Origin: Pirellula sp. | GTDB taxonomy: Bacteria; Planctomycetota; Planctomycetia; Pirellulales; Pirellulaceae | Direction of reading: 5' to 3' | NCBI GenBank assembly: GCA_021299695.1 | Contig: JAJTEK010000002.1 | Span: forward strand, 59,913 to 123,912 | DNA: 64,000 bases | Shown: positions 1 through 64,000 of the stretch, in pieces | Position numbering within the stretch: the stretch's first letter is position 1 | How the letters are laid out: every line of letters begins with the position of its first letter | Made by a program: the position numbers and the translations under genes | The notes under the pieces: model-generated | Database searches by the model: none | The model's input: only the letters and a program-made list of their open reading frames with translations | Told to the model about the DNA's origin: nothing

Positions 1-1
1 G

Positions 2-2827
2 GAAACACGATGGATACCACGCGTGCCAATCGTCCCGTCCGCATGGGTGCCCTCAAACTGGTTTGCTTCGGCCAATGGATTACCTAAAGACGAAAAGGTT
101 TCGAAAGATTTCACCGTCTCCAAATCAACTCAGATCGCCAGCGATCAAGCTACTGACGCTTCCTTGAAGACCCAGGAAACACCCTCCGACGCATCTTTCA
201 AAAAGCCTTCTGCGTCGGGACTAGAATCTCCGAGAGAAGTATCGGTCAAGCCATCGACCCGACCTCTCTTGATCCAACCTTGGTATGCAATAGTCCTATG
301 GTCTTTTGGTGCTACGTGCATGGCAATAGTTGCCACATATCGCTCTTGGAAGACGATCCGTATCCTGCGGCGTTCGACGCACTGTGCTCCATCGCACTTG
401 ATGGCTCTTAGCGAACAGATCGCGAAGTCTTTAGGGATCCGGCAAATGCCACAGATTCAATTGTCCAGCGCGGGCTCTGTACCAATGCTCGTTTATTCAG
501 GAGCGATGCGGTTGGTACTCCCCTCGGACTTCGAATCTCGCTTTGGGGTCGATGGTTGCCGCATGGGGATAGCCCATGAATTAGCACACTTCAAACGTAG
601 CGATTTGTGGTGGAATCTGCTTCCGACGTTCGTCTCGATCGTTCTGTTCTTTTGGCCACCTGCATGGCTTGCAGCCCGTCGGTACTATTTAGCCATGGAA
701 CTTGCGTGCGACGAACTTGCGATCCGAGCAGCGAAATTGGAGCATACCGCCTACGCGGGACTCTTGGTACGACTACTGGAAGATCGAGCAAGACACACAA
801 TGCCCGCCCCTGCCCTATCGATGGCGCGCTCGGGAGGCTTTCGAACTTTATCCGAGAGAATACGATTCCTGAAATTCGACTTGTACGGTTCTCGGTATCG
901 GCGAGCTATTTCTACCATGATAACGATGGCAACCTTGGGACTGATTGTATTGCCATGGGGATTTGCCTCGCCTCGAAGCCTCTATACACAAAGCATCGAC
1001 GATTTTACTCCGGTGAAAATCGACTTGGATACCATCGACAAGCCAAGAGAGATTCCCGTGGTCGACAGCCAAGGGAAACCTGTCGAGGAGTTTTATTACC
1101 TACCAGCAAACAGAGATGTAGCCTACAATTTCGATGATCTAGTGAACTATCCTATCAACGGCGAGATTACTGATGATGATCGAAAACCTTTGAATATCGT
1201 GCGATCTGAGAATGGCAAGATCCAGATGCCATTACCGCAAAATTGCGACTGTGTAGAGATATGGAATGAGCAAGGAGTAGCGTCCTTGCCTCTCTCACAA
1301 CTTCGCACGCTAGAGTCCATCCGATTGCAACCTTGGGCTAGCCTCCAGATTCGCCCCGCGCGAAACACCAAGATCCAGCCGGCCAAGGATCTATTCATTA
1401 GTCGCGGTCCTATGGTTGCATCTTCCGGACACTACAGGGTTACTTTACTTGATGATCAGACCTTGGAAATCCCAAGGTGCTTTCCGGGAGAGTGGCTACT
1501 CCAAAATCGTAAATGGGATATTGATAGGCATTTCAAAATTCGACCGGGAGAAAACAAAACGGTCGATTTGGAGGCACGTGCGATTCGAGGAAGATTCGTT
1601 CTCGAAGACGAATCCAAAAAAGAGGCTTCGGATGATTTATCGAAAACCACTGCATACATCCAATACGAAGATATTCGCTATATTGAAAGAATTCCGCTCC
1701 AACCAGATGGCTCATTTGAATTTCAAAATGTTCCTTATGGGAAACACAAACTAATAGCACGCAAAACAGTCACTACTGATCGTGAAATTGATTGGTCGGT
1801 AGAGTTGTTTTTTGACTGCGATGAGCACGAGAATGATGAGGTGCTTGATCTAGGTTTGATTCCGTTGAAGACCACCAAGACCGAATTGCCCGACGCTGAT
1901 GCCCCGAACCAATCAGATACAGTTTATGATCGAACGATTGATCGAATTAGCGCAAAGGGATTCGATCGTCGATTTCATCAATTGTTTGATGCGAGCGGTA
2001 AAGAGATTATCATTGGTGCTCCAATCGAAAAAGATCGTGGATTTGGGGGAGGATCGGAAGGGGCACAAGGTGCGATCGATGATAAAAACAGCAAGGTTTA
2101 CCTCATCGGAAGGAGGGACGGCAAACCTAAGACTCTCTACGTTAATTCGATCAAGGGAGAATTGATAAGAGAATTGGAATTGCTGAAAGAACTGAGGAGA
2201 GGTGATCTAATTGATCGCTTTTGGCGAATCGCCGTCAATAAGGACAACGGCAATCTATGGTTATTATCTGTAAATTATCTTGGTGATTCGAAGATCCAGA
2301 TCCTGGATAGCGATTTGGATGCCATATCGAGATTCCCTTCGGATGTTTTCAATATGAGTTACTCCGAGGCAGACAAAGCGATGTGGACGGTCTCCCCAAC
2401 AGTGATAGCCAAATGCAATCCCGATACCGGAGAGCAGTTGGCTAGTTATACAATCCCCTTCAAAAAGATATGGACGCTCACCGACATCTTCCCGCTACCT
2501 CAAGGAGGGGCTCTGTGTTTTGAACACCCGCATTCAGATGCCTACGACTCGTCGAATCGTCTTTATCTAGTCGACCGCGATTGTAAGAAAGTGGTTTGCA
2601 CGGATTTTGGCGCAAAAAGCCTTCTATACGCAGTGGCGGTTCAAGAGGACATCATTTGGCTCAAAGGCCGTTTCTATAATTCTTCGCTCACAAAAGAGTC
2701 TAACGAGCCCAGAGGACCCGTCGTCTTGGGGTTTGATATGCAGCTTAATTACTTGCCGGAAAAGAAGCTTGCGGTGGAGGACTTTCCAAAGCCCCGAGAC
2801 TCAAGCCGCGTGGGCGTCTTTCCATGA
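2..2827 (+). CDS. M56 family (BlaR1-like) membrane metallopeptidase, 5' truncated by window edge
   Basis: The frame is open to the left edge, so the true start lies outside the window; the first in-window start-like codon is GTG at 23, and residue numbers below count from it. A hydrophobic helix lies near residues 86-106. The zinc motif HELAH is at 185-189, with a second helix after it and the third ligand probably E226 in the ELACDELA motif. This is the M56/BlaR1 pattern: a membrane sensor peptidase that in known systems cleaves a BlaI-type repressor. A third hydrophobic segment near 295-315 leads into a long beta-rich C-terminal region of about 600 residues, probably extracytoplasmic and of unknown ligand. 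Planctomycetes often encode such proteins next to a BlaI regulator; that gene would lie upstream, out of view. Family is well supported, specific function is not. Confidence 0.85.
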   Translation, partial: ETRWIPRVPIVPSAWVPSNWFASANGLPKDEKVSKDFTVSKSTQIASDQATDASLKTQETPSDASFKKPSASGLESPREVSVKPSTRPLLIQPWYAIVLWSFGATCMAIVATYRSWKTIRILRRSTHCAPSHLMALSEQIAKSLGIRQMPQIQLSSAGSVPMLVYSGAMRLVLPSDFESRFGVDGCRMGIAHELAHFKRSDLWWNLLPTFVSIVLFFWPPAWLAARRYYLAMELACDELAIRAAKLEHTAYAGLLVRLLEDRARHTMPAPALSMARSGGFRTLSERIRFLKFDLYGSRYRRAISTMITMATLGLIVLPWGFASPRSLYTQSIDDFTPVKIDLDTIDKPREIPVVDSQGKPVEEFYYLPANRDVAYNFDDLVNYPINGEITDDDRKPLNIVRSENGKIQMPLPQNCDCVEIWNEQGVASLPLSQLRTLESIRLQPWASLQIRPARNTKIQPAKDLFISRGPMVASSGHYRVTLLDDQTLEIPRCFPGEWLLQNRKWDIDRHFKIRPGENKTVDLEARAIRGRFVLEDESKKEASDDLSKTTAYIQYEDIRYIERIPLQPDGSFEFQNVPYGKHKLIARKTVTTDREIDWSVELFFDCDEHENDEVLDLGLIPLKTTKTELPDADAPNQSDTVYDRTIDRISAKGFDRRFHQLFDASGKEIIIGAPIEKDRGFGGGSEGAQGAIDDKNSKVYLIGRRDGKPKTLYVNSIKGELIRELELLKELRRGDLIDRFWRIAVNKDNGNLWLLSVNYLGDSKIQILDSDLDAISRFPSDVFNMSYSEADKAMWTVSPTVIAKCNPDTGEQLASYTIPFKKIWTLTDIFPLPQGGALCFEHPHSDAYDSSNRLYLVDRDCKKVVCTDFGAKSLLYAVAVQEDIIWLKGRFYNSSLTKESNEPRGPVVLGFDMQLNYLPEKKLAVEDFPKPRDSSRVGVFP

Positions 2828-3067
2828 TCCGGTGGTCAGAGCTAATCTCCGGTCAAGCAGACTCTAAAATTCTATGTGATGCTACCGGCTCCTTGGATGC
2901 GAATTGTGGCAGAACTGGGAGATGCAAAACCCCAGTGTTTTGACGACTCGCGCGACTCGAAAAACGACTCGATTTTCGGTGCGCGACGCGAAATACAACG
3001 CCGCAGGTGCCATGCACCGAGTTGCATGGGCGCTACAGAACTCCCAAGCAATTGACCAGAAATGCGA

Positions 3068-3092
3068 AAAACCCTGGGAAAACCAGGGTTTT
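3068..3092 (+). terminator. Hairpin, possible terminator after the M56 gene
   Basis: Arms AAAACCCTGG (3068-3077) and CCAGGGTTTT (3083-3092) pair perfectly around a 5-nt GAAAA loop. The 3' arm ends in four T. It lies about 240 bp past the M56 stop, so linkage to that gene is only positional. Confidence 0.4.
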
Positions 3093-3354
3093 GCAGCGGA
3101 GAGGACAGGAACCGAACTTTTGGGTGTTTTCCCAATGTTTTTTGGGTAGTTCGAATCCTACCACTTTGCAGCATCTCGATCGAAGTCGAAACAATGCGGC
3201 GGACTACAGCAAGTCCAACAAGGGCTTGAGTCCGTGGACTGTATGAATCAATCCGTTGACTCGATACGCCATTTTATTCACCAACTCTGCGATTCCTTCA
3301 ACAGATCTTTATGGCTGAATGACATCGCGGGTTTGAGTCGCTATCCCGTTTTTC

Positions 3355-3400
3355 TTGACCACAGAACACACCGAACACACGGAAACAAATCCTCCCATTG
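3355..3400. repeat. Half copy of the 81-bp palindromic repeat family
   Basis: The segment holds one arm (ACCACAGAACACACCGAAC and the following ACACGGAAACA) and part of the loop (AATCCTCCCA). Full copies with both arms are at 39194-39274 and 44497-44577. Here it matches the inverted right arm plus loop of the 39194 copy, and the second arm is absent. Confidence 0.75.
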
Positions 3401-3693
3401 GTAGCTGCTAATCATGGCCCCGCAAGCGTAAAGCCGAATGGTGGCCATGTGGCGTGATGGGCATAAACTCGGGGGCAATGGAGCGTTCCAGTAATTTCAG
3501 CAGAAAGTTGCCTTCGCTCCGGGCACCACCGGTCTTGGCTCCTGGTTGTTCGGATATCTTACTGTAAGTTTTGGCGTTATGTTTCGGTCGATTCCCAGGG
3601 GCAATCGCTCCCTGCGGGCGATCATGTGGTTGAGACTTTGAGTCGCTGGGGCTTGCGTTCCCGGGGCGGTATTCCAAGGGAAATACGAATCTG

Positions 3694-4578
3694 ATGGCCG
3701 ATATGCTCCCCCGCGAAGAATACATCGAGCAAGCTTATTTGTTCAGGATTCTCTGGGAGAGGCTCGGTCAGGACCTCACGCTCCAAGATCTACTGCAGCA
3801 ATGCCGCTACGAGGTGCTCGCCACGACCAAGCTCCCCATGGCGATCGACTTTCTCAACAGCGAGTTGAAGCACTCGGGGGCGATTTCCCAGGGCATGCGC
3901 AGACTGGCGCACTACTTTACTCCCTACCAAGCTTTCCTGGTCGGACAGGCCGAAGAGGATAGCGGACGCTTCGACTTCAGGACGTCGCTCTTGGTCTTGC
4001 AAGCCGAGGCGCTCTACAAGAGCACGGCCCAGTTCGATCGTCAAGGACTGTTCTTCTATCAGTTCGAGTCGCTCTGTCGCCACCGCCTGAAGTACGATTT
4101 GGGGCTCAAAGCCATGAGCCTCGATTCGGCTTATAACAACGACTGGCAAGAATGGTTGATGATCCTCCAAAAACAACTTGGACTCGTCGACCTTGCCGAT
4201 CTGATCTATGGCCGTAGCGAGGATTTTGTCGAGTATCGAAAGCGGCATTTAGGTCCCGATTCCAAAACCGAATACCCCATCCTATTCGGTGTCCGTGAAG
4301 GCAAGATCGCCTATGCCAATCGCCGCAAAGAGCCGCTGTTTCTTTTCGCCGCCATGCAACGGCACCTGAGTTATCCCGATGTGCCGAAGCGGGAAACGAT
4401 CAACGAAACCTTGGAAATGATCCCGCAGATGCAGCGTCGAATCGAACGCTTGGAAGCGAGGATGAAGCTCATGGAAGAAGAGCAGCGTCAGGGGATCGAC
4501 ATCACCAAATTTTATGGGAAATCGGTCCCTCCGATGATCGATTTGGCCGATGGCATGGATTTGCCGGAAATCGACTGA
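3694..4578 (+). CDS. Conserved planctomycete hypothetical protein
   Basis: A soluble protein of 294 residues with no signal peptide or membrane helix. ATG at 3703 (MLPREEYIEQAY...) is an alternative start, and I slightly favour it because it begins at the first well-structured segment. The sequence is mostly alpha-helical, with a charged coiled-coil segment near residues 235-265 (IPQMQRRIERLEARMKLMEE) and a tail ending in acidic residues. I recognise it only as a type of protein seen in planctomycetes and know no function. It precedes the MoxR cluster by about 60 bp, but a palindrome and a -10-like box in that gap suggest MoxR has its own promoter, so co-function is not implied. Confidence 0.75.
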   Translation: MADMLPREEYIEQAYLFRILWERLGQDLTLQDLLQQCRYEVLATTKLPMAIDFLNSELKHSGAISQGMRRLAHYFTPYQAFLVGQAEEDSGRFDFRTSLLVLQAEALYKSTAQFDRQGLFFYQFESLCRHRLKYDLGLKAMSLDSAYNNDWQEWLMILQKQLGLVDLADLIYGRSEDFVEYRKRHLGPDSKTEYPILFGVREGKIAYANRRKEPLFLFAAMQRHLSYPDVPKRETINETLEMIPQMQRRIERLEARMKLMEEEQRQGIDITKFYGKSVPPMIDLADGMDLPEID

Positions 4579-4589
4579 ACGCGTTTCTA

Positions 4590-4613
4590 GAACCGATCGG
4601 TTCGTGATACAAT
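4590..4613 (+). promoter_or_regulatory. Palindromic candidate operator next to an extended -10 box upstream of moxR
   Basis: A perfect 14-bp palindrome, GAACCGATCGGTTC, occupies 4590-4603. It is followed by an extended -10 box, TG-A-TACAAT (4605-4613). No good -35 is visible; the palindrome lies where the spacer would be, so a dimeric regulator there could control the moxR operon. This is a sequence-pattern inference. Confidence 0.45.
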
Positions 4614-4637
4614 AGTTAGGCCGTTTTTTCTTCTTTG

Positions 4638-5708
4638 ATGGGCAACCTAAGTCGATTTCCTATGAATTCAGCGGATCAGGCGCAAGCCGACCTTGAGCGA
4701 TTGCAGCGTGCGCGCGAGCAGATCGTCTCCCAACTTTCCAAGACGATCGTCGGCCAGCAAGAGGTCATCGAGCAGTTGCTGATCAGCATTTTCGCTCGTG
4801 GCCATTGTTTGCTCGAAGGCGTACCGGGTTTGGCCAAGACGCTTATGATCAGCACGTTGGCAAGAACGATGAATTTGTCGTTCAGTCGAATCCAGTTCAC
4901 ACCCGACTTGATGCCTGCGGACATCACCGGCACGGAGATCATCGAAGAGAACAAGACCACCGGAGCTCGGGAGCGTCGGTTCATGGAGGGGCCGCTGTTT
5001 GCCAACGTGGTGCTTGCCGACGAAATCAACCGAACCCCTCCGAAGACCCAGGCGGCTTTGCTTGAGGCGATGCAAGAGCGTCAAATCACGGTGGGGCGAA
5101 CCAGGCACACCCTGCAGGATCCTTTTTTCGTTTTGGCTACGCAAAACCCCATCGAACAGGAGGGGACCTATCCGCTCCCGGAAGCGCAGCAAGACCGATT
5201 TATGTTCAAAGTCTGGGTGTCGTATCCGACTTTTGACGACGAGTTCGAGGTAGCCAAGCGGACAACGGGTCGAGGATCGAGCGATATCCAATCGGTCTTG
5301 AACGCCTCGGAGATCCTTTCGCTCCAGGAGTTCATCCGGGGCATTGAAGTCTCGGAAAATGTGATCCGATATGCCTTGGCGTTGGTCCGTCAGACTCGCA
5401 TCGGTCAACCGGGGGTCCCTGACTTTGTCCAGGACCAGTTGGCTTGGGGCGCCGGCCCTCGGGCCGTCCAGTTCTTGATTCTTGGGGCCAAAGCCAAAGC
5501 GGCTTTATCGGGCAGGTCCCATGTGGATACTGCCGATGTGCAGTTCTGTGCCAAGCCGGTCCTGCGGCATCGCATCGTGGTGAACTTCGCCGCCGAGAGC
5601 GATGGCGTGACGAGTGATAAAGTCATCGACCAATTGATTCAAAACACGCCGACTGCTCAAGACCAACTGCTGCAAGATGCCCGATTCCAAAAACTATTTG
5701 CATCCTGA
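4638..5708 (+). CDS. MoxR family AAA+ ATPase
   Basis: This is a cytoplasmic AAA+ ATPase of the MoxR subgroup, chaperone-like enzymes thought to remodel or activate partner proteins containing vWA domains. Counting from the internal ATG at 4662 (348 residues, a likely alternative start), Walker A is GVPGLAKT at 53-60, Walker B lies in [15 protein letters not shown] and sensor 1 in [18 protein letters not shown]. No strong ribosome binding site decides between ATG 4638 and ATG 4662. The 3' end overlaps the DUF58 gene by 32 bp, so the two are probably translationally coupled. The following BatA-like and vWA genes are typical MoxR partners. Confidence 0.93.
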
Positions 5709-6579
5709 AGCAATCCGGCGGATCGGTTCGATGGAACTGAGGGCACGAAATGTGGTCGAGGGGTTTCTCTCGGGCATGCATCGCAGTCCGTACTTTGGTC
5801 AGTCCGTCGAGTTTGTCCAGCACCGTCAGTACGTCCCGGGCGACGACCTTCGCCACATCGACTGGAAGGTCTGGGGCCGGCAGGACAAGTTGGTCGTCAA
5901 GCAGTACGAGGAAGACACCAACCTGCGTTGCACCTTGCTTGTCGACGCGTCGGCTAGCATGTCCTATGGTCGTGGATCGCTCAACAAGTTCGATTACGCT
6001 GCGACGATCGCTGCTTGTATGGCTTACTTGAGTCTCCGCCAACAAGACTCGGTCGGATTGACGGTATTTGACCAAAAGATCCGGACCAAGCTCCCTTGGC
6101 GTTCGAGCCGCAACCACCTTCAAGCGATCTACAAGGCGCTCGAACAAACTCCCGTGGTGGACAAAACCGATCTGACCAAAGTTTTTCGCGAGATCAACGA
6201 CACCTATCCCAAGCGGAGTTTGATGGTCATCGCTTCGGATTTTCTCGGAAGCGAAAGCGAGACCCTCAAAGGACTCACCGCACTCCGAAGCGCAGGCCAC
6301 GACATCTTGGTATTCCACGTGATGGATGACGACGAATTGGACTTCCCGTTCAACGATCCGACGCGATTCGAAGGGCTCGAATCGATCGACTCGCTGACCT
6401 GCAATCCGCGCGCTCTGAGGGACGGCTACATGGAGTCCTTGCAGCGTTTCCTCGACAGGGTTCGCCACGCCTGCGCCAGTGCCCGGATCGATTACCAACT
6501 GGTGCGTACAAGCCGACCGGTAGACGCGGCGTTGTCGGCCTACCTGAGCGCTCGCATGGCGCACATGAGAAAGAGGTGA
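5677..6579 (+). CDS. DUF58 domain protein (vWA-like, MoxR partner)
   Basis: A 300-residue protein without membrane helices. The DUF58 signature [17 protein letters not shown] is at residues 52-68 and a vWA-type metal site DASASM at 90-95, followed by a DSVGLTVFD strand. DUF58 proteins are nearly always encoded next to MoxR ATPases and are thought to act with them in protein-complex assembly or envelope stress. The gene starts inside moxR (32-bp overlap) and its TGA overlaps an ATG at 6579, so coupling is expected in both directions. Confidence 0.92.
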
Positions 6580-6584
6580 TGCCC

Positions 6585-8939
6585 ATGCAATTCGCATACT
6601 CACCCCTCGCGTGGGGATTCCTACTGGTCCTTGTTCCGCTGTTGATCCATTTGATCAACTTGGTCAGGCACAAACGGACCCCTTGGGCTGCCATGGAATT
6701 TCTGCTCGAGAGCTATCGCAAAAATCGCCGTTGGGTGTGGCTCAAGCAGGCGCTTTTAATCGCCTCTCGCATGCTGGCTATGGCGTTGCTCGTCGGAATG
6801 CTTGCTCAGTGGTTGACCGACTCGAAGATGTTCGCATGGATGGGACGAACGAGCGTTCATCACTATGTCATCCTCGATGACAGCGCCTCGATGCACGATA
6901 GCGCCAACAACAAATCGGCGTATCAAAACGGACTCGCCGCGATCGCTTCGATCGCCTCGGTATCCAAGCAGGACTCGCAGAACCATTTGCTCAGTGTTTT
7001 CAGAGCATCCAAAGTGCAGTTTGCTGCAAGCGCAAAATCCAACGCCGAAATCCGCGCCGACTCGGTCGCTGAATTGCTTGCCCAGACCATCCCAACAGAC
7101 CCCTCGGGAATCCTGACAAAAATCAACTCGACACAACCGACATCGATCGAAGCGAGCCTGCTCGATAGTCTCGATGTGGTCGCGCGACTGATCAAGTCCA
7201 GCGAAGACCAAAAGTCGATCGTTTATTTGTTGAGCGATTATCGGTCCAAGGATTGGGGCAATCCGGTCACGATCCGCCAACGGCTTCAGGCGATCCAAGG
7301 CGAATCGGTGGAGATTCAACTGGTCGACTGCGTCGAGGCCCGCCACGAGAACCTTACGATAACGAGCATCGAACCGCGTCAAGAAGTCCTCGCCGCAGGA
7401 GTCCCGACGATGGTCAACGTCACGGTTCGAAACCAAGGGACAACGGCGGCCCGGAACGTGAGCGTCCGAGTTACGGCCGTCGACTACAGCAGCGCCGATG
7501 CAGACCCGAAGCCTTCGGACCGATTTTCAGGCGTTGTGACCGAACTTCCTCCCCTCCTTTTCGAACGGATCGAACCGGGTGAGTCCACCACGCGGAACGT
7601 CCAAGTCGTCTTTCCAAAGAGTGGTTCGCATGTGGTCCAAGCCGAGTTGCCTCCCGATGCGATTGGACCCGACAACCAAGCCAGTTGCGTGCTGGATATC
7701 GCCGAAGGGATCCGCGTGCTGCTGATCGATGGGGATGCAGGTGGCAAGCATTCGTATTTCTTCGAGTCGGCGCTCGATCCGGGTGGAAACGCGAGGACCG
7801 GCTTGCTGATCCAACGCGAACGGCCCGAGTACCTTCGGGATTCGGATTCGGTGGCCTTGGACAATTACGCTTGCATCATCCTTCAGTCGATCCCTGGATT
7901 GGATCCGCGAGCCCTAGCCAATTTGCATCGGTATGTTTCGGGTGGTGGTGGGCTTTCGATTTGGTTTGGCGATGATATCGCAATGAACGATTACTTGCGA
8001 AACTATGGGACTTGGGCCAAACCGATCCCTGGGGCCGAAAACACGTTGCCGCTTTTGCCCTTTGGGCTCACCGGCCCGATCGAGCTCGGCAAAGAATCGG
8101 GGGACTCGACACCCGACGTGCTGGCCGAATCGCATCCGATCTTTGCTCCGCTGTTGGGCCTTAGCAATTCCCCTTTCCAATTTGTCCGTATCGAACGCTA
8201 TGTTGGAATCGATACCAAGACCCCTACGGGTGCCGAGAAGCTATGGAAGCCCGTAGCGAGTTTGAGGAACCGCGATCCGCTGATGGTCGACTACCCGTTG
8301 GGGGCAGGGCGGGTGCTCATAGGACTCACCTCTTTGGACCGTCGCTGGAGCAACTGGCCCCAGGATCCCACGTTCGTCGTGGCGGCTTTGAAGATGGTCG
8401 GATACTTGGCGAGTTTCAAACTTCCCGAGACTTCGCGCCCTGCCGGTACCGCCCTGCGATGGGACTTCTCGGCCCAAGAAATGCTCCCTGAGACTCGCTT
8501 GGTACTCCCGCCGAGCAGTCTTCGTGGCGTCCGACCCGTCGTTCAAATCAATGCGGTCGACATCGGCGAAAATTCGCTTCAAGCGGACTTTGGGGTCGAT
8601 CCAGAATCGACCTCAGGCGACTCCAATCGGGCCTTGAGCAGCGCAGGAGTCTTCGAGTGGTGGGGGACGTCGATCCAGGGGGAGACGAAGATCAAAAACT
8701 CAGCTAGGAACACTCCGGGAGTCGAAGGGGAAACCGAACGCGTCACTCCCACCGATTTGGCTAGAAACCTCTCAGGAGTGAAGTTCAATTACCGAAGTGC
8801 CCTAGGAGGGGTCTCCGACGTGAGCTTGGCCGGGCTTTCGAATCGGAACATGCTCCTGCTGGGCTTACTCGTCGCATTGCTCATGGCCGAGCAGTGGCTT
8901 GCATGGAGCGCCTCGTACCACTTGCCCAAACGTTCGTAG
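6585..8939 (+). CDS. BatA-like membrane protein with vWA domain
   Basis: I chose ATG 6585 because AAGAGG (6571-6576) lies 8 bp upstream; GTG 6576 and ATG 6579 are too close to it. The 784-residue product starts with the BatA N-terminal module: a membrane helix at about 6-27, the RHKRTPWAAMEFLLES segment, and a second helix at about 53-76. A vWA domain with metal motif DDSASM at 98-103 follows. The middle has CARDB-like beta domains (NVTVRNQGTTAARNVSV), then a Rossmann-like part (VLLIDGDAGGKHSYFFESAL) as in glutamine-amidotransferase-like folds, and a C-terminal membrane helix near 755-775. It is the third gene of the MoxR cluster and 18 bp from the next gene. The substrate is unknown. Confidence 0.88.
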   Translation: MQFAYSPLAWGFLLVLVPLLIHLINLVRHKRTPWAAMEFLLESYRKNRRWVWLKQALLIASRMLAMALLVGMLAQWLTDSKMFAWMGRTSVHHYVILDDSASMHDSANNKSAYQNGLAAIASIASVSKQDSQNHLLSVFRASKVQFAASAKSNAEIRADSVAELLAQTIPTDPSGILTKINSTQPTSIEASLLDSLDVVARLIKSSEDQKSIVYLLSDYRSKDWGNPVTIRQRLQAIQGESVEIQLVDCVEARHENLTITSIEPRQEVLAAGVPTMVNVTVRNQGTTAARNVSVRVTAVDYSSADADPKPSDRFSGVVTELPPLLFERIEPGESTTRNVQVVFPKSGSHVVQAELPPDAIGPDNQASCVLDIAEGIRVLLIDGDAGGKHSYFFESALDPGGNARTGLLIQRERPEYLRDSDSVALDNYACIILQSIPGLDPRALANLHRYVSGGGGLSIWFGDDIAMNDYLRNYGTWAKPIPGAENTLPLLPFGLTGPIELGKESGDSTPDVLAESHPIFAPLLGLSNSPFQFVRIERYVGIDTKTPTGAEKLWKPVASLRNRDPLMVDYPLGAGRVLIGLTSLDRRWSNWPQDPTFVVAALKMVGYLASFKLPETSRPAGTALRWDFSAQEMLPETRLVLPPSSLRGVRPVVQINAVDIGENSLQADFGVDPESTSGDSNRALSSAGVFEWWGTSIQGETKIKNSARNTPGVEGETERVTPTDLARNLSGVKFNYRSALGGVSDVSLAGLSNRNMLLLGLLVALLMAEQWLAWSASYHLPKRS

Positions 8940-8957
8940 CGTACCCGGACCCAAAGT

Positions 8958-11732
8958 ATGGATCTCACAGCGAGTTGGATCGATCGAACGGCAGCCTGGC
9001 CTTTAGGCCAGCAGGACGTGCGCGTCTACTACCAATGGATGCGGCTCGAGCAGCTCGACCAGTGGCATCACTGGTTCTTTTTGGTGGTGTGTTTGGCGGC
9101 CATCGTCAGTTGGGTGGTGTATTGGTACCGCAAGGATTGGCATGAGCTTCCTAAAACGCTTGGCTATGCATTGCTGATCCTCCGATTGACGGCGCTGCTT
9201 GGCATCTTGATCTTTTTTATGGACCTGCAGAAACGGAGCGAACGGCGAGACGTTCGCTCCTCGAAGGTCGCCGTCATGGTCGACACAAGCTTGAGCATGA
9301 CGATGCCCTTGGAGGAAACCCCGGGGCGCGACTCGAGCGGACCGAGCCGTATCGCCGCTGTACAAAAGTACCTTGGCCAATCGGGTTTGCTCGAGCGACT
9401 TCAAAAGGAACACGACACGACGGTCTATCGATTTGACCAGGGGACGCGGCCGAGCGTTGTCGCATCGTTCCAGAAACCGGTCGAAACGAGCTTAAGAGGC
9501 GGTTCGCTCGAAGCTCGTGAACGATTGCTGAGCTACCTAAGAGCCACGGCCTGGTTTGGAACGGTTCTGACGATCCTTGGCATCGTCTTGATGATCGGAT
9601 CGCTCTTGGGAAGAGCGCTGGGCAGTTCGCAAAAGTTTCTGTCGTATTGCATCCTAGCTGGCGTCGTGACGGCCATCAGCGGATTTGTAATCATGGCGAC
9701 GGCGATTCTCCGAGCCGAAACGATCCCGTGGCAATCCCTCTGGTCCAATGAGGCCTTAGCCTCGATACAGGCCGAGCAGATCGATCCACCGACGGCCAAG
9801 GACCAACCGCAGATCCCCACGCAGATCGCTTGGGAGACGGTCCTTGGTGCCACTGGAACCGAATCGCGGATCGGTGATGCATTGCAGTCGGTCTTGGAAC
9901 AAGAGCAAAGCTCGACGCTTGCGGCCGTGTTGCTCCTTACGGACGGGAGAAGCAACGCTGGTGTCGACCCACAGAACGTGGTTTCTCTAGCGGCCCGGCA
10001 GGAGGTTAGGATTCATCCTGTAGGTTTGGGGACCGATAAGAATCCAACGAACGTCAAGATTCTCGATATGGAAGCCCCCAAACGGGTCTTTCCTGGCGAT
10101 CGCTTTCGGATCGCAGGGCTTGTCCAAGCCTCCGGGATGCTCGGCACTCAGGTCCCAGTGCAACTGCGACGCCGACCCGGGGGGGGCTCGAACGTCGGAC
10201 CGACGATCGAGGAGGAACGTACGTTGACCCTCGAAGGGGACGATGCGATTACGAGCCTATCCTTCGAGGTGACCCCTCGGGAAGTCGGACCTTGGATCTA
10301 CGAACTGAAGGTCCTTGCCCCGACCAGCGACTCGAATGCAGCCGACAACCAATTCGAAAGCGAGGTTCGCGTTGTGGAACCCAATTCGACCATCCTGATC
10401 CTCGCGGGCGGCCCGACCCGCGAATATCAATTCGTGCGAAATCTTTTGTTTCGCGAACCGACGGTACAGTCGCACGTCTTTTTGCAGTCGAGTGGACCGG
10501 GCGTATCGCAAGAGGCCAAGCAGCTTTTGACGGAGTTCCCCAAGACCCTTGCCGAGATGACCAAGTACGATGCGGTCATCGCCTTCGATGCCGATTGGAC
10601 CAAACTGACTTCGGAGCAAATCGACGTTTTGGAAACGTGGGTGTCCCAACAGGCCGGTGGCCTGATCGTCGTGGCAGGTCCGGTCGCGACTCCCAAATGG
10701 GCCGGCAACAACGGCAACGGCAATCGCAATGCCGAAATCCTGCGAGGCATGGTCCCGGTGATTATGAATACAAGAGGCGCCCGCTTGGTCTCGATCGGTC
10801 GTTTTGAATCCGAAACCGCTTGGCCTCTTACCGTCGCTTCCAATGCCCTGGCCACCGACTTTCTGCAGGTAGGAACGTCGATCGAGGATAGCCGTAAAGC
10901 TTGGGAACGCTTTCGCGGAGTCTTTAGCTTCTATGGATGCTACGAACCCAAGCCGGCGGCGAGCGTCCTGCTGACCTTCTCGGATCCGACCACCTTCATC
11001 AATAGCGCACCGCCGATCTACCTGGCCTCCCAGTTTTATGGCAGCGGTCGGGTTGTCTTCCAAGGGGGCGGAGAGTTTTGGCGGATGCGCGAAGTCGGTG
11101 AGCAGTACTTTGATACCTACTACACCAAATTGGTTCGGTGGGCAGGCCAAGGTCGGTTGCTCCGAGACTCCGATCGCGGGATGCTCTTGGTCGACAAAGA
11201 GCAAGCGATCGTCGGCGAGCAGGTGATGGTCCGAGCCGTTCTCAAAGACGCCCAGTTCCAACCGTTGATCCAAAACGAGGCGATAGCCAAACTGCTCGAA
11301 CCCGGTGGCCGATCGACCCAGTTAAGGCTCGCACCTTTGGCCGACCCGACCCAAGCCGGAGTGTACATCGGGCAATACACGACCAGGAAAACAGGGACTT
11401 ACGAGGTCCAATTGCCTATCGGAACCCTGGCCGAACAAGTCCTTTTGACGCAACAGACGATCGTGCGAGTACCAGCCTTGGAAATTCAACGCCCGCAGCG
11501 CAACGATCCACTTCTGAGCGAACTTGCCTCAAAGACCGGTGGCAAATACTCGCTTGGGTTGAGCGGCCTCGATGAGATCGTCTCGTCGATCAAACCACGA
11601 GAGCAAGTCAATTACTTACCGAATGCCCCGGACAACGAATTCCGTCAACGTCTCAATGCCCTGCTCATGGCTCTGATCGCCGGGGCGCTGAGCCTCGAAT
11701 GGTTGACCAGACGCCTAAGCCGCTTGGCCTAA
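8958..11732 (+). CDS. Large membrane vWA protein of the MoxR cluster
   Basis: A 924-residue protein with two N-terminal membrane helices (about 38-56 and 70-89) and a vWA metal motif DTSLSM at 109-114. Unusually, two more hydrophobic helices (about 197-217 and 228-250) interrupt the vWA fold before its second half resumes (TESRIGDAL at 301-309, LLLTDGRSNAG at 326-336). Beta domains and a Rossmann-like amidotransferase-like domain (LILAGGPTREYQFV) follow, and a last helix sits near the C-terminus. It starts 18 bp after the BatA-like gene and is probably co-transcribed. Such proteins are typical planctomycete companions of MoxR/DUF58; the molecular task is unknown. Confidence 0.82.
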   Translation: MDLTASWIDRTAAWPLGQQDVRVYYQWMRLEQLDQWHHWFFLVVCLAAIVSWVVYWYRKDWHELPKTLGYALLILRLTALLGILIFFMDLQKRSERRDVRSSKVAVMVDTSLSMTMPLEETPGRDSSGPSRIAAVQKYLGQSGLLERLQKEHDTTVYRFDQGTRPSVVASFQKPVETSLRGGSLEARERLLSYLRATAWFGTVLTILGIVLMIGSLLGRALGSSQKFLSYCILAGVVTAISGFVIMATAILRAETIPWQSLWSNEALASIQAEQIDPPTAKDQPQIPTQIAWETVLGATGTESRIGDALQSVLEQEQSSTLAAVLLLTDGRSNAGVDPQNVVSLAARQEVRIHPVGLGTDKNPTNVKILDMEAPKRVFPGDRFRIAGLVQASGMLGTQVPVQLRRRPGGGSNVGPTIEEERTLTLEGDDAITSLSFEVTPREVGPWIYELKVLAPTSDSNAADNQFESEVRVVEPNSTILILAGGPTREYQFVRNLLFREPTVQSHVFLQSSGPGVSQEAKQLLTEFPKTLAEMTKYDAVIAFDADWTKLTSEQIDVLETWVSQQAGGLIVVAGPVATPKWAGNNGNGNRNAEILRGMVPVIMNTRGARLVSIGRFESETAWPLTVASNALATDFLQVGTSIEDSRKAWERFRGVFSFYGCYEPKPAASVLLTFSDPTTFINSAPPIYLASQFYGSGRVVFQGGGEFWRMREVGEQYFDTYYTKLVRWAGQGRLLRDSDRGMLLVDKEQAIVGEQVMVRAVLKDAQFQPLIQNEAIAKLLEPGGRSTQLRLAPLADPTQAGVYIGQYTTRKTGTYEVQLPIGTLAEQVLLTQQTIVRVPALEIQRPQRNDPLLSELASKTGGKYSLGLSGLDEIVSSIKPREQVNYLPNAPDNEFRQRLNALLMALIAGALSLEWLTRRLSRLA

Positions 11733-11872
11733 GAGTCCCAAGCTCCGTTGTCGTTATGTCCTCAGGGCGATCCCTAGCGTACTTCACTTTAGCCAACCGG
11801 CGGACTCCTATGATGCACGACCGTTCTATGCCCAGCCATGCGACTCCCATCCGTGCGATTCGAACCCGTGCG

Positions 11873-13498
11873 ATGCACAAGACCTGGCTTATCCACGCCC
11901 TAGGGGTCGTCTGGGTCTGGCTAGGCGTAGCCTTCGAGGCCCGGTGCGAGGCTCCAGCGCTCGTTCGCGTGATGAGTTTCAACATCCGATATGGGACGGC
12001 CAACGACGGCATCAATCGCTGGGAACTGCGCAAGGAATTCCTGGTCGATACCATCCGAGATTTCGATCCCGATCTGCTCGGCACTCAGGAAACACTTGCA
12101 AGCCAACGCGACTACCTGGCCGATGCCTTGAAGTCCTATGCCGTGGTAGCTGCCGGTCGTGACGATGGAAAACAAGCTGGTGAAATGGCTGCCTTGTACT
12201 ATCGCAAGGATCGCTTTGAAGCGATCGAAGAAGGGCACTTCTGGCTGAGCGAAACGCCGGAGAAGGTGGGAAGCAAGGGGTGGGACGCAGCGTTGCCTCG
12301 GATTGCGACTTGGGTCAAGCTCAAGGACTTGAGATCACCGGAGGCCAAGCCGATTCTATTCGTCAACGCTCACCTCGACCACAAGGGGCAAGAGGCACGA
12401 GTTCAAAGCGCAAAGCTGATTCGGGTCAAGCTTCAAGAGCTTGGCTCTGAAGCTCGCTGGATCGTCACCGGGGACTTCAACGCCTCTCCGAGCGACGAGC
12501 CATACCGTGCCCTGTTCGATCCTGCTGCCGCGCGCAAGCTGCTCGATACCTTCCGCGTTATGCATCCGGTCCAAGGGCCCGACGAAGGCACCTTCTCGTC
12601 GTTCCAAGCGAGCCAAACATCTGGCCCGCGGATCGACTGGATCGGTTGTTCAGAGGACTTCGAAGTCAGGCTCTCGCGAATCGATCGGACGAGTCGTCAA
12701 GGGCGCACCGCATCGGATCACTTCGCGATCCTCGCGGTGCTGCGTCCAACGGATGCGTTTGCCACAAGCGATCCAATCCTGCGAGTCCTGAGCTACAACA
12801 TCCATCATGGCCAAGGGACCGATGGCGTTTTGTCCTTGTCTCGAATCGCAAAGATCATTCGCGACTCGGATGCTGATATCGTCGCTTTGCAGGAAGTCGA
12901 TCAAGGATGCCAGAGGAGCCAGGGAACCGCGCAAACCCAAGAACTTGCAAGACTTACCGGCTACTACGCCGCCTTCGGTAAAGCGATCGATTTCGATGGC
13001 GGCCAGTATGGCCAAGCGATCCTGAGCCGTTGGCCGATCGGCGAGTTGCAAGTTCATCTTCTACCGAACGAAACCGCACCGGCACCGAAACGCGAGCAGA
13101 GAATCGCCCTGGATGTATCGGTTCCGACCGATCTAGGGCCGGTGCGCCTCCTGGGAACCCACTTGGATCACTCCAAGGAATCCTTGCGGCAGGAACAAGC
13201 CCAGTGGATCGATCGCCTCCTGAGCCAAGCTCCAGAAGTTTCAACGGTCTTAGCCGGAGATCTCAACGATACTCCCACGAGCGCGACACTCCAAGTTTTC
13301 GCGGAGCGATGGCAGATCGATCCGCGACGAGCCACTCAGGAGCTCGCTACCTATCCGAGCGAGTCTCCGAAGACTCGGATCGATTATGTCATGACCAATC
13401 GAGCCGGACGTTTGGTGGTCGAGTCGCTGGAGGTTTTGTCTGAGTCGGTCGCGTCAGACCATCGACCGATCGTCGCGACACTTCGTGTGGCGCGATAA
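11873..13498 (+). CDS. Secreted protein with two endonuclease/exonuclease/phosphatase (EEP) domains
   Basis: The frame is open from 11699, overlapping the previous gene, but ATG 11873 gives a clean signal peptide (MHKTWLIHALGVVWVWLGVA, cleavage near FEARCEA). The 541-residue product carries two complete EEP domains in tandem. Domain 1 has MSFNIRYG, LLGTQET, NAHLDHKG, GDFNASPSDEP, RIDWIG and ASDHFAIL. Domain 2 has LSYNIHHG, IVALQEVD, GTHLDHSKE, GDLNDTPTSA, RIDYVM and ASDHRPIV. All metal and catalytic positions appear intact in both. Members cleave phosphodiester or phosphomonoester bonds in nucleic acids, lipids or inositol phosphates; export argues for an extracytoplasmic substrate. It follows the MoxR cluster by about 140 bp and may be its last gene. 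Confidence 0.88.
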   Translation: MHKTWLIHALGVVWVWLGVAFEARCEAPALVRVMSFNIRYGTANDGINRWELRKEFLVDTIRDFDPDLLGTQETLASQRDYLADALKSYAVVAAGRDDGKQAGEMAALYYRKDRFEAIEEGHFWLSETPEKVGSKGWDAALPRIATWVKLKDLRSPEAKPILFVNAHLDHKGQEARVQSAKLIRVKLQELGSEARWIVTGDFNASPSDEPYRALFDPAAARKLLDTFRVMHPVQGPDEGTFSSFQASQTSGPRIDWIGCSEDFEVRLSRIDRTSRQGRTASDHFAILAVLRPTDAFATSDPILRVLSYNIHHGQGTDGVLSLSRIAKIIRDSDADIVALQEVDQGCQRSQGTAQTQELARLTGYYAAFGKAIDFDGGQYGQAILSRWPIGELQVHLLPNETAPAPKREQRIALDVSVPTDLGPVRLLGTHLDHSKESLRQEQAQWIDRLLSQAPEVSTVLAGDLNDTPTSATLQVFAERWQIDPRRATQELATYPSESPKTRIDYVMTNRAGRLVVESLEVLSESVASDHRPIVATLRVAR

Positions 13499-13520
13499 TT
13501 CGTGTAGCGCGATAAAAGGC

Positions 13521-14828
13521 TCAGTTAGCAAAATAGAACAGATCGTTTTCGCCGCGGATCAAAACACCTGAGCCAAACGGGATCGGTGAGCCGATCACAG
13601 GCTGCTCGAGATTCGTCTCCGAGAGCACTGTGAATCGATCGCCATCGATCTTGCCTACAAACACCACGCCATCTTCGCGCGGCGCATAGAGTTTGTCTCC
13701 AGCGATCAGGGGGGACGAATAAAAATTGGCTCTACTCTTCGGGAATTCACCTTTCCATGCGGTCTTGCCGGTCGCCGGGTCCAACGCTTCGACTTCGCCG
13801 TGATCCCGAACCAAAACCACCTTGCCATGATGCACGGCTGGGCTTGGAACAAACGTACCGACGTCTTCGCGTTTCCATGCGTGGCTTGTGGAGGTTGTGT
13901 CGCCCGTGCCGTTCAAGCGGATTCCGTAGAGACGAGGGATCCCACGATCGTTTCGTCCATAAGCGATCACGGCGGTTTGGTCGACGACCACAGGGGTGGC
14001 AATCGCAGGCCACAACTGGGCTCCGTCGGGATTGAAGTTCCCGCATGACCAAACGAGTTTTCCGTCGGCTGAGTCGTGGATGGTCACATGTTCGGCGCCC
14101 CAGACCAAGATCGATTCTTTGCCCTGGTAGTCGATCACCAAGGGGGTCGAATAACCGTGGTCGCACTCGGTGGGGACTTGGTAGTTTCTAGCGACTTTCC
14201 AGGCCACTTCGCCGGTTTGTTTGTCGAAGGCCGCGAGCCACGATTCGCCTTGATGCATCCGAGCCATGATGACATGCTTGCGAGTCAGAACTGGCGAGGT
14301 GCCGTGATCCCAGTACAGGGTGTCTTTGCCATAGGTCTTGACCAAGTTGGTCTGCCATAGGACCGTTCCGTCCAACCCCAGGGCAGCGAATGTGCCACTT
14401 TTGAAATAGACGAATAGCAATTTGCCGTCGGACACCGGCGATGCGTTGCAACCCGATCCATTGCGGTGCTTGCCCGCATCTTCTTGTTCAAAAAGAGTCC
14501 GCCATTGTTGCTTTCCGTTCTGACCGATGCACAGGACCGAATCGATACCATTCTCGGGTGCTGTCAGATAGATCTTCCCGCCAAAATGGATTGGAGTCGA
14601 GCAGCCTTTGCCAGGCAGGGGTGCTGACCATCGGAGTTGGTCCTTGGTCACTGCGTCGGGGAAGCCGGCGGTTGCGAGAGCGCCGACGGCTCCGAAATCG
14701 TTCGGACCACGCCAAGAGGTCCAGTCGCTTGGATCTTCGGCCCGAGTAGGAGCTAGAAAAGCCGAGCCTAGGCAAAGCGCCGGGGCGCAGGTCCAGGCAC
14801 GCAGAAGCGTGAGCAAAGATCGTTTCAT
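13521..14828 (-). CDS. Secreted PQQ-binding-like beta-propeller protein
   Basis: 435 residues with an N-terminal signal peptide (about 1-30, cleavage near PTRAED). The rest consists of repeated outer-membrane-protein-BamB/PQQ-like blades: SVLCIGQNGKQQWRT, LGLDGTVLWQTNL, AFDKQTGEVAWKV, SADGKLVWSCGN and ALDPATGKTAWKG. The opening motif W.SWRGPNDFGAVG is common in planctomycete propeller proteins. No dehydrogenase active-site residues are evident, so a structural or binding role in the periplasm is more likely than enzyme activity. It converges with the EEP gene (23-bp gap) and precedes nothing obvious on its own strand. Confidence 0.85.
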   Translation of the reverse strand: MKRSLLTLLRAWTCAPALCLGSAFLAPTRAEDPSDWTSWRGPNDFGAVGALATAGFPDAVTKDQLRWSAPLPGKGCSTPIHFGGKIYLTAPENGIDSVLCIGQNGKQQWRTLFEQEDAGKHRNGSGCNASPVSDGKLLFVYFKSGTFAALGLDGTVLWQTNLVKTYGKDTLYWDHGTSPVLTRKHVIMARMHQGESWLAAFDKQTGEVAWKVARNYQVPTECDHGYSTPLVIDYQGKESILVWGAEHVTIHDSADGKLVWSCGNFNPDGAQLWPAIATPVVVDQTAVIAYGRNDRGIPRLYGIRLNGTGDTTSTSHAWKREDVGTFVPSPAVHHGKVVLVRDHGEVEALDPATGKTAWKGEFPKSRANFYSSPLIAGDKLYAPREDGVVFVGKIDGDRFTVLSETNLEQPVIGSPIPFGSGVLIRGENDLFYFAN

Positions 14829-14930
14829 GGGATCATCGATGTCCGGAAAGGGGTTGCGGAAACGTCCGACAGATGTCCCATTCTAACGTTGGGCTTGGCC
14901 GCGTGCGAGCAGTTCGTGAGGGCCAATTCG

Positions 14931-15338
14931 TTATGCGTCTGCCAACAGACCTTCGACCAGCGATTTGACCTTCGAGCCGATCAGATCGCGTACGGCTCGA
15001 AATTCCTCGGGGGACATATCCCTGGGGTCAGGGATTTTCCAGTCGATGCGTTCTTTGGCGAGCACCATCGGGCACTCGTCCCCGCAGCCCATCGTCACGG
15101 CCACATCGACCTGGGTTCCGTTGAACGCATCGAGGCCTTTCGAGTGGTGCACACTCAGGTCGTAGCCAAGCTCTCTCATCGCTTCGATCGCTTTAGGGTT
15201 GACTCGACCGCTAGGGCGCGAGCCGGAGCTGTTGGCCTCGATTCGACCTTGGCCATAAATCCGCGCAAAGGCTTCGGCCATCTGGCTTCGGTTCGAATTT
15301 TCGACGCAGACAAATAGGACTCTCTTGAGGTTGGCCAT
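14931..15338 (-). CDS. arsC: Arsenate reductase, thioredoxin-coupled low-molecular-weight phosphatase type
   Basis: A 135-residue cytoplasmic enzyme that reduces arsenate to arsenite. The phosphatase-loop CX5R is C11-R17 (CVENSNR), the redox pair is C85 and C89 (MGCGDECP), and the general acid lies in PDPRD at 103-107. This three-cysteine arrangement fits the thioredoxin-dependent ArsC class rather than the glutaredoxin class. It is the last gene of the minus-strand arsenic cluster arsR-aqpS-DUF6428-arsC, 57 bp after the DUF6428 gene. The arsenite formed would leave through the AqpS-like channel encoded upstream, since no ArsB or Acr3 pump is present here. Confidence 0.93.
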   Translation of the reverse strand: MANLKRVLFVCVENSNRSQMAEAFARIYGQGRIEANSSGSRPSGRVNPKAIEAMRELGYDLSVHHSKGLDAFNGTQVDVAVTMGCGDECPMVLAKERIDWKIPDPRDMSPEEFRAVRDLIGSKVKSLVEGLLADA

Positions 15339-15395
15339 GCTAGCGATAGAGGGGTTAGGAAAGAGTGGTCAGGAAAAACAGACGGTGGAATAGGA

Positions 15396-15854
15396 TCACG
15401 AGCAGCAGTCAGGTCCTGAGCAGGAGGACATGACATTCAGGTCGATGCGGCATTTATCCGGTGCAAGGCACGCGGTATGTTTGTGGGTCAGGTCCAACAC
15501 AATGCCGTTTGGCTCGGCATGGATCGTCCCGACGGGGTACTGGGAAACGACTCCTTGTTCGTACTCGATTTCCAGAGGCACATCCCGATGATCGAATAGA
15601 CCGAGCCCCTTATCGAGGATCTTCGATAATTTGGTGGTATTCAATCGGTGTTCGGTATCGTTGGCGACCCAGACTTGAAGCACGCAGCTTGTGGCACTCC
15701 GTAGGGTACCACCGCAATCGACAAAGCGTTTCTGCACATGCCCCACTTCGGTTACATGGAAGTGGGCCGGTACATGGTTGCCATCGGGGAGTCGAATGGC
15801 CACCGATTCATCGGGGTGGTTTTCAAGGAGTGCCAGGAGGTTTTGAAGGTTCAT
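15396..15854 (-). CDS. DUF6428 family protein in the arsenic operon
   Basis: 152 residues, soluble, no signal peptide. The sequence (HFHVTEVGHVQKRFVDCGG, then a Cys- and His-rich C-terminus) matches the DUF6428 family, which I know mainly from ars gene neighbourhoods. Cysteines cluster at 129, 135, 145, 150 and 151, the last ending in CSGPDCCS, a plausible soft-metal or arsenite-binding tail. The start codon overlaps the aqpS stop as ATGA, so the genes are translationally coupled. The biochemical role is not established; an arsenite carrier or sensor accessory is my inference. Confidence 0.8.
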   Translation of the reverse strand: MNLQNLLALLENHPDESVAIRLPDGNHVPAHFHVTEVGHVQKRFVDCGGTLRSATSCVLQVWVANDTEHRLNTTKLSKILDKGLGLFDHRDVPLEIEYEQGVVSQYPVGTIHAEPNGIVLDLTHKHTACLAPDKCRIDLNVMSSCSGPDCCS

Positions 15855-16570
15855 GGTACGTTCATTCTTTCATCGAGAGGGCCGACTGAATCGTCGGCAG
15901 AGGGTTGGAGTGCGTAGAACAGAGGAACGCTGGCGATCGCTCCGGTCACGGGTGCGACGAGATAGATCCATAGCGATGCCAAATGCATCGACACGAGCGC
16001 TGGGGCTCCGGATCGGGCTGGGTTCATTGAAGCCCCGGAAATCGGTCCTGCGAACATCGCTTCGAGTGCGATCAGAGCACCGACGGCGATTCCGGCCATG
16101 GCACCTTTTTCCTTCGAGCCGGTCGAGACACACAGGATCACGAGCATCAGGATCCAGGTCAGGATAAACTCCAAGAGGAACGATTGCGCAGATCCGTTGG
16201 CTGGCAGTGTCGCTCCAAGGGTTGGATGGCCTGGGAACATCACGCGCAGCATCAGGCTCGCAAGCAACGCCCCGGCGAATTGACTGGCGATATAAGGTGC
16301 AACGAGGTGGCCTGGGAATTTTCGGGCGACCCAAAATCCGATGCTCACTGCGGGATTTAGATGGCAACCGGAGATATCCCCGAGAGCGTAGATCAGGGCC
16401 AGGACGATCAATCCAAAGGTCATTGCGATCCCCGCATGTCCGATCGCTCCGTTGCTCACGTCGTTGATAACGATGGCACCGGTGCCGCAAAAGACCAGAG
16501 CGAAACAACCGAACGATTCGGCAAGCAATCGTCGCGCAGTATCGGAGAGCTTGAGTGGTTGGTTCAGCAT
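15851..16570 (-). CDS. aqpS: Aquaglyceroporin (MIP family) of the arsenic operon
   Basis: ATG 16570 gives the expected MIP N-terminus and a 239-residue, six-helix channel; the frame is open further upstream but that part overlaps arsR. The two half-helix motifs are NPA 72-74 (HLNPAVS) and NPA 183-185 (SMNPARS). In Sinorhizobium, AqpS replaces ArsB and lets arsenite diffuse out down its gradient after ArsC reduction. The same gene order here (arsR, aqpS, arsC) supports that role. The start overlaps arsR by 7 bp and the stop overlaps the next start by 3 bp. Confidence 0.9.
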   Translation of the reverse strand: MLNQPLKLSDTARRLLAESFGCFALVFCGTGAIVINDVSNGAIGHAGIAMTFGLIVLALIYALGDISGCHLNPAVSIGFWVARKFPGHLVAPYIASQFAGALLASLMLRVMFPGHPTLGATLPANGSAQSFLLEFILTWILMLVILCVSTGSKEKGAMAGIAVGALIALEAMFAGPISGASMNPARSGAPALVSMHLASLWIYLVAPVTGAIASVPLFYALQPSADDSVGPLDERMNVP

Positions 16571-17067
16571 GAGCTTTTCTCTTTGCAGGTTCGATCGACA
16601 GAGCGTTGATTGGACTCCCGCGAGGTGACCTCTTCCATCAGGCACAGTCCTCGGTCGAGAAGCGACCGGACACATAGGTCGACCAATTGATAATGGATGC
16701 TGTTGCCTTCCCGGCGTGAACGAAGGATCCCCAGATCCGAGAGGCGTTGGAGTTGGTTCGAGACGGCTTGGGGTTTCATCCCGAGGGAGTTTGCCAGGTC
16801 GCTTACACACAGTTCGTCGGCTCGGACCAGAGCGTGGAGCAAGCGTAGGCGAGTGTCGTTGGCGAGAACTTTGAAAACCGCCGCGAGGCCACCTGCTTGG
16901 ATGGGTGAGAGCAGAGGTCGTTCCTTGAGATCGATTTGCTTGCAGCATTCGGAAGCGGCGCTGGAAGCTTTTCCTGGGGCTTTTTGGCGTGGGCTTCGGG
17001 TCGCTGTGGTCGAAGTATTTTTGTTTGTGTTGATGACGGGCCCCTTTCTGCGACGGTCTTGTGACAT
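16564..17067 (-). CDS. arsR: ArsR family transcriptional repressor
   Basis: 167 residues: an unusual basic, Thr/Ser-rich N-terminal extension (about 1-50) and then a winged-helix ArsR domain (LANDTRLRLLHAL, recognition helix GMKPQAVSNQLQRLSDLG at about 96-113, wing REGNSIHYQLV). The classic ELCVCDL arsenite site reads ELCVSDL, so only C87 of that pair remains. Other cysteines (41, 42, 132, 142, 161, 167) could form an alternative site. The start codon lies 1 bp from a 24-bp inverted repeat holding the -10 box, so the gene is probably autoregulated and its mRNA leaderless. First gene of the arsenic operon. Confidence 0.9.
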   Translation of the reverse strand: MSQDRRRKGPVINTNKNTSTTATRSPRQKAPGKASSAASECCKQIDLKERPLLSPIQAGGLAAVFKVLANDTRLRLLHALVRADELCVSDLANSLGMKPQAVSNQLQRLSDLGILRSRREGNSIHYQLVDLCVRSLLDRGLCLMEEVTSRESNQRSVDRTCKEKSSC

Positions 17068-17068
17068 G

Positions 17069-17105
17069 CTATTACACTATACTGTGTAGTAGTGTTCGTC
17101 AAGCC
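17069..17105 (-). promoter_or_regulatory. arsR promoter and inverted-repeat operator
   Basis: The segment 17069-17092 is an imperfect 24-bp inverted repeat in which 9 of 12 positions per half match (arms CTATTACACTAT and ACTGTGTAGTAG). On the minus strand a -35-like TTGACG is followed after about 15 bp by TATAGT inside the repeat, and the arsR ATG begins 8 nt after that box. ArsR bound here would cover the promoter. Confidence 0.6.
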
Positions 17106-17137
17106 GACGGGCATTTGCTGTAAGTTCGGGGAAATGC

Positions 17138-17217
17138 ACGGGAAGAGGTTGACGGACGGGAAGAGGTTGAAGACGGGAAGAGGTTGAAACACAGAGGCAC
17201 AGAGGGCACAGAGGAAA
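17138..17217. repeat. Short tandem repeat and ACAGAGGCACAGAGG-type repeat upstream of arsR
   Basis: Three near-identical 17-18 bp units of the form ACGGGAAGAGGTTGA run from 17138 to 17189. They lead directly into a repeat of the form GAAACACAGAGGCACAGAGG (17186-17217), which recurs with small changes at 49057-49090. Confidence 0.7.
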
Positions 17218-17340
17218 GCTGAGGGGAGGAAAGCGGAGGGAAGAGAAGGGGAGGGAAGAGAAGGGGAGGGAAGAGAAGGGGAGAGAAGCGGAGGGGAGGG
17301 AAGAGAAGCAGAGGGAAGAGAAGCGGAGCGGAGGGGATGA
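17211..17340. repeat. Polypurine tract of about 130 bp with degenerate 15-bp units
   Basis: One strand is almost pure G and A, built from variants of GGGAGGGAAGAGAAG. Only isolated C or T residues interrupt it. It occupies the gap between the glycosidase-like gene stop (17359) and the arsR promoter. It does not look coding; translations give low-complexity Phe/Pro/Leu runs. Confidence 0.85.
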
Positions 17341-17358
17341 ACGACTCAGCGCTTTGGA

Positions 17359-20331
17359 CTAGCGACTCGGACTCTTTTCGAACGTATAGGATCGCATCGA
17401 ATAGGCCGGAACGAGGACCTCTAATTCCAAAATCTCTTGGGGGCTTATGGGTATCGTTTGTGCTGGATCGTTCAGGGTCGTATCCTTCAGAGTCGTATCT
17501 TTCAGGTGGGCCTCTGGTCGCGATTGGCGCACGAGGGCCTCTTGGCGCAGTCCAGTGTAGTGCATCGGGACCTTGAGCCTCTCTCGCAGTTGGCCAGAGG
17601 TCGGATTGTAGACGACAAGCATTCCTTGGGTGGGCAATTGCGGATTGACGTGCAAGCACCAATCGAGTCCCGAGGCATCGGGACGCCGCCCATGGATCAG
17701 GTCGCTCTCGAGGATGTCCCGGTGCTGTTTGTACCACCTTACCTGCTGCTTGACCATCTCCTTGACTCTGTCGGTATCGTAGAGACGAGGCCCCCGATAG
17801 CATGCTTGTACTCCGAGTCCTAAGTTCGATTGGATCATGTTTCGATAATGGTCGATGTTCTTGTCGAGCGGTTCGATCGTCGCCGCCGGCCCCCCACCGT
17901 GATACTCCGTCAACGGGACAAACATCCAGCCCATGCTCGGGGTTTTCTGCCAAGTCCCATCGTAGATATTCTGGCGAGTATGGATGGTCTGCTGCTCTCG
18001 GGGCAACGACCAGTTGACCTCCCGATAACCCATCCCGGTTTTATTCGAACCGACCAAAAAATAATGATCGGGGACATTTAAAAACAATCCCTCTGCGCGG
18101 CACCAACGGTAAAACTCTGCGATCGTCTCCCACTGATTCCATCGCGAATCGTCGAGGCCCTGATGCCCAGGATGCAACTGGCTCTTGCACGGATCGCCGG
18201 GGTACGAGCCGTCGTGTTCCAGCAGAGTAAAACCGCTGTTGCGATGGAATTCATAGAGTCTTGCAAAGTACTTGTTTCCCCATGAGCTTTCCAAGCAAGG
18301 CGAGTTTCCGAAGGTAGGCTTTTGACCCTCGGGCATGACCACATCCTCGTTGACCGAGATCGATCGAGATGCCAGAAGGGAATAGCTTCCTATTTCGATA
18401 TTCTTCGCCTTGGCCGCCGCTGCGAATTTCTGAGCTTTTTCCATCATCGCGCCGCTTTGGCTCTCGAGATTGAATCCGCTGCCAAAGCTCAAGATGAGCA
18501 TCTCGAAGCCGACCTCATGGCACTGCTCGATCGCTCTGAGTACGGAGGCTTCGTCCGATGCGATCAAATGCATCATCAGTGGGTTTTCGGTTACCCAAGG
18601 TGCGATGCAGCGAAAGAGTTTTCGGACGGCTAATCCCGATCGTTCGCGATCGAAGGAATCCTGGACCATTACCCATCCTCGATAAGAACTCCAGCCTTGA
18701 CCTGCAGGGATGATCTGAGCAGGTCCAAGATCCGGACCGATCTCAAGCAAGCAGGGAGTCTTCTTCTCGTAATTGACCTGGGTGTGATAATCCGGATCGG
18801 CGACCCAACGATACGATCTGCGATTGGCTCCTTGACTGGTCATCCCGCCAAAGGCCATTTCGGTTTCGATATGGAGGTTCGGTGGAGTCAGTCCGACGCT
18901 CAGCGCGTCGACCTCTGAGGTGTGCTCGACTGCAGCAAGTAAGTCGCTGCAATATCGATCGACGCGGACCGGGCTTGGGGTTGGATTTTCGATGGTAATC
19001 CATTTGCCGTAAGCAGGGAGTCCGTCGTAGAGTTCATAGTGCACATCGACGCGCAGAGGGCTTTGAGCGTCGTCTTTGACCAGTCCTTTGTCCCATTTGC
19101 TATAGACTCGGAAATCGTAGAAGCCGCATTGAGTCTGCTTGGGCGCAGCGGGGTCCTGCGTGGCGGCTTGCAAATTGTCCCTCGGGTTTCCGGATCGATC
19201 GGATTTACCGATCCGTACGGCAGTCGGATGGATGCCGTTCCAAGGGATCTGGAAGAGCTTGTGGTAGACGCGCTGGTCGGCTGGTCGCTGGGGATCGACC
19301 GACTCGCTCGGAGTGCTATCTACTGGTGAGTTCGACGGTTGTTTCAGTTGGGCCACATCCCAAATCATCTGGTCGTCTTGCCATCGAACTCTGAGCGCAT
19401 AGCGACAGGTTCGCTCGATGCCATTGTCTTGTTCGGCGAACCGAGGGATTTTAGCAAGCGACTCGGCACCACGGTTTCGAAGTTCAAAGTGCCCGTGTTC
19501 GCCGCGATCTCCGGGTCTTAAGTTCACCTCGATCGCGCCGTCGGGGCGGACCAAGGCCAAGCCGGGGCCCCAGCTTGTGTCTTGATCATCGATCGGATCG
19601 ATAACGACCTCGACGCAACCGGCATCCTCGGGCACGGGACGTTCGAGCAGCAAGGCGCGACCGACCTGACCGGACAGGATCAGGCCTCCGCGGGCGTTTT
19701 GGAACAGAGGTGTTTGAGAATCGCCGTTTCTGGTGTTCTCATCCGTGAGGACTTTCCAATTCGACTTCGGGGTCTCGAACGCATCCTCGGTGAGCAACGA
19801 GCGTCCCTGGTCCGAAGGAACCTGGTGGCTCCAAAGTCTGCTTGGCCCTTCAAAGTGCAGCACCAGTTCGATACCTTTGGGCGGCCAAGCGGTATTGGGC
19901 GCATGGTGGCGGGTTTGCTTCCAAGCCATTCGAGGTAGGATCGAAGGTCGGATTTGGTAGCCTTGGTATTGGAATGCGTCCGGGTTGTTCTTCAGGGAAG
20001 GGATCCAAGACGGGTCCAAGAAGGCGTAGTTGGGTTGCCCTTGGAGTCCCCCGACGTCATAGCGCAGGCCGTCGAGCTCGACGGTTGCCTCGGGCTTGAC
20101 CCCGCGCAGGATCGTCTCTCCGGTGATCAGATTCCGAAAGCCGATGCTCGCCGCGTTGGGGACAAGCGCGATACGGCGTTCGATCAGTCCGTTGCTGAGG
20201 ACAAGTTCCCGACCACTTGGCAAGAGTTCGGCTTTTGCTTGATAAGGAGTTGGATCGACCAACCAATCTTGGGCCAAAGCAAACGAAGAGGCCAGCCCGA
20301 AGGCGAAAAGGCACACCAGGCAACGCATCAT
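17359..20331 (-). CDS. Large secreted glycoside-hydrolase-like protein (alpha-galactosidase-like)
   Basis: I chose ATG 20331, which starts a clean signal peptide (MMRCLVCLFAFGLASSFALA, cleavage before QDW) and leaves a 13-bp gap from the gene upstream; the longer frame to 20385 would overlap it. The product is 990 residues. The N-terminal half is beta-rich, and the C-terminal half reads like a TIM barrel of the clan GH-D type (WVTENPLMMHL, FEMLILSFGSGF, FTLLEHDGSYPGD, LNVPDHYFLVGSNKTG). LEHDGSYPGD is a good candidate for a catalytic Asp region, but I cannot place the family (GH36-like or related) with certainty. The C-terminus has a small repeat LKDTTLKDTTLND. Probably periplasmic or exported polysaccharide degradation. 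Confidence 0.65.
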   Translation of the reverse strand: MMRCLVCLFAFGLASSFALAQDWLVDPTPYQAKAELLPSGRELVLSNGLIERRIALVPNAASIGFRNLITGETILRGVKPEATVELDGLRYDVGGLQGQPNYAFLDPSWIPSLKNNPDAFQYQGYQIRPSILPRMAWKQTRHHAPNTAWPPKGIELVLHFEGPSRLWSHQVPSDQGRSLLTEDAFETPKSNWKVLTDENTRNGDSQTPLFQNARGGLILSGQVGRALLLERPVPEDAGCVEVVIDPIDDQDTSWGPGLALVRPDGAIEVNLRPGDRGEHGHFELRNRGAESLAKIPRFAEQDNGIERTCRYALRVRWQDDQMIWDVAQLKQPSNSPVDSTPSESVDPQRPADQRVYHKLFQIPWNGIHPTAVRIGKSDRSGNPRDNLQAATQDPAAPKQTQCGFYDFRVYSKWDKGLVKDDAQSPLRVDVHYELYDGLPAYGKWITIENPTPSPVRVDRYCSDLLAAVEHTSEVDALSVGLTPPNLHIETEMAFGGMTSQGANRRSYRWVADPDYHTQVNYEKKTPCLLEIGPDLGPAQIIPAGQGWSSYRGWVMVQDSFDRERSGLAVRKLFRCIAPWVTENPLMMHLIASDEASVLRAIEQCHEVGFEMLILSFGSGFNLESQSGAMMEKAQKFAAAAKAKNIEIGSYSLLASRSISVNEDVVMPEGQKPTFGNSPCLESSWGNKYFARLYEFHRNSGFTLLEHDGSYPGDPCKSQLHPGHQGLDDSRWNQWETIAEFYRWCRAEGLFLNVPDHYFLVGSNKTGMGYREVNWSLPREQQTIHTRQNIYDGTWQKTPSMGWMFVPLTEYHGGGPAATIEPLDKNIDHYRNMIQSNLGLGVQACYRGPRLYDTDRVKEMVKQQVRWYKQHRDILESDLIHGRRPDASGLDWCLHVNPQLPTQGMLVVYNPTSGQLRERLKVPMHYTGLRQEALVRQSRPEAHLKDTTLKDTTLNDPAQTIPISPQEILELEVLVPAYSMRSYTFEKSPSR

Positions 20332-20344
20332 GATGGAGGTCTTA

Positions 20345-21046
20345 CTATTTGAAAGTTCGAGCCGCTCGGCGCGGTGGACTGACATTCGTCGAGCGTCCGA
20401 GAATCTCTCTTAGTATACGCTGTTCCAATTCGGTGTCGTTCTCTTGTCGGATCCAGCCTAGCGTGATCGGTTGCCCTACGAGTCCAGGGCTTGCTCGAAC
20501 GATCGTCCCATCGTGCCTAGCGATCGCGGAACCTTCGGAGGAATACTGAGAGCGGTCGACATCCTCGAGCTCTTTGATCACCTCGACTCCTACCGAAAAG
20601 CCCTGTTCGATCGGGATGGCTCGGATAAAGCAGGTTCGCCGGATGGTTTGCAGGGTGCTTTGGATACGCTGGAAACCGAAGGCGGTGTCTTTTCGCCATG
20701 GTTCGAGCAGAGTCGCGCCGATTTCAGGATAGGTCTCCATGCGACCTTCGAGCCACTGCGTCGCGTCTCGCGAGGCTCTCTGCTCGGACTTGATCCGAAA
20801 GTAGTCCTCGACGGTATCGACGATTTGATTCCAGAGAAACTCGCTGTCGTTGACGCCGACGGTGATCGGATTGGACAATTGCGTTTTTTTATCGAGCGGA
20901 ATCGAAGGGATCAGAAATCGCGTCTGTTGCAGATACGAACAGCCACCGAGGCCGCTTCCGACGGCAAGTCCTGCAATGAGCCGCGAGCCAATCCAGGCAC
21001 CGACCGATGCGCGCTTGAGGAAATTCCTTCGGTCCTGACACGTCAC
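20345..21046 (-). CDS. Tat-exported lipoprotein of unknown function
   Basis: 233 residues starting at GTG 21046. The N-terminus has a twin-arginine motif (DRRNFLKRA) followed by a hydrophobic stretch ending in a lipobox-like GLGGC, so the protein is predicted to be exported by Tat and lipidated at about C36. The rest is a mixed alpha/beta domain with conserved-looking WNQIVDTVEDYFRI and PIEQGFSVGVEV segments and no motif I recognise. The start overlaps the stop of the preceding gene as GTGA, so the two are coupled; the glycosidase-like gene follows 13 bp later. Confidence 0.75.
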   Translation of the reverse strand: MTCQDRRNFLKRASVGAWIGSRLIAGLAVGSGLGGCSYLQQTRFLIPSIPLDKKTQLSNPITVGVNDSEFLWNQIVDTVEDYFRIKSEQRASRDATQWLEGRMETYPEIGATLLEPWRKDTAFGFQRIQSTLQTIRRTCFIRAIPIEQGFSVGVEVIKELEDVDRSQYSSEGSAIARHDGTIVRASPGLVGQPITLGWIRQENDTELEQRILREILGRSTNVSPPRRAARTFK

Positions 21047-21375
21047 GAGCTAGGATCCTGCGAAGGTTTGGGCTTCGATACCCCTTGAGGATTCAAATCC
21101 TTGAGAGATTTCCCCAGCCGTTTTCGTGGGGTGCGGCTCGATGTGGCGAGTCCATCGGCACCAGCCTGTCCGGCGTCGATCAGCCCTGCATCGATCGGCC
21201 CTGCATCGATCGGCCCAAGGCTCATGGCTCCGGTTCCAATCGCTTTGGCAATACTCGGATGAAAGCTCTCATTGCTATCGACGGTCCCCAAGGCATCCAA
21301 AGCGTCGCTGACGCCAAGCAGTACCGATTGCTTGACCCCTTGGCGAATCCATCCAAAAAATCCGTTGTTGGTCAT
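21043..21375 (-). CDS. Small hypothetical protein with DAGPI repeats
   Basis: I prefer ATG 21375 (MTNNGFFGWIRQGVKQSVLLG) over the upstream start at 21456, giving 110 residues. A short amphipathic helix is followed by a repeat of five-residue units (PIDAG PIDAG LIDAG) and a basic, Pro/Ser-rich tail. No family recognised. The stop overlaps the start of the Tat lipoprotein gene by 4 bp, which is the main evidence that it is translated. Confidence 0.6.
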   Translation of the reverse strand: MTNNGFFGWIRQGVKQSVLLGVSDALDALGTVDSNESFHPSIAKAIGTGAMSLGPIDAGPIDAGLIDAGQAGADGLATSSRTPRKRLGKSLKDLNPQGVSKPKPSQDPSS

Positions 21376-21520
21376 AGAGTCAGCCACTCTCGAAGTTGGT
21401 GTGGAATCGGTTTCGTTTCGATCTGCGCGTCGAAGATTACCAAAGCTCGCCGACAAGCCGCCAGTGCAGAATTCCCCAGGAAATTCCCACGGGAATCCTA
21501 AAGTGAATTAACCTGCGGCA

Positions 21521-22627
21521 TTAAAAAAGCGTCGACTGGTACCACCAATCCTTCCAGGTCCAACCCGGTGGAGGCATAAATGGAACGATGGTGTACCAAG
21601 GTTGATCGTCGAGTGAACGAGGTTTCACGGTCGCTGGATTCTTGGAGGGCTCAGGGTTTGCGAGCATGGGTGCAGGAGGGTTTAACGGGGAGGAATTAGG
21701 CTGAAAACAGGCTCGGTAGTCGCGTTGGATCGAATCGATCCAAGCGGAGGTTTCGGCCGTTTCATCCCCTGGAAGCCAGGACAGATTTGAATGCTCGAGC
21801 CGATCGCGGGCCAATTGAAAATCTTCTTTGGCCACTGCGGCCATGCTGAGGTTATGCCAAGCGGCACGATTCCAGGGGTGCAAGTCGGCGGCCTCTTGCC
21901 ATTCCCGTTCTGCTTGCTCCCATTGCCCGAGCCTTGCAAAAGCGTTCCCTTTGCGAACGCGAGCCGAGCCGGGCATCAACCAAGGTAGATCGAGGGTTGC
22001 TTGAGTCGCCGTCGTCGTCGGGACGACCATTTCCCAAGATCTCCGAGCGCTTGCGGCGATGACTTTGGATTCTCCGGAACCTTGGTAAGCCAGATCGGGG
22101 TAGTCGAGTTGGGCTCGTTTGGGATCCATGTCGATGGTGTGTTGACCGATTCGGCTCCCTGTGCGAGCGTCGAATACCGTCCAGCGAACACTCATCGATT
22201 CATCGGGGGGTGGCTTTTTGAGAAATGAAAAGAGTCTGCGTTGCTTAGGCACTTGCCTGGGTTCAAGATCGTGCTGGAGGATCTCTCCGCTGAGCACATA
22301 CTGTGCACCGGCCCGTTTGGCCGCACCGTAGGCGGCCATTTCGCTTGGTTGTCCATCGTAGGAAACCAATTGAATTCCGCTTATGTTTTCGAGTTGATCC
22401 GGATAGAGAACCGCCAGATGGGGCATCGTTTGAGGCCGGGTCGCGATCAAGCTTTTGTCGAGCTTCTCGGCGACTTGCTCAGGCCCTCCGACCGGAGCGA
22501 CTGCCACGGAGACGGCCGAGCCGGTTGAAAGTCGGGGTGTTTTCCATACGTGCATCGGCGCGTTCATGTGGCAACCGGTCAGCAGAAACGAGAGCATTCC
22601 AGAAAACAAAAATCCAAAGCGAATCAT
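21521..22627 (-). CDS. Lipoprotein with TPR-like repeats
   Basis: 368 residues with a lipoprotein signal (MIRFGFLFSGMLSFLLTGC, C19). The first half resembles periplasmic proteins that resolve a per-molecule path such as AVAPVGGPEQVAEKLDK and AGAQYVLSGEILQHDLEPR, a fold seen in lipoproteins that report on assembly or penicillin-binding-protein activation. The second half has TPR-like helices (ARVRKGNAFARLGQWEQAE, AWHNLSMAAVAKEDFQLARD). The C-terminus is Pro- and Trp-rich. It starts the minus-strand group that ends with the glycosidase-like gene; a 146-bp gap separates it from the next member. Confidence 0.72.
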   Translation of the reverse strand: MIRFGFLFSGMLSFLLTGCHMNAPMHVWKTPRLSTGSAVSVAVAPVGGPEQVAEKLDKSLIATRPQTMPHLAVLYPDQLENISGIQLVSYDGQPSEMAAYGAAKRAGAQYVLSGEILQHDLEPRQVPKQRRLFSFLKKPPPDESMSVRWTVFDARTGSRIGQHTIDMDPKRAQLDYPDLAYQGSGESKVIAASARRSWEMVVPTTTATQATLDLPWLMPGSARVRKGNAFARLGQWEQAEREWQEAADLHPWNRAAWHNLSMAAVAKEDFQLARDRLEHSNLSWLPGDETAETSAWIDSIQRDYRACFQPNSSPLNPPAPMLANPEPSKNPATVKPRSLDDQPWYTIVPFMPPPGWTWKDWWYQSTLF

Positions 22628-22965
22628 AAGTTTGGCGATCCAAAACGTGTCGTTGTGTCCAAGGAGTCCAAATCCCGCAATCTGATGACGCAGTCTGGGA
22701 GCAGATACGCCAAATGCCCCTAAAGTGTCAAGGAAGATTGGGAAAAGCCTGAAAGACTGGGCAAACCGGGTAGGATCGAGCCGAAGGCCGTGGGCGATTT
22801 CCGGATTTTTCCGCTAAGAATCCCGCGGCCAAATCGTTAACACTTACGTAAATCCGTCTTTTTCACTCGCGTCGGCTCGTCGATCGCACGGGGCGATCTA
22901 AACTGGAATTGGACCCGAGGTCCAACCCTCATCGAACTTACTTCGAACCTACTTTTCGTGCAGAT

Positions 22966-25900
22966 ATGCAACCTATCCTCATCCTTGTCTGTTTTTTCCT
23001 ACTGTTGCTTTCTTCTCTAACGGGCAATGCGCAAGCTCAGGGGGTACAAGCGCCCTCGGCCACCGAGCCGTTGGGATTCCTCGAACGCTTTGCCCTGAGT
23101 GAACAGCGTTCGGAAACCCTCGAAGAGCTTATTCCCAACACTCCGGAATACTTTTTCTTCCAGGTCCTTAACGCCCAGAACGAAGGACGTATTGCCCAAG
23201 CCAGAAGCCTGCTGGCTGAATGGATAGCGAAACACAAATCGAACGATTTGACGCGACGCATGGAGACTCGCCAAGCGTTGCTTGAGTATGCGTCGAACCC
23301 CAATGCTTCGATCGAGTATCTTCAAGGTACCTTCGGAATCAACACCTCCCACCCAGCTCCGAGGAAAAACGAAGCTGCCGAATTGCCGACCAAGCTCGAT
23401 GCGAATCTGATCGATTGGAAGACGATTGTCCGAGATACGGTCAAGCAATCCGGGATCGACACGATCGAGGACAGTATCCTGGCCGATGTGCTTGTCGATG
23501 TTCCGAATATCGATGAGCTTCGCAAGTGGTTCGCTCGTTCGCATCGGATCGACTCCCCGAAACTTATCGAGCGGCTCGTCGAAGAACTCACGACGATCCA
23601 CTCGCGAGGATTTGGTTGGGCACCGATCCACGGCGAACTGACCTTGGCCCAGCTCGAGGAGCTCCAAAAGCAAATACCAACGCTTAACCAAAACGCCAAT
23701 TACGTCTTAGAGCGGCTCCGACACTTGCTCCCTACGGATGATGAGTCGATCCAAGACACCGCAGTTCGAAAAAGGCAGCTTGAACAAGCCGAAGCGTATG
23801 CCATCTCGCTCCCGGAAGTTCACAATAGCTTGATCGCCGCAGTCCTCTACCAACGCTTGGTTTTCGACTTGGAACAAGGCACACCGGACCGTGATCGTTT
23901 CAAGCGTTACCTTCGATTGCCCAATTCGCGACCGATCTGTTCGGCAGAGTTTCGCAATGCGATGCGGGAGAAGCCTCTGGTCGATATCCAGGCTGCGTTT
24001 CCTTTCCCACCCATCAATCGACCTATCGGCAACGACATGCCCTTGATCGAAAAGTACCTTGACCTGTACTTTCAGACCGATGCGAGCATCGACGAGTTTG
24101 CAAACGTGCTCGAACGGGGGTACCTGCAGCGATTCTTCGCAACGACGAAAATCCTTCACGGGCTGGGCGATCCCAAAACGTATTATGCGCAGCTCTCTGC
24201 CCAAGCCCAGAAGGAACTTGCCGAACGCATCGAAGTCCAATTTGCTCCAAACAACCCAACGATCTTCAAAACCGATGAGCGCGTCCGCTTGACCTTCGAT
24301 CTGAAAAACACTCCCGAGCTTTTCGTTCGGATCTATCGGATCAATGCGAGGAATGTACTCAGCAAGCAGCAATCGGCCGTCTCGACGGCATTGGACCTCG
24401 ACGGGGTTGTACCCAACGTCGAACGCAAACTGGTCTATGCGCAGAAGAGCGACCGACGCCATCGCGAATCGATCGAACTGCCGGAACTCGACGGCCAGGG
24501 TGTTTGGATCGTCGAGGTCCTTGCCGGGGGGCAACGCAGCCGAGCCTTGGTCCAGAAAGGCCAGCTCTCGGCCATCTTGGCAATCAGCGATGCGGGCCAA
24601 TTGGTACGGATCGTCAACGCCGAGGGCGAGCACGTGCCGACGGCCCGCGTCCAAATCGGTGAACGCGAGTTTGAGCCCGACAAGAGCGGGTGGATTTTGA
24701 TTCCGTTTGAACAGTCGACTCAACTCAAGAATATGCTGCTGGTCGACGGGAGCTTTGCCGTCCTTGAACCGTTTAACCACCTCGGGGAAGCTTACGAGCT
24801 GCGAGCCGATTTTCTCGTCGATCCTCAATCCATGCTCGGGGGCAATCGGTCTGCCGTGGTGGTTCGAGCGCAGTTGCTGACCCATAACCAACCAATCCCA
24901 CTTGCCAATCTCACAGAAATCGAATTGCGAGCGACCAGCAAGGATCAGAGCGGCGTACCGAGCACCCAGGTTTTCACGAATCTTAAGCTCGACGAAAAAG
25001 AAGAACTGACTCAGGAGTTCAGTGTCCCACCGAGGCTCGCCGAAATCGAGTGGAGCCTGCATGCGAAGATCAAGCAGATGCGCACCGATACCCTGCAATC
25101 GCTCGTTGCAACCCACAAGACGGATGTCAACGACTATGGGGATCGTTTGCGCAGCCTATGGGTTTATGATTCGTATTTGAATCGGACATCAGAGGGTTTT
25201 AAGGTCGAACTGCGAGGCCGAAACGGGGAACCTCTTGCACGCGCAGCGGCGCAACTGGAATTCAAACTCTACGGGGTGAGCCCAACGCGCTCGTTGCGAT
25301 TGGCCAGCGATGCCCAAGGCCAGATCGATCTTGGAAATCTCGCGGGAGTGGAACGTTTTTGGATCCGTGGAGCGGAATTTCCTAAACGCGAGTATTCGAT
25401 CCATCGCCATGAATTCGATTGGCCACAGTCGGTCCACGCTCCGGTCGGCGAAACGGTCAGTTTCGTAGGTCCGATCCTGGCCGAACAACAGCCGAGCCAA
25501 AGGGTGGGTATCGAGGCGCTCGGGCGTCAGGTAAGGCGTTTTTCTCTTTTCGAACAGCGCTCGGGCGTTGTGGTCAGCGATCGGACCGAGAAAATCAAAC
25601 TCCTCTCGGGTACCATGGAAATTTCCGGACTCGATCCAGGATGCTATCGCTTGGTGGATCACCAAGCTGGAACGCAATGCGAAATTCAAATCACCGCTGG
25701 CGAGCGACGCGATGGATGGATCGTCGGCAAGCACCGAACGCTCTCGAGGACGCCGACCGAGGCGCTAGCGATTCAAGAGATTGCGATCGTCGATGGAAAA
25801 CTCCGAGTCGACCTTAAGGGTTCCGACCCGACGACAAGACTCATGGTCGTCGCATCGCCTTATGCACACGCTGAGTCCAGCGGCTGGTTGCGGAGAACCC

Positions 25901-28900
25901 AAAGAAATTTTGCCCCGGTGCTCAAGCGGGAGCGAGTTCCGAGTTTTTACATCGACTCGATGAAGCTCGACGAAGAGTACCAGTATGTGTTGGCAAGGCA
26001 GCAATCCGAGCCGATGCTCGGGAGCATGCTCGCTCATCCGAGCATTCTGCTGAATCCCTGGGAACTTGACGCCACGCAGAACGAGAATCAGTTTGCCAAG
26101 GATGGAGATGCTATTGCGCAGAAGCAATCCGATCCGAGGGCCGCCTCGGCGGCTCCTGCTCCGACGGATTCGTCAGGGCTTCAGCCCGCCGCAGGCAACT
26201 CCCGCGATTACGAGTTCCTCGCGCAGGGAACTCGGATTCTTGCAAATGTTCCCACGGATGGACAAGGCAGGGTCGAATTCGATGCGCAGATTTTCGATGG
26301 CACCAGTGGACTTGCGATCGTCGCTATCAGCCGCGATGCGACCGCTCAAGCTTGTATCGCTATGCCTTGGAACGGACCTCGAAGACTCGCAGACCGAAGA
26401 TTGCAGCAATCCTTTGAGCTCGACAAGCATTTCATCCAAAAGAAATCCGTCCGGACCATCATGGCCGACCAAATCGCTGACTTAGGGGATGTAGGGGTAA
26501 CGCAAGTTCGGGCGTACAACTCGATCAGCGAGCTATTTCCGATGATGCGTTCGATCCTGATGGATCAGGAGGATTTCAATCGATTCGATTGCCTCGAGAC
26601 TTGGAGCAAACTCAGCGATGCCGAGAAACAAGCCAAATACAACGAGTTGGCTTGTCACGAACTCCATCTGTTCTTGCTCAAGCATGATCCAGAGTTTATG
26701 CAACGTGTGGTCATCCCTCATTTGATGAACAAGTCCCCGCGTCAACTCGTCGACGATTGGATCCTTGGTCAGAACCTCGATGCTTATCTGGCTCCTTGGC
26801 GCTATGAGCAGCTCAATACGGTGGAGCGAATTCTATTGGCTAAGCGATTCCCTGAGAAGCAATCGGGTTTGATTCGCCTTATGGGGGACCATCTCAAGAG
26901 CGAGAATCGTCTGTTCGATTTGGAAGCGTTGCTGTTTTCCCAGGCGCTTGACAACGGTTCGCTCGCGGCTCAGGGCGCCGATGGTTTGAATATCACCGAT
27001 GCGACCCGATCGCTCGAACTAGAACGCTTGTCTGGGTCTGGGGACCTCAAGCCGGGTGCATCGTCCGAAGAACTATCCCGCTTGTCAGAAGCCCCGGGTG
27101 GTATGGGAGGCGGTGGCATAGGTGGCGGTATGGGCGGCATGAGGAATCCTTCAGGTCGTGTGCTCAGCGAGGGTAAGAATTGGAATCTTTCTCTCAATCG
27201 TCTAAGCGATGCGTCTGGTAGAGACAAATCGCCTGCTGACCGATTCGGCATGATGCGAGGTGAGAAATCTCTCAGCGAATCGAACATGCCTAACGACTTA
27301 CCGGCACTCGGAAACGATTTTGTGAAAGAATCCGTCCCTGAATCCCTCTCTGAATTTTATTCGAATTCTGAGGATTTATTTCGATATTCCAAGCGTGAAC
27401 TAGGACGTTCGGCAGGCAAAAAGCTACAGATTTATGAGCCCTTGGGGCCGACTCGCAAATGGGCTGAATCGCAGTTCGATCGCGTCGAGCTTGCAGAGCA
27501 GAAACCTGGACTTGTGATCCCGAGTTTATTCTGGATCGATGTGCTTAGAGACTCCGGGGACTCGCTCTCGGAACACTTGCACTTGACGGCTCGAAACAGC
27601 AACGAGGCCCTGATGGCACTGGCCTTTGTCGATCTACCTTTGGATGCCAAGCCAGGTTCGCTCAGCATCGAAAATGGCCGCTGGATTTACAAGAGCGCCG
27701 GGAAAAGCCTCGTCTACACCCAGGGCATCGTCGCGATCCCACAAGAGGAGGTCCAAGCCGATCCCAAGCAGGAAAAAGCGCAAGAAGCGAAGGTATTGCT
27801 CAGCGAAAATATGTACTTAGCCAGCGCCGATCAGAAAGGCAAGCCGGTCGATCGTCAGGAGTTGGTCATCGGAGTCCCCTACCGCAATCGAGTCGTCGTG
27901 ACCAACCCGTCGGGCGATCAGGTGATGCTTCAGATTTTGATGCAGGTTCCACAAGGTTCGATTCCCTTGGAATCTGGTCGCAACGTTGTGGTCAGAGAGT
28001 TTTTCTTGGAGCCGTTTTCCACGATTGAGACATCCCACGTATTCTACTTTCCCTCAGCCGGTCAATTCCAGCATTACGGAGCTCGTGCCTCGAGCGAGGG
28101 TAAGTACCTTGCCCACGCCGCATCGAGTCCGCTTCGGGTGCTCGAAGCACCGCTGAACATCGATGACAGTTCCTGGGAATACCTAGCGGATTGGGGTAGT
28201 AACGACCAAGTTCTCGCAGCGCTCGATAAGGTCAACATCCAGGAAATCGATGTCGATCGGATCGCTTGGCGGATGCAAGACGGAGCGTTTTGGAAGCAAG
28301 TCCTCAACAAACTCGATGCGATCGGGATCTATAAGCCAACTCTCTGGGCTTATAGCTTGCAGCATCGCGATGAGAGACGCTTACGAGAGTTTTTCGAATC
28401 CGACGAACGGATTGTTGGTCATGCGTTTCCTTATTTTGATCATCCGTTGATGCATGTCGATCAAGAATCGAGGCTCGGTTATGAGCATCTGGATTTCCGC
28501 CCGATTGTTGTCGCCAGGACCCATCGTTTAGGTCGCGAATGGAAGATCCTTAACGACGGGCTCGCAGGCCAATATCAGGAATTGGTCAACCATCTGGCGT
28601 ATCAACCCAAAATACTTCCGCGTCAGCGTTTGTCGTTGACTTACTACCAACTGATCCAAAACCGAACGCAAGAGGCCCTTGCGAACTTCAAAAAAACCAA
28701 TCGAGCCGACTTGGTCGGAGACTCCAAGACGAGCGAAGCCCAGATGCAGTACGACTACTTCGACGCTTACTTTGCAATGCGGACAGGTCAATACGATCGC
28801 GCTGGAGCCATCGCCAAGAAATACGAAGCTTATCCGGTCCCACGATGGAACGAGTGGTTCAAGACGGTGGGGGATCAGATCCGTGAGCGTCAGGCGTTGC

Positions 28901-29607
28901 AAAACGGAACGCTTGCCGTAGGAACCGATCCGTCTGGCCCCGAGGCCGATCCGTCGTTTGAAAACGCAGCGATGCGTGAATTGCAAGGGGGCCGTGAGAC
29001 GGCGCTCGACCAAGGGGCTTCGATCCTCCCCGGATTGGAGCTTGTACAAAAAGACGGACAGCTTTGGATATCGCATCGCAACATCGAGCAGGTCCAGATC
29101 CACTATTACTTTGTGGATGTCGAGCTGACGTTTAGCCGCAATCCGTTTCAGGGCCGCAAGGAGTCTAGGTTGTCGGTAATCGAACCGAACCTCAAGAGAA
29201 CACTTGAGCTTGAGCCCAAAGCAACTTGGGAGCGAATCGAGTGGAAAGTGCCCGAGGAGCTCAAGAATCGGAACATGATTCTTGAGGTCGTCTCAGGGGG
29301 CATCGTGCGCAGTGTCCCGTTGTATTCGAATTCCCTCAACGTCAATCTGTCGGTTCCACTCGGTCGCTTGCAGGTTCTCAGTTCGGACAACAAGAAGCCC
29401 ATCGAGGGGGCTTATGTGAAGGTCTATGCAAGGCACAGCGACGGGAGTGTGCGTTTCTATAAGGACGCTTACACCGACCTGCGCGGGATGATGGACTATG
29501 CCTCGTTAAGCACGCAGGATGGTTCGACGGTCACGAAATACTCGATCTTGGTACTGCATCCGGAGTACGGGGTGTGGATCCAGGAGTGCGAGCCGCCGAC
29601 GCGCTAG
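22966..29607 (+). CDS. Giant secreted protein, MG-domain-like
   Basis: ATG 22966 gives a good signal peptide (MQPILILVCFFLLLLSSLTG, cleavage near NAQAQG), so I prefer it to 22909; the product is 2213 residues. Residues about 25-420 are helical. Serial beta domains follow that resemble the MG domains of alpha-2-macroglobulins (FKTDERVRLTFDLKNTPELFVRIYRIN; NRSAVVVRAQLLTHNQPIPLANLT; RSEGF-type linkers). A Gly/Met-rich linker sits near 1376-1395, and a carboxypeptidase-regulatory-like beta domain near the end (SSDNKKPIEGAYVKVYAR). I find no CxEQ thioester motif, so it cannot trap proteases covalently. Probably periplasmic or cell surface; function unknown. Confidence 0.72.
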   Translation: MQPILILVCFFLLLLSSLTGNAQAQGVQAPSATEPLGFLERFALSEQRSETLEELIPNTPEYFFFQVLNAQNEGRIAQARSLLAEWIAKHKSNDLTRRMETRQALLEYASNPNASIEYLQGTFGINTSHPAPRKNEAAELPTKLDANLIDWKTIVRDTVKQSGIDTIEDSILADVLVDVPNIDELRKWFARSHRIDSPKLIERLVEELTTIHSRGFGWAPIHGELTLAQLEELQKQIPTLNQNANYVLERLRHLLPTDDESIQDTAVRKRQLEQAEAYAISLPEVHNSLIAAVLYQRLVFDLEQGTPDRDRFKRYLRLPNSRPICSAEFRNAMREKPLVDIQAAFPFPPINRPIGNDMPLIEKYLDLYFQTDASIDEFANVLERGYLQRFFATTKILHGLGDPKTYYAQLSAQAQKELAERIEVQFAPNNPTIFKTDERVRLTFDLKNTPELFVRIYRINARNVLSKQQSAVSTALDLDGVVPNVERKLVYAQKSDRRHRESIELPELDGQGVWIVEVLAGGQRSRALVQKGQLSAILAISDAGQLVRIVNAEGEHVPTARVQIGEREFEPDKSGWILIPFEQSTQLKNMLLVDGSFAVLEPFNHLGEAYELRADFLVDPQSMLGGNRSAVVVRAQLLTHNQPIPLANLTEIELRATSKDQSGVPSTQVFTNLKLDEKEELTQEFSVPPRLAEIEWSLHAKIKQMRTDTLQSLVATHKTDVNDYGDRLRSLWVYDSYLNRTSEGFKVELRGRNGEPLARAAAQLEFKLYGVSPTRSLRLASDAQGQIDLGNLAGVERFWIRGAEFPKREYSIHRHEFDWPQSVHAPVGETVSFVGPILAEQQPSQRVGIEALGRQVRRFSLFEQRSGVVVSDRTEKIKLLSGTMEISGLDPGCYRLVDHQAGTQCEIQITAGERRDGWIVGKHRTLSRTPTEALAIQEIAIVDGKLRVDLKGSDPTTRLMVVASPYAHAESSGWLRRTQRNFAPVLKRERVPSFYIDSMKLDEEYQYVLARQQSEPMLGSMLAHPSILLNPWELDATQNENQFAKDGDAIAQKQSDPRAASAAPAPTDSSGLQPAAGNSRDYEFLAQGTRILANVPTDGQGRVEFDAQIFDGTSGLAIVAISRDATAQACIAMPWNGPRRLADRRLQQSFELDKHFIQKKSVRTIMADQIADLGDVGVTQVRAYNSISELFPMMRSILMDQEDFNRFDCLETWSKLSDAEKQAKYNELACHELHLFLLKHDPEFMQRVVIPHLMNKSPRQLVDDWILGQNLDAYLAPWRYEQLNTVERILLAKRFPEKQSGLIRLMGDHLKSENRLFDLEALLFSQALDNGSLAAQGADGLNITDATRSLELERLSGSGDLKPGASSEELSRLSEAPGGMGGGGIGGGMGGMRNPSGRVLSEGKNWNLSLNRLSDASGRDKSPADRFGMMRGEKSLSESNMPNDLPALGNDFVKESVPESLSEFYSNSEDLFRYSKRELGRSAGKKLQIYEPLGPTRKWAESQFDRVELAEQKPGLVIPSLFWIDVLRDSGDSLSEHLHLTARNSNEALMALAFVDLPLDAKPGSLSIENGRWIYKSAGKSLVYTQGIVAIPQEEVQADPKQEKAQEAKVLLSENMYLASADQKGKPVDRQELVIGVPYRNRVVVTNPSGDQVMLQILMQVPQGSIPLESGRNVVVREFFLEPFSTIETSHVFYFPSAGQFQHYGARASSEGKYLAHAASSPLRVLEAPLNIDDSSWEYLADWGSNDQVLAALDKVNIQEIDVDRIAWRMQDGAFWKQVLNKLDAIGIYKPTLWAYSLQHRDERRLREFFESDERIVGHAFPYFDHPLMHVDQESRLGYEHLDFRPIVVARTHRLGREWKILNDGLAGQYQELVNHLAYQPKILPRQRLSLTYYQLIQNRTQEALANFKKTNRADLVGDSKTSEAQMQYDYFDAYFAMRTGQYDRAGAIAKKYEAYPVPRWNEWFKTVGDQIRERQALQNGTLAVGTDPSGPEADPSFENAAMRELQGGRETALDQGASILPGLELVQKDGQLWISHRNIEQVQIHYYFVDVELTFSRNPFQGRKESRLSVIEPNLKRTLELEPKATWERIEWKVPEELKNRNMILEVVSGGIVRSVPLYSNSLNVNLSVPLGRLQVLSSDNKKPIEGAYVKVYARHSDGSVRFYKDAYTDLRGMMDYASLSTQDGSTVTKYSILVLHPEYGVWIQECEPPTR

Positions 29608-29625
29608 CGTGGGTTATTCGATGTT

Positions 29626-29820
29626 CGTGCATCGCATCGGATTTCGTCGTGCTCGTGCTCGCTGGCTGTTTGAACTGCGGCGCTGCCGATCGTTGATCGA
29701 GGCGGTTTAGTGGAAATTGCAGACCTATGGTCCGGATTGCTATACTAGATCGAATCGAGTACGGGAAGAAGCAAGAACAAAGCATTGGACCGAAGTGCTC
29801 GATCGAGCGTTTTTGACTTG
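29626..29820. repeat. GTACTCGTACTC element, copy A
   Basis: The left part has the conserved GCATCGCATCGGATTTCGTC followed by a degraded arm (GTGCTCGTGCTCG). The middle (CTGGCTGTTTGAACTG...GATCGTTGATCGAGGCGG) is shared with copies B and D. The right part has CGAATCGAGTACGGGAAGAA and ends in the palindrome GCTCGATCGAGC followed by GTTTTT (29797-29814). It lies between the convergent giant-protein gene and the lipoprotein gene at 30002. Homology to copy C continues past it to about 29850. Confidence 0.85.
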
Positions 29821-29862
29821 TGTAAAGTCTCCTCCTCGCACTCGGTCAGTGGGGTTCTTTCA

Positions 29863-30007
29863 TGCATCGCATCGGATTTCGTCGTACTCGTACTCAGCGA
29901 AGCGGTACTCGTACTCGTACTCGCTGGCTGTTTGAACTGTGGCGCTGCCGATCGTTGATCGAGGCGGTTTGGGTGAACTTGGGGACCAATTGGCCGGATT
30001 GCTATTC
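29863..30007. repeat. GTACTCGTACTC element, copy B (3'-truncated)
   Basis: It begins with GCATCGCATCGGATTTCGTC and intact arms, then the shared middle segment. It stops after GCCGGATTGCTAT, where copy A has CCGGATTGCTATAC. The TAG stop codon of the minus-strand lipoprotein gene (30002-30004) lies inside the repeat, so the insertion or recombination may have set that gene's end. The right arm and terminator-like end are missing. Confidence 0.85.
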
Positions 30008-30496
30008 GGGGACGACCCAGAGTTCCGCTTTTTCGCTGTCGTAGCGGTAGACCATACCGGTTGGGAGTTTGGGTAGCGGGATGCGATTGAACTCGACGAT
30101 ATCTCGCATGAATTCGTCGTGGTTGCGAGGGTTGCGACCTTTTTCAGCCATGTACAAATTCATGGCTTGGGGGATTTGGATTTCAAAGACGATTTTCTCT
30201 TTGGTGCGAAAATACGCTGCTGCCGGACCCGAGATGATCGTCGCGGGGTTGTTCTCCGAGCCACCGTCGAGCGAGCGGCCTTTGGAGCCTACTCCAACGC
30301 CTGCCTTTTGGGCGACACGGGGAGGTTCTGCGGCAGCCGCCGCATCGGCTTGTGCCTGTTTCTGGGCCGCTAGGTCTTTTTGAACCTCTTGCTCAGGTTT
30401 GCACCCTAACTGGGGGCCAAAAACGAATCCGGCGAGCACGAGCGTTTTCAAGGCAAGGGGTTTGCGCACAAGGGAATGGATCGGGGCTGTTCGCAT
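30002..30496 (-). CDS. Small exported protein, possible lipoprotein
   Basis: 164 residues. A basic N-terminus, a hydrophobic stretch (LALKTLVLAGFVFG) and PQLGC at about 29-33 suggest a lipobox, though the -3 residue is Gln rather than Leu. A Gln/Ala-rich helix follows (EVQKDLAAQKQAQADAAAAAE), then a compact domain ending in GMVYRYDSEKAELWVVPE, which resembles C-terminal strands of pilin-like or secreted planctomycete proteins. The stop codon falls within repeat copy B. It follows the membrane protein gene on the same strand by 36 bp, so the pair is probably an operon. Confidence 0.65.
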   Translation of the reverse strand: MRTAPIHSLVRKPLALKTLVLAGFVFGPQLGCKPEQEVQKDLAAQKQAQADAAAAAEPPRVAQKAGVGVGSKGRSLDGGSENNPATIISGPAAAYFRTKEKIVFEIQIPQAMNLYMAEKGRNPRNHDEFMRDIVEFNRIPLPKLPTGMVYRYDSEKAELWVVPE

Positions 30497-30532
30497 CGGA
30501 CGAGTTCCTGTTGATTTTGGTTACTGGGTCGT

Positions 30533-30916
30533 TTACTTGTTGCCACCGATGCGACCGAATTCGCCCGCATCGAGGTTGGCTGGTGCATCGAACTGTTTTT
30601 GTTTGCTGTCGGTCTTCGGGTCGTAACGCCAGCGAGCCGATCCGCGAAGGTGTTCGGGCACGAGCCAGGGAATGTATCGAGCGATGGTTGGACCGGCGTT
30701 GCCGATATCCTTGCCAAAGCCATACCAAAGAATCCCGATCGCGATGGGGATCGAGGTCAGTCCACCGAGGACAGGCGGCAAGAGTCGTCGGAGGATCGAG
30801 GGGGCAGGGGGTTTGGTCCGGGCTTGGGTAGGCTCTGGAGTCCATGCCAGGGGTTTGTCCGAAGCTTTCGGCTCGGTGATCGCTCCGAGGGGCTCTTGGG
30901 GGTGTTCTTCTGACAT
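30533..30916 (-). CDS. Single-pass membrane protein, hypothetical
   Basis: I prefer ATG 30916 (MSEEHPQEPLG, 127 residues); an upstream start at 30970 would give 145 residues. A Pro-rich N-terminal region is followed by one membrane helix (RLLPPVLGGLTSIPIAIGILWYG) and a polar C-terminal tail that includes YIPWLVPEHLRGSARWRYD. No family recognised. A -10-like TATACT on the minus strand at 30985-30990 could drive it with the lipoprotein gene 36 bp downstream. Confidence 0.6.
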   Translation of the reverse strand: MSEEHPQEPLGAITEPKASDKPLAWTPEPTQARTKPPAPSILRRLLPPVLGGLTSIPIAIGILWYGFGKDIGNAGPTIARYIPWLVPEHLRGSARWRYDPKTDSKQKQFDAPANLDAGEFGRIGGNK

Positions 30917-30984
30917 CGCTTTATTGGGTTTCGGGGGTGCCAAGCCGTCGTGCACATTGCCGAGGGCCATCGGAATCGCGAATT

Positions 30985-30990
30985 AGTATA
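30985..30990 (-). promoter_or_regulatory. Candidate -10 box for the 30916 operon
   Basis: TATACT on the minus strand, extended context GT-TATACT. It would give a leader of about 60 nt to ATG 30916, or almost none to the alternative start at 30970. No convincing -35. Confidence 0.3.
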
Positions 30991-31120
30991 ACCCGATTTC
31001 TCTCCCCTCGCACCGATTCGGCTCTGGGCGTCCGGTTATACTTGAAACTCGAGCGTTGACCGGTGCGAGTGTTGATACGAGTGTTGACCAGTGCGATTGT
31101 AAACTAGGGGGGCAAGCCAA

Positions 31121-31486
31121 ATGGCTGGAGCGAGCAATGTGTTAGGGACGGATTTGCAGCCGTGTTCTTTCGATCCGATGACAGGTTTTTTTCGGGACGG
31201 TTGTTGCCGCACAGGAGTTGACGACCACGGAATGCACTTGGTTTGCGCTCGAATGACCGAGGACTTTTTGAAGTTCTCTCGCAGTCGAGGTAACGATTTA
31301 TCCACGCCTGTCCCGCAGTATGAGTTTCCGGGGCTCAAACCTGGTGACCAATGGTGCTTGTGCGTGCTTCGGTGGAAAGAAGCTCTTGAAGCCGGGATGG
31401 CCCCGGAGGTTGTTCTCGAAGCGACCCACATTTCCACTTTGGAATTTGTGGACTTAGAAGATCTCCAAGCGCATCGCGCAATCTAG
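31121..31486 (+). CDS. DUF2237 family protein
   Basis: 121 residues, soluble. The motifs NVLGTDLQPCSFDPMTGFFRDG, GMHLVCARMTEDFL and PGLKPGDQWCLCVLRWKEAL, and the C-terminal ATHISTLEFVDLEDLQAH, define DUF2237, a widespread small bacterial family of unknown function. Conserved Cys and His residues hint at metal binding, but no activity is established. Single gene with a possible -10 (TATACT, 31037-31042) about 80 bp upstream. Confidence 0.88.
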   Translation: MAGASNVLGTDLQPCSFDPMTGFFRDGCCRTGVDDHGMHLVCARMTEDFLKFSRSRGNDLSTPVPQYEFPGLKPGDQWCLCVLRWKEALEAGMAPEVVLEATHISTLEFVDLEDLQAHRAI

Positions 31487-31584
31487 TTTGCAATCCGGAT
31501 TTCGCAGGTATGCTCCGGGGCATCGTTGAGCTAGGATTCAGGGCTGACTTCGATCCGCCACTGACTTGCTAAGGTTCAACGACG

Positions 31585-34284
31585 ATGTCCAAAACGCAGC
31601 AACCGGTCGCATGGCACAGTCAGGAATTACCGGTTTTGCTCGCGGACTTCGAGACTAAGCCGCAGGGGCTCGAGCAAGACGACGCGGCGGCTCGATTGCT
31701 TCGCTGTGGACCGAATCGTTTGCCCGAGCGTCCACCGCGCCCTTGGTGGAATATCCTGCTGAGTCAATTTCGCAGTCCACTGATCTACATTTTGGGGCTG
31801 GCCGCTGGTGTCTCCGTTTTGATCGGCGACGTGAAGGATGCGGGCTTCATCGTATTGGTTCTGGCAATCAATGCCACGATCGGTTGTTATCAAGAATGGA
31901 GAGCCGAACAGAGTTGCCACGCATTGCGCAAGTTCCTTCAGATACGCAGTGCGGTGCTACGCGATGGCGAAGTCGTCGAGATCAATGCCCAGGAGATTGT
32001 TCCTGGGGATGTTGTCTGGCTCGAGTCGGGCAATCGGGTTCCTGCCGACGTTCGACTCATGAGTGCAACGGGATTGGAAATCGATGAATCGCTTCTGACC
32101 GGTGAATCGCTAGCGGTACTCAAGGATGCACAATGGACAAGTCAGGAAGCGGTTCCCTTGGCGGATCGTCGCAACATGGCTTATGCCGGCTCGATTGTCA
32201 CTCGGGGAAGGGCCAAAGGTCTAGTCGTTGCCACGGGTACGAAAACCAGCATCGGGGAACTCGCGTTGGATGTGCTTGGAAGCATTGAGGGCAAGGCACC
32301 TTTGTTGGTTCGGATGGAATCGTTCACTCGGTTCATCGCACTGGCGATTTTGATCGCTATTGCAGCGCTTGGGTTCATTGGAGTTTGGTTCGGTAATTAC
32401 ACGGTCAGCGAGATGTTTCTCTTTGCCGTGGCGCTTGCTGTCTCGGCGATTCCTGAAGGTCTACCTGTTGCGATGACCATCGCGCTTGCCGTCGCGACGA
32501 GCCGCATGGCTCGACGAGGGGTGATCGTCCGTCGCTTGACGGCCGTCGAAGGCTTGGGGAGTTGTACGTTGATTGCGGTCGATAAGACCGGGACACTTAC
32601 GTGCAACGAATTGATGGTCGGTGAGATTTACTTGCCCGACGGTATGCGTATGGCGGTCACAGGCCAAGGCTACAAGCCGGTAGGTCAGGTGCTCTTGGGG
32701 GGCGATGTGCTTGGGGCTGGGGGCAGCGAATCGCTCGATCGGCTTGTTCGAACTGGGTTGCTGTGCAACGAATCCGATTTGCATCATCGAAATGGTTCCT
32801 GGGTTTGGCGGGGCGACGCGGTGGACATTGCGATCCTGAGTCTTGGGATCAAGATCGGTTCGACGCGGGAACGTTTAAGCAGTGAGTATCCGCAGGTCAA
32901 TCAGATCCCGTTTGAGCCTGAGCATCGTTTCGCAGCCACATTCCACAGCGTATCGGATCAAACGCTGGTTTGTGTGAAAGGAAGTCCCGAGCGAGTGCTG
33001 GGTATGTGCACAGTCCAGGATGGATCCGAGAGTCCAGAACGCTATGAGCAGGAGGCCAACGCGATGGCCGAGCGAGGATTTCGAGTGCTGGCCTTGGCAC
33101 AAGGAATCGTGTCGTCTGAGGTCGCACCATCGGATTCTCCAGAGCTTCCGCCTAACTTGGAATTCCTGGGATTCATTGGCATGCTCGACCCACTTCGACC
33201 GGGGATACACGAGACGATCCGCAAGTGCCAAGAGGCTGGGGTTCAAGTGGTGATGGTCACCGGAGACCATCGCTCGACGGCCACGAGCATTGCGAAGCAA
33301 ATCGGGTTGGTCGATGGTGAGAATCAGGTGATCACGGGCCAGGAGCTCATCGATGAGCCTTCCCTGATTTTGTCGGAGGAAATCGGTCGATTTCGAGTTT
33401 TTGCAAGAGTGACACCTCGACAGAAGCTCGAGTACGTCCAGGCTGCTCGCCGGGCGGGTCATTTCGTAGCCGTCACGGGTGATGGAGTCAACGACGCGCC
33501 AGCCTTGCGGGCAGCGAACATCGGTGTGGCGATGGGCAGAAGCGGGACCGACGTGGCCCGCGAGGCGTCCTCGCTGGTCCTCAGCGACGACAATTTCGCC
33601 ACGCTCGTCGGAGGGATAGAGGAAGGCCGGGTGGCTTATGACAATATTCGCAAAGTGATTTATCTCGCCATCTCGACTGGGGGAGCGGAGGTCATTTTAA
33701 TGACCCTTGCTATCAGTACCGGGCTGCCTTATTTGCCCCTCTTGCCAGTTCAACTGCTCTGGCTCAATTTGGTGACCAATGGGATCCAGGATATCGCGTT
33801 GGCTTTCGAAGCCAACGAAGGAGATGTGTTGGATCGCAAGCCTAGGGATCCACAGGAGCCTATCTTTGATCGGGTGATGATCGAACGGACCGTGATCGCA
33901 GCATGGACGATGGGATTGGTGTCCTACTGGACCTTCGTATTTCTCCTGCCGTCAGATCCAACGCAAAACGATGTTGCTATGGCTAGGAATAGTTTGTTGT
34001 TGCTCTTGGTGCTGTTTCAGAATATCCATCTTGGGAACTGCCGATCGGAGACCAAGTCGGCGTTCCGGCTATCGCCATTTCGCAGTCCGATCCTGTTGGC
34101 AGGAACGGTTTCGGCCTTGGCCATCCACGTCGTGGCAATGTACTTACCACTTGGGCAATCCGTTCTGCATACGGGTCCCGTAAGCCTCGAGCGCTGGGGG
34201 GTGTTGCTCCTGCTTTCGCTTTTGATTGTGCCTGCCAGCGAGTTGCACAAATGGTGGATGTTTACCAGGCGCGGTCGTCGGTGA
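31585..34284 (+). CDS. P-type cation-transporting ATPase (P2 type)
   Basis: 899 residues, the length expected for a P2-type pump. In order: actuator loop TGES at 172-175, M4 motif AIPEGLP at 288-294, phosphorylation site DKTGTLT with D333, and the hinge GDGVNDAPAL from 632. The M6 region reads NLVTNGIQDIALAFE. IPEGLP in M4 is typical of Ca2+ and related P2A/P2-like pumps; NLVTNG with D in M6 is compatible with Ca2+ or Na+ transport, but the ion cannot be fixed from sequence alone. It is a cytoplasmic-membrane exporter. The 3' end overlaps the convergent hydrolase gene by 23 bp. Confidence 0.92.
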   Translation: MSKTQQPVAWHSQELPVLLADFETKPQGLEQDDAAARLLRCGPNRLPERPPRPWWNILLSQFRSPLIYILGLAAGVSVLIGDVKDAGFIVLVLAINATIGCYQEWRAEQSCHALRKFLQIRSAVLRDGEVVEINAQEIVPGDVVWLESGNRVPADVRLMSATGLEIDESLLTGESLAVLKDAQWTSQEAVPLADRRNMAYAGSIVTRGRAKGLVVATGTKTSIGELALDVLGSIEGKAPLLVRMESFTRFIALAILIAIAALGFIGVWFGNYTVSEMFLFAVALAVSAIPEGLPVAMTIALAVATSRMARRGVIVRRLTAVEGLGSCTLIAVDKTGTLTCNELMVGEIYLPDGMRMAVTGQGYKPVGQVLLGGDVLGAGGSESLDRLVRTGLLCNESDLHHRNGSWVWRGDAVDIAILSLGIKIGSTRERLSSEYPQVNQIPFEPEHRFAATFHSVSDQTLVCVKGSPERVLGMCTVQDGSESPERYEQEANAMAERGFRVLALAQGIVSSEVAPSDSPELPPNLEFLGFIGMLDPLRPGIHETIRKCQEAGVQVVMVTGDHRSTATSIAKQIGLVDGENQVITGQELIDEPSLILSEEIGRFRVFARVTPRQKLEYVQAARRAGHFVAVTGDGVNDAPALRAANIGVAMGRSGTDVAREASSLVLSDDNFATLVGGIEEGRVAYDNIRKVIYLAISTGGAEVILMTLAISTGLPYLPLLPVQLLWLNLVTNGIQDIALAFEANEGDVLDRKPRDPQEPIFDRVMIERTVIAAWTMGLVSYWTFVFLLPSDPTQNDVAMARNSLLLLLVLFQNIHLGNCRSETKSAFRLSPFRSPILLAGTVSALAIHVVAMYLPLGQSVLHTGPVSLERWGVLLLLSLLIVPASELHKWWMFTRRGRR

Positions 34285-35230
34285 GAGTTTCGACGATCCA
34301 ACGGTCGGCCCATCGCTCGAATGCCCCTGGCGCGTCCCCTTTTCGTAGATATCCAACATGGCCACCCCGATCGGTGATAATCAACTCGGTCGTTGGCGAA
34401 TAATCTGCATTCGGAAACAGACTATAAGGAACGATCGGGTCATGCCGATCGACGAGGATCTTGACCGGCGCCTTGATGCGATTGAGCCAGTTCATTGAGG
34501 ATCCCGTCGAGTAGTAGTCTTGCGAATCTTTGAATCCAGCCAACGGTGCGGTGACCGAGTCGTCGAAACGTCGCAGGGATCCGTAGTCGGCTTGCGCCAG
34601 GAGTTTCTTCCACTCCGGCCAGTGCTCGCCTCGGGCTTGGGCTTGTTTGCGTAAGGCTCTCAAGAAATAACTCGCATAGAGTCGGTTGATCCCTTTTTCG
34701 ACGTTTCGACACGACGCATCCAGATCGATCGGGGGAGCAAGCGCAATGGCGCGATGGATTTTTACTCGGCCCGGCCTCCAGTCTCCTAGCATTCTCAGCA
34801 GGATGTTGCCACCGAGCGAGACACCTGCTAAGTTCCAATCGGAGATTCCAAGCGATTGGCTCAAATGTTCCAAGCAGTTTCGGATCGAGTCGAAACAAGC
34901 TCCGTGCGGAGGCATAGGGGTCTCGAGGTACGATTGGCCCGCTCCGGGTAAATCGGCTCGGAATACCCGGTATCCCTTGCGAACCAATCCTGCGGCGATG
35001 TTGGTCATGTAAGTCCCTTCGTGCGACGAGCCCAATCCGTGCAGGAGCAAGACGGCAGGTCGATCGCTGGGCTGCTCAGGGGAATTCTCATGGACCAGCA
35101 TGTGACCGAGCGATTCACCGAGCGGACAGCGATGGGCGATCCGAGGTGGCAGGTCTACGATCGGACGATAGAATCCCGTAATCACTGTTTGCAAGTGACC
35201 GCTTCGCAAGTACCAGGGTGGTCGAAACAT
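34262..35230 (-). CDS. YheT-type alpha/beta hydrolase
   Basis: ATG 35230 (MFRPPWYLRSGHLQT) gives the standard 322-residue family start; the longer frame would reach 35266, 3 bp from the divergent kinase gene. Motifs: LLLHGLGSSHEGTY (oxyanion region), nucleophile elbow GVSLGGN, acid in DRHDPIVPYS and His in RGGHVGYL. The opening PPWYLRSGHLQTV is typical of the YheT/AB-hydrolase-4 group. Substrate unknown, probably an ester or thioester. Its 3' end overlaps the P-type ATPase gene. Confidence 0.88.
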   Translation of the reverse strand: MFRPPWYLRSGHLQTVITGFYRPIVDLPPRIAHRCPLGESLGHMLVHENSPEQPSDRPAVLLLHGLGSSHEGTYMTNIAAGLVRKGYRVFRADLPGAGQSYLETPMPPHGACFDSIRNCLEHLSQSLGISDWNLAGVSLGGNILLRMLGDWRPGRVKIHRAIALAPPIDLDASCRNVEKGINRLYASYFLRALRKQAQARGEHWPEWKKLLAQADYGSLRRFDDSVTAPLAGFKDSQDYYSTGSSMNWLNRIKAPVKILVDRHDPIVPYSLFPNADYSPTTELIITDRGGHVGYLRKGDAPGAFERWADRWIVETLTDDRAW

Positions 35231-35268
35231 TGAATCGCTTATGAATTTATGGTTGGGGACCTGCATCG

Positions 35269-36210
35269 ATGAACATGCTCTGCGTTGGGACGTTGGCGAT
35301 CGACACGGTAGAAACCCCTGCTGGCAATCGAGAACGGGTCCTCGGTGGCAGCGCTAGCTACTTTGCTTATGCGGCTGGTTTCTACACGCCTGTGCGGCTC
35401 ATAGGGCGCACCGGAAATGACTGGCCAGAGGATTATACTCGAAGTTTCCAGAATCACCGAGTCGACTGGCGCGGAGTAACCAGCGATTCGCAAGCTAAAT
35501 CGTATTTTTGGCGAGGTCGCTACTTGGAGGATTATCAAGATCGCCAGACGCTCGAGATCCAAATGCACGGATTCGACCGATATCGACCAAGCGTACCTGA
35601 CTTTTATGTCGATTCTGAAATCGTTTTCTTAGCCGCCGCTATCCCTACCGTTCAACACCAAGTCCTCGAGCAGTGCACGAGAGCTAAATTGGTGTTTGCC
35701 GATACGGTGGATATGTGGATCGATACGACGCGTTCGGAATTGCTCGAACTGCTTGCGAAAATCGATGGGCTATTCATCAACGATATCGAGGCCAAACAAC
35801 TCACGGGCAAGTCGAATTACGTCCAAGCGGCTCGGAGCATCCAGGCGATGGGGCCTCGTTGGGTCATTCTCAAAAAAGGAGAACATGGCTGTTTCGTACT
35901 CGGACCCGATCTGATGCTGGCCATACCGGCTTACCCCAGCGATCGCTTGATCGATCCGACCGGAGCCGGAGATAGTTTCGCCGGCGGCTTACTGGGACAC
36001 CTTTGCGAGAACTTGGATTCAGAGGTTCTCGGCGAGCGATCCTCCGTTGCGATCGATCGCCGGGTCTTTGTCCAAGCTGTCAAGCACGGGACGGCGGTCG
36101 CAAGCTACACCATCGAATCCTTCAGCATCGAGCGCTTGGAGCAGATCACGCGCGAGGATATCGAGAAACGCGTCGCGCAGATCGACTCGCTGTTGGGTCA
36201 CTGCGGGTGA
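35269..36210 (+). CDS. PfkB family carbohydrate kinase
   Basis: 313 residues. The N-terminal PfkB signature reads VLGGSASYFAYAAG and the C-terminal one DPTGAGDSFAGG at 229-240, with catalytic base D235. An anion-hole GAGD and the ATP-binding NDIEAKQLTG are present. The family phosphorylates sugars, nucleosides or related compounds; the substrate cannot be told, though the compact lid region resembles adenosine/ribokinase-like members. Divergent from the YheT gene and convergent with the deacylase gene; repeat copy C lies immediately downstream. Confidence 0.88.
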   Translation: MNMLCVGTLAIDTVETPAGNRERVLGGSASYFAYAAGFYTPVRLIGRTGNDWPEDYTRSFQNHRVDWRGVTSDSQAKSYFWRGRYLEDYQDRQTLEIQMHGFDRYRPSVPDFYVDSEIVFLAAAIPTVQHQVLEQCTRAKLVFADTVDMWIDTTRSELLELLAKIDGLFINDIEAKQLTGKSNYVQAARSIQAMGPRWVILKKGEHGCFVLGPDLMLAIPAYPSDRLIDPTGAGDSFAGGLLGHLCENLDSEVLGERSSVAIDRRVFVQAVKHGTAVASYTIESFSIERLEQITREDIEKRVAQIDSLLGHCG

Positions 36211-36230
36211 TCGTATTTCACGTCCTGATT

Positions 36231-36475
36231 ACTTCGTACTCGTACTCAGTGAAACGGTACTCGTACTCGTACTCGAAAGGGCGCAGGTCACAGAGCGAAT
36301 CTTTGACCACGAACGACTCGATGTCTATCGACCTGCGATCGAGTACGAGTACCGCGATGCTGAGTACGAGTACCGCGATGCTGAGTACGAGTACCGCGAT
36401 GCTGAGTACGAGTACGGGAAAACGCAAGAATAAAGCATTGGACCAACGGGCTCGATCGAGCGTTTTTTGACTTGT
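36231..36475. repeat. GTACTCGTACTC element, copy C, with four-helix-bundle gene remnant
   Basis: The left arm is TTCGTACTCGTACTCAGTGAA then GGTACTCGTACTCGTACTCG. The middle differs from the other copies: at 36296-36343 it encodes RIFDHERLDVYRPAIE, which matches the N-terminus I know for four-helix-bundle (S23/Avd-like) proteins, with ATG replaced by ATC. This runs into three perfect 21-bp units, GAGTACGAGTACCGCGATGCT, at 36341-36403. The right end has GCTCGATCGAGC followed by GTTTTTT. It lies between the convergent kinase and dtd genes. Confidence 0.85.
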
Positions 36476-36502
36476 GTGGCGATAACTCCTCTTACTCGGT
36501 TC

Positions 36503-36943
36503 TCAAGGGTGATCGATCACGAAGGTCACAGGCCCATCGTTGACCAAGGCGACTTGCATGTCGGCTTGAAAAATCCCGCGTTCGACGCGCACTCCCAGCG
36601 AAGCGACCTGATCGCAAAAAAGCTCGTAGAGATTTCGAGCCTTTTCGGGGGCCGCGGCTCGATCGAAACTGGGCCTGCGTCCTTTTCGGCAGTCGCCGGC
36701 CAAGGTGAACTGAGAAACGATGAGGACTTGACCTGCGAGTTCCAGGACCGAGCGGTTCATTTTGCCCTGGTCGTCTGCAAAGGCTCGGAGGTTGACGGTC
36801 TTTTCGGCAAGCCACCGCACCGATTCGACCGTATCGCCTTGCTCGACACCTAGGAGCACGAGCCAACCTTGTTCGATTTGGCCAACGACGACGTGGTCGA
36901 CACGGACATTCGCGTTCAAGACCCGTTGCAGCACTGCGCGCAT
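36503..36943 (-). CDS. dtd: D-aminoacyl-tRNA deacylase
   Basis: ATG 36943 ([16 protein letters not shown]) gives the standard 146-residue enzyme. The two family motifs are present: SQFTLAGD and the Gly-cisPro motif in [10 protein letters not shown]. Dtd removes D-amino acids wrongly attached to tRNA and acts in the cytoplasm as a homodimer. It follows the methyltransferase-like gene by 5 bp and is probably co-transcribed with it. Confidence 0.95.
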
Positions 36944-36948
36944 GCGAC

Positions 36949-37497
36949 CTAGGCTGCCTTGGTCTGTTGCACAGGCATGGCGGTATTCGGTACAGGAACT
37001 TTCACCAGGGGTTCGCCTGGGGATCTTGCCACGAAGAGGGTCGATTGGACGTGGCACAATCGGGGCAACCATTGCGCGATCGCTTGGCCATTGGCATCCC
37101 CATTCTCCCAGAAACCGTCGATGATGACCAAGTCGCTCGGGAGCACACTGTGAGCGACTCGAGCTACCGAGCCGGCCGGTTCACCTGGGATCAAGTGGGC
37201 TTTGACCCCGTGTTCGGAGAGAATACGGTGAGCGGCTTTGAGGCTCAGCAATGGTTGCCCGGCGTTGGCAGATGGGTTCGATTCGAATGGATCGATAGCG
37301 GTGTATCGAATGGGCTTGGGTTCCGAAGCCTTCGCGTTGATAGCTAGCAATTGAGCGATCCGTTGACCGGATCCCATGCCGATTTCTAGGATGGAGCTCA
37401 GGGGGTTATCAAGGACGTGTAGGAAGAGCGCTCGCTGCGAGACTGGCTTGGAGAGGTATTTCCAGTAAAGTCGTTCGAGCCAAGAGAGTTGAGCCAT
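36949..37497 (-). CDS. Class I SAM-dependent methyltransferase-like protein
   Basis: ATG 37497 ([15 protein letters not shown]) is preferred; an upstream start at 37563 would add 22 residues. The 182-residue protein has a Rossmann motif I ([13 protein letters not shown]) and the later [10 protein letters not shown] and [14 protein letters not shown] strands, but it is short and lacks a recognisable substrate domain. It ends 5 bp before dtd. Methyltransferase activity is likely from the fold, not proven. Confidence 0.65.
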
Positions 37498-37738
37498 GGG
37501 GGTCGTTCCCGAGAGAGCCAAAAGAGTGAGCCGAGTCGATTTTGTGTAAATTCCCATCGGCACCCGAGCGCTCGGCGAACCAAAAAAAGTGATTCAAACC
37601 AACTATTTTAACAGTCGTTAAAGATTCGCCGAATGTCGATCATGCGACATAAAGAGGCACCCGAGGTTCCTTGATTTGTCGCCGGGGGCAACGGATGATT
37701 GAGTACTGATTGCTTGAACCGAAAGTAGAAGATCTGAA

Positions 37739-39139
37739 ATGACCGGCCACATCGACCCGAACAGCCCGTTGATCCCTGCTCAAGAGATGGTTTTGCCGAC
37801 ATTGCAAGGCGATGGGAAGCGGCGTTGGATCAATCCAGTCCTTTCGACGGGCAAGTACTGGAAGCGTCGTAGGCTTTTGGCTTATGGTTTGATCGCTTTT
37901 TTCGTGACCCTGCCGCATCTGAGGTATGCGGGTAAGCCGCTGGTTCTTTTGGATATTGTATCTAGGGAATTCACGTTCTTGGGGCACACCTTTTATCCGA
38001 CCGACTCGGGTCTTTTGCTTTTGTTGATGCTAACGGTTTTCTTTTCGATCATGTTTCTTACGGCTGTAGGTGGTCGACTGTGGTGTGGTTGGGGATGTCC
38101 GCAGACGGTGTACCTTGAGTTTCTCTTTAGGCCCATCGATCGGATGTTCTCTGGGACGATTGGCAAGGGAGGCAAGCCTCGCGGAACGCTCAATGCTGCG
38201 CTTCGGGTTGGGCGGTTTGCCGTCTACTTGGCCTGTTGCATGTTTTTAGCTCATACCTTTTTGAGTTACTTTGTCGGTACAGATCGACTGGCTCAGTGGA
38301 TGCGATTATCGCCGTGGCAGCATCCGAGTGCTTTTGGTGTGATGGCAGGCGCAACGATTGGGTTGATGTACAACTTCATGTTTTTCCGCGAGCAACTTTG
38401 CATGGTGGCTTGTCCCTATGGGCGGTTCCAGTCGGTGATGCTCGATCGCAAGAGTTTGATCGTCACTTACGACATCCATCGCGGAGAGCCCAGGCACAAA
38501 GGCAAAGCGACTGGGCCGAGCGCCGGGGACTGCATCGATTGCGGACACTGCATGTCGGTTTGTCCTACGGGAATCGACATTCGCAACGGGTTACAGATGG
38601 AGTGTATTCATTGCACCCAGTGCATCGACGCTTGCGACGCGATCATGCATCGGATTGACAAGCCTGCAGGTTTGATCCGGTATAGCAGCCAAGACGCATT
38701 AGAGGGCAAGAAGCATTCTTGGGTGCGTCCACGAACGTTGATCTATCCGCTTTTGGTTCTTGTTACCAGCACGCTGTTTTTGGCCTTGCTTACCACCAAA
38801 TTCGCGTTCGACGCCCGGGTCTTATCGAGTCCTGGAGCACCTTATGCGATCAACAGTGCGCGGATGTTGCAGAACAATTTCCGTGTCCGATTGCGGAACC
38901 GCACCGAAAAAACTGAAACCTACGCGATCCGAATGCTTGGGCCTGCCAGTGCTTCGGTCCAGTGGAGCGACGAGGCGCCGACGCTAAAGCCCAACGAATC
39001 GAAACTTGTTCCGATCATGATCACCGCACCGGTGGGCATGACGGCTGCGAATCATGGAAAGATCGAGGCGGAAGTTCAGATCACCGACCAGACGGGCAAC
39101 GAGCGTAAGATCAGCGTCATGCTTTTGGGTCCGGGCTGA
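37739..39139 (+). CDS. ccoG: Cytochrome c oxidase accessory protein CcoG
   Basis: 466 residues with four to five membrane helices and two ferredoxin-type [4Fe-4S] motifs: C265, C268, C271, C275 and C289, C292, C295, C299. The conserved CGWGCPQTVYLE (116-127) and MVACPYGRF are also there, and the C-terminal immunoglobulin-like FixG domain follows the last helix. CcoG (FixG/RdxA) is a copper-reductase-like factor needed for assembly of cbb3-type oxidase. No ccoNOPQ genes lie in this window. A spaced inverted repeat (ATGTCG-6 nt-CGACAT) sits about 100 bp upstream. Confidence 0.93.
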   Translation: MTGHIDPNSPLIPAQEMVLPTLQGDGKRRWINPVLSTGKYWKRRRLLAYGLIAFFVTLPHLRYAGKPLVLLDIVSREFTFLGHTFYPTDSGLLLLLMLTVFFSIMFLTAVGGRLWCGWGCPQTVYLEFLFRPIDRMFSGTIGKGGKPRGTLNAALRVGRFAVYLACCMFLAHTFLSYFVGTDRLAQWMRLSPWQHPSAFGVMAGATIGLMYNFMFFREQLCMVACPYGRFQSVMLDRKSLIVTYDIHRGEPRHKGKATGPSAGDCIDCGHCMSVCPTGIDIRNGLQMECIHCTQCIDACDAIMHRIDKPAGLIRYSSQDALEGKKHSWVRPRTLIYPLLVLVTSTLFLALLTTKFAFDARVLSSPGAPYAINSARMLQNNFRVRLRNRTEKTETYAIRMLGPASASVQWSDEAPTLKPNESKLVPIMITAPVGMTAANHGKIEAEVQITDQTGNERKISVMLLGPG

Positions 39140-39193
39140 ACCCGAGGAATCTATTAAGACCGGGTGCGAGACACGGAAGCAGGGAATGTGGGA

Positions 39194-39274
39194 ACCACGG
39201 AATACACCGAACACACGGAAGCAAGAGATGACGGTGGGAGGATTCGTTTCCGTGTGTTCGGTGTGTTCGGTGGT
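39194..39274. repeat. 81-bp near-palindromic intergenic repeat, copy 2
   Basis: Left arm ACCACGGAATACACCGAACA..., right arm its near-perfect inverse (...TGTTCGGTGTGTTCGGTGGT), arms of about 29 bp around a loop of about 22 bp. It matches 44497-44577 at most positions. It lies between co-directional ccoG and rpn-like genes. Confidence 0.9.
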
Positions 39275-39299
39275 GAAAAAAACGGTATCGTTTTCCAGG

Positions 39300-39338
39300 G
39301 GCTATGGTGAATATGGCTGTTGGCCAATCGGAGTGCCC
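39300..39338. repeat. Left 39-bp direct repeat flanking the rpn-like gene
   Basis: A 39-bp segment starting GGCTATGGTGAATATGGC and ending GCCAATCGGAGTGCCC. It recurs at 40569-40607 with 4 mismatches, in the same orientation, on the other side of the rpn-like gene. Confidence 0.9.
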
Positions 39339-39430
39339 GTAACTTGCGGGCTATCGGTTAACGGCAACGGGTCAAAGTTATATTGACCAAAATCGGGCGT
39401 AAAATGCACTGATCCGTACAATCGGGAGCT

Positions 39431-40456
39431 ATGGACGATTCCAAGCTCCCTACACCCCACAACAACTTCTTTCACTACGCGCTGTCCCACGCGCAAGCAG
39501 CCAGAGATTTGATCCAAACGCACTTGCCCCCCAATTTGGTTCAGCTCCTGGATCTCCATTCCCTTGAACTGCAGAAAGACTCCTTCATCGATGAGGATCT
39601 GCGCCAGAATTTCTCGGATCTGCTCTATTCAGTGCGGCTTGCCGGGGCAAATGACCCGCCCATCGAAGGACAGGTCTATCTGCTCTTTGAGCACAAAAGC
39701 CAGTCGGATCCGATGACTTGTTTTCAGTTGCTCCGATACATCGTTCGGATTTGGGAGCAGCGACTTAGAAACGGTCTGCCTTTGTGTCCTGTATTTCCGC
39801 TGGTGGTCTATCACGGCCAGGAATACTGGTCGGCTCCCAGGAGCCTCGAGGAACTCATCGGTGGCCCGAAGGCCGCATTCGAGTACGGGGTTCGGATGTC
39901 TTATCCTGTGCTAGATATTGCTAGAGTTCCAGATGAATCGCTAGCGGGGGATCCTTTTTTGCAAAGTATCCTTGGTTTGTTAAAATACAGTCGCAGGAGG
40001 GATTTTGAGGAAAAGTTGGAGTTTCTTTTGCAGTGTATGCTCAAGAGCGGGACGATCGAGATTCGCCCCGAGCATGTGGAAGCGGTTATTGTTTACATTT
40101 CGAGTACGAGTCCTTTGATACCCATAGAGAAGCTAACGATGACGATCGAAAAGTTATTCCACACCCAAGTCGAGCCCGGTTCGATCGCTGACCGATTTAT
40201 CAAGCAAGGCCGTCAAGAAGGTCGACAAGAAGGCCGTCAAGAGGGTCGTCAAGAGGGTCGTCAAGAAGGCCGACAAGAAGGCCGACAAGAAGGACTGCAG
40301 GAGGGGCTCAAGGAGGGCGAGATCCATTTGATACAAACGTTACAGGAAATTTTAGGTTTACCGGTAAGCGATGGAGTGACGTTGGAGGATCGGTCGCTTG
40401 AGGAGTTGCAAGCGATCACTGGCGAGCTTCGCCAGCAGTTTCGCGATCGCAAATAG
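39431..40456 (+). CDS. Rpn family recombination-promoting nuclease-like protein
   Basis: 341 residues. The PD-(D/E)XK nuclease core is visible: D63 in NFSDLLYSV, E87 and K89 in LLFEHKS, and Q99. The start HNNFFHYALSHAQAARDLI is the family's usual opening. Rpn proteins (PDDEXK_2/transposase_31 group) are DNA endonucleases linked to recombination and phage defence, and are highly duplicated in bacteria. A run of about seven GRQE units lies near residues 260-287, coded by 12-bp tandem repeats, so its length may vary. The gene is flanked by a 39-bp direct repeat, which suggests it was acquired as a unit. Confidence 0.88.
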   Translation: MDDSKLPTPHNNFFHYALSHAQAARDLIQTHLPPNLVQLLDLHSLELQKDSFIDEDLRQNFSDLLYSVRLAGANDPPIEGQVYLLFEHKSQSDPMTCFQLLRYIVRIWEQRLRNGLPLCPVFPLVVYHGQEYWSAPRSLEELIGGPKAAFEYGVRMSYPVLDIARVPDESLAGDPFLQSILGLLKYSRRRDFEEKLEFLLQCMLKSGTIEIRPEHVEAVIVYISSTSPLIPIEKLTMTIEKLFHTQVEPGSIADRFIKQGRQEGRQEGRQEGRQEGRQEGRQEGRQEGLQEGLKEGEIHLIQTLQEILGLPVSDGVTLEDRSLEELQAITGELRQQFRDRK

Positions 40457-40516
40457 TGTTGTTTGATCGTAGAAGAGTTGTCGGTCTTCTTTCGCCAAAG
40501 GCGATATTCATCTTAG

Positions 40517-40570
40517 CCTGGGGCAACGCCCCAGGACTTGGTGTCCGTATTCCAGGGGCGATGCCCCTGG
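40517..40570. repeat. Pair of GC-rich palindromic hairpins
   Basis: CCTGGGGC-AAC-GCCCCAGG at 40517-40535 and CCAGGGGC-GAT-GCCCCTGG at 40552-40570: each has an 8-bp stem and a 3-nt loop. The two stems are related (CTGGGG-type). They follow the rpn-like gene and could stop transcription or protect its mRNA. Confidence 0.75.
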
Positions 40571-40607
40571 CTATGTTGATTATGGCCGTTTGCCAATCGG
40601 AGTGCCC
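40569..40607. repeat. Right 39-bp direct repeat flanking the rpn-like gene
   Basis: Same orientation as 39300-39338 and 35 of 39 identical. It overlaps the end of the second GC-rich hairpin. Confidence 0.9.
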
Positions 40608-40788
40608 TTCAGCCTAAGGACAAGCGATGAACGACCAAATCAAGTTGCATTCACATGTTGATCCTATTGCGATGTTGCTAGGGACGACCTTGAGGAAGAG
40701 CATCGTGAACCGCTTTGGCGATCGCATAACATACCGATCCAATCACAGTAGTAAACTCGGCTTAGCGAAGAAAGAACGCTTCAACGAG

Positions 40789-41958
40789 ATGAATGTTGCG
40801 CGGAAAAACCCACTCCATCTCAGCACTTTGCTGATTGTTGCCGGGACTGCATTTGCGCTGCTGCTGATCGTGATCCCTGGTGAGATTGACGATCGCTACT
40901 ATGCTCGGGACTTTCAACAGCAATCGCATGGTTGGCCATGGGTTCACTTGCACCGTTTCGTTCCCAAGCCAAATTCAGAGGGGGAGGGACGCGAGCAACT
41001 CCAACAACGCTTGGAAACGTATCGCAAGCATGGTAATCCTCTACCTTTGATACCGATTCCTGGCGGCCGCTATTGGACCAGTTTCGAAAACTGGACGTTT
41101 TGGAAAGGGATGCTTGCTCCGAACTGGATGGGTTGTCTGTTCAACGCGCTGTCTTGTACAGCAATCCTGTTGGCAGTCGGTTTCCTCGTCGAGCTCAGGC
41201 GAAGGAAACGAAATTCATTTTGGCAAGTCTCGCTACCAGAACTGCTTGGCATCTTCGTTGCCGTGGCCGTCATCGTTACCTTAGTGACCGAATCGGTCAG
41301 ACAAATCCAACGCGAAGCGAAAGCTCGGCAGTTGCTGGTCGAGCCCCAAGCAACTCGCTTCGTGTTCATTGATGCGGCACCAGTGTGGTTGAGAAAACTG
41401 ACAGACAACAGTCGGTTCCTCCAAGTTCGAGTAGTAGGGACTGAACCGGTACCGCTGGGGTGGCGTGTGCAGGAAGTCCAATTCGAAGATCAAGGCCTGG
41501 GATGGTTCAAGAATGCCGCAGAATGTTCGAAGTGCTTGGAAAGCTTTCCTTACATGACGACACTAGACCATTGGAACTCCGGTAGCCAAAGCCTTGAATT
41601 GGTGGCGAATGCTCCCGCTGAAAACATTCAACGCATGTCGCTTTTTCCAGCTTATTCTGTTAGCGATAAGGACTATCGATTCCTCGGTCGATTCAGCAAT
41701 CTGGAAGTGCTTTGCTTACGAGATATCGACCTGGGTAAGGTACGTTTCGATTTCCCGGTGCTACCAAAGTTGGTCGAGATATGTATTGATGAGAACCGGG
41801 TGACACCGCGCGTGCTGGAATGGCTTCGCCAGCAACCGCGATTAAAACGCGTAAAGCTATGGTCGGCGTTTTCTATCAATGAAAGCCGATGGCACGAGGT
41901 TCAGTCGGCGCTACCGGGTATGACGATCCAAGATCGCCTTGGGGACGTTCATCCCTAG
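40789..41958 (+). CDS. Hypothetical membrane protein
   Basis: ATG 40789 (MNVARKNPLHLSTLL) starts just before the first membrane helix; the frame is open from 40627, but that part has no structure. The product is 389 residues, with helices near 12-30, about 120-140 and 150-170 and a large C-terminal soluble domain. In the C-terminal part, repeated FSNLEVLCLRDIDLGKV, FPVLPKLVEICIDENRV and QPRLKRVKLWSAFS look like leucine-rich-repeat-like units typical of planctomycete proteins. No known family. It ends close to the broken ATPase gene, which is convergent. Confidence 0.65.
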   Translation: MNVARKNPLHLSTLLIVAGTAFALLLIVIPGEIDDRYYARDFQQQSHGWPWVHLHRFVPKPNSEGEGREQLQQRLETYRKHGNPLPLIPIPGGRYWTSFENWTFWKGMLAPNWMGCLFNALSCTAILLAVGFLVELRRRKRNSFWQVSLPELLGIFVAVAVIVTLVTESVRQIQREAKARQLLVEPQATRFVFIDAAPVWLRKLTDNSRFLQVRVVGTEPVPLGWRVQEVQFEDQGLGWFKNAAECSKCLESFPYMTTLDHWNSGSQSLELVANAPAENIQRMSLFPAYSVSDKDYRFLGRFSNLEVLCLRDIDLGKVRFDFPVLPKLVEICIDENRVTPRVLEWLRQQPRLKRVKLWSAFSINESRWHEVQSALPGMTIQDRLGDVHP

Positions 41959-42877
41959 ATTACAAAAAGCTCGCTTGCGGGGATAAGAAAATCGAAGGCC
42001 TGATCTTCTTCGATCGATGGCGTCAATTGGCCGTCATAAATCAAGACGGTTCGAATCGATTGATTCTTTGGCAGTTTAATCGCACCGATTTTGCGGTCGA
42101 CTTCCTGAATGACTGAGGTGCTGATCTGGCTTTTGAATTTGATTTCACACAGATAAACGGATCGCTTGGTTTGGATCAAAAGATCGATCTGACATCCCTG
42201 CTGGCGCAGAGTTTTGCTCTGGCGATAAGGGCCGGCGTAAAGAACTGCATGGTGGGGAATCCGAAGTTGTTCAAAGACTGCACCCAGGTTCTCCATGACA
42301 AGATTTTCGAATTGAAGGCCCATGATCGTGTCCCACTGGTCGAGTTGTTCTAAGGCGGTTGACTTAAAACGACCTTTGATGATCTGGGCGCGATGAGGCT
42401 CGACGTACTTCAGGTAGAAACGAAGGTAATTATCGATCCGCAAAGAACGACGACGGTTCGGTCCCGACGCGAAAACAAGCTATCCCATGCATTCTTGAGG
42501 TAGCCCGCGAAATCAGGTTCACCAATACCCATCCATGAGATCTCATCGAATAAAACGACGACGGTTCCTTTAGGCGGCAACTGACTTGCCAGAAGCTGAA
42601 AGGCAGTTGACCAGTTATCCAGGGGCAATTGCGGTGCCTTGGACTGTTTCGAGAGTTGCTCGGAAAATGCCGTCAACTGCTCTTTTTTGGTTAAACCCGG
42701 ACGTGGTGGAAGGCCCGAGAATTCGAAGAAGGCATTTGCCTGTTTGGCGCACTGCTGAATGAATCGGCTCTTTCCGATCCGTCGTCGCCCGTGGCATGTT
42801 ACCAGCGAACTGTTTTTCTTCTCAAGGAGTTCACGAAACTCCGCTTGCTCCCGCTCCCGGCCGATAAAGGTGTTCAT
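41955..42877 (-). pseudogene. AAA/DUF234-type ATPase broken by internal deletion and frameshift
   Basis: The 5' part (ATG 42877) has FIGREREQAEFRELL, a P-loop HGRRRIGKSRF and VVLFDEISWM, the ATPase half of the archaeal-type ATPase_2/DUF234 family. Close to the sensor region (VVVLCGSI) it breaks at about 42435-42445 and continues in another frame with DNYLRFYLKYVEPH, the start of the C-terminal DUF234-like nuclease domain, ending KRSVYLCEIKFK...ELFVI. About 150 residues normally between these are missing. Both a deletion and a frame change are therefore evident, so the gene is probably inactive. Confidence 0.82.
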
Positions 42878-43019
42878 GTCGATTCGGTGCCTAAAACAAA
42901 GCTGTTCGTTTTGGCACATTTTCGCCATCTTGTCGTTTTCGTGCCATCAGTAAAGAACCCGATTCTGGCACCAAAGCGACATTTCGTCAATAACCTAAGA
43001 CCAGTCACGGAAGTATCGC

Positions 43020-43400
43020 GTGCATTCCTCGACATCATTCGGATATTGCAACCGTATTTCGAACCGCTTCACTGAACATTGTCTTGTGATACCACACCAA
43101 AAAGCCAAGACCGATCCGATTGAGATCGAGGACACGCCAGCGAGTCGGCGTCTGCGGATCTTGGAATTGCTCGGCGATGGCGGGAAGCTGCGATCCACCT
43201 GCATTGCAAATCACTTGGGTTGCAGCCTCAAAACCGTCAAACGCGAGCTCGAAACCCTCCGCTTGGCCGGCCGCATCGAGTTCATCGGTCCGAGCAAAAC
43301 TGGGACATATCAGCTGGTGGGAACGTGGATGCGATGTTGGATTTGCTACAATTTCATCATCGTTCGTTCGAACCGGTGGCTAATAGAAGACGTCATATAG
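43020..43400 (+). pseudogene. Winged-helix DNA-binding remnant
   Basis: The centre of this frame reads ASRRLRILELLGDGGKL and CSLKTVKRELETLRLAGRIEF, a convincing winged-helix module. The flanking parts have no recognisable domain, the start is uncertain, and no ribosome binding site is evident. I read it as a truncated regulator or a small stand-alone HTH protein. It lies between the broken ATPase and the SUMF1-fold gene. Confidence 0.4.
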
Positions 43401-43425
43401 ACAATTCAAAGCAATTACATAAATC

Positions 43426-44268
43426 ATGTTCCAGGCGATATTTAAATGTGTTATTGCTCTATCACTTTTGATGGGGGGTTGGGCCAATACTTCTAACGCT
43501 CAGCCCCCCAAGGAGCTCACCAACAGCATCGGGATGAAGCTGGTGCTGATCCCTAGAGGGACATTCATGATGGGCTCACCCGAGAGCGAGCAAGGCCGTA
43601 AAGAGGACGAGAACCAACACGATGTGACGATAAGCAAGGACTATTACTTAGGCGTGACGGAAGTCACCCAAGGGCAATACGAAAAGGTGATGGGAACTAA
43701 CCCGAGTTACTTCCAGAGGCAAGGCGTCCGCAAAAGCGATACTTCGACGTTTCCAGTCGAGCACGTTTCTTGGGAGGATGCTGTCGAATTTTGCAAGAAG
43801 CTTTCATCATTATCCGACGAGAAGAATGTAGGTCGCATGTATCGCTTACCGACAGAGGCGGAATGGGAATACGCTTGTCGCGCTGGCAGCAAGACTGCGT
43901 ATTTTTTTGGTGAGGATTCGAAATCACTCGGTGACTATTCGTGGTTTGGTGCGAACAGTTATAGCATGATGCATCGGGTTGGCATGTTGAAACCAAATGC
44001 CTGGGGGTTATACGACATGTATGGGAGCGTTTGGGAGTGGTGTAGCGACTTGTACGGTGAGTATCCCCAGGGGCCGGTCAGCGATCCAAGTGGTCCAACA
44101 GAGGGCTATCACCGCGTACGCCGTGGTGGCAGCTTCGACTTGCCAGGCGGATGCAATCGGTCGGCGTCACGGTTTCGAGACACTCCCTCGTGGCAACTCG
44201 TCAACTCCGGTTTCCGCGTTGCCCTGAGTCCATCCGGAATCCCCAAGTCGCCGGAGGCGGACAAGTAG
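43426..44268 (+). CDS. Formylglycine-generating-enzyme-like (SUMF1 fold) exported protein
   Basis: 280 residues with a signal peptide (MFQAIFKCVIALSLLMGGWA, cleavage near SNAQP). The SUMF1/FGE-sulfatase domain is complete: NSIGMKLVLIPRGTFMMGSP, TEVTQGQYEKVMGTNPS, FPVEHVSWEDAVEFCKKL, RLPTEAEWEYACRAG, NAWGLYDMYGSVWEWCSD, RRGGSFDLP and NSGFRV. True formylglycine-generating enzymes have a catalytic Cys pair near the C-terminus. Here that stretch reads GGCNRSASRFRD, with one Cys only, so it probably binds or scaffolds rather than making formylglycine. No sulfatase gene lies next to it. Confidence 0.88.
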   Translation: MFQAIFKCVIALSLLMGGWANTSNAQPPKELTNSIGMKLVLIPRGTFMMGSPESEQGRKEDENQHDVTISKDYYLGVTEVTQGQYEKVMGTNPSYFQRQGVRKSDTSTFPVEHVSWEDAVEFCKKLSSLSDEKNVGRMYRLPTEAEWEYACRAGSKTAYFFGEDSKSLGDYSWFGANSYSMMHRVGMLKPNAWGLYDMYGSVWEWCSDLYGEYPQGPVSDPSGPTEGYHRVRRGGSFDLPGGCNRSASRFRDTPSWQLVNSGFRVALSPSGIPKSPEADK

Positions 44269-44411
44269 AGCTTCCAAATTGAAAACGATCAGTGTCATTG
44301 TTCGCTTGACCCTATAAATCGAAATTGTGACCCTGTAAATCGGGCTGCAAAGAAGTTGCAAGTTCGGCTTGATAGATAGTGTTTCGAGTCGTCTCAAACA
44401 ATGAAATCGGC

Positions 44412-44434
44412 GCGCGTCGTATTTCGCGTCGCGC
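44412..44434. repeat. GC-rich motif, inverted copy of 2981-3003
   Basis: On the minus strand it reads GCGCGACGCGAAATACGACG; at 2981 the plus strand reads GCGCGACGCGAAATACAACG, one mismatch in 20. Confidence 0.65.
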
Positions 44435-44496
44435 GTGGTATCGAAGTGCGAGTTTTCCATGGGATTTGTAGGTTTGAAGTGGACCCCATTATTCGG

Positions 44497-44577
44497 ACCA
44501 CGGAACATACCGAACACACGGAAGCAAGAGATAACGGCAAGAGGATTCGTTTCCGTGTGTTCGGTGTGTTCTGTGGT
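44497..44577. repeat. 81-bp near-palindromic intergenic repeat, copy 3
   Basis: Same architecture and length as 39194-39274: ACCACGGAAC... left arm, loop, right arm ending TGTTCTGTGGT. It lies between co-directional SUMF1-fold and DUF1501 genes. Confidence 0.9.
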
Positions 44578-44686
44578 TGAAAAAGACAGGGGATCGCGGC
44601 TGAGGTTTGTCGATCAATGCGATTGCTACCTTTGGCACGTCGATGTTTTCCTGGGTTTTCGCTCTTGATCAGCGAGCTCCCTCGGA

Positions 44687-44695
44687 TGGTATAAT
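44687..44695 (+). promoter_or_regulatory. Extended -10 promoter upstream of DUF1501 gene
   Basis: TG-G-TATAAT, a consensus extended -10 box. The nearest -35-like TTGATC is 19 bp upstream, which an extended -10 can tolerate. The leader to ATG 44777 would be about 75 nt. Confidence 0.5.
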
Positions 44696-44776
44696 GGGCC
44701 GGTACACCAACCTAAGTCCTTCAATAGCCGATCGGTTCGAGACGGAGAATTTCCAGAGCCGGATCAGGAGAAAACT

Positions 44777-46135
44777 ATGCTTGATATTGTCGGGGGGCGC
44801 TTAAGCACCCATTGCGATCGTCGCCAGCGGCGTCACTTCCTGAAAATCGGTGGGCTCGGACTCGGTGGGTTGTCGCTCCCTGGAATCCTGCATGCCCAGG
44901 ACTCTGCCCCTTTGAACCCCAAGCGTTCGTTGGGGCACAAGGCGGTGATCATGGTCTATCTTTCGGGAGGCCCGTCGCATCAGGACATGTTTGACTTGAA
45001 GGTCGATGCACCCGTAGAAATTCGTGGGACCTTCCAACCGATCTCGACGAACGTTTCCGGGATACAAATCTGCGAACATATGCCCAGGCTCGCGAAGATC
45101 ATGGACAAGGTAGCGATCGTGCGTTCCTTGCACGGCTGTCCGGATCAGCACGCCTCGGACTTGTGCATGAGCGGATATCCCATGGGTGCCAATGGCAGAC
45201 AAGACAACCACCCATCGCTCGGGTCGGCAGTTGCGAAGTTGCAAGGTTCTGTCGACCAAGCCGTACCGCCGTTTGTGGGGCTTTCGATCAAGACCAAGCA
45301 TGATCCGTACAGCAATCCGGGTTACCCAGGGTTTCTAGGACCTGCTTATGCGCCGTTTCAGCCCGATGGAGAGGGCATGGCCAATATGCGTCTGGAAGGA
45401 ATCAGCCTGGATCGTCTTCGAGATCGACGCGGGTTGCTCCAAAGTCTCGATCGATTCCGCAGCCAGGTCGACCTAAACGAAGGCTATCGAGCAGCCGATA
45501 CCATGACCCAGAAAGCCTTTGACGTGTTGACTTCGAGTCGGCTGGTTGAAGCCCTCGATTTGGAGAGGGAGGATCCTGCCGTGAGGGATCGCTATGGTCG
45601 CGGGAGTCGTGATCCGGCGTTTGGTGAGGATGCAGGTCCGCATTGGATGGATCAGTTCCTGACCGCGAGGCGATTGGTAGAAGCCGGGGTTCGCTGCGTG
45701 ACGCTTTCCTTTGGAAGTTGGGATCGCCATCACTCAAACTTTGAAAGATTGCCGACGCAGCTTGCGAAATTCGACCAAGCCATCACGGCGTTGATTGAGG
45801 ATCTTCACGAGCGGGGACTCGATCAAGACGTCAGCGTGGTCGCTTGGGGCGAATTCGGACGAACCCCACGAATCAATAAAGACGGGGGGCGAGACCACTG
45901 GCCACAGGTCTCCTGTTGTCTCTTAGCAGGAGGCGGAATGCGAACTGGCCAAGTCATCGGTTCGACCAATCGTTTTGGCGAGGTCCCACAGGATCGCCCT
46001 GTCCATTACCAAGAAGTCTTTGCGACGTTGTATCATCGGTTGGGAATTGACGTGAGCACCGCGACGATTCCCGACTTTTCCGGTCGCCCTCAGTTTCTGG
46101 TCGATCGACACTTGCCCATCAAAGAGCTCATATAG
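44777..46135 (+). CDS. DUF1501 domain protein, Tat-exported
   Basis: 452 residues. The N-terminus has a twin-arginine-like motif (CDRRQRRHFLKIGGLGLGG) and a hydrophobic stretch ending near ILHAQD. The DUF1501 core follows (KAVIMVYLSGGPSHQDMFD, HASDLCMSGY, VRCVTLSFGSWDRH, WGEFGRTPRINKDGGRDHW), a sulfatase/alkaline-phosphatase-like fold. In planctomycetes DUF1501 proteins are usually encoded behind a DUF1549/DUF1553 c-type-cytochrome-like partner; none is next to this one. Function unknown, location periplasmic. Confidence 0.92.
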   Translation: MLDIVGGRLSTHCDRRQRRHFLKIGGLGLGGLSLPGILHAQDSAPLNPKRSLGHKAVIMVYLSGGPSHQDMFDLKVDAPVEIRGTFQPISTNVSGIQICEHMPRLAKIMDKVAIVRSLHGCPDQHASDLCMSGYPMGANGRQDNHPSLGSAVAKLQGSVDQAVPPFVGLSIKTKHDPYSNPGYPGFLGPAYAPFQPDGEGMANMRLEGISLDRLRDRRGLLQSLDRFRSQVDLNEGYRAADTMTQKAFDVLTSSRLVEALDLEREDPAVRDRYGRGSRDPAFGEDAGPHWMDQFLTARRLVEAGVRCVTLSFGSWDRHHSNFERLPTQLAKFDQAITALIEDLHERGLDQDVSVVAWGEFGRTPRINKDGGRDHWPQVSCCLLAGGGMRTGQVIGSTNRFGEVPQDRPVHYQEVFATLYHRLGIDVSTATIPDFSGRPQFLVDRHLPIKELI

Positions 46136-46454
46136 GCCAGGCCAGCGAGCGGCGGCTTTGACAAAAAACTCTGGCAAAAAGCTCCGGGGCTGTCCCCGGG
46201 ATTCTGCCATACTTCATGTGTCGCCCTCCGGGCTAAACCAAACAGCCGGATCTCTGCGGTAGATCCTCTATCGAGCAGCTTTACCCGCGGTTCTCCATCT
46301 GACGCCCCCCCGCCCATTCTGGTCCGTCAAAGCCTCAGGGGTGAAGGGGAGCCAAGCAGTTGGCGGCTTGTGCTTTGCTCGGTGCTCGACCATACTTTTG
46401 CCGATGGATGGCAAGAGCGATGGACAACATTAGAACCCCACGAGCGAGCGCAAA
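46136..46454. other. 319-bp gap with one hairpin
   Basis: No gene. A 6-bp-stem hairpin, CCGGGG-CTGT-CCCCGG, sits at 46184-46199, about 50 bp after the DUF1501 stop, and may terminate or protect the transcript. The remainder shows no motif I can name. Confidence 0.6.
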
Positions 46455-47096
46455 ATGGATGGCGAAGATTTCGAGTTAGTGATCAAAAACCAATCCTCGA
46501 CGGGGCTTCAGGCGGTCCTGATTTACCAGGGGCAGAGCGATCCATTCGCCTTCTTTTTCGGCCACAAGATCACCCAGCAAGAGTACTCAGGGAGTCTCGT
46601 GTTCCTCGATCCGGCCGAGTCGCTCGAGGATCTACCTTGGGAACCGGTGGTACTGAACATCGCCGGAATCCTAGATGCGAACTTGGGACTGCAATTGTTT
46701 GACGTCGAAGTCTTATGTCGCTTTGATCCCGTTGAAGTTCCCCAGCCACAGATGCGCCAAAATAGGATCTCCCGGACGACGGTCGATTTCGAAAGCTATG
46801 AACTGCAAATCGAAGCGATTGAAACCGAGGTCTTCGAGCAATTCGATCAGCAAGGAGAAGTCCCCGATGACCAGTCCTACTGGCCGGTCGCCAAGGCCGA
46901 GTGCTTGATGGATTCCGACCCCCCGGTGATCGCAGTCCTGATGCAGGACGAGAGTTTGTGCACCGACGAACACACCCAACACTTCGTCAATTGGTTAGCC
47001 CATAGCATGCAATGGCCCAAAGAGATCGAGGTGACGGTTTGTATGCCCGCTCGAAGTCTGGGTAGGCTGGAACTTGAGGTTCCTTCGGAGTCGTGA
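46455..47096 (+). CDS. Hypothetical protein
   Basis: 213 residues, acidic, soluble, no signal peptide or membrane helix. The first half (DFELVIKNQSSTGLQAVLIYQ, FFFGHKITQQEYSGSLVFLDP) is beta-rich; the second half is more helical and acidic. No family recognised. The sequence has plausible codon use, but upstream and downstream gaps give no context clue. Confidence 0.55.
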   Translation: MDGEDFELVIKNQSSTGLQAVLIYQGQSDPFAFFFGHKITQQEYSGSLVFLDPAESLEDLPWEPVVLNIAGILDANLGLQLFDVEVLCRFDPVEVPQPQMRQNRISRTTVDFESYELQIEAIETEVFEQFDQQGEVPDDQSYWPVAKAECLMDSDPPVIAVLMQDESLCTDEHTQHFVNWLAHSMQWPKEIEVTVCMPARSLGRLELEVPSES

Positions 47097-47280
47097 GTTT
47101 CGCTTGGCCGATGCGGCTAAGCGGTCGTCCACCCCTGGAATCTGCACCCGAGAATGAATGCTGGATGAATGCATAGATGAATGCTAGCATTTGCCTCTGA
47201 AGAAGAGAAACTTGGAATCTCAGGCAGGGCGTTTAAGGCGATCTTGCACCGAAAATTGGGCATCAGGTAGACTTTTGGTT

Positions 47281-48669
47281 ATGAGAAGACCAACCATTAC
47301 GATCGATGCCTCCCACACGTTGGGTTCCGGAAAAAACACCGGCATAGAACGCGTGGTTCGCAACCTATGCCGAGAACTTCCTTCGGTCCTTCAAGAGCGT
47401 GGTTGCCCTGGACTGCAGATCGCAACGCACTTTCAAAGTCGTTTTTTGGAGGTCGATCCTGGCTTGGAGCAAAGCCTGCAGTTCCTTTCCACTTGGGAAA
47501 GAAATGCCGGAGAGTTCGTTCCAGGTTGGATCCAAGCTATCCCAAAGTGGATCGCAGCCTCGAGCCACTCTGCGAAGCTTCGTAAGTGGATGGATCCTCG
47601 GCCAAGTCACCTTGGAATTTACAAGTTGCCGCACCACGTTGTCCGGTGGGGCGGTTTGACACGCAAAGTGCTCGAGGGAAACGCCATCGAGCCTAGCGCC
47701 GATCGAATCCTCATCCTGCCGGATGCTTATTGGACTCGCAGGGGCATATGGAAGACGGTCGAAGCTCATCGGAAGGCCGGAACGATGATCGCCACGGTGG
47801 TCTATGACTTAATTCCATTGACGCATCCAGAGTATGTTGGAAAGAAACGGAGTGATAAGTTCCAAAGCTATCTCGATCAGGTCGTTCGGAATTCCGATAC
47901 GATCATTGCGATTTCCAAGACGGTGCGGGATGACGTAAAGCGGTATATCGAGGCTCAAACGGATCGCTCTGCGATGTGCCAAGATGTACGAGCCTTTGTC
48001 TTGGGGGCTGAGTTGAGCGTTCCAGAATCTGGGACTACCGCACAATCCATTCGCCCGATAGTCAAAACCTTGTTTCATGCCTCGAGCCCTTATCCACCTT
48101 ACTTGATGGTCGCCAGTTTTGATCCGCGAAAGAACCATACCCAAGCTCTCGATGCGTTTGAGTTGCTCTGGAAATCGAACCCGGAATTGCAAATCTGTTT
48201 TGCAGGTCGGAGTGGTTCAAGGTGTGATGATTTCATGCGTCGCATCGAGCAGCACCCAAAACTCAACCGTGGACTTTGGGTTTTTCACGATTTAACGGAT
48301 AGGGAATTGCATCATGTCTATGAGCATTGCTCAGGTGTGTTGCTACCATCGATCGTCGAGGGCTTTGGACTTCCCATTGTCGAATCGCTTTGGCATGGAC
48401 GGAAAACCTTTGCTTCCGATACGCCGATCCATCGCGAGGTAGGTGGTAAGTGTTGCGAGTATTTCCCTTTGCACGATCCAATGGCACTCTCCAATCAGAT
48501 TCAGGCTTGGGAGTCGCTGCGAACGGCTGGATCTAGCACGGGAGGGATCCATGGTGCGGAGGATTGGTCCAAGCCGACGACTTGGCGTCAAAGTGCGACG
48601 CAGTTGCTCGACGCAGTACTCGATGGTTTCGCTCAGCGGGTATCGATACCCCAAAGGCAGGCAGCCTAA
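47281..48669 (+). CDS. GT4-type glycosyltransferase
   Basis: ATG 47281 (MRRPTITIDASHTLGSGKNT) starts the typical N-terminal Rossmann domain; the frame is open from 47191, but that part looks unrelated. The 462-residue product has the GT-B fold pattern: TGIERVVRNL at the acceptor side, VVYDLIPLTHPEY, YLMVASFDPRKNH, and the donor-binding EGFGLPIVESLWHG followed by PIHREVGG. The EX7E-type motif begins with the E of VEGFGLPIVE. It probably builds an exopolysaccharide or surface glycan. It stands alone, not in a visible glycan cluster. Confidence 0.9.
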   Translation: MRRPTITIDASHTLGSGKNTGIERVVRNLCRELPSVLQERGCPGLQIATHFQSRFLEVDPGLEQSLQFLSTWERNAGEFVPGWIQAIPKWIAASSHSAKLRKWMDPRPSHLGIYKLPHHVVRWGGLTRKVLEGNAIEPSADRILILPDAYWTRRGIWKTVEAHRKAGTMIATVVYDLIPLTHPEYVGKKRSDKFQSYLDQVVRNSDTIIAISKTVRDDVKRYIEAQTDRSAMCQDVRAFVLGAELSVPESGTTAQSIRPIVKTLFHASSPYPPYLMVASFDPRKNHTQALDAFELLWKSNPELQICFAGRSGSRCDDFMRRIEQHPKLNRGLWVFHDLTDRELHHVYEHCSGVLLPSIVEGFGLPIVESLWHGRKTFASDTPIHREVGGKCCEYFPLHDPMALSNQIQAWESLRTAGSSTGGIHGAEDWSKPTTWRQSATQLLDAVLDGFAQRVSIPQRQAA

Positions 48670-48767
48670 GCGACCATGTTATGCAGGCCCTCGGCCTACC
48701 CCCCCGCGGAGCTAAGCCGTTGACCTTATCGCCCTCTTTGTAGGTTCATCCGAATCGTGAGCGTTCT

Positions 48768-49007
48768 ATGAGCGATGGTAACTTTGAATCGGCCGACGAT
48801 CTAGCCAGAGAGCAACCGCTGCTGAGGGGATCGGTCTGTTTGAGTTGCCGGGATCATCGGACGATCGTCAGTGGACGCGGGTCTGTTTTCCTGTTGTGTC
48901 AATCGGATCATACGCCACCGCAGTGGCCGAAGTACCCTCGACAACCCCTCCACAGTTGCCCTTATTGGAGTGAAGCGACCTTGGCCGGTCCTGAGGATCC
49001 CGATTGA
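48768..49007 (+). CDS. Small cysteine-containing hypothetical protein
   Basis: 79 residues. CLSCRDH, a later LLCQSD and HSCPYW make four cysteines in a spacing that could bind zinc, and the FPKYP-like motif (WPKYPRQP) between them is of the type I have seen in small planctomycete proteins. No defined function. ATG 48768 lies about 100 bp after the glycosyltransferase stop. Confidence 0.5.
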   Translation: MSDGNFESADDLAREQPLLRGSVCLSCRDHRTIVSGRGSVFLLCQSDHTPPQWPKYPRQPLHSCPYWSEATLAGPEDPD

Positions 49008-49011
49008 AGCA

Positions 49012-49090
49012 CTCAGACAAAGCGGATTTTTGAAATACCCAGACAAAGCGGATTTTTGAAACACAGAGACACAGAGAGCACAGAGAGGAA
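49012..49090. repeat. Direct duplication plus ACAGAGACACAGAG-type repeat
   Basis: A 22-bp unit CAGACAAAGCGGATTTTTGA is tandemly duplicated at about 49015-49057. It leads into GAAACACAGAGACACAGAG (49057-49090), the same family as 17186-17217. Confidence 0.7.
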
Positions 49091-49222
49091 GAACGAGGGA
49101 GAACCAGAGAGAGGAAGAACCAGGGAAGTGAAAGGCGGGTAGGGAATCAAACGGTAGGGTAAGAAGAGTGCGGTAGGGTAAGAAGAGCAGGGGCCGGCTG
49201 GGTCGATCGGTTGGGATCGTCG

Positions 49223-49879
49223 TTACGACGGAGGGTCGAAATTCAAGGTAGGCACCCCATTGCGCAGCGACCATATAGCTGCGGCAGTACGATCGCTGAT
49301 TTTGAGCTTTCGCAGAACGTTCTGAACGTGCTCTTTGACGGTCTCTAGACTTATGCTCAGTGACTTGCTGATGTCTCGGTTGCTCAGCCCTAGCGAAAGA
49401 TGGATGAGAATTTGGTGCTCTCGTTTTGTCAGTGGAACTGGAATCGATTCGGCGGGTTTATGATGCCCAGTGAGGAATGTTTTGGCTAAGCCTACGAGTG
49501 ATTCGGGCATCCGATGTCCTGTTCGGACCGATTCGCAAGACTGAATAAGTCGCTGAACGGAGTATCGTTTGGGGATATAATCCCAGGCGTTCAGGGCGCT
49601 TGCTCGCGCCACATGCGTGGGGTTTTCGTCGTAGGAATAAATGATCCATTTGCTTTCGGTGTATTTTCCTATCAGTTGATGGCATCGTTCGAGCAGATCG
49701 AAATCCCCTACGCGCAATTCCGAAATCAAAACATCGCACGGGGTATTCTCTAAGAACGTTTCGATTTGCGAGTATTGATCGAGCGAGCCGACCATCTCAT
49801 GGCCAGCAGAACTTAAAGCGTTCTTTAAACCATAGATGCAGATCGGATTATCGTCGATGCAGCAGACGCGTAACGACAT
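49223..49879 (-). CDS. LuxR-type response regulator with Glu at the phospho-acceptor position
   Basis: 218 residues: receiver domain (about 1-120) and a C-terminal LuxR HTH (LTKREHQILIHLSLGLSNRDISKSLSISLETVKEHVQNVLRKL). The receiver has the acidic pair D9, D10, the switch S82 and K104, but the phospho-acceptor Asp is Glu: LISELRVGDFD, E54. This resembles receivers that are constitutively active or signal without phosphorylation. No histidine kinase gene is next to it. It may regulate the dockerin-protein gene that follows, or act elsewhere. Confidence 0.9.
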   Translation of the reverse strand: MSLRVCCIDDNPICIYGLKNALSSAGHEMVGSLDQYSQIETFLENTPCDVLISELRVGDFDLLERCHQLIGKYTESKWIIYSYDENPTHVARASALNAWDYIPKRYSVQRLIQSCESVRTGHRMPESLVGLAKTFLTGHHKPAESIPVPLTKREHQILIHLSLGLSNRDISKSLSISLETVKEHVQNVLRKLKISDRTAAAIWSLRNGVPTLNFDPPS

Positions 49880-50112
49880 TGGTACAGCTCAGATCGCCTT
49901 GCGGAGAATCTGATCGGGTGGATGATGAGGAGAGAATAAAGGGATAAGGCTGGGGGAATTGCAATACCCCAGATTTTCAATAGTCTAACAAAAGAGAAAA
50001 CGTCTATTGCCCTAAAGTATCGAATTTCGAGTGCAGCAAAGAAAAAATCTGGGAGGTCCGATCGAGCTGTACGGGTCGATCGAAAATCGGATCGAGGATC
50101 TCGCAGGAGGGT

Positions 50113-52389
50113 CTATTTCCTTGATTTTCTCAATCCGAGTGGATCGTCGCTGTCGCTAAGAGGGGCTGGCAGAGGGGCTGCTTGTGGCCGAGTTCCCGGA
50201 ACGATTGGCGGAGGAACAGCGGTCGGTCGGGAATCCCGCAAGGGGGCTTCACCTTCGGCGGCTGCGGAGGATTGGTTCAGAGCATTGATGACGATAAGGA
50301 TGTCGAGCGGGGTGACTTGGCCGTCTCCATCGACATCAAAATCGTTGCTTGCTTCCCCCTCCGATGGGGGTTTGATTTGACCAGATCCTTTGGTATTGAT
50401 GTAGTTGATGATGATCAAGGGGTCGAGCGGTGTTACGGACCCGTCACGGTCTACATCGGCCGGGTTGGAATCGTTGTGGAAGGGTGTGGGATCTTTGATG
50501 ATGAAGATCCGTTCGGCGCGTTCGATGGAGTCTCCATTGGTCCTTGAGCGTGCAGTCAGAATTAGATCGATCCATCCGGGAGCTTGATAGGGTATCATCG
50601 CGGCATTTCGAACCTTGAGGGTTGAGCCGGAGATTTCAAAACGGTTATCCGAAACGGAGTAATCGAAGACTTCGTTTGCGTCAGGATCGATGATCGAAAG
50701 GCTGCCTAGGACGTAGCCTGGTCGATTTTCTGGAATGGCAAGAACACCGCTGTAGAGTAGGCCTTGGGGTGCATCGTTAACGGCCTGAATTTGGATTCCT
50801 ACGGTTTGCGGTGTCGACCAAGAGCGTCCGTCGTAGGCTTGTACGACGATTTGATCTTGGCCGTCTGCATTCGGATTGGGGGTAAAGATTCCACCGACGT
50901 TCGAGGACCAGGAGACGGAACCGAGTTGGCCGTTGCTCACGAGGATATAATGCACCGAGTCGCCGTCGCCGTCGCTGGTAGCTTGGGTCCAATCGGAAGT
51001 ATGGATGGATTTGGGTGAGTCTTCTGTCGCTTGGACACTCGGTAGACTTCTGAGCACGGGTGGATTGTTTTCGGACCGATTTCGAATACCGATTGCGACT
51101 TGCTCGATCGCTTGGTCGAGGACCTGTGCGATGGTTTTGTTGGTGAGGCTAAGGGCGTGGCGATAGATTTGTCCGTCTCGTAGTCCAATGAGCGTATCGT
51201 TTTTGAAGCCTAGGGAGAGTTGTATTCTTGCGGATTGATCGGCGTTTCCTGCATCGGCCAAAAGGACATCGAAGGCTATGAGGCCTTGGGTGAGTGTCCA
51301 ACCGATCAATCTTGAGGGATTTGCATTTGAGAGCGCCCAGAGAAGTCCTCTGCTAGCGTCGAAGGCACTCGGTCCTGTGGCGTTCTGGAGGACTAGAGTC
51401 GTTGTAAGCCCGGGGGCTAGGGAAACAATTTCGATTCCTTGGTCGGTTTCAACTGATATGGTTTTCCCATCAGGGCTTGCGCTGGAGATTCGGACGAACG
51501 CGTCGAAGCTTCTTTCGGCGATTAGTTCAAAGGCTTGGCCGTTGTATTGGAACAGGGAGATTCGAGTGCCCTGGTCGAGCGATTCGGCGATGAGGAGGCC
51601 TTGGGAGCCAACGGTTTGGATTTGCGCGTTGGGAGCGATACCGCTGAGTTTGGTTTCAAGCGTCAGGGTTTGATCCCAAGCTTCTGTTGGAGGGATCCAC
51701 TCCAGGGAATCTCCTTGGGGATTCGATTGCCGTAGGAATCGATTTTCGCTGATCGAAAGAAGTTCTTTGGCCGTTGGCGAATTGATCGAGGAGCCTTGCG
51801 TTGCCCCGGCGGAAAGATCCGAGCGTTGGATTTGTCCGAGTTGAAGATCGAAAGCGATCAGTTCGGTTTTGGTGTTAGGGTGAGCCACGAGTGCAAGACC
51901 ACGGTTTTGCAGATCGCTTGTGACTGAGAGGATTCGGCCTGGCAGTGGGATTTCGCTTAGGCGAATGGATTGCTCGATATCGAATTGGATGAGCGATTGG
52001 TTTGAGGCGAACCAGCCCACGGAGTCTGAGTTCCAAGCGATGGGCTTGAGGGCTCCTACATCTCCACTCCAGAATCCTGTGGGAGCAGGTTGGGTATCGG
52101 TGGTTTGCAGTTGCGATTTCGAGGCGCCCAAGAGTCTTACGCGATAGGACCCCGACTGTAGGTTCCTGAATCGAGCGATGCCATCGAGATCGGAGATGCT
52201 CATCGGCTCGGAGGCTTGTTGGGCTCCATCGGCATTGAGGTCTAGGAACACGACGCGTTCGATGGCCGGGGTGCTGTTGGGCTCAAGCGTGCGCAACGAT
52301 AGGGGGTCTTCGAAGATTCGAACGTCTAGACCTGCAAATAGGCGTCGTTGTTCGAGAAGATCGATGATTAAGCAGCGGCGGTATTTCAT
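50113..52389 (-). CDS. Large surface protein with LEPR-XLL-like signal and dockerin repeats
   Basis: ATG 52389 gives 758 residues starting MKYRRCLIIDLLEQRRLFAG, a variant of the LEPR-XLL signal that marks planctomycete extracellular proteins. Central regions are beta-rich (SdrD-like/cadherin-like), with a tandem repeat-like VQATEDSPKSIHTSDWTQATSDGDGDSV. The C-terminus has two dockerin-type EF-hand-like repeats (DVDRDGSVTPLDPLIIINYIN and DVDGDGQVTPLDILIVINALN), then a Pro-rich tail. Probably calcium-dependent anchoring to a cohesin-type partner or the cell surface. It is divergent from the esterase gene, sharing about 160 bp of promoter region. Confidence 0.88.
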   Translation of the reverse strand: MKYRRCLIIDLLEQRRLFAGLDVRIFEDPLSLRTLEPNSTPAIERVVFLDLNADGAQQASEPMSISDLDGIARFRNLQSGSYRVRLLGASKSQLQTTDTQPAPTGFWSGDVGALKPIAWNSDSVGWFASNQSLIQFDIEQSIRLSEIPLPGRILSVTSDLQNRGLALVAHPNTKTELIAFDLQLGQIQRSDLSAGATQGSSINSPTAKELLSISENRFLRQSNPQGDSLEWIPPTEAWDQTLTLETKLSGIAPNAQIQTVGSQGLLIAESLDQGTRISLFQYNGQAFELIAERSFDAFVRISSASPDGKTISVETDQGIEIVSLAPGLTTTLVLQNATGPSAFDASRGLLWALSNANPSRLIGWTLTQGLIAFDVLLADAGNADQSARIQLSLGFKNDTLIGLRDGQIYRHALSLTNKTIAQVLDQAIEQVAIGIRNRSENNPPVLRSLPSVQATEDSPKSIHTSDWTQATSDGDGDSVHYILVSNGQLGSVSWSSNVGGIFTPNPNADGQDQIVVQAYDGRSWSTPQTVGIQIQAVNDAPQGLLYSGVLAIPENRPGYVLGSLSIIDPDANEVFDYSVSDNRFEISGSTLKVRNAAMIPYQAPGWIDLILTARSRTNGDSIERAERIFIIKDPTPFHNDSNPADVDRDGSVTPLDPLIIINYINTKGSGQIKPPSEGEASNDFDVDGDGQVTPLDILIVINALNQSSAAAEGEAPLRDSRPTAVPPPIVPGTRPQAAPLPAPLSDSDDPLGLRKSRK

Positions 52390-52550
52390 GCACAAACCCT
52401 CCGTTGGACGGCTTTGCTTTTCAACAATGGACGTTGTGAATCCAGTACAATGCCCGGACCGAGTGGATGTGTGTGTCGACACTAATGTATCCAAGAACGG
52501 CAGGGATAGGGAAGGAATTCCCTCAGACTTTTTTCAAAACGGGTTATTTA

Positions 52551-54095
52551 ATGGGGAAATCAGCTCCTTTATCTTTCGGTGGTTTCGTCGATCGTATGGT
52601 TTGGGCGTTGGTTGTGTTTTGGATTTTTTTGCCTGAGCTAGGAATTTGCCAGTCGGCCCAGGACCGGTATCAACTGGGGCGTCGTCTCGAGCGATTCGAG
52701 CGGGCCTGGCAGGAGGCCGATGTAGCATCGCGGGCGCGGAGCACTGCGTCGATGGAGCAAGCGGTGGGGAGTTTTTTTAGTTTGCAGCTTGGTCGAGCGG
52801 GCAAGTTTTTGGATCAGGGGTGGTTGCAGGTTACCGGGGTTGAGGAATCCGAGCAGGTCGAGCGGCTTGGAGGTCTTGGGTGGAAGTTGGAGTTTGAGAG
52901 GACGTTATTGGATGTAAAGGATCCGGTGGTACGAGGCCGAGCGAGTGTTTTTTACGATTCGGCATCGGCGACCGAGGGTACCGATGCAATGGACAAGCCG
53001 CATGAGGTTGTCCTGAGTCTATGGCCTTGGTCTGACACCCGGGCGAGGATTTCAGGGAGTCAGGCAACGGCAGGAGAGCCACTTTTACGAAGAAGTGTCA
53101 CTTTGGTCTTGGGTGAGCCGTTTGAATTGGATTTGGGGGGGCTTGCCCCGGGAGATTACTTAGTGGAGTGCGTCCGTGAAGGGGTGGGCTCTGGGGTTTC
53201 CGATTGGATTTGTCCATCGGTTTCTTTGGTCGATCAAACGGAGGATCGTTTCGGTCGTATGGAGCAATGGTTGGAGTCGGTCCGTAAGGAGCCGGGGCAT
53301 ACATCCAGGAGCACGGCAAAGTTTTTAGCCAAAGAGCTTAGTCGAGGCCGCAAAGGCACCTCGTTCGAGATCGATTTGCCATGGAATCGGCTCCTGCGTG
53401 ATTTCGAGCAGATCGCTGCACCGAACCCAATTCAAGAGGCTTCGATCCACGGAGCGTTTGGGGAATGGGTCAGTCGATCAGGTTGGAAGTGGATGCAACT
53501 GAGTCGGGAGAAATCGACCCAGGTTATTCGGATGGAGGTTCCTGAGTATGACGCTAAGGATTCTGAATTGAAGCTTCCATTGTTGATTGCTTTGCATGGA
53601 GCGGGCGGTAGTGAGAACATGTTTTTCCAGACGTATGGGGCCGGCCGTTTGATCGAGCTGGGTCGTCAGCGTCGATGGATCGTCGTTTCGCCTCGTCAGA
53701 CGATGGCAGGTTTGGGGATGGATCTAAGTCAGATGGTGGAGGCTTTGTCGGAGATTTTGCCGGTGGATCGCACCAAGGTGATGCTTGTAGGTCATTCGAT
53801 GGGTGCGGCCCAAGCGATGACTCAGGTCAGCAAGCATCCTCAATGGGTTCGTGGGGTAGCGGCTTTAGGTGGAGGGGGTGGAGTGATTGCGAGCGAAGCG
53901 ATCCGCAAGGTACCTTTTTATGTTGGGGCGGGGGATCGAGATTTTGGCAAGTCTGGAGCAAAGAGGCTCAGCCAGCAGCTTGAGCGCCTCGGGTGCGAGG
54001 TTGAGTATCGGGAGTACAGGGACATCGAGCACATGGTGATCGTGCAAGCTGCGTTGGATGATGTATTTTCGTTCTTTGACCAGAGGCTTCGATAG
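52551..54095 (+). CDS. Secreted alpha/beta hydrolase (esterase) with N-terminal helical extension
   Basis: ATG 52551 begins a signal peptide (VDRMVWALVVFWIFLPELGIC, cleavage near QSAQD); 514 residues. The N-terminal 250 residues are helical and beta mixed without a known domain. The C-terminal domain is an alpha/beta hydrolase: LLIALHGAGGSENMFF, nucleophile elbow GHSMGAAQ, acid in GDRDFGKSG and His in EHMVIVQ. Esterase or depolymerase-like; substrate unknown. The Pr6Pr gene begins directly at its stop (TAG then ATG), so the two are coupled. Confidence 0.8.
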   Translation: MGKSAPLSFGGFVDRMVWALVVFWIFLPELGICQSAQDRYQLGRRLERFERAWQEADVASRARSTASMEQAVGSFFSLQLGRAGKFLDQGWLQVTGVEESEQVERLGGLGWKLEFERTLLDVKDPVVRGRASVFYDSASATEGTDAMDKPHEVVLSLWPWSDTRARISGSQATAGEPLLRRSVTLVLGEPFELDLGGLAPGDYLVECVREGVGSGVSDWICPSVSLVDQTEDRFGRMEQWLESVRKEPGHTSRSTAKFLAKELSRGRKGTSFEIDLPWNRLLRDFEQIAAPNPIQEASIHGAFGEWVSRSGWKWMQLSREKSTQVIRMEVPEYDAKDSELKLPLLIALHGAGGSENMFFQTYGAGRLIELGRQRRWIVVSPRQTMAGLGMDLSQMVEALSEILPVDRTKVMLVGHSMGAAQAMTQVSKHPQWVRGVAALGGGGGVIASEAIRKVPFYVGAGDRDFGKSGAKRLSQQLERLGCEVEYREYRDIEHMVIVQAALDDVFSFFDQRLR

Positions 54096-54719
54096 ATGAT
54101 CGGCGGATTGAATTTACTGCGATGGGTCTTGGTCGCCGTCTCGATCGCTGCGATATTTTTGCAAGCCAATCACTTGATCGCTATCGGTCGATTTGAGCTT
54201 GGTCCGTTTTTTAGTTTTTTCACCATTCAGGCCAATCTTATAGCGATTGGGGTTTTGGTGATTTCCGCTTTGGGTGGAGTAGGGTTGTCCGACGGATTGC
54301 TAGCGGCTTTGCGAGGGGCATCGGTTTTGTATTTGACGATTACGGGCTTGGTGTATGCGGTGTTGTTATCGCAGTTGCCGATGGTCAAGGAGATCGTCCA
54401 TCCGGTGGCCGATGGGGTGCATCATTTGCTGATACCTTTGTGGGTATTGTTTGATTGGGTGGTCGATCCGCCTAGGGATCGCCCTGGGTATCGCCGATCG
54501 CTTTGGTGGCTTTCGTATCCATTGTTTTTTTTATTTTTCTCGTTGTTGCGAGGGGCTATTACCGGCTGGTATCCATATCCTTTCTTGAGTCCGGATCAGC
54601 CGGGTGGTTGGGTGGCAGTAGCGATAGTCAGCGGTGTGATTCTCTTGATCGCATGCGTGTTGATTGGATTGATACGGTTGTTAGTGCCACGGGGCTCTCG
54701 GGCCGATCGATCGCTCTAG
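54096..54719 (+). CDS. Pr6Pr family membrane protein
   Basis: 207 residues with about six hydrophobic helices. The pattern (FFSFFTIQANLIAIGVLV, GLVYAVLLSQLPMVKEIVHPVADGVHHLLIPLWVLFDW, RSLWWLSYPLFFLFFSLLRGAITGWYPYPFL) matches Pr6Pr (FAR-17a/AIG1-like) proteins, integral membrane proteins of unknown function. The start is immediately after the esterase stop. Confidence 0.85.
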   Translation: MIGGLNLLRWVLVAVSIAAIFLQANHLIAIGRFELGPFFSFFTIQANLIAIGVLVISALGGVGLSDGLLAALRGASVLYLTITGLVYAVLLSQLPMVKEIVHPVADGVHHLLIPLWVLFDWVVDPPRDRPGYRRSLWWLSYPLFFLFFSLLRGAITGWYPYPFLSPDQPGGWVAVAIVSGVILLIACVLIGLIRLLVPRGSRADRSL

Positions 54720-54756
54720 AATGGACGAGATTTTAGGGGAAGACTACGCGCAAATG

Positions 54757-54973
54757 AAAAACGCTCGATCGAGCACTTCGGTGCAATGATTTGTTCGTGA
54801 TTCTTCTCGTACTCGTACTCAGCATCGCGGTACTCGTACTCGTACTTGATTCGATCAACGATCGGCATCGTAGCAGGTCAAACAGCCAGCGAGTACGAGC
54901 ACGAGTACCGTTGCACTGAGTACGAGTACCGTTGCACTGAGTACGAGTACGACGAAATCCGATGCGATGTGCG
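54757..54973. repeat. GTACTCGTACTC element, copy D1 (inverted)
   Basis: On the minus strand it has the same order as copy A: GCATCGGATTTCGTC, arms with GAGTACGAGTACCGTTGCACT-type units, the shared middle, and GAACAAATCATTGCACCGAA before GCTCGATCGAGCGTTTTT. Compared with D2, about 49 bp are missing between two TTCGATC sites, consistent with deletion across a short repeat. Confidence 0.88.
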
Positions 54974-55017
54974 AACGACCCGAATTGACCGTATGCGAGA
55001 AGGAAACGTTACACATG

Positions 55018-55275
55018 TCAAAACCGCTCGATCGAAGACTTTGGTGCAATGATTTGTTCGTGCTTCTTCTCGTACTCGTACTCGTACTCAGCATCGCGGT
55101 ACTCGTACTCGTACTCGATTCGATCTAAAACAGCAATCTGGCCCATAGGTCTGCAATTTCTCGCGAACCGCTTCGATCAACGATCGGCTTCGTAGCAGGT
55201 CAAACAGCCAGCGAGCACGAGCACGAGTACCGTTGCACTGAGTACGAGTACGAGGAAATCCGATGCGATGTGCGA
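55018..55275. repeat. GTACTCGTACTC element, copy D2 (inverted)
   Basis: The most complete copy. It has both arms (GTACTCGTACTC and its inverse), the shared middle, and ends near GCATCGCATCGG on the galT side. The two D copies lie in tandem, 45 bp apart. Confidence 0.88.
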
Positions 55276-55290
55276 TCTAGGTGGATGGCT

Positions 55291-56394
55291 TTATGCTATA
55301 GCGGTTCTTGAGATGGATTTTTCCGAGAGGCCGGTGGGAAAGTGACGGCCTAGTGCTTTTGCGGCTTCTTCGGGTAGGACGGTATTGATGTAGCAATCGG
55401 AGCTCCATTCGAAGCCGGCGACTTTGATCAATCGTGGGAGGACTTTCAGTCGCCAGTGGAAGGCGGCTGGGTTATGGGCATCAAGTGGAGCGGTTTGAAG
55501 GACGTAGTTGTAGGCGGCTTGGGGGTGTTCGCATTCGATGGATCGCAGAGTCCACTGGACCAAGCGAGCCAGTTCGACGAGTTGGCAGGGGGTGCATTCC
55601 TCGAAGGCCGATTGATGCTCGATGGGCAGGATTGAGACGCTATAGGGCAGACGCGAGGCGAATGGGCACAGGGCGACGAAGGAATCGGTTCGGGCGACGA
55701 TCCGTTGGTTCGACTGGATTTCTTTTTCGAGCACATCGCAAGCGTAGCATCTGCGATGGTTTTGAAAGTACTCGATGGATCGCAATTGGGTTTTGAGTAC
55801 ATCGGTGGGAAGAAAATCGGTGCAGATCAATTGGCTATGGGCATGGACCAGGGAGGCTCCTGCATCGGCCCCGTTGTTTTTAAAGACCACCGCGTAGCGC
55901 ATTGCGTGGACGCTTCGCCAGTACCGCAATCGCTCTTGGTAAGCTTCGAAGATCAAAGCGGCGTGTTCGGAAGGCAATTGAGTGATGCTTTGGATGTGGT
56001 TAGGGGCTTCGATGATCACTTCATGCCCGCCGCGCGTTTGTTTTCGGAGGAACAGATCCGAGTTGTTGGCCGAGTTGTTGGCCGAGTTGCATTGGGGGGC
56101 AGTGCAAAGCGGACTTTGGTTGGCCGAATCGAAGGCCGGGAATTTGTTCGGGACGACTCGGACCGACCAATCGTGGGCAGAAGGGGTTTTCAGAACGAGG
56201 GTCGGTGATGGGGTTTGTTGCTCCTGGCCTGAGCAGAAGGGGCAGTGTTCGTCGGTGATTCGATCCGTCGGCTCGAGGGACACGGGGGGTGGTTTGGGGC
56301 TGGACGGATCACGGTAGCTGTCAGGACGCAGGATGCGGTTGGGAGCAAAGATGACCCAACGATCGCCCAGCCAGTCGTACCGCATTTCGTTCAT
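55291..56394 (-). CDS. galT: Galactose-1-phosphate uridylyltransferase family protein
   Basis: 367 residues. A zinc-site CxxC at C51 and C54 (CPFCSGQ), the active site HAHSQ at 184-188 with nucleophile H186, and the family signature NNGADAGAS are present. The usual HPHSQ has Ala in place of Pro. The family moves a UMP or AMP group between sugar phosphates and nucleotide sugars; an ADP-glucose-phosphorylase-like activity is also possible. It follows glgA on the same strand with a 118-bp gap, so both may belong to glycogen metabolism. Repeat D2 lies next to its 3' end. Confidence 0.88.
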   Translation of the reverse strand: MNEMRYDWLGDRWVIFAPNRILRPDSYRDPSSPKPPPVSLEPTDRITDEHCPFCSGQEQQTPSPTLVLKTPSAHDWSVRVVPNKFPAFDSANQSPLCTAPQCNSANNSANNSDLFLRKQTRGGHEVIIEAPNHIQSITQLPSEHAALIFEAYQERLRYWRSVHAMRYAVVFKNNGADAGASLVHAHSQLICTDFLPTDVLKTQLRSIEYFQNHRRCYACDVLEKEIQSNQRIVARTDSFVALCPFASRLPYSVSILPIEHQSAFEECTPCQLVELARLVQWTLRSIECEHPQAAYNYVLQTAPLDAHNPAAFHWRLKVLPRLIKVAGFEWSSDCYINTVLPEEAAKALGRHFPTGLSEKSISRTAIA

Positions 56395-56511
56395 CGAATC
56401 GACCCCATAGTAGGTTCCCGGACGAATCCACCCGGTGATTTTTTGCGCAACGAATTCAAGTGCACGACAAGCTTGAGAGGGGTGCTAGTCTGGCGACGAG
56501 TACTTGTAAGG

Positions 56512-58017
56512 CTAGAGCCGCTGGTCGTTTTTTGCTAGATGTCGAGCATGTTCGTAGACATCGAGCATCGCATCGGCGCTTTTGGCCCACGACCAATCTT
56601 GGCTCATCCCTGAGGTGACTATTTTACTCCATACCTCGGGTGCTTGTGAATAGACGTCCAGAGCTCTGATGGTCGCTTGGGCCAGGGCCTCTGGTTTGTA
56701 ATCCTCGAAAACGAAGCCTGTTGCGACCCCTCGTAGGATGTTTTCCTCGGAGGCATCTTGCACCGTATCGGCCAGCCCGCCGGTGGATCGAACGACAGGA
56801 ACGGCACCGTATCGAAGGCTATAGAGTTGGTTCAGTCCACATGGTTCGTAGAGGCTTGGCATCAGGAACAGGTCTGCACCGGCTTCGATACGATGGGCCA
56901 GAGGGTCGGAGAAGGTCGTCAGGAGCGAGACGCGGTCGGGACGTTGCATGGCCAATTGAAAAAGAGCATCGGCATAGCGTTGCTCACCGCTTCCAAGGAT
57001 CACCCATTGGAGATCGCGATGGTCGATCCACCATTGCATGAGTTGGAGGATCAGGTCCCAGCCTTTTTGTTCGGCCAGTCGTCCTACGATACCGATAAGA
57101 GGCACCTCGGGTCGGATGGGTAAACCAAGAGATTCTTGGAGGGAGCGTTTGCAGGCTGCTTTTCCATCTTTCCAAGTATCGATGTTGTAATGGTGTTCGA
57201 GATAGGGGTCGCTCGCGGGGTTCCATGTCGCCTCATCGATCCCGTTGACGATTCCGAAGAGACGATCGGCGCGGGCGCTTAGGACCCCTTCGAGACCGCA
57301 ACCTTGGGGGGGCGATTGAATCTCTCGGGCGTAGGTAGGGCTAACGGTCGTCAGTGCGTCGGCAAATGCGATGCCGGTTTTGAGCAGGTTCAGATCCCCG
57401 TAGTACTCCATCCATTCCCAATGGAAATAGGAGTGGTCCAATCCGGTCAGGACCATATCGGGTCCCCAGAATCGGCCTTGGTAAGCCATATTATGGATGG
57501 TCATGACCGAGGCGCAGCGTTTGTACCACGAGTGGTGGTTGGTTTGGGTGCGATGGTATGCGGGAATCAGTCCGGTTTGCCAGTCATGGCAGTGAATGAT
57601 GTCGATGGGTAGTTGCAGGCGTTCGATCGCTTCGACGACCGCACGGGAGAAAAAGCAGTAGCGAGCGCAGTTGTCACCGAATTCGCCACGGGAATCGCCA
57701 TAGAGACCTTGCCGATCGTAGAACATCGGTTGGTCGACGAGATAAAAATCAACGGGTGAGTTTGGGAGTCGAACCCGATGGATCCACGCATGGATAGGGT
57801 AGCCTGCAAGATCGACGACGAGCGAAGCGACCGATTCGTCGAATTGCGAGCCAGGTTGCTCCTGAAGAAAGTGCTTGGAGACTCGGTAAGCTGGAAGGAA
57901 TACCGAGCAGTCGTGGCCTCGTTTGGCCAGTTCGATAGGAAGGGTGCCAGCGACATCGGCTAGTCCACCGGTCTTTGCAAACGGAATCGCTTCGGAGGAT
58001 GCCATCACGATATGCAT
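56512..58017 (-). CDS. glgA: Glycogen (starch) synthase, GT5 family
   Basis: ATG 58017 (MHIVMASSEAIPFAKTGGLADVAG) gives the standard start and a 501-residue enzyme, with the ADP-glucose-binding KTGGLAD at 15-21. The C-terminal EPCGLNQLYSLRYGAVPVVRSTGGLADTV motif is intact. GlgA adds glucose from ADP-glucose to growing alpha-1,4-glucan. The galT-like gene follows it. Confidence 0.94.
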   Translation of the reverse strand: MHIVMASSEAIPFAKTGGLADVAGTLPIELAKRGHDCSVFLPAYRVSKHFLQEQPGSQFDESVASLVVDLAGYPIHAWIHRVRLPNSPVDFYLVDQPMFYDRQGLYGDSRGEFGDNCARYCFFSRAVVEAIERLQLPIDIIHCHDWQTGLIPAYHRTQTNHHSWYKRCASVMTIHNMAYQGRFWGPDMVLTGLDHSYFHWEWMEYYGDLNLLKTGIAFADALTTVSPTYAREIQSPPQGCGLEGVLSARADRLFGIVNGIDEATWNPASDPYLEHHYNIDTWKDGKAACKRSLQESLGLPIRPEVPLIGIVGRLAEQKGWDLILQLMQWWIDHRDLQWVILGSGEQRYADALFQLAMQRPDRVSLLTTFSDPLAHRIEAGADLFLMPSLYEPCGLNQLYSLRYGAVPVVRSTGGLADTVQDASEENILRGVATGFVFEDYKPEALAQATIRALDVYSQAPEVWSKIVTSGMSQDWSWAKSADAMLDVYEHARHLAKNDQRL

Positions 58018-58222
58018 AGTATACGATTGCCTCTTGGTGGTTCCGACACGCATCGGTGGAAATGTCCCGATGCGCTCGCCGATACGACGACCTTATTTGT
58101 CGGTCCAAGCAAGGGTGGGTCAGGTTTATCGCTTGTCAACACCGGGCTGGGCAATTTCGAGCAATTATGAAAGAGTTTCCGATTGGGTAAAGTTGACCTT
58201 GGTCGCAGCTTGTTGCAATCGC

Positions 58223-58228
58223 TATAAT
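58223..58228 (+). promoter_or_regulatory. -10 box with very short leader, DUF2617 gene
   Basis: TATAAT at 58223-58228 with a possible -35 TTGGTC 18 bp upstream. The start codon lies 14 nt downstream of the box, which would leave a leader of only about 8 nt or less. Confidence 0.45.
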
Positions 58229-58242
58229 CGGACCCGCGATTG

Positions 58243-58866
58243 ATGCCCGCCTGGCAGTCCTTTTCCGGTCGCATCGCATTGAGCATCTTTTCCACCAACG
58301 AACCCAAAACCCTACCCGTGTTATCGATTCGTCCAACGGTTGCTGAACATGTCTTGAGTGTGTTTGGAAGGTCGGTTCATCCTGAGCTTTTCCTATCGTA
58401 CAAGACGCGCACGATCCAAAGGAGCAATTATTGGGCTCGAATCGACATCACCAGCGATGGTCATCTGGTCAGTTTTACTGGCACTCGGGGTGCGACGCTC
58501 TCGGAGGTTGTCGGATCGCTCCAGCAGTCGCTGCCTCAGCAGCGGAAGCTCTTGTCGACATTGATGAGGGGTCGTTACGTCGAGGAGGTGCAGGGCAAGC
58601 GGGGCTTACAGTACCGTTCGGAGTTTGAGCTTGAGCAGGTTTCGGCCGAGATGTTTTGGATGTTGCACAATCAGTTCTCGACGTGTTGTTCGCAGGACGA
58701 GTTGATGCATGCGTTTGACTCGAGCGGGCGGTTTCCATTTGGTGCAATCAGTTTTGTGCACATCGAGACGCGCGAGCGGCAGATGCTCATCCAAGCTTTC
58801 CATACCTTCCCGGACGATTACTCGATTGTAAAGTCCACGTCGGTCTTCAGCATTGCGCAGCATTGA
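58243..58866 (+). CDS. DUF2617 family protein
   Basis: 207 residues from ATG 58243 (TTG 58240 is also possible). The segments TVAEHVLSVFGRSVHPELF, RSNYWARIDITSDGHLVSF, and RFPFGAISFVHIETRERQM followed by LIQAFHTFPDDYSIVKSTSVF match DUF2617, which I know from planctomycetes and actinobacteria. Function unknown. Divergent from the glgA gene. Confidence 0.75.
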   Translation: MPAWQSFSGRIALSIFSTNEPKTLPVLSIRPTVAEHVLSVFGRSVHPELFLSYKTRTIQRSNYWARIDITSDGHLVSFTGTRGATLSEVVGSLQQSLPQQRKLLSTLMRGRYVEEVQGKRGLQYRSEFELEQVSAEMFWMLHNQFSTCCSQDELMHAFDSSGRFPFGAISFVHIETRERQMLIQAFHTFPDDYSIVKSTSVFSIAQH

Positions 58867-58897
58867 ATAGCCTCTCTAGCCGTGCGCGAGTTGTCGA

Positions 58898-60100
58898 TTA
58901 GCGGCCTGGTCCTTCGAGTTGGCTCAAGCGTGTTTGGAGTCGGTCCAATTGTCCCTGGAGTTTGCGGATTTGTTCGTGGAGCGATTCGACGTATTCTGGG
59001 GTTAGTTGTTCGGGTTTGAGGGTTGGTCCGAGCGTTTCTGTGGGTTCGCCGGCGATCATTCCTTCGGTCAATAGTGGGACCTCGACGAGTTGCTTTTGTT
59101 GGCCTCGGTAGTATCCGATGGTGAGGGAATCTCCGAGGGCGATTTGCTGGATCGATTCGACGACGTCTTGGGCGCGTAGGATCATTCTGCCGTTGATTTC
59201 GGAGATGCAGTCGCCCGGTTTCAGGCCGGCCAATTCGGCGGTGGTACCTGGCGAGACGTTCGAGACGGCCGCCCCGCGGTACAGTGGGATACCGAATTGT
59301 TTGCGGAACGTCTCGGAAAGGTCGCTGACCGAGACCCCGAGAGTAACGCCGTTGCTCTGGGCCGAGGGGTCCAAACTTGGAAGTTTGGAATTAGGGAGTC
59401 TCGCGTTAGGGTTAGAAATACTCGGCAGGATTGGTTGATACGGGGTCTTGGGAGGCTCCAGAGGCAGTGCGGTCGCCGGCTGGAACCCCTGGAGTTGTCC
59501 AGCCAGGGTGCGGTCTTGGAGAACGGCCGTCAAATTCGTGCTTCGGCCTCGGCGTTGGACCAGGAATTTCACCGGCGCGCCGACCGGGTACCGATCGAGT
59601 TGCTCACCTAGTTGATCGAGTGTTGAGACGGCTTGACCGCCGACACCGACGATACGATCACCGACACGAAATCCGGCTTTCCAAGCTGGGGATTGATTTG
59701 TCACATCGACGACCGACAGGCCGAATCCTCCCCCTTGGACCGGTTCGACGACTAGGCCGAGGTACCCACCACCGGGTGCTCCTTGGGTGATCTCGCCATC
59801 CCCTAGGAGGCTATCGCCGAAGACCTCCGGCGAGGGTTTAGGGGCTCGCGTCGGGGCAGGGGCTGGAGATGGGTTTGGAGAGATTTTGCGGGGGGTAATG
59901 ACGATCGGGGGCTTGGACCGAGCCGCAGAGGGGCGACCTGGATCCTCGGGGATCGGTAGTTCCTCGGCGGGTTGGACGATCACTTCAGGTGCGGAGGCAG
60001 GATCGAGTGCGGGATCTTGTTTCGATGGCTCTTGTGCATAGCTCGGCAGAGCCATCAGGGACCATGCAGCCATCTGGGAGAACCAAAGTTTTTTCTTCAT
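58898..60100 (-). CDS. Exported protein with two PDZ domains
   Basis: ATG 60100 (MKKKLWFSQMAAWSLMALPSYAQ) starts a signal peptide; 400 residues. A Pro-rich linker precedes two PDZ domains (about 120-205: GGGYLGLVVEPVQGG...KAGFRVGDRIVGVGG; about 250-340: GVTLGVSVSDLSETF...AGLKPGDCISEING). The C-terminus is a coiled coil (YVESLHEQIRKLQGQLDRLQ). No trypsin-like catalytic domain is present, so it resembles a PDZ-only periplasmic scaffold rather than a DegP protease. Confidence 0.85.
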   Translation of the reverse strand: MKKKLWFSQMAAWSLMALPSYAQEPSKQDPALDPASAPEVIVQPAEELPIPEDPGRPSAARSKPPIVITPRKISPNPSPAPAPTRAPKPSPEVFGDSLLGDGEITQGAPGGGYLGLVVEPVQGGGFGLSVVDVTNQSPAWKAGFRVGDRIVGVGGQAVSTLDQLGEQLDRYPVGAPVKFLVQRRGRSTNLTAVLQDRTLAGQLQGFQPATALPLEPPKTPYQPILPSISNPNARLPNSKLPSLDPSAQSNGVTLGVSVSDLSETFRKQFGIPLYRGAAVSNVSPGTTAELAGLKPGDCISEINGRMILRAQDVVESIQQIALGDSLTIGYYRGQQKQLVEVPLLTEGMIAGEPTETLGPTLKPEQLTPEYVESLHEQIRKLQGQLDRLQTRLSQLEGPGR

Positions 60101-60214
60101 CGCAACGGGGACCTGTCCTAGGGAGTTCATGACTCAGCGATCATCGATCTATCTAGACGATACAGATTCTCGTGTTGCGATTCAAGTTCCCTAAATACGG
60201 GCGAGTTTTGGTGT

Positions 60215-60733
60215 CTATTCGAGGTTGCCCGAGGAAAGCTTTGATGGGGAGCTCATAGCACGGGGGGCTACCGGGGAGGGAACTTCGACACCGAGGGTTT
60301 TGCTCGAAAGGTTTGCCGAGGCAGGTCGACCGCGAGTGTTGAGCGATTCCCAAGGTTTGGGATAGCAGTACATAGGTATGAAGGCCCCGGCATGGTTCTG
60401 GTAGTTTCCATTGCAATGGTTGGTTTGCCAGGCCATGGCTTCTTGGCTTGATGGCTCGATTTTGTATGCGATCCAGCCGGTGAGATTTCGAGGTCGGTTG
60501 TAGACTTGGCGGTATTCAGGGATGCTCCGAGAGATCGCATGGGGAAAGAAGTCTGGGCGTTGGATGGCAGGGTCCAGGTAGGTGCCTGCGAACCACTGAT
60601 GGGGTTCCCCTGCCGAACAGGTCGGTAGCCATCCGATCGATTGCGAGCCGAAAAACGCCAACGATGCGAGCCCGAGGGCCTTGGCCAATCGGTGGATGCT
60701 AGCAAACGGTTGTAGGATGATTGCTGATGGCAT
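60215..60733 (-). CDS. Secreted hypothetical protein
   Basis: ATG 60733 gives 172 residues with a signal peptide (ALGLASLAFFGSQSIGW, cleavage near CSAGEP). The mature part is rich in Trp, Tyr, Pro and Asn (HQWFAGTYLDPAIQRPDFF, AYKIEPSSQEAMAWQTNHCNGNYQN) and has two Cys that might pair. No family recognised. Confidence 0.6.
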   Translation of the reverse strand: MPSAIILQPFASIHRLAKALGLASLAFFGSQSIGWLPTCSAGEPHQWFAGTYLDPAIQRPDFFPHAISRSIPEYRQVYNRPRNLTGWIAYKIEPSSQEAMAWQTNHCNGNYQNHAGAFIPMYCYPKPWESLNTRGRPASANLSSKTLGVEVPSPVAPRAMSSPSKLSSGNLE

Positions 60734-60871
60734 GATGGAGTTTCCTAACGTTTGTGTCTTGCACGGATTTGAGTGTTGCATTCGGCGCATTCGGTACAGG
60801 CTATCAGGTGATTCGGACTTTTTCGTAGCCTCCCTCCAGTGGAATTTGGCTGGTGCAGGGCATAGTAGAAA

Positions 60872-60906
60872 AAAAAGCACCCTGCTGGGTCTGCAGGGTG
60901 CTTTTT
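60872..60906 (-). terminator. Bidirectional intrinsic terminator after the porin gene
   Basis: Arms AAAAAGCACCCTGC (60872-60885) and GCAGGGTGCTTTTT (60893-60906) pair over 14 bp around a 7-nt loop, with a T-run on either strand. It lies 57 bp past the porin stop. Confidence 0.85.
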
Positions 60907-60962
60907 GTTTTTCGGTTCGAACGGTTGTTTTTCGAACGCTTGATGCTCGACCGAGCAGTGGA

Positions 60963-62420
60963 TTAGAACGTAAAGACTACGTCGCCACCGAGAGCGGCTT
61001 GGCTTCCTGCGAAGTCTTCGTTGAAGCCGTAGCGATTTTTGTCCCAAACCCAGCGAACTTCTGGACGGAACAGCAGGTTTGCGTGAGCTCGGTAGTTCAC
61101 ACCGGCCGTGTAATTGTACAGATCATCGTTCTGTACATCGCCGAAGCCTGAGCCGCTGAAGTTGAACCATTCGAAGCGTTGTCCTAGTGCCCAACGGTCG
61201 TTGACTTGGTAGATCAAGTAATTGATGTTACCGAAGGTATTCCGAGCGGTGATACCTGACTCGTTTTGGGTATACAAGTAGTCGGTTTGGCTGATGTAAG
61301 TCAGCTTGTCGGTCAGGGTACCGATGAGCATCACGTTCTGGATACCTCCGCGTTCGTTGGGATTGAACGATTTGGCTTCACCGAATCGGCCCAGGACCGA
61401 GTTCCATAGGAAGGTCCAGCGATCGTTGACTTTGGTTTTGATACCGCCGATGTAAGCATCGCCGTTGTCTTCGAAGCCCGAGTCCCAGCCCATGACATAG
61501 CCGTTGAACAGTTGGGTATCGTCGCTGACTTTGTAGGTCGAGAGGGCACCGGTGTGAGTAAACGGTTCGGCGTTGTAGAACGTGAATTGACGGCTGTAGA
61601 AGAAGTTGCCTGTTGCGGCGACGACTTCGTTTCCGACGATCGTAAAGAAGTGTCCGACTTTGACGCTTAGGTCACCGTAGGCAACTTCGCCGTAGGCTTG
61701 TGGAATTGCATGGCCGTATTGTCCACCGTTGTCCCACCCGTTGTCCCAATGGTTGTTCGCAATGCCGAAGGATTGGGTATCTGGGGCGTCGGTACCGTAG
61801 AGGTAATCGATGCGAGCACCGAGTCCCAGGCCGTCACTACCGTCGGCGACTTTCTCGGCAAAGAACCATTGCTGGCCGAGTTGGACTCGTTTTGGGTAGG
61901 TGTTAAAGCTCAATGGGTTCGCATGGGAGTGGTATCCGACGCTTGTCCACCCGCCGATGTTGAAGCCTGCGACAGGCTCCTTGACGAGTTTCCAAGGATC
62001 GGTCAAGGCTCGACCCGTACCGAGCATTCCCAAACCGAATAGTCCGCTCGAGCCCGAGAGCGAATCGCAGCCACCGGCATCGCAGCCTTGGCCGAGTCCG
62101 CTGCCGAGGCGTCCGCCGAGGGCACCACCGAGGCAACTGGCCGAATCGCAAGCACCGGCACCGCCGGTCCGGCCCGCGTTGCCCGCATCGCATGCGGCAG
62201 AATTGTCGCACGACTTGCCATTGTCACAGGTTGCCGACGCTTGGACGACATCCTTGGAAGCCGTCTTGGAGGCGGCGTTTGGGGAAGCCTCATCGTAGTA
62301 GCTGTAGTACGACGCTGGGGCGTAACGAGGAGCGGCGGTTCGGTTGGTTTGACCGAAGGCCGATCCCGAAATGCATGCGCTGGCAATCATTGCACTGAGC
62401 GCAATTCGGTTAATCTTCAT
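60963..62420 (-). CDS. Outer-membrane beta-barrel porin, BBP2 type
   Basis: ATG 62420 (MKINRIALSAMIASACISGSAFG) has an AGGAG-type ribosome binding site 10 bp upstream and gives a 485-residue exported protein. The mature N-terminus (about 60-120) has six Cys-Asp motifs among seven cysteines (C65, 71, 77, 91, 96, 113, 118) and is Gly-rich. The rest has the beta-strand pattern of planctomycete BBP2 porins (VQLGQQWFFAEKVADG, AYGEVAYGDLSVKVGHFF, RWALGQRFEWFN) and ends in a phenylalanine (DVVFTF), as outer-membrane barrels do. A strong terminator follows. Confidence 0.9.
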   Translation of the reverse strand: MKINRIALSAMIASACISGSAFGQTNRTAAPRYAPASYYSYYDEASPNAASKTASKDVVQASATCDNGKSCDNSAACDAGNAGRTGGAGACDSASCLGGALGGRLGSGLGQGCDAGGCDSLSGSSGLFGLGMLGTGRALTDPWKLVKEPVAGFNIGGWTSVGYHSHANPLSFNTYPKRVQLGQQWFFAEKVADGSDGLGLGARIDYLYGTDAPDTQSFGIANNHWDNGWDNGGQYGHAIPQAYGEVAYGDLSVKVGHFFTIVGNEVVAATGNFFYSRQFTFYNAEPFTHTGALSTYKVSDDTQLFNGYVMGWDSGFEDNGDAYIGGIKTKVNDRWTFLWNSVLGRFGEAKSFNPNERGGIQNVMLIGTLTDKLTYISQTDYLYTQNESGITARNTFGNINYLIYQVNDRWALGQRFEWFNFSGSGFGDVQNDDLYNYTAGVNYRAHANLLFRPEVRWVWDKNRYGFNEDFAGSQAALGGDVVFTF

Positions 62421-62767
62421 AGTTCTGGAACTCCTATCCTGAACAAAATCCGGCGACGCGAAAGCAGTTGAAATCTGGGCCTTCAACACTGATGGACCAA
62501 TGCTCTTGAACGAACGCTCATGCCGCCGACTCCCCGGTTCGCTACTGCTTGAGTAACTAGGCGATCCGGTTTGTCCATGAACATTCCGCTAGGATCAATT
62601 GTTCGGAGTTTTCCGAAGGTAATATTTACAACAAAGAGCCTTTCTATCGCTCCGATTGCAACGAAAGTGCTGGGATTTGTTAATCTGTTCCGATTATGCA
62701 AAAATACCCACCCCGCTAGCCTATTTTGCCAAGCCGATTGGCGATCCCTCCAACCCCTAAAGCATCC

Positions 62768-63964
62768 ATGATCGACTACCAACTCCGAACTCGCCTGATC
62801 GCCGGTGAACGCACGATCGAACGGCTCGGAGATTTAGCTAGGGAGCTCAAAGGCCGTCGGGTCTTGATCGTAAGCGATCCGGGGGTTGTCGCTGCGGGAA
62901 TCTACCAGATCGGGGCCGAGCAGATCCGTAATGCCGGGCTCGAGAGCTTGGGGTTCCATGATTTGGCTGAGAATCCGACCACCGAGCATGTCCGGGCTGG
63001 GGTTCAGATGGCCGAGGAATTTCGCCCGGATTTGCTCATCGGTCTCGGGGGTGGTTCGAGCATGGACTGCGCCAAAGGCATCAACTTCATTTATACCGGC
63101 GGGGGGGAGATGTCCGACTATTGGGGGGTTGGCAAAGCCGCTTTGCCGATGCTGCCGATGATCGCCGTGCCGACGACTTCAGGGACTGGGAGCGAGACCC
63201 AGTCGTTTGCCTTAATCAGCGATGCTCATACTCATGTCAAGATGGCATGTGGAGACCCGAAGGCCTCCCCGGCCATAGCGATACTCGATCCACTTTTGAC
63301 CTGTTCGCAGCCGGCTAGCGTAACGGCCTTGACAGGCATCGATGCCTTGACCCATGCCTTGGAGTCATTCGTAACGACGAAGCGCAATGCGATAAGCGAC
63401 TGTTATGCACGCGAAGCTTGGACTCTTTTATCGAGGGGTTTTCCGAGAGTCCTGGAGGATCCCATGGATCTCTCTGGGCGATCGCAGATGCAGCTTGGGG
63501 CAGCCTTTGCTGGAATGGCCATCGAGGCCTCGATGCTCGGCGCGGCCCATGCGCTGGCCAATCCCCTGACGGCCTATCTGAATGTTCCTCATGGACAGGC
63601 TGTCGGGATGATGATGCCGCATGTGATTCGGTTCAACGCGTCTTTTGTCGGGGGTCGCTACGGCGAGTTGGTTCGATTGCTTCCCGAGATCGTCCCATCG
63701 GATCATCGAATGGCCAGCGAGATTTTGGCCGACTGCTTCACCCGTTGGTTGCAACTTGCATCGATGGCCACGGGTCTCGAGCAGCTCGAGCGTTGGAACG
63801 CACCGCAGGGGGCTAGTGCTAGTGCAGGGGGTCCGTGTGCGGCAGAGGAGCTTTTGGAGGCCATGGCCAAGATGGCGGCCAAGCAGTGGACCGGAGCGTT
63901 CAATCCACGGCCGGCCGATGCGGACGATTTTCTGGCGATTTACCGAGCGGCTCGATCGGGCTAG
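62768..63964 (+). CDS. Iron-containing alcohol dehydrogenase
   Basis: ATG 62768 (MIDYQLRTRLIAGER) gives 398 residues. The nucleotide-binding GGGSSMD is at 94-100 and PTTSGTGSE at 135-143. Metal ligands fit the group III pattern: D192, H196, H261 and H275 (DALTHALE, AHALANPL, PHGQAVG). It oxidises or reduces alcohols and aldehydes with NAD(P); substrate unknown. It is divergent from the porin gene with about 340 bp between their starts. Confidence 0.92.
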   Translation: MIDYQLRTRLIAGERTIERLGDLARELKGRRVLIVSDPGVVAAGIYQIGAEQIRNAGLESLGFHDLAENPTTEHVRAGVQMAEEFRPDLLIGLGGGSSMDCAKGINFIYTGGGEMSDYWGVGKAALPMLPMIAVPTTSGTGSETQSFALISDAHTHVKMACGDPKASPAIAILDPLLTCSQPASVTALTGIDALTHALESFVTTKRNAISDCYAREAWTLLSRGFPRVLEDPMDLSGRSQMQLGAAFAGMAIEASMLGAAHALANPLTAYLNVPHGQAVGMMMPHVIRFNASFVGGRYGELVRLLPEIVPSDHRMASEILADCFTRWLQLASMATGLEQLERWNAPQGASASAGGPCAAEELLEAMAKMAAKQWTGAFNPRPADADDFLAIYRAARSG

Positions 63965-64000
63965 GATCGATCTTTTCCAGGGCTATGGCTCGATTTCTGG

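What the first reader, a model, noticed from the sequence alone, without database searches (positions are those of the whole stretch)
36231..36475. Mini-element carrying the start of a four-helix-bundle gene between inverted GTACTCGTACTC arms
Copy C has conserved arms shared with copies A, B and D, but its middle reads RIFDHERLDVYRPAIE (36296-36343), which matches the N-terminus of S23/Avd-like four-helix-bundle proteins as I know them, with the start ATG changed to ATC. The coding remnant then runs straight into tandem GAGTACGAGTACC units. I infer that the family derives from a mobile element whose cargo is a four-helix-bundle gene, and that these copies lost it, much as MITEs lose transposase. 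The origin of mobility is unknown.
Basis: partly seen in the sequence, partly recalled or inferred. Interest (0 to 1): 0.75.

Follow-up and report, generated by a model that had tools for sequence, protein, structure and literature searches.

The report
Broken copy of S23-gene jumping element
This stretch is an inserted DNA element that has lost most of its only gene, an S23 four-helix-bundle gene that sits intact between the same mirrored arms elsewhere in this genome; most genes of this family that were sampled across bacteria lie between such self-matching arms, which likely makes them a widespread and overlooked class of mobile DNA.

Summary
The finding holds up and is larger than claimed. 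Window copy C is an insertion of 293 bp (36214-36506) with a 9-bp target duplication (GGGTGATCG); two same-genus genomes have the uninterrupted site. The same genome holds the filled form: arms, an intact 154-aa S23/23S_rRNA_IVP gene (PF05635, E 8.6e-22) and the same kind of tail, also with an empty counterpart. Copy C is 91% identical to it over 5' arm and gene start, then jumps to the 3' arm: an internal deletion. Arms pair and covary; dN/dS of intact genes is 0.05-0.37. Beyond the genus, 51 of 78 sampled S23 loci have strong inverted arms, against 2 of 617 mismatched flank pairs and 0 of 142 shifted controls; 41 of 51 arms have a 7-nt period. A Pseudoxanthomonas S23 element matches full length in 3 of 38 genomes. 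I infer that S23 genes are generally the cargo of hairpin-armed mobile elements and that unexplained heptamer repeats are their remains. The moving enzyme is not identified; target duplications vary from 0-1 to 20-28 bp.

The parts
36205..36213 (.). left copy of the 9-bp target site duplication GGGTGATCG; it holds the stop codon (36208-36210) of the upstream ORF
   Evidence: empty sites in G018:C83 and G014:C111 hold one copy; ORF 35269-36210
36214..36506 (+). whole inserted element, copy C (293 bp), gene-deleted derivative, between convergent ORFs 35269-36210 (+) and 36503-37072 (-)
   Evidence: absent from G018 and G014, present in G010 (272 bp, 21 bp shorter); ORFs
36236..36275 (+). 5' arm GTACTCGTACTCAGTGAAACGGTACTCGTACTCGTACTCG
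36287..36343 (+). remnant of the S23/IVP gene, codons 1-19, start codon GTC instead of ATG
   Evidence: translation; 91% DNA identity to the intact C104 element; tblastn
36340..36416 (+). 3' arm, four GAGTACGAGTAC blocks spaced 21 bp, complementary to the 5' arm; still in frame with the C-terminal tail of the lost protein
36417..36506 (+). tail shared with filled and gene-free copies
36507..36515 (.). right copy of the 9-bp target site duplication GGGTGATCG
29625..29853 (+). gene-free relative (head, ~90-bp core, tail); ends approximate
   Evidence: head/tail projection; core
29860..30012 (+). gene-free relative, truncated (head, 5' arm, core, no tail found); ends approximate
54718..54974 (-). 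gene-free relative with part of the core; ends approximate
54981..55275 (-). gene-free relative with full ~90-bp core; ends approximate

Best explanation
Copy C is an internal-deletion derivative of a mobile element whose full form carries one S23/IVP four-helix-bundle gene between inverted, repetitive arms, and the S23 protein likely acts on the folded arms to help both filled and gene-free copies move. Shown: the insertion with target duplication, the filled element with the same arms, head and tail, the deletion, the pairing of the arms, the low dN/dS of the gene, and the wide association of S23 genes with self-complementary heptad arms outside 23S rRNA. Inferred: that the arms fold into a long hairpin in RNA or single-stranded DNA with the gene in the loop; that S23 binds this hairpin; that gene-free copies use S23 or another enzyme in trans; and that slippage and arm-to-arm copying keep the arms repetitive and matched. 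In the five readable sites with a duplication the head joins just after GATCG while the other end of the duplication varies, so one strand cut looks site-specific and the other loose; this is my reading of few sites, and short shared bases leave each junction uncertain by a few positions.
For: Empty/filled copy C with 9-bp duplication. Filled element C104: intact 154-aa PF05635 gene, empty in G018 with an 8-10 bp duplication. Copy C = 91% to C104 over arm plus gene start; the deletion junction lies in a short ATCGARTACG stretch (sequences). Arms of 8 filled elements: 96.3% of 297 cells paired; 10 cells changed on both sides against a shuffled mean of 3.3 (reached by 0 of 500) and 0 in every slid version; but the count of pairs with such a change (4) is reached by 61 of 500 shuffles. 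dN/dS 0.05-0.37 in the 27 of 28 gene pairs with a defined ratio. Broad sample: 51 of 78 loci with arm score >=16 against 2 of 617 mismatched pairs and 0 of 142 shifted controls; lag-7 identity 0.57 against 0.26, best period 7 in 41 of 51 against 32 of 337. None of the 80 loci matches the own 23S rRNA. 9 of 24 plasmid hits were inspected and all 9 have arm score 17-31 (null median 8, maximum 25). Pseudoxanthomonas group: full-length match in 3 of 38 genomes at one site.
Against: No mobilising enzyme was found: one RVT_1 gene and one Y1 ORF (two partial matches) in the own genome, neither shown to be linked; the Y1 locus has no arms. Duplication length is not fixed (0-1, 4-5, about 7, 9, 8-10, 20-28 bp), and one site (L035) could not be read. 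11 of 78 broad S23 loci score below 12, so arms are not universal or have decayed. In one of three Pseudoxanthomonas-group copies (G048) the 5' arm pairs better with another copy's 3' arm (22) than with its own (18). Movement of S23 itself was not observed; a role of S23 in moving the element is inference. The third PF05635 gene of the genome (C201) has no such arms. A folded tail was not supported.
Confidence: 0.7

Rival explanations
1. S23 is a passenger: the arms belong to an ordinary MITE family moved in trans by an unrelated transposase, and an S23 gene was captured once.
For: Most own copies lack the gene (2 intact in 58 loci); the genome holds at least one transposase-type gene, a Y1 ORF.
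Against: S23 genes from many phyla sit between self-complementary arms of unrelated sequence (51 of 78), which one capture cannot explain; dN/dS is low; the arms are internal and the duplications vary.
Confidence: 0.2
2. These are dispersed relatives of 23S rRNA intervening sequences whose hairpin is cut out of transcripts by RNase III, so that insertion in operons is harmless; the hairpin is for RNA removal, not for DNA movement.
For: Same anatomy as described for Coxiella: complementary borders around an S23 ORF, excised by RNase III (PMC4990558, abstract and introduction read). On a cyanobacterial plasmid S23 lies between co-oriented cas6 and cas4.
Against: No RNA data were available; copy C lies between convergent ORFs; this alone does not explain the duplications and copy numbers. 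It could act together with the best explanation.
Confidence: 0.35
3. The arms are regulatory or terminator repeats that were shaped in place, and the S23 association is a by-product of where such repeats lie.
For: The heptamer repeats reported in Xanthomonas and Nostoc lie mostly in non-coding DNA near ORF ends (PMC4692102, abstract and discussion read).
Against: Empty sites with target duplications; 0 of 142 shifted control positions near S23 genes show such arms.
Confidence: 0.05

Closest known systems
23S rRNA intervening sequences (IVS) with S23/IVP ORF
   Same: S23 gene inside an element bordered by complementary sequences; called parasitic elements in the Coxiella paper (PMC4990558, introduction)
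   Different: Here outside rRNA genes, in many dispersed copies, with target duplications, repetitive arms and many gene-free derivatives
MITEs
   Same: Small copies without a full gene that share ends with a gene-bearing form
   Different: Arms lie 22 bp and about 90 bp in from the ends of copy C, the gene-bearing form codes for no known transposase, and the duplications vary in length
REPINs / REP-RAYT (PMC3116915, seen in a search listing only)
   Same: Two inverted repeats in a short dispersed element (recalled)
   Different: S23 gene in the filled form; no RAYT-type gene shown to be linked
Heptameric repeats: Xanthomonas GGGAATC and Nostoc GGGGA(C/T)T (PMC4692102), Beggiatoaceae TAACTGA (PMC4679880), cyanobacterial STRR (recalled)
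   Same: 7-nt units, dispersed, mostly intergenic; in two Xanthomonas genomes 70 and 75 cases of two facing repeat sites (PMC4692102, passage read)
   Different: Origin or role reported as unexplained; neither main text holds S23, 23S or four-helix as a term
23S_rRNA_IVP genes in cas loci (PMC3936711, one passage read)
   Same: 18 such genes reported in cas loci, often with Cas4 or Cas6; one here lies between cas6 and cas4 with arms
   Different: The passage read treats them as a function associated with cas genes; 'inverted' does not occur in that main text. Here they look like inserted elements
Avd proteins of diversity-generating retroelements
   Same: Small four-helix-bundle proteins (recalled)
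   Different: The own protein passes the cut-off only for 23S_rRNA_IVP and TIGR02436; the only RVT_1 gene found lies on another contig

Membership tests
23S rRNA intervening sequence | encodes an S23/IVP protein | tested here: met
   filled form: PF05635 E 8.6e-22, TIGR02436 E 1.6e-21; copy C holds only a remnant
23S rRNA intervening sequence | complementary borders able to form a stem | tested here: met
   8 filled elements; 51 of 78
23S rRNA intervening sequence | lies inside an rRNA gene | tested here: not met
   blastn of own 23S pieces against 80 broad and 31 near S23 loci: no match at 1e-10; the own 23S is on contig C202, the S23 genes on C104, C228, C201
23S rRNA intervening sequence | excised from RNA by RNase III | not testable with these tools
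   needs RNA data
MITE | inverted repeats at the very ends | tested here: not met
   empty sites place the ends outside the arms
MITE | fixed-length target duplication | tested here: not met
   0-1 to 20-28 bp among six readable sites
MITE | partner element with the same ends coding for a transposase | tested here: inconclusive
   a partner with the same head and tail was found, but its only gene is S23
REPIN / REP-RAYT | linked Y1 (RAYT) transposase | tested here: inconclusive
   one Y1 ORF in the genome, no arms in its 3.3-kb locus
Diversity-generating retroelement (Avd) | reverse transcriptase next to the four-helix gene | tested here: not met
   a single RVT_1 match in the genome, on C107; S23 genes on C104, C228, C201
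Heptameric repeat families | 7-nt tandem period, dispersed copies | tested here: met
   41 of 51 arms with period 7; heptad pattern 875 against 22 control matches in the genome of L185, 295 against 15 in that of L223, weak in two others (417/249 and 265/167). In the window's own genus the arm unit is 6 and 21 nt, not 7

The most novel reading that the evidence does not exclude
S23/IVP genes define a bacteria-wide class of minimal mobile elements: one four-helix-bundle protein plus a heptad-repeat hairpin, with no conventional transposase. The abundant, long-unexplained heptameric intergenic repeats of cyanobacteria, xanthomonads and others are their solo arms and gene-free copies, and rRNA intervening sequences are the few copies that landed in rRNA genes.
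Probability: 0.5. Interest if true: 0.92.

Novelty: new variant of a known kind. Interest (0 to 1): 0.82.

Why it matters
S23 proteins have a solved fold but no known function (PMC4990558 introduction), and heptameric repeats have been catalogued in several bacterial groups without an origin; the 2015 Xanthomonas/Nostoc study ends by saying that their role remains to be elucidated. If S23 genes and such repeats belong to one element class, both puzzles become one testable question: does S23 bind and move its own hairpin? It would also suggest where rRNA intervening sequences come from and why S23 genes turn up in cas operons.

Tried and rejected
Profile search of the remnant peptide alone: no hit. 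Fixed-duplication transposase model: rejected because the six readable sites give 0-1, 4-5, about 7, 9, 8-10 and 20-28 bp; the 4-5 and 7 bp values were read by eye. Of the 10 own elements put into the joined-flank search, 6 gave an empty site and 5 of these a readable junction; WA, WD and L045 gave partly filled sites, L039 gave many repetitive matches and was not followed. Tail hairpin: I saw facing stretches in three tail types, but neither folding energy (28 tails) nor a gapless pairing score (median 6 against 5 for random 27-mers) supports it, so it is not claimed; a formal alignment of 25 of the 28 tails misaligned the types and was not used. Reverse-transcriptase model: only one RVT_1, unlinked. 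REP-RAYT model: one Y1 ORF without arms. Rfam: nothing at gathering threshold in 29600-55600. Second-lineage empty site for G029: no congener held. S23 in phage records: no match. Paper searches for a prior description; I saw none that joins S23 or four-helix genes with dispersed arms, but I read listings for most, and the library lacks most subscription journals. A first arm test in near relatives used related flanks as its null, which shared arms contaminate (null up to 36); the broad test replaced it.

Full report
What is there. Copy C lies between two convergent ORFs, 35269-36210 (+) and 36503-37072 (-). It has a 5' arm at 36236-36275, a coding stretch, four complementary blocks 21 bp apart at 36340-36416, and a tail.

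The filled form exists. A genome search with PF05635 (23S_rRNA_IVP) found three genes. The one on C104 lies between GTACTCGTACTC arms and codes for 154 aa, with PF05635 at E 8.6e-22 and TIGR02436 at 1.6e-21; the one solved relative by sequence is 2gsc. The one on C228 has the same plan with GTGCTC arms. The one on C201 has none of these arms. The C104 protein matched in 33 of 40 genomes, the own one included. Of the 12 relatives' loci listed, five carry exact arm 12-mers on both sides of the S23 match, four on one side and three none. The tool gives these genomes handles, not names; the genus looks planctomycete-like to me, from recall only.

Copy C is a deletion derivative. It is 91% identical to the C104 element over positions 4-117 of the query, that is the 5' arm plus the first 60 or so bases of the gene, and its tail matches those of other copies. 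In frame it reads VTERIFDHERLDVYRPAIE and then the repeated EYEYRDA of the arm-encoded C-terminus, so codons 20 to about 126 are gone. The junction falls in a short ATCGARTACG stretch that the intact gene has at both places (sequences printed), as expected of slippage or end-joining at microhomology (inference). The start codon is GTC.

It inserted. Matching window 35300-37500 against 27 genomes showed G018 and G014 matching the two flanks with a 9-bp overlap. Scripts confirmed it: GGGTGATCG stands on both sides of 36214-36506 and once in the empty sites (one base different in G018). G010 has the element at the same place, 21 bp shorter. For ten other own elements I searched the joined flanks in seven relatives. 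Six gave empty sites. Among them is the filled C104 element, absent from G018, with a duplication of 8-10 bp. The others give 20-28 bp (L051), 4-5 bp (L048), about 7 bp (L037), 0-1 bp (L015), and one unreadable case (L035). In the five sites with a duplication the head joins just after GATCG; GATCG occurs 4.7 times per kb of strand in the window, so the preference is suggestive only.

Copies. Of 58 own loci with arms examined (55 fetched stretches and three in the window; the arm-free C201 locus was left out, and not every place listed was fetched), 33 have facing arms within 40-600 bp and 25 do not. Many share a ~90-bp core without coding match instead of the gene. Two hold an intact S23 gene and two more a clear remnant (copy C and C20).

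The arms are under selection to pair. On eight filled elements, 96.3% of 297 cells in 41 pairs are standard pairs, more than in any of 500 shuffles. Ten cells are changed on both sides against a shuffled mean of 3.3, and none in any slid version. Against this, the number of pairs with such a change (4) is reached by 61 of 500 shuffles, and the number of further pair types (8) is not above the shuffles (497 of 500 reach it). The eight elements are two related groups (GTACTC and GTGCTC arms), so these are few events. Gene: dN/dS 0.05-0.37 in 27 of 28 pairs, one undefined; several dS values are saturated.

It is general. In other families of the same order several S23 genes also sit between arms, of quite different sequence. 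Of 78 with enough flank, 51 have an inverted-arm score of 16 or more, 67 of 12 or more, and 11 below 12. Mismatched flanks: 2 of 617 at 16 or more; positions shifted 1.3 kb: 0 of 142. The arms are tandem repeats: mean identity at lag 7 is 0.57 against 0.26 in controls, and period 7 is best in 41 of 51 against 32 of 337 control pieces. None of the 80 loci matches the own 23S rRNA. In plasmids, 24 records match, 23 of them cyanobacteria by name; I inspected 9 and all have arms of score 17-31, against a null of 70 mismatched pairs with median 8 and maximum 25; two of the nine are near-identical stretches on two plasmids of one strain. They lie between unrelated genes, for example cas6 and cas4, or two ribonucleotide reductase genes. 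A 2013 survey lists 18 such genes in cas loci, often with Cas4 or Cas6 (PMC3936711, one passage); an inserted element would explain that.

A second lineage with presence and absence. In 38 genomes of the group of L216 (Pseudoxanthomonas) the site of its element, which looks like carA-carB from recall, has a full-length match in 3. I inspected seven of the other 35: six have 13-124 bp between the genes and one has 460 bp of other sequence; none shows heptad arms in what was printed. The three filled copies have different arm units. In two of the three the own arms pair best (28 and 26); in G048 the 5' arm pairs better with another copy's 3' arm (22) than with its own (18). The listing also shows facing arm matches elsewhere in these genomes, such as G045:C20 near 759,100, without a match to the gene between them.

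Dispersed arms. In G029, of another family, the S23 locus gave 108 matches, nearly all of them to its arms. In the genome of L185 a heptad pattern occurs 875 times against 22 in the reversed control, with GGGAATA, the unit of its S23 arms, prominent in the part listed; in L223's genome 295 against 15; in two others the contrast is weak (417/249 and 265/167).

Compared with what is known. IVSs in rRNA are described as parasitic elements with complementary borders, cut out by RNase III, some coding for S23 (PMC4990558, abstract and introduction). CPR rRNA insertions include IVP ORFs (PMC11270868, one passage). Heptamer repeats in Xanthomonas and Nostoc are reported with 70 and 75 facing pairs in two Xanthomonas genomes and no known role (PMC4692102, abstract, discussion and passages), and TAACTGA repeats in Beggiatoaceae with no evident mechanism of transfer (PMC4679880, abstract and passages). 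Searches of these two main texts for S23, 23S and four-helix found nothing. That cyanobacterial STRRs are the same thing is my recall of the older literature, not a test.

How it most likely works. I propose that the transcript or a single-stranded DNA form folds through the arms, that S23 binds this hairpin, and that insertion happens next to a GATCG-like site with a loose second cut, after which slippage and arm-to-arm copying keep the arms matched and repetitive. Gene-free copies would be carried in trans. Only insertion, deletion, pairing, low dN/dS and the association are shown; the binding, the enzyme and the intermediate are not.

Noticed in passing
window 39194-39274: Another inverted pair (27-nt arms, 93% complementary, 27 bp apart) with GTTCGGTG units, like the S23 arms of another family's genome (L092); looks like a gene-free pair of a different arm family.
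   Followed up: no
window 55117-55206 and many own gene-free copies: A conserved ~90-bp core without coding match stands in place of the gene; on one strand it holds a TATACT promoter-like box.
   Followed up: partly
L309 (Anabaena sp. 90 plasmid pANA02) 1483-1851: An S23 gene with arms between cas6 and cas4, next to cas1d; a published survey lists 18 such genes in cas loci (PMC3936711, one passage).
   Followed up: partly
L158 1279-2403: A lone reverse transcriptase gene in the own genome, with ORFs on both sides that look transposase-like to me from recall; type not determined.
   Followed up: partly
L012 508-972 and L070: The 3' arm codes for the C-terminal tail of the S23 protein (EYEYRDAEYEYE), so arm changes also change the protein.
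   Followed up: partly
window 36503-36505: The end of the inserted element supplies the stop codon of the convergent ORF 36503-37072 (-).
   Followed up: no
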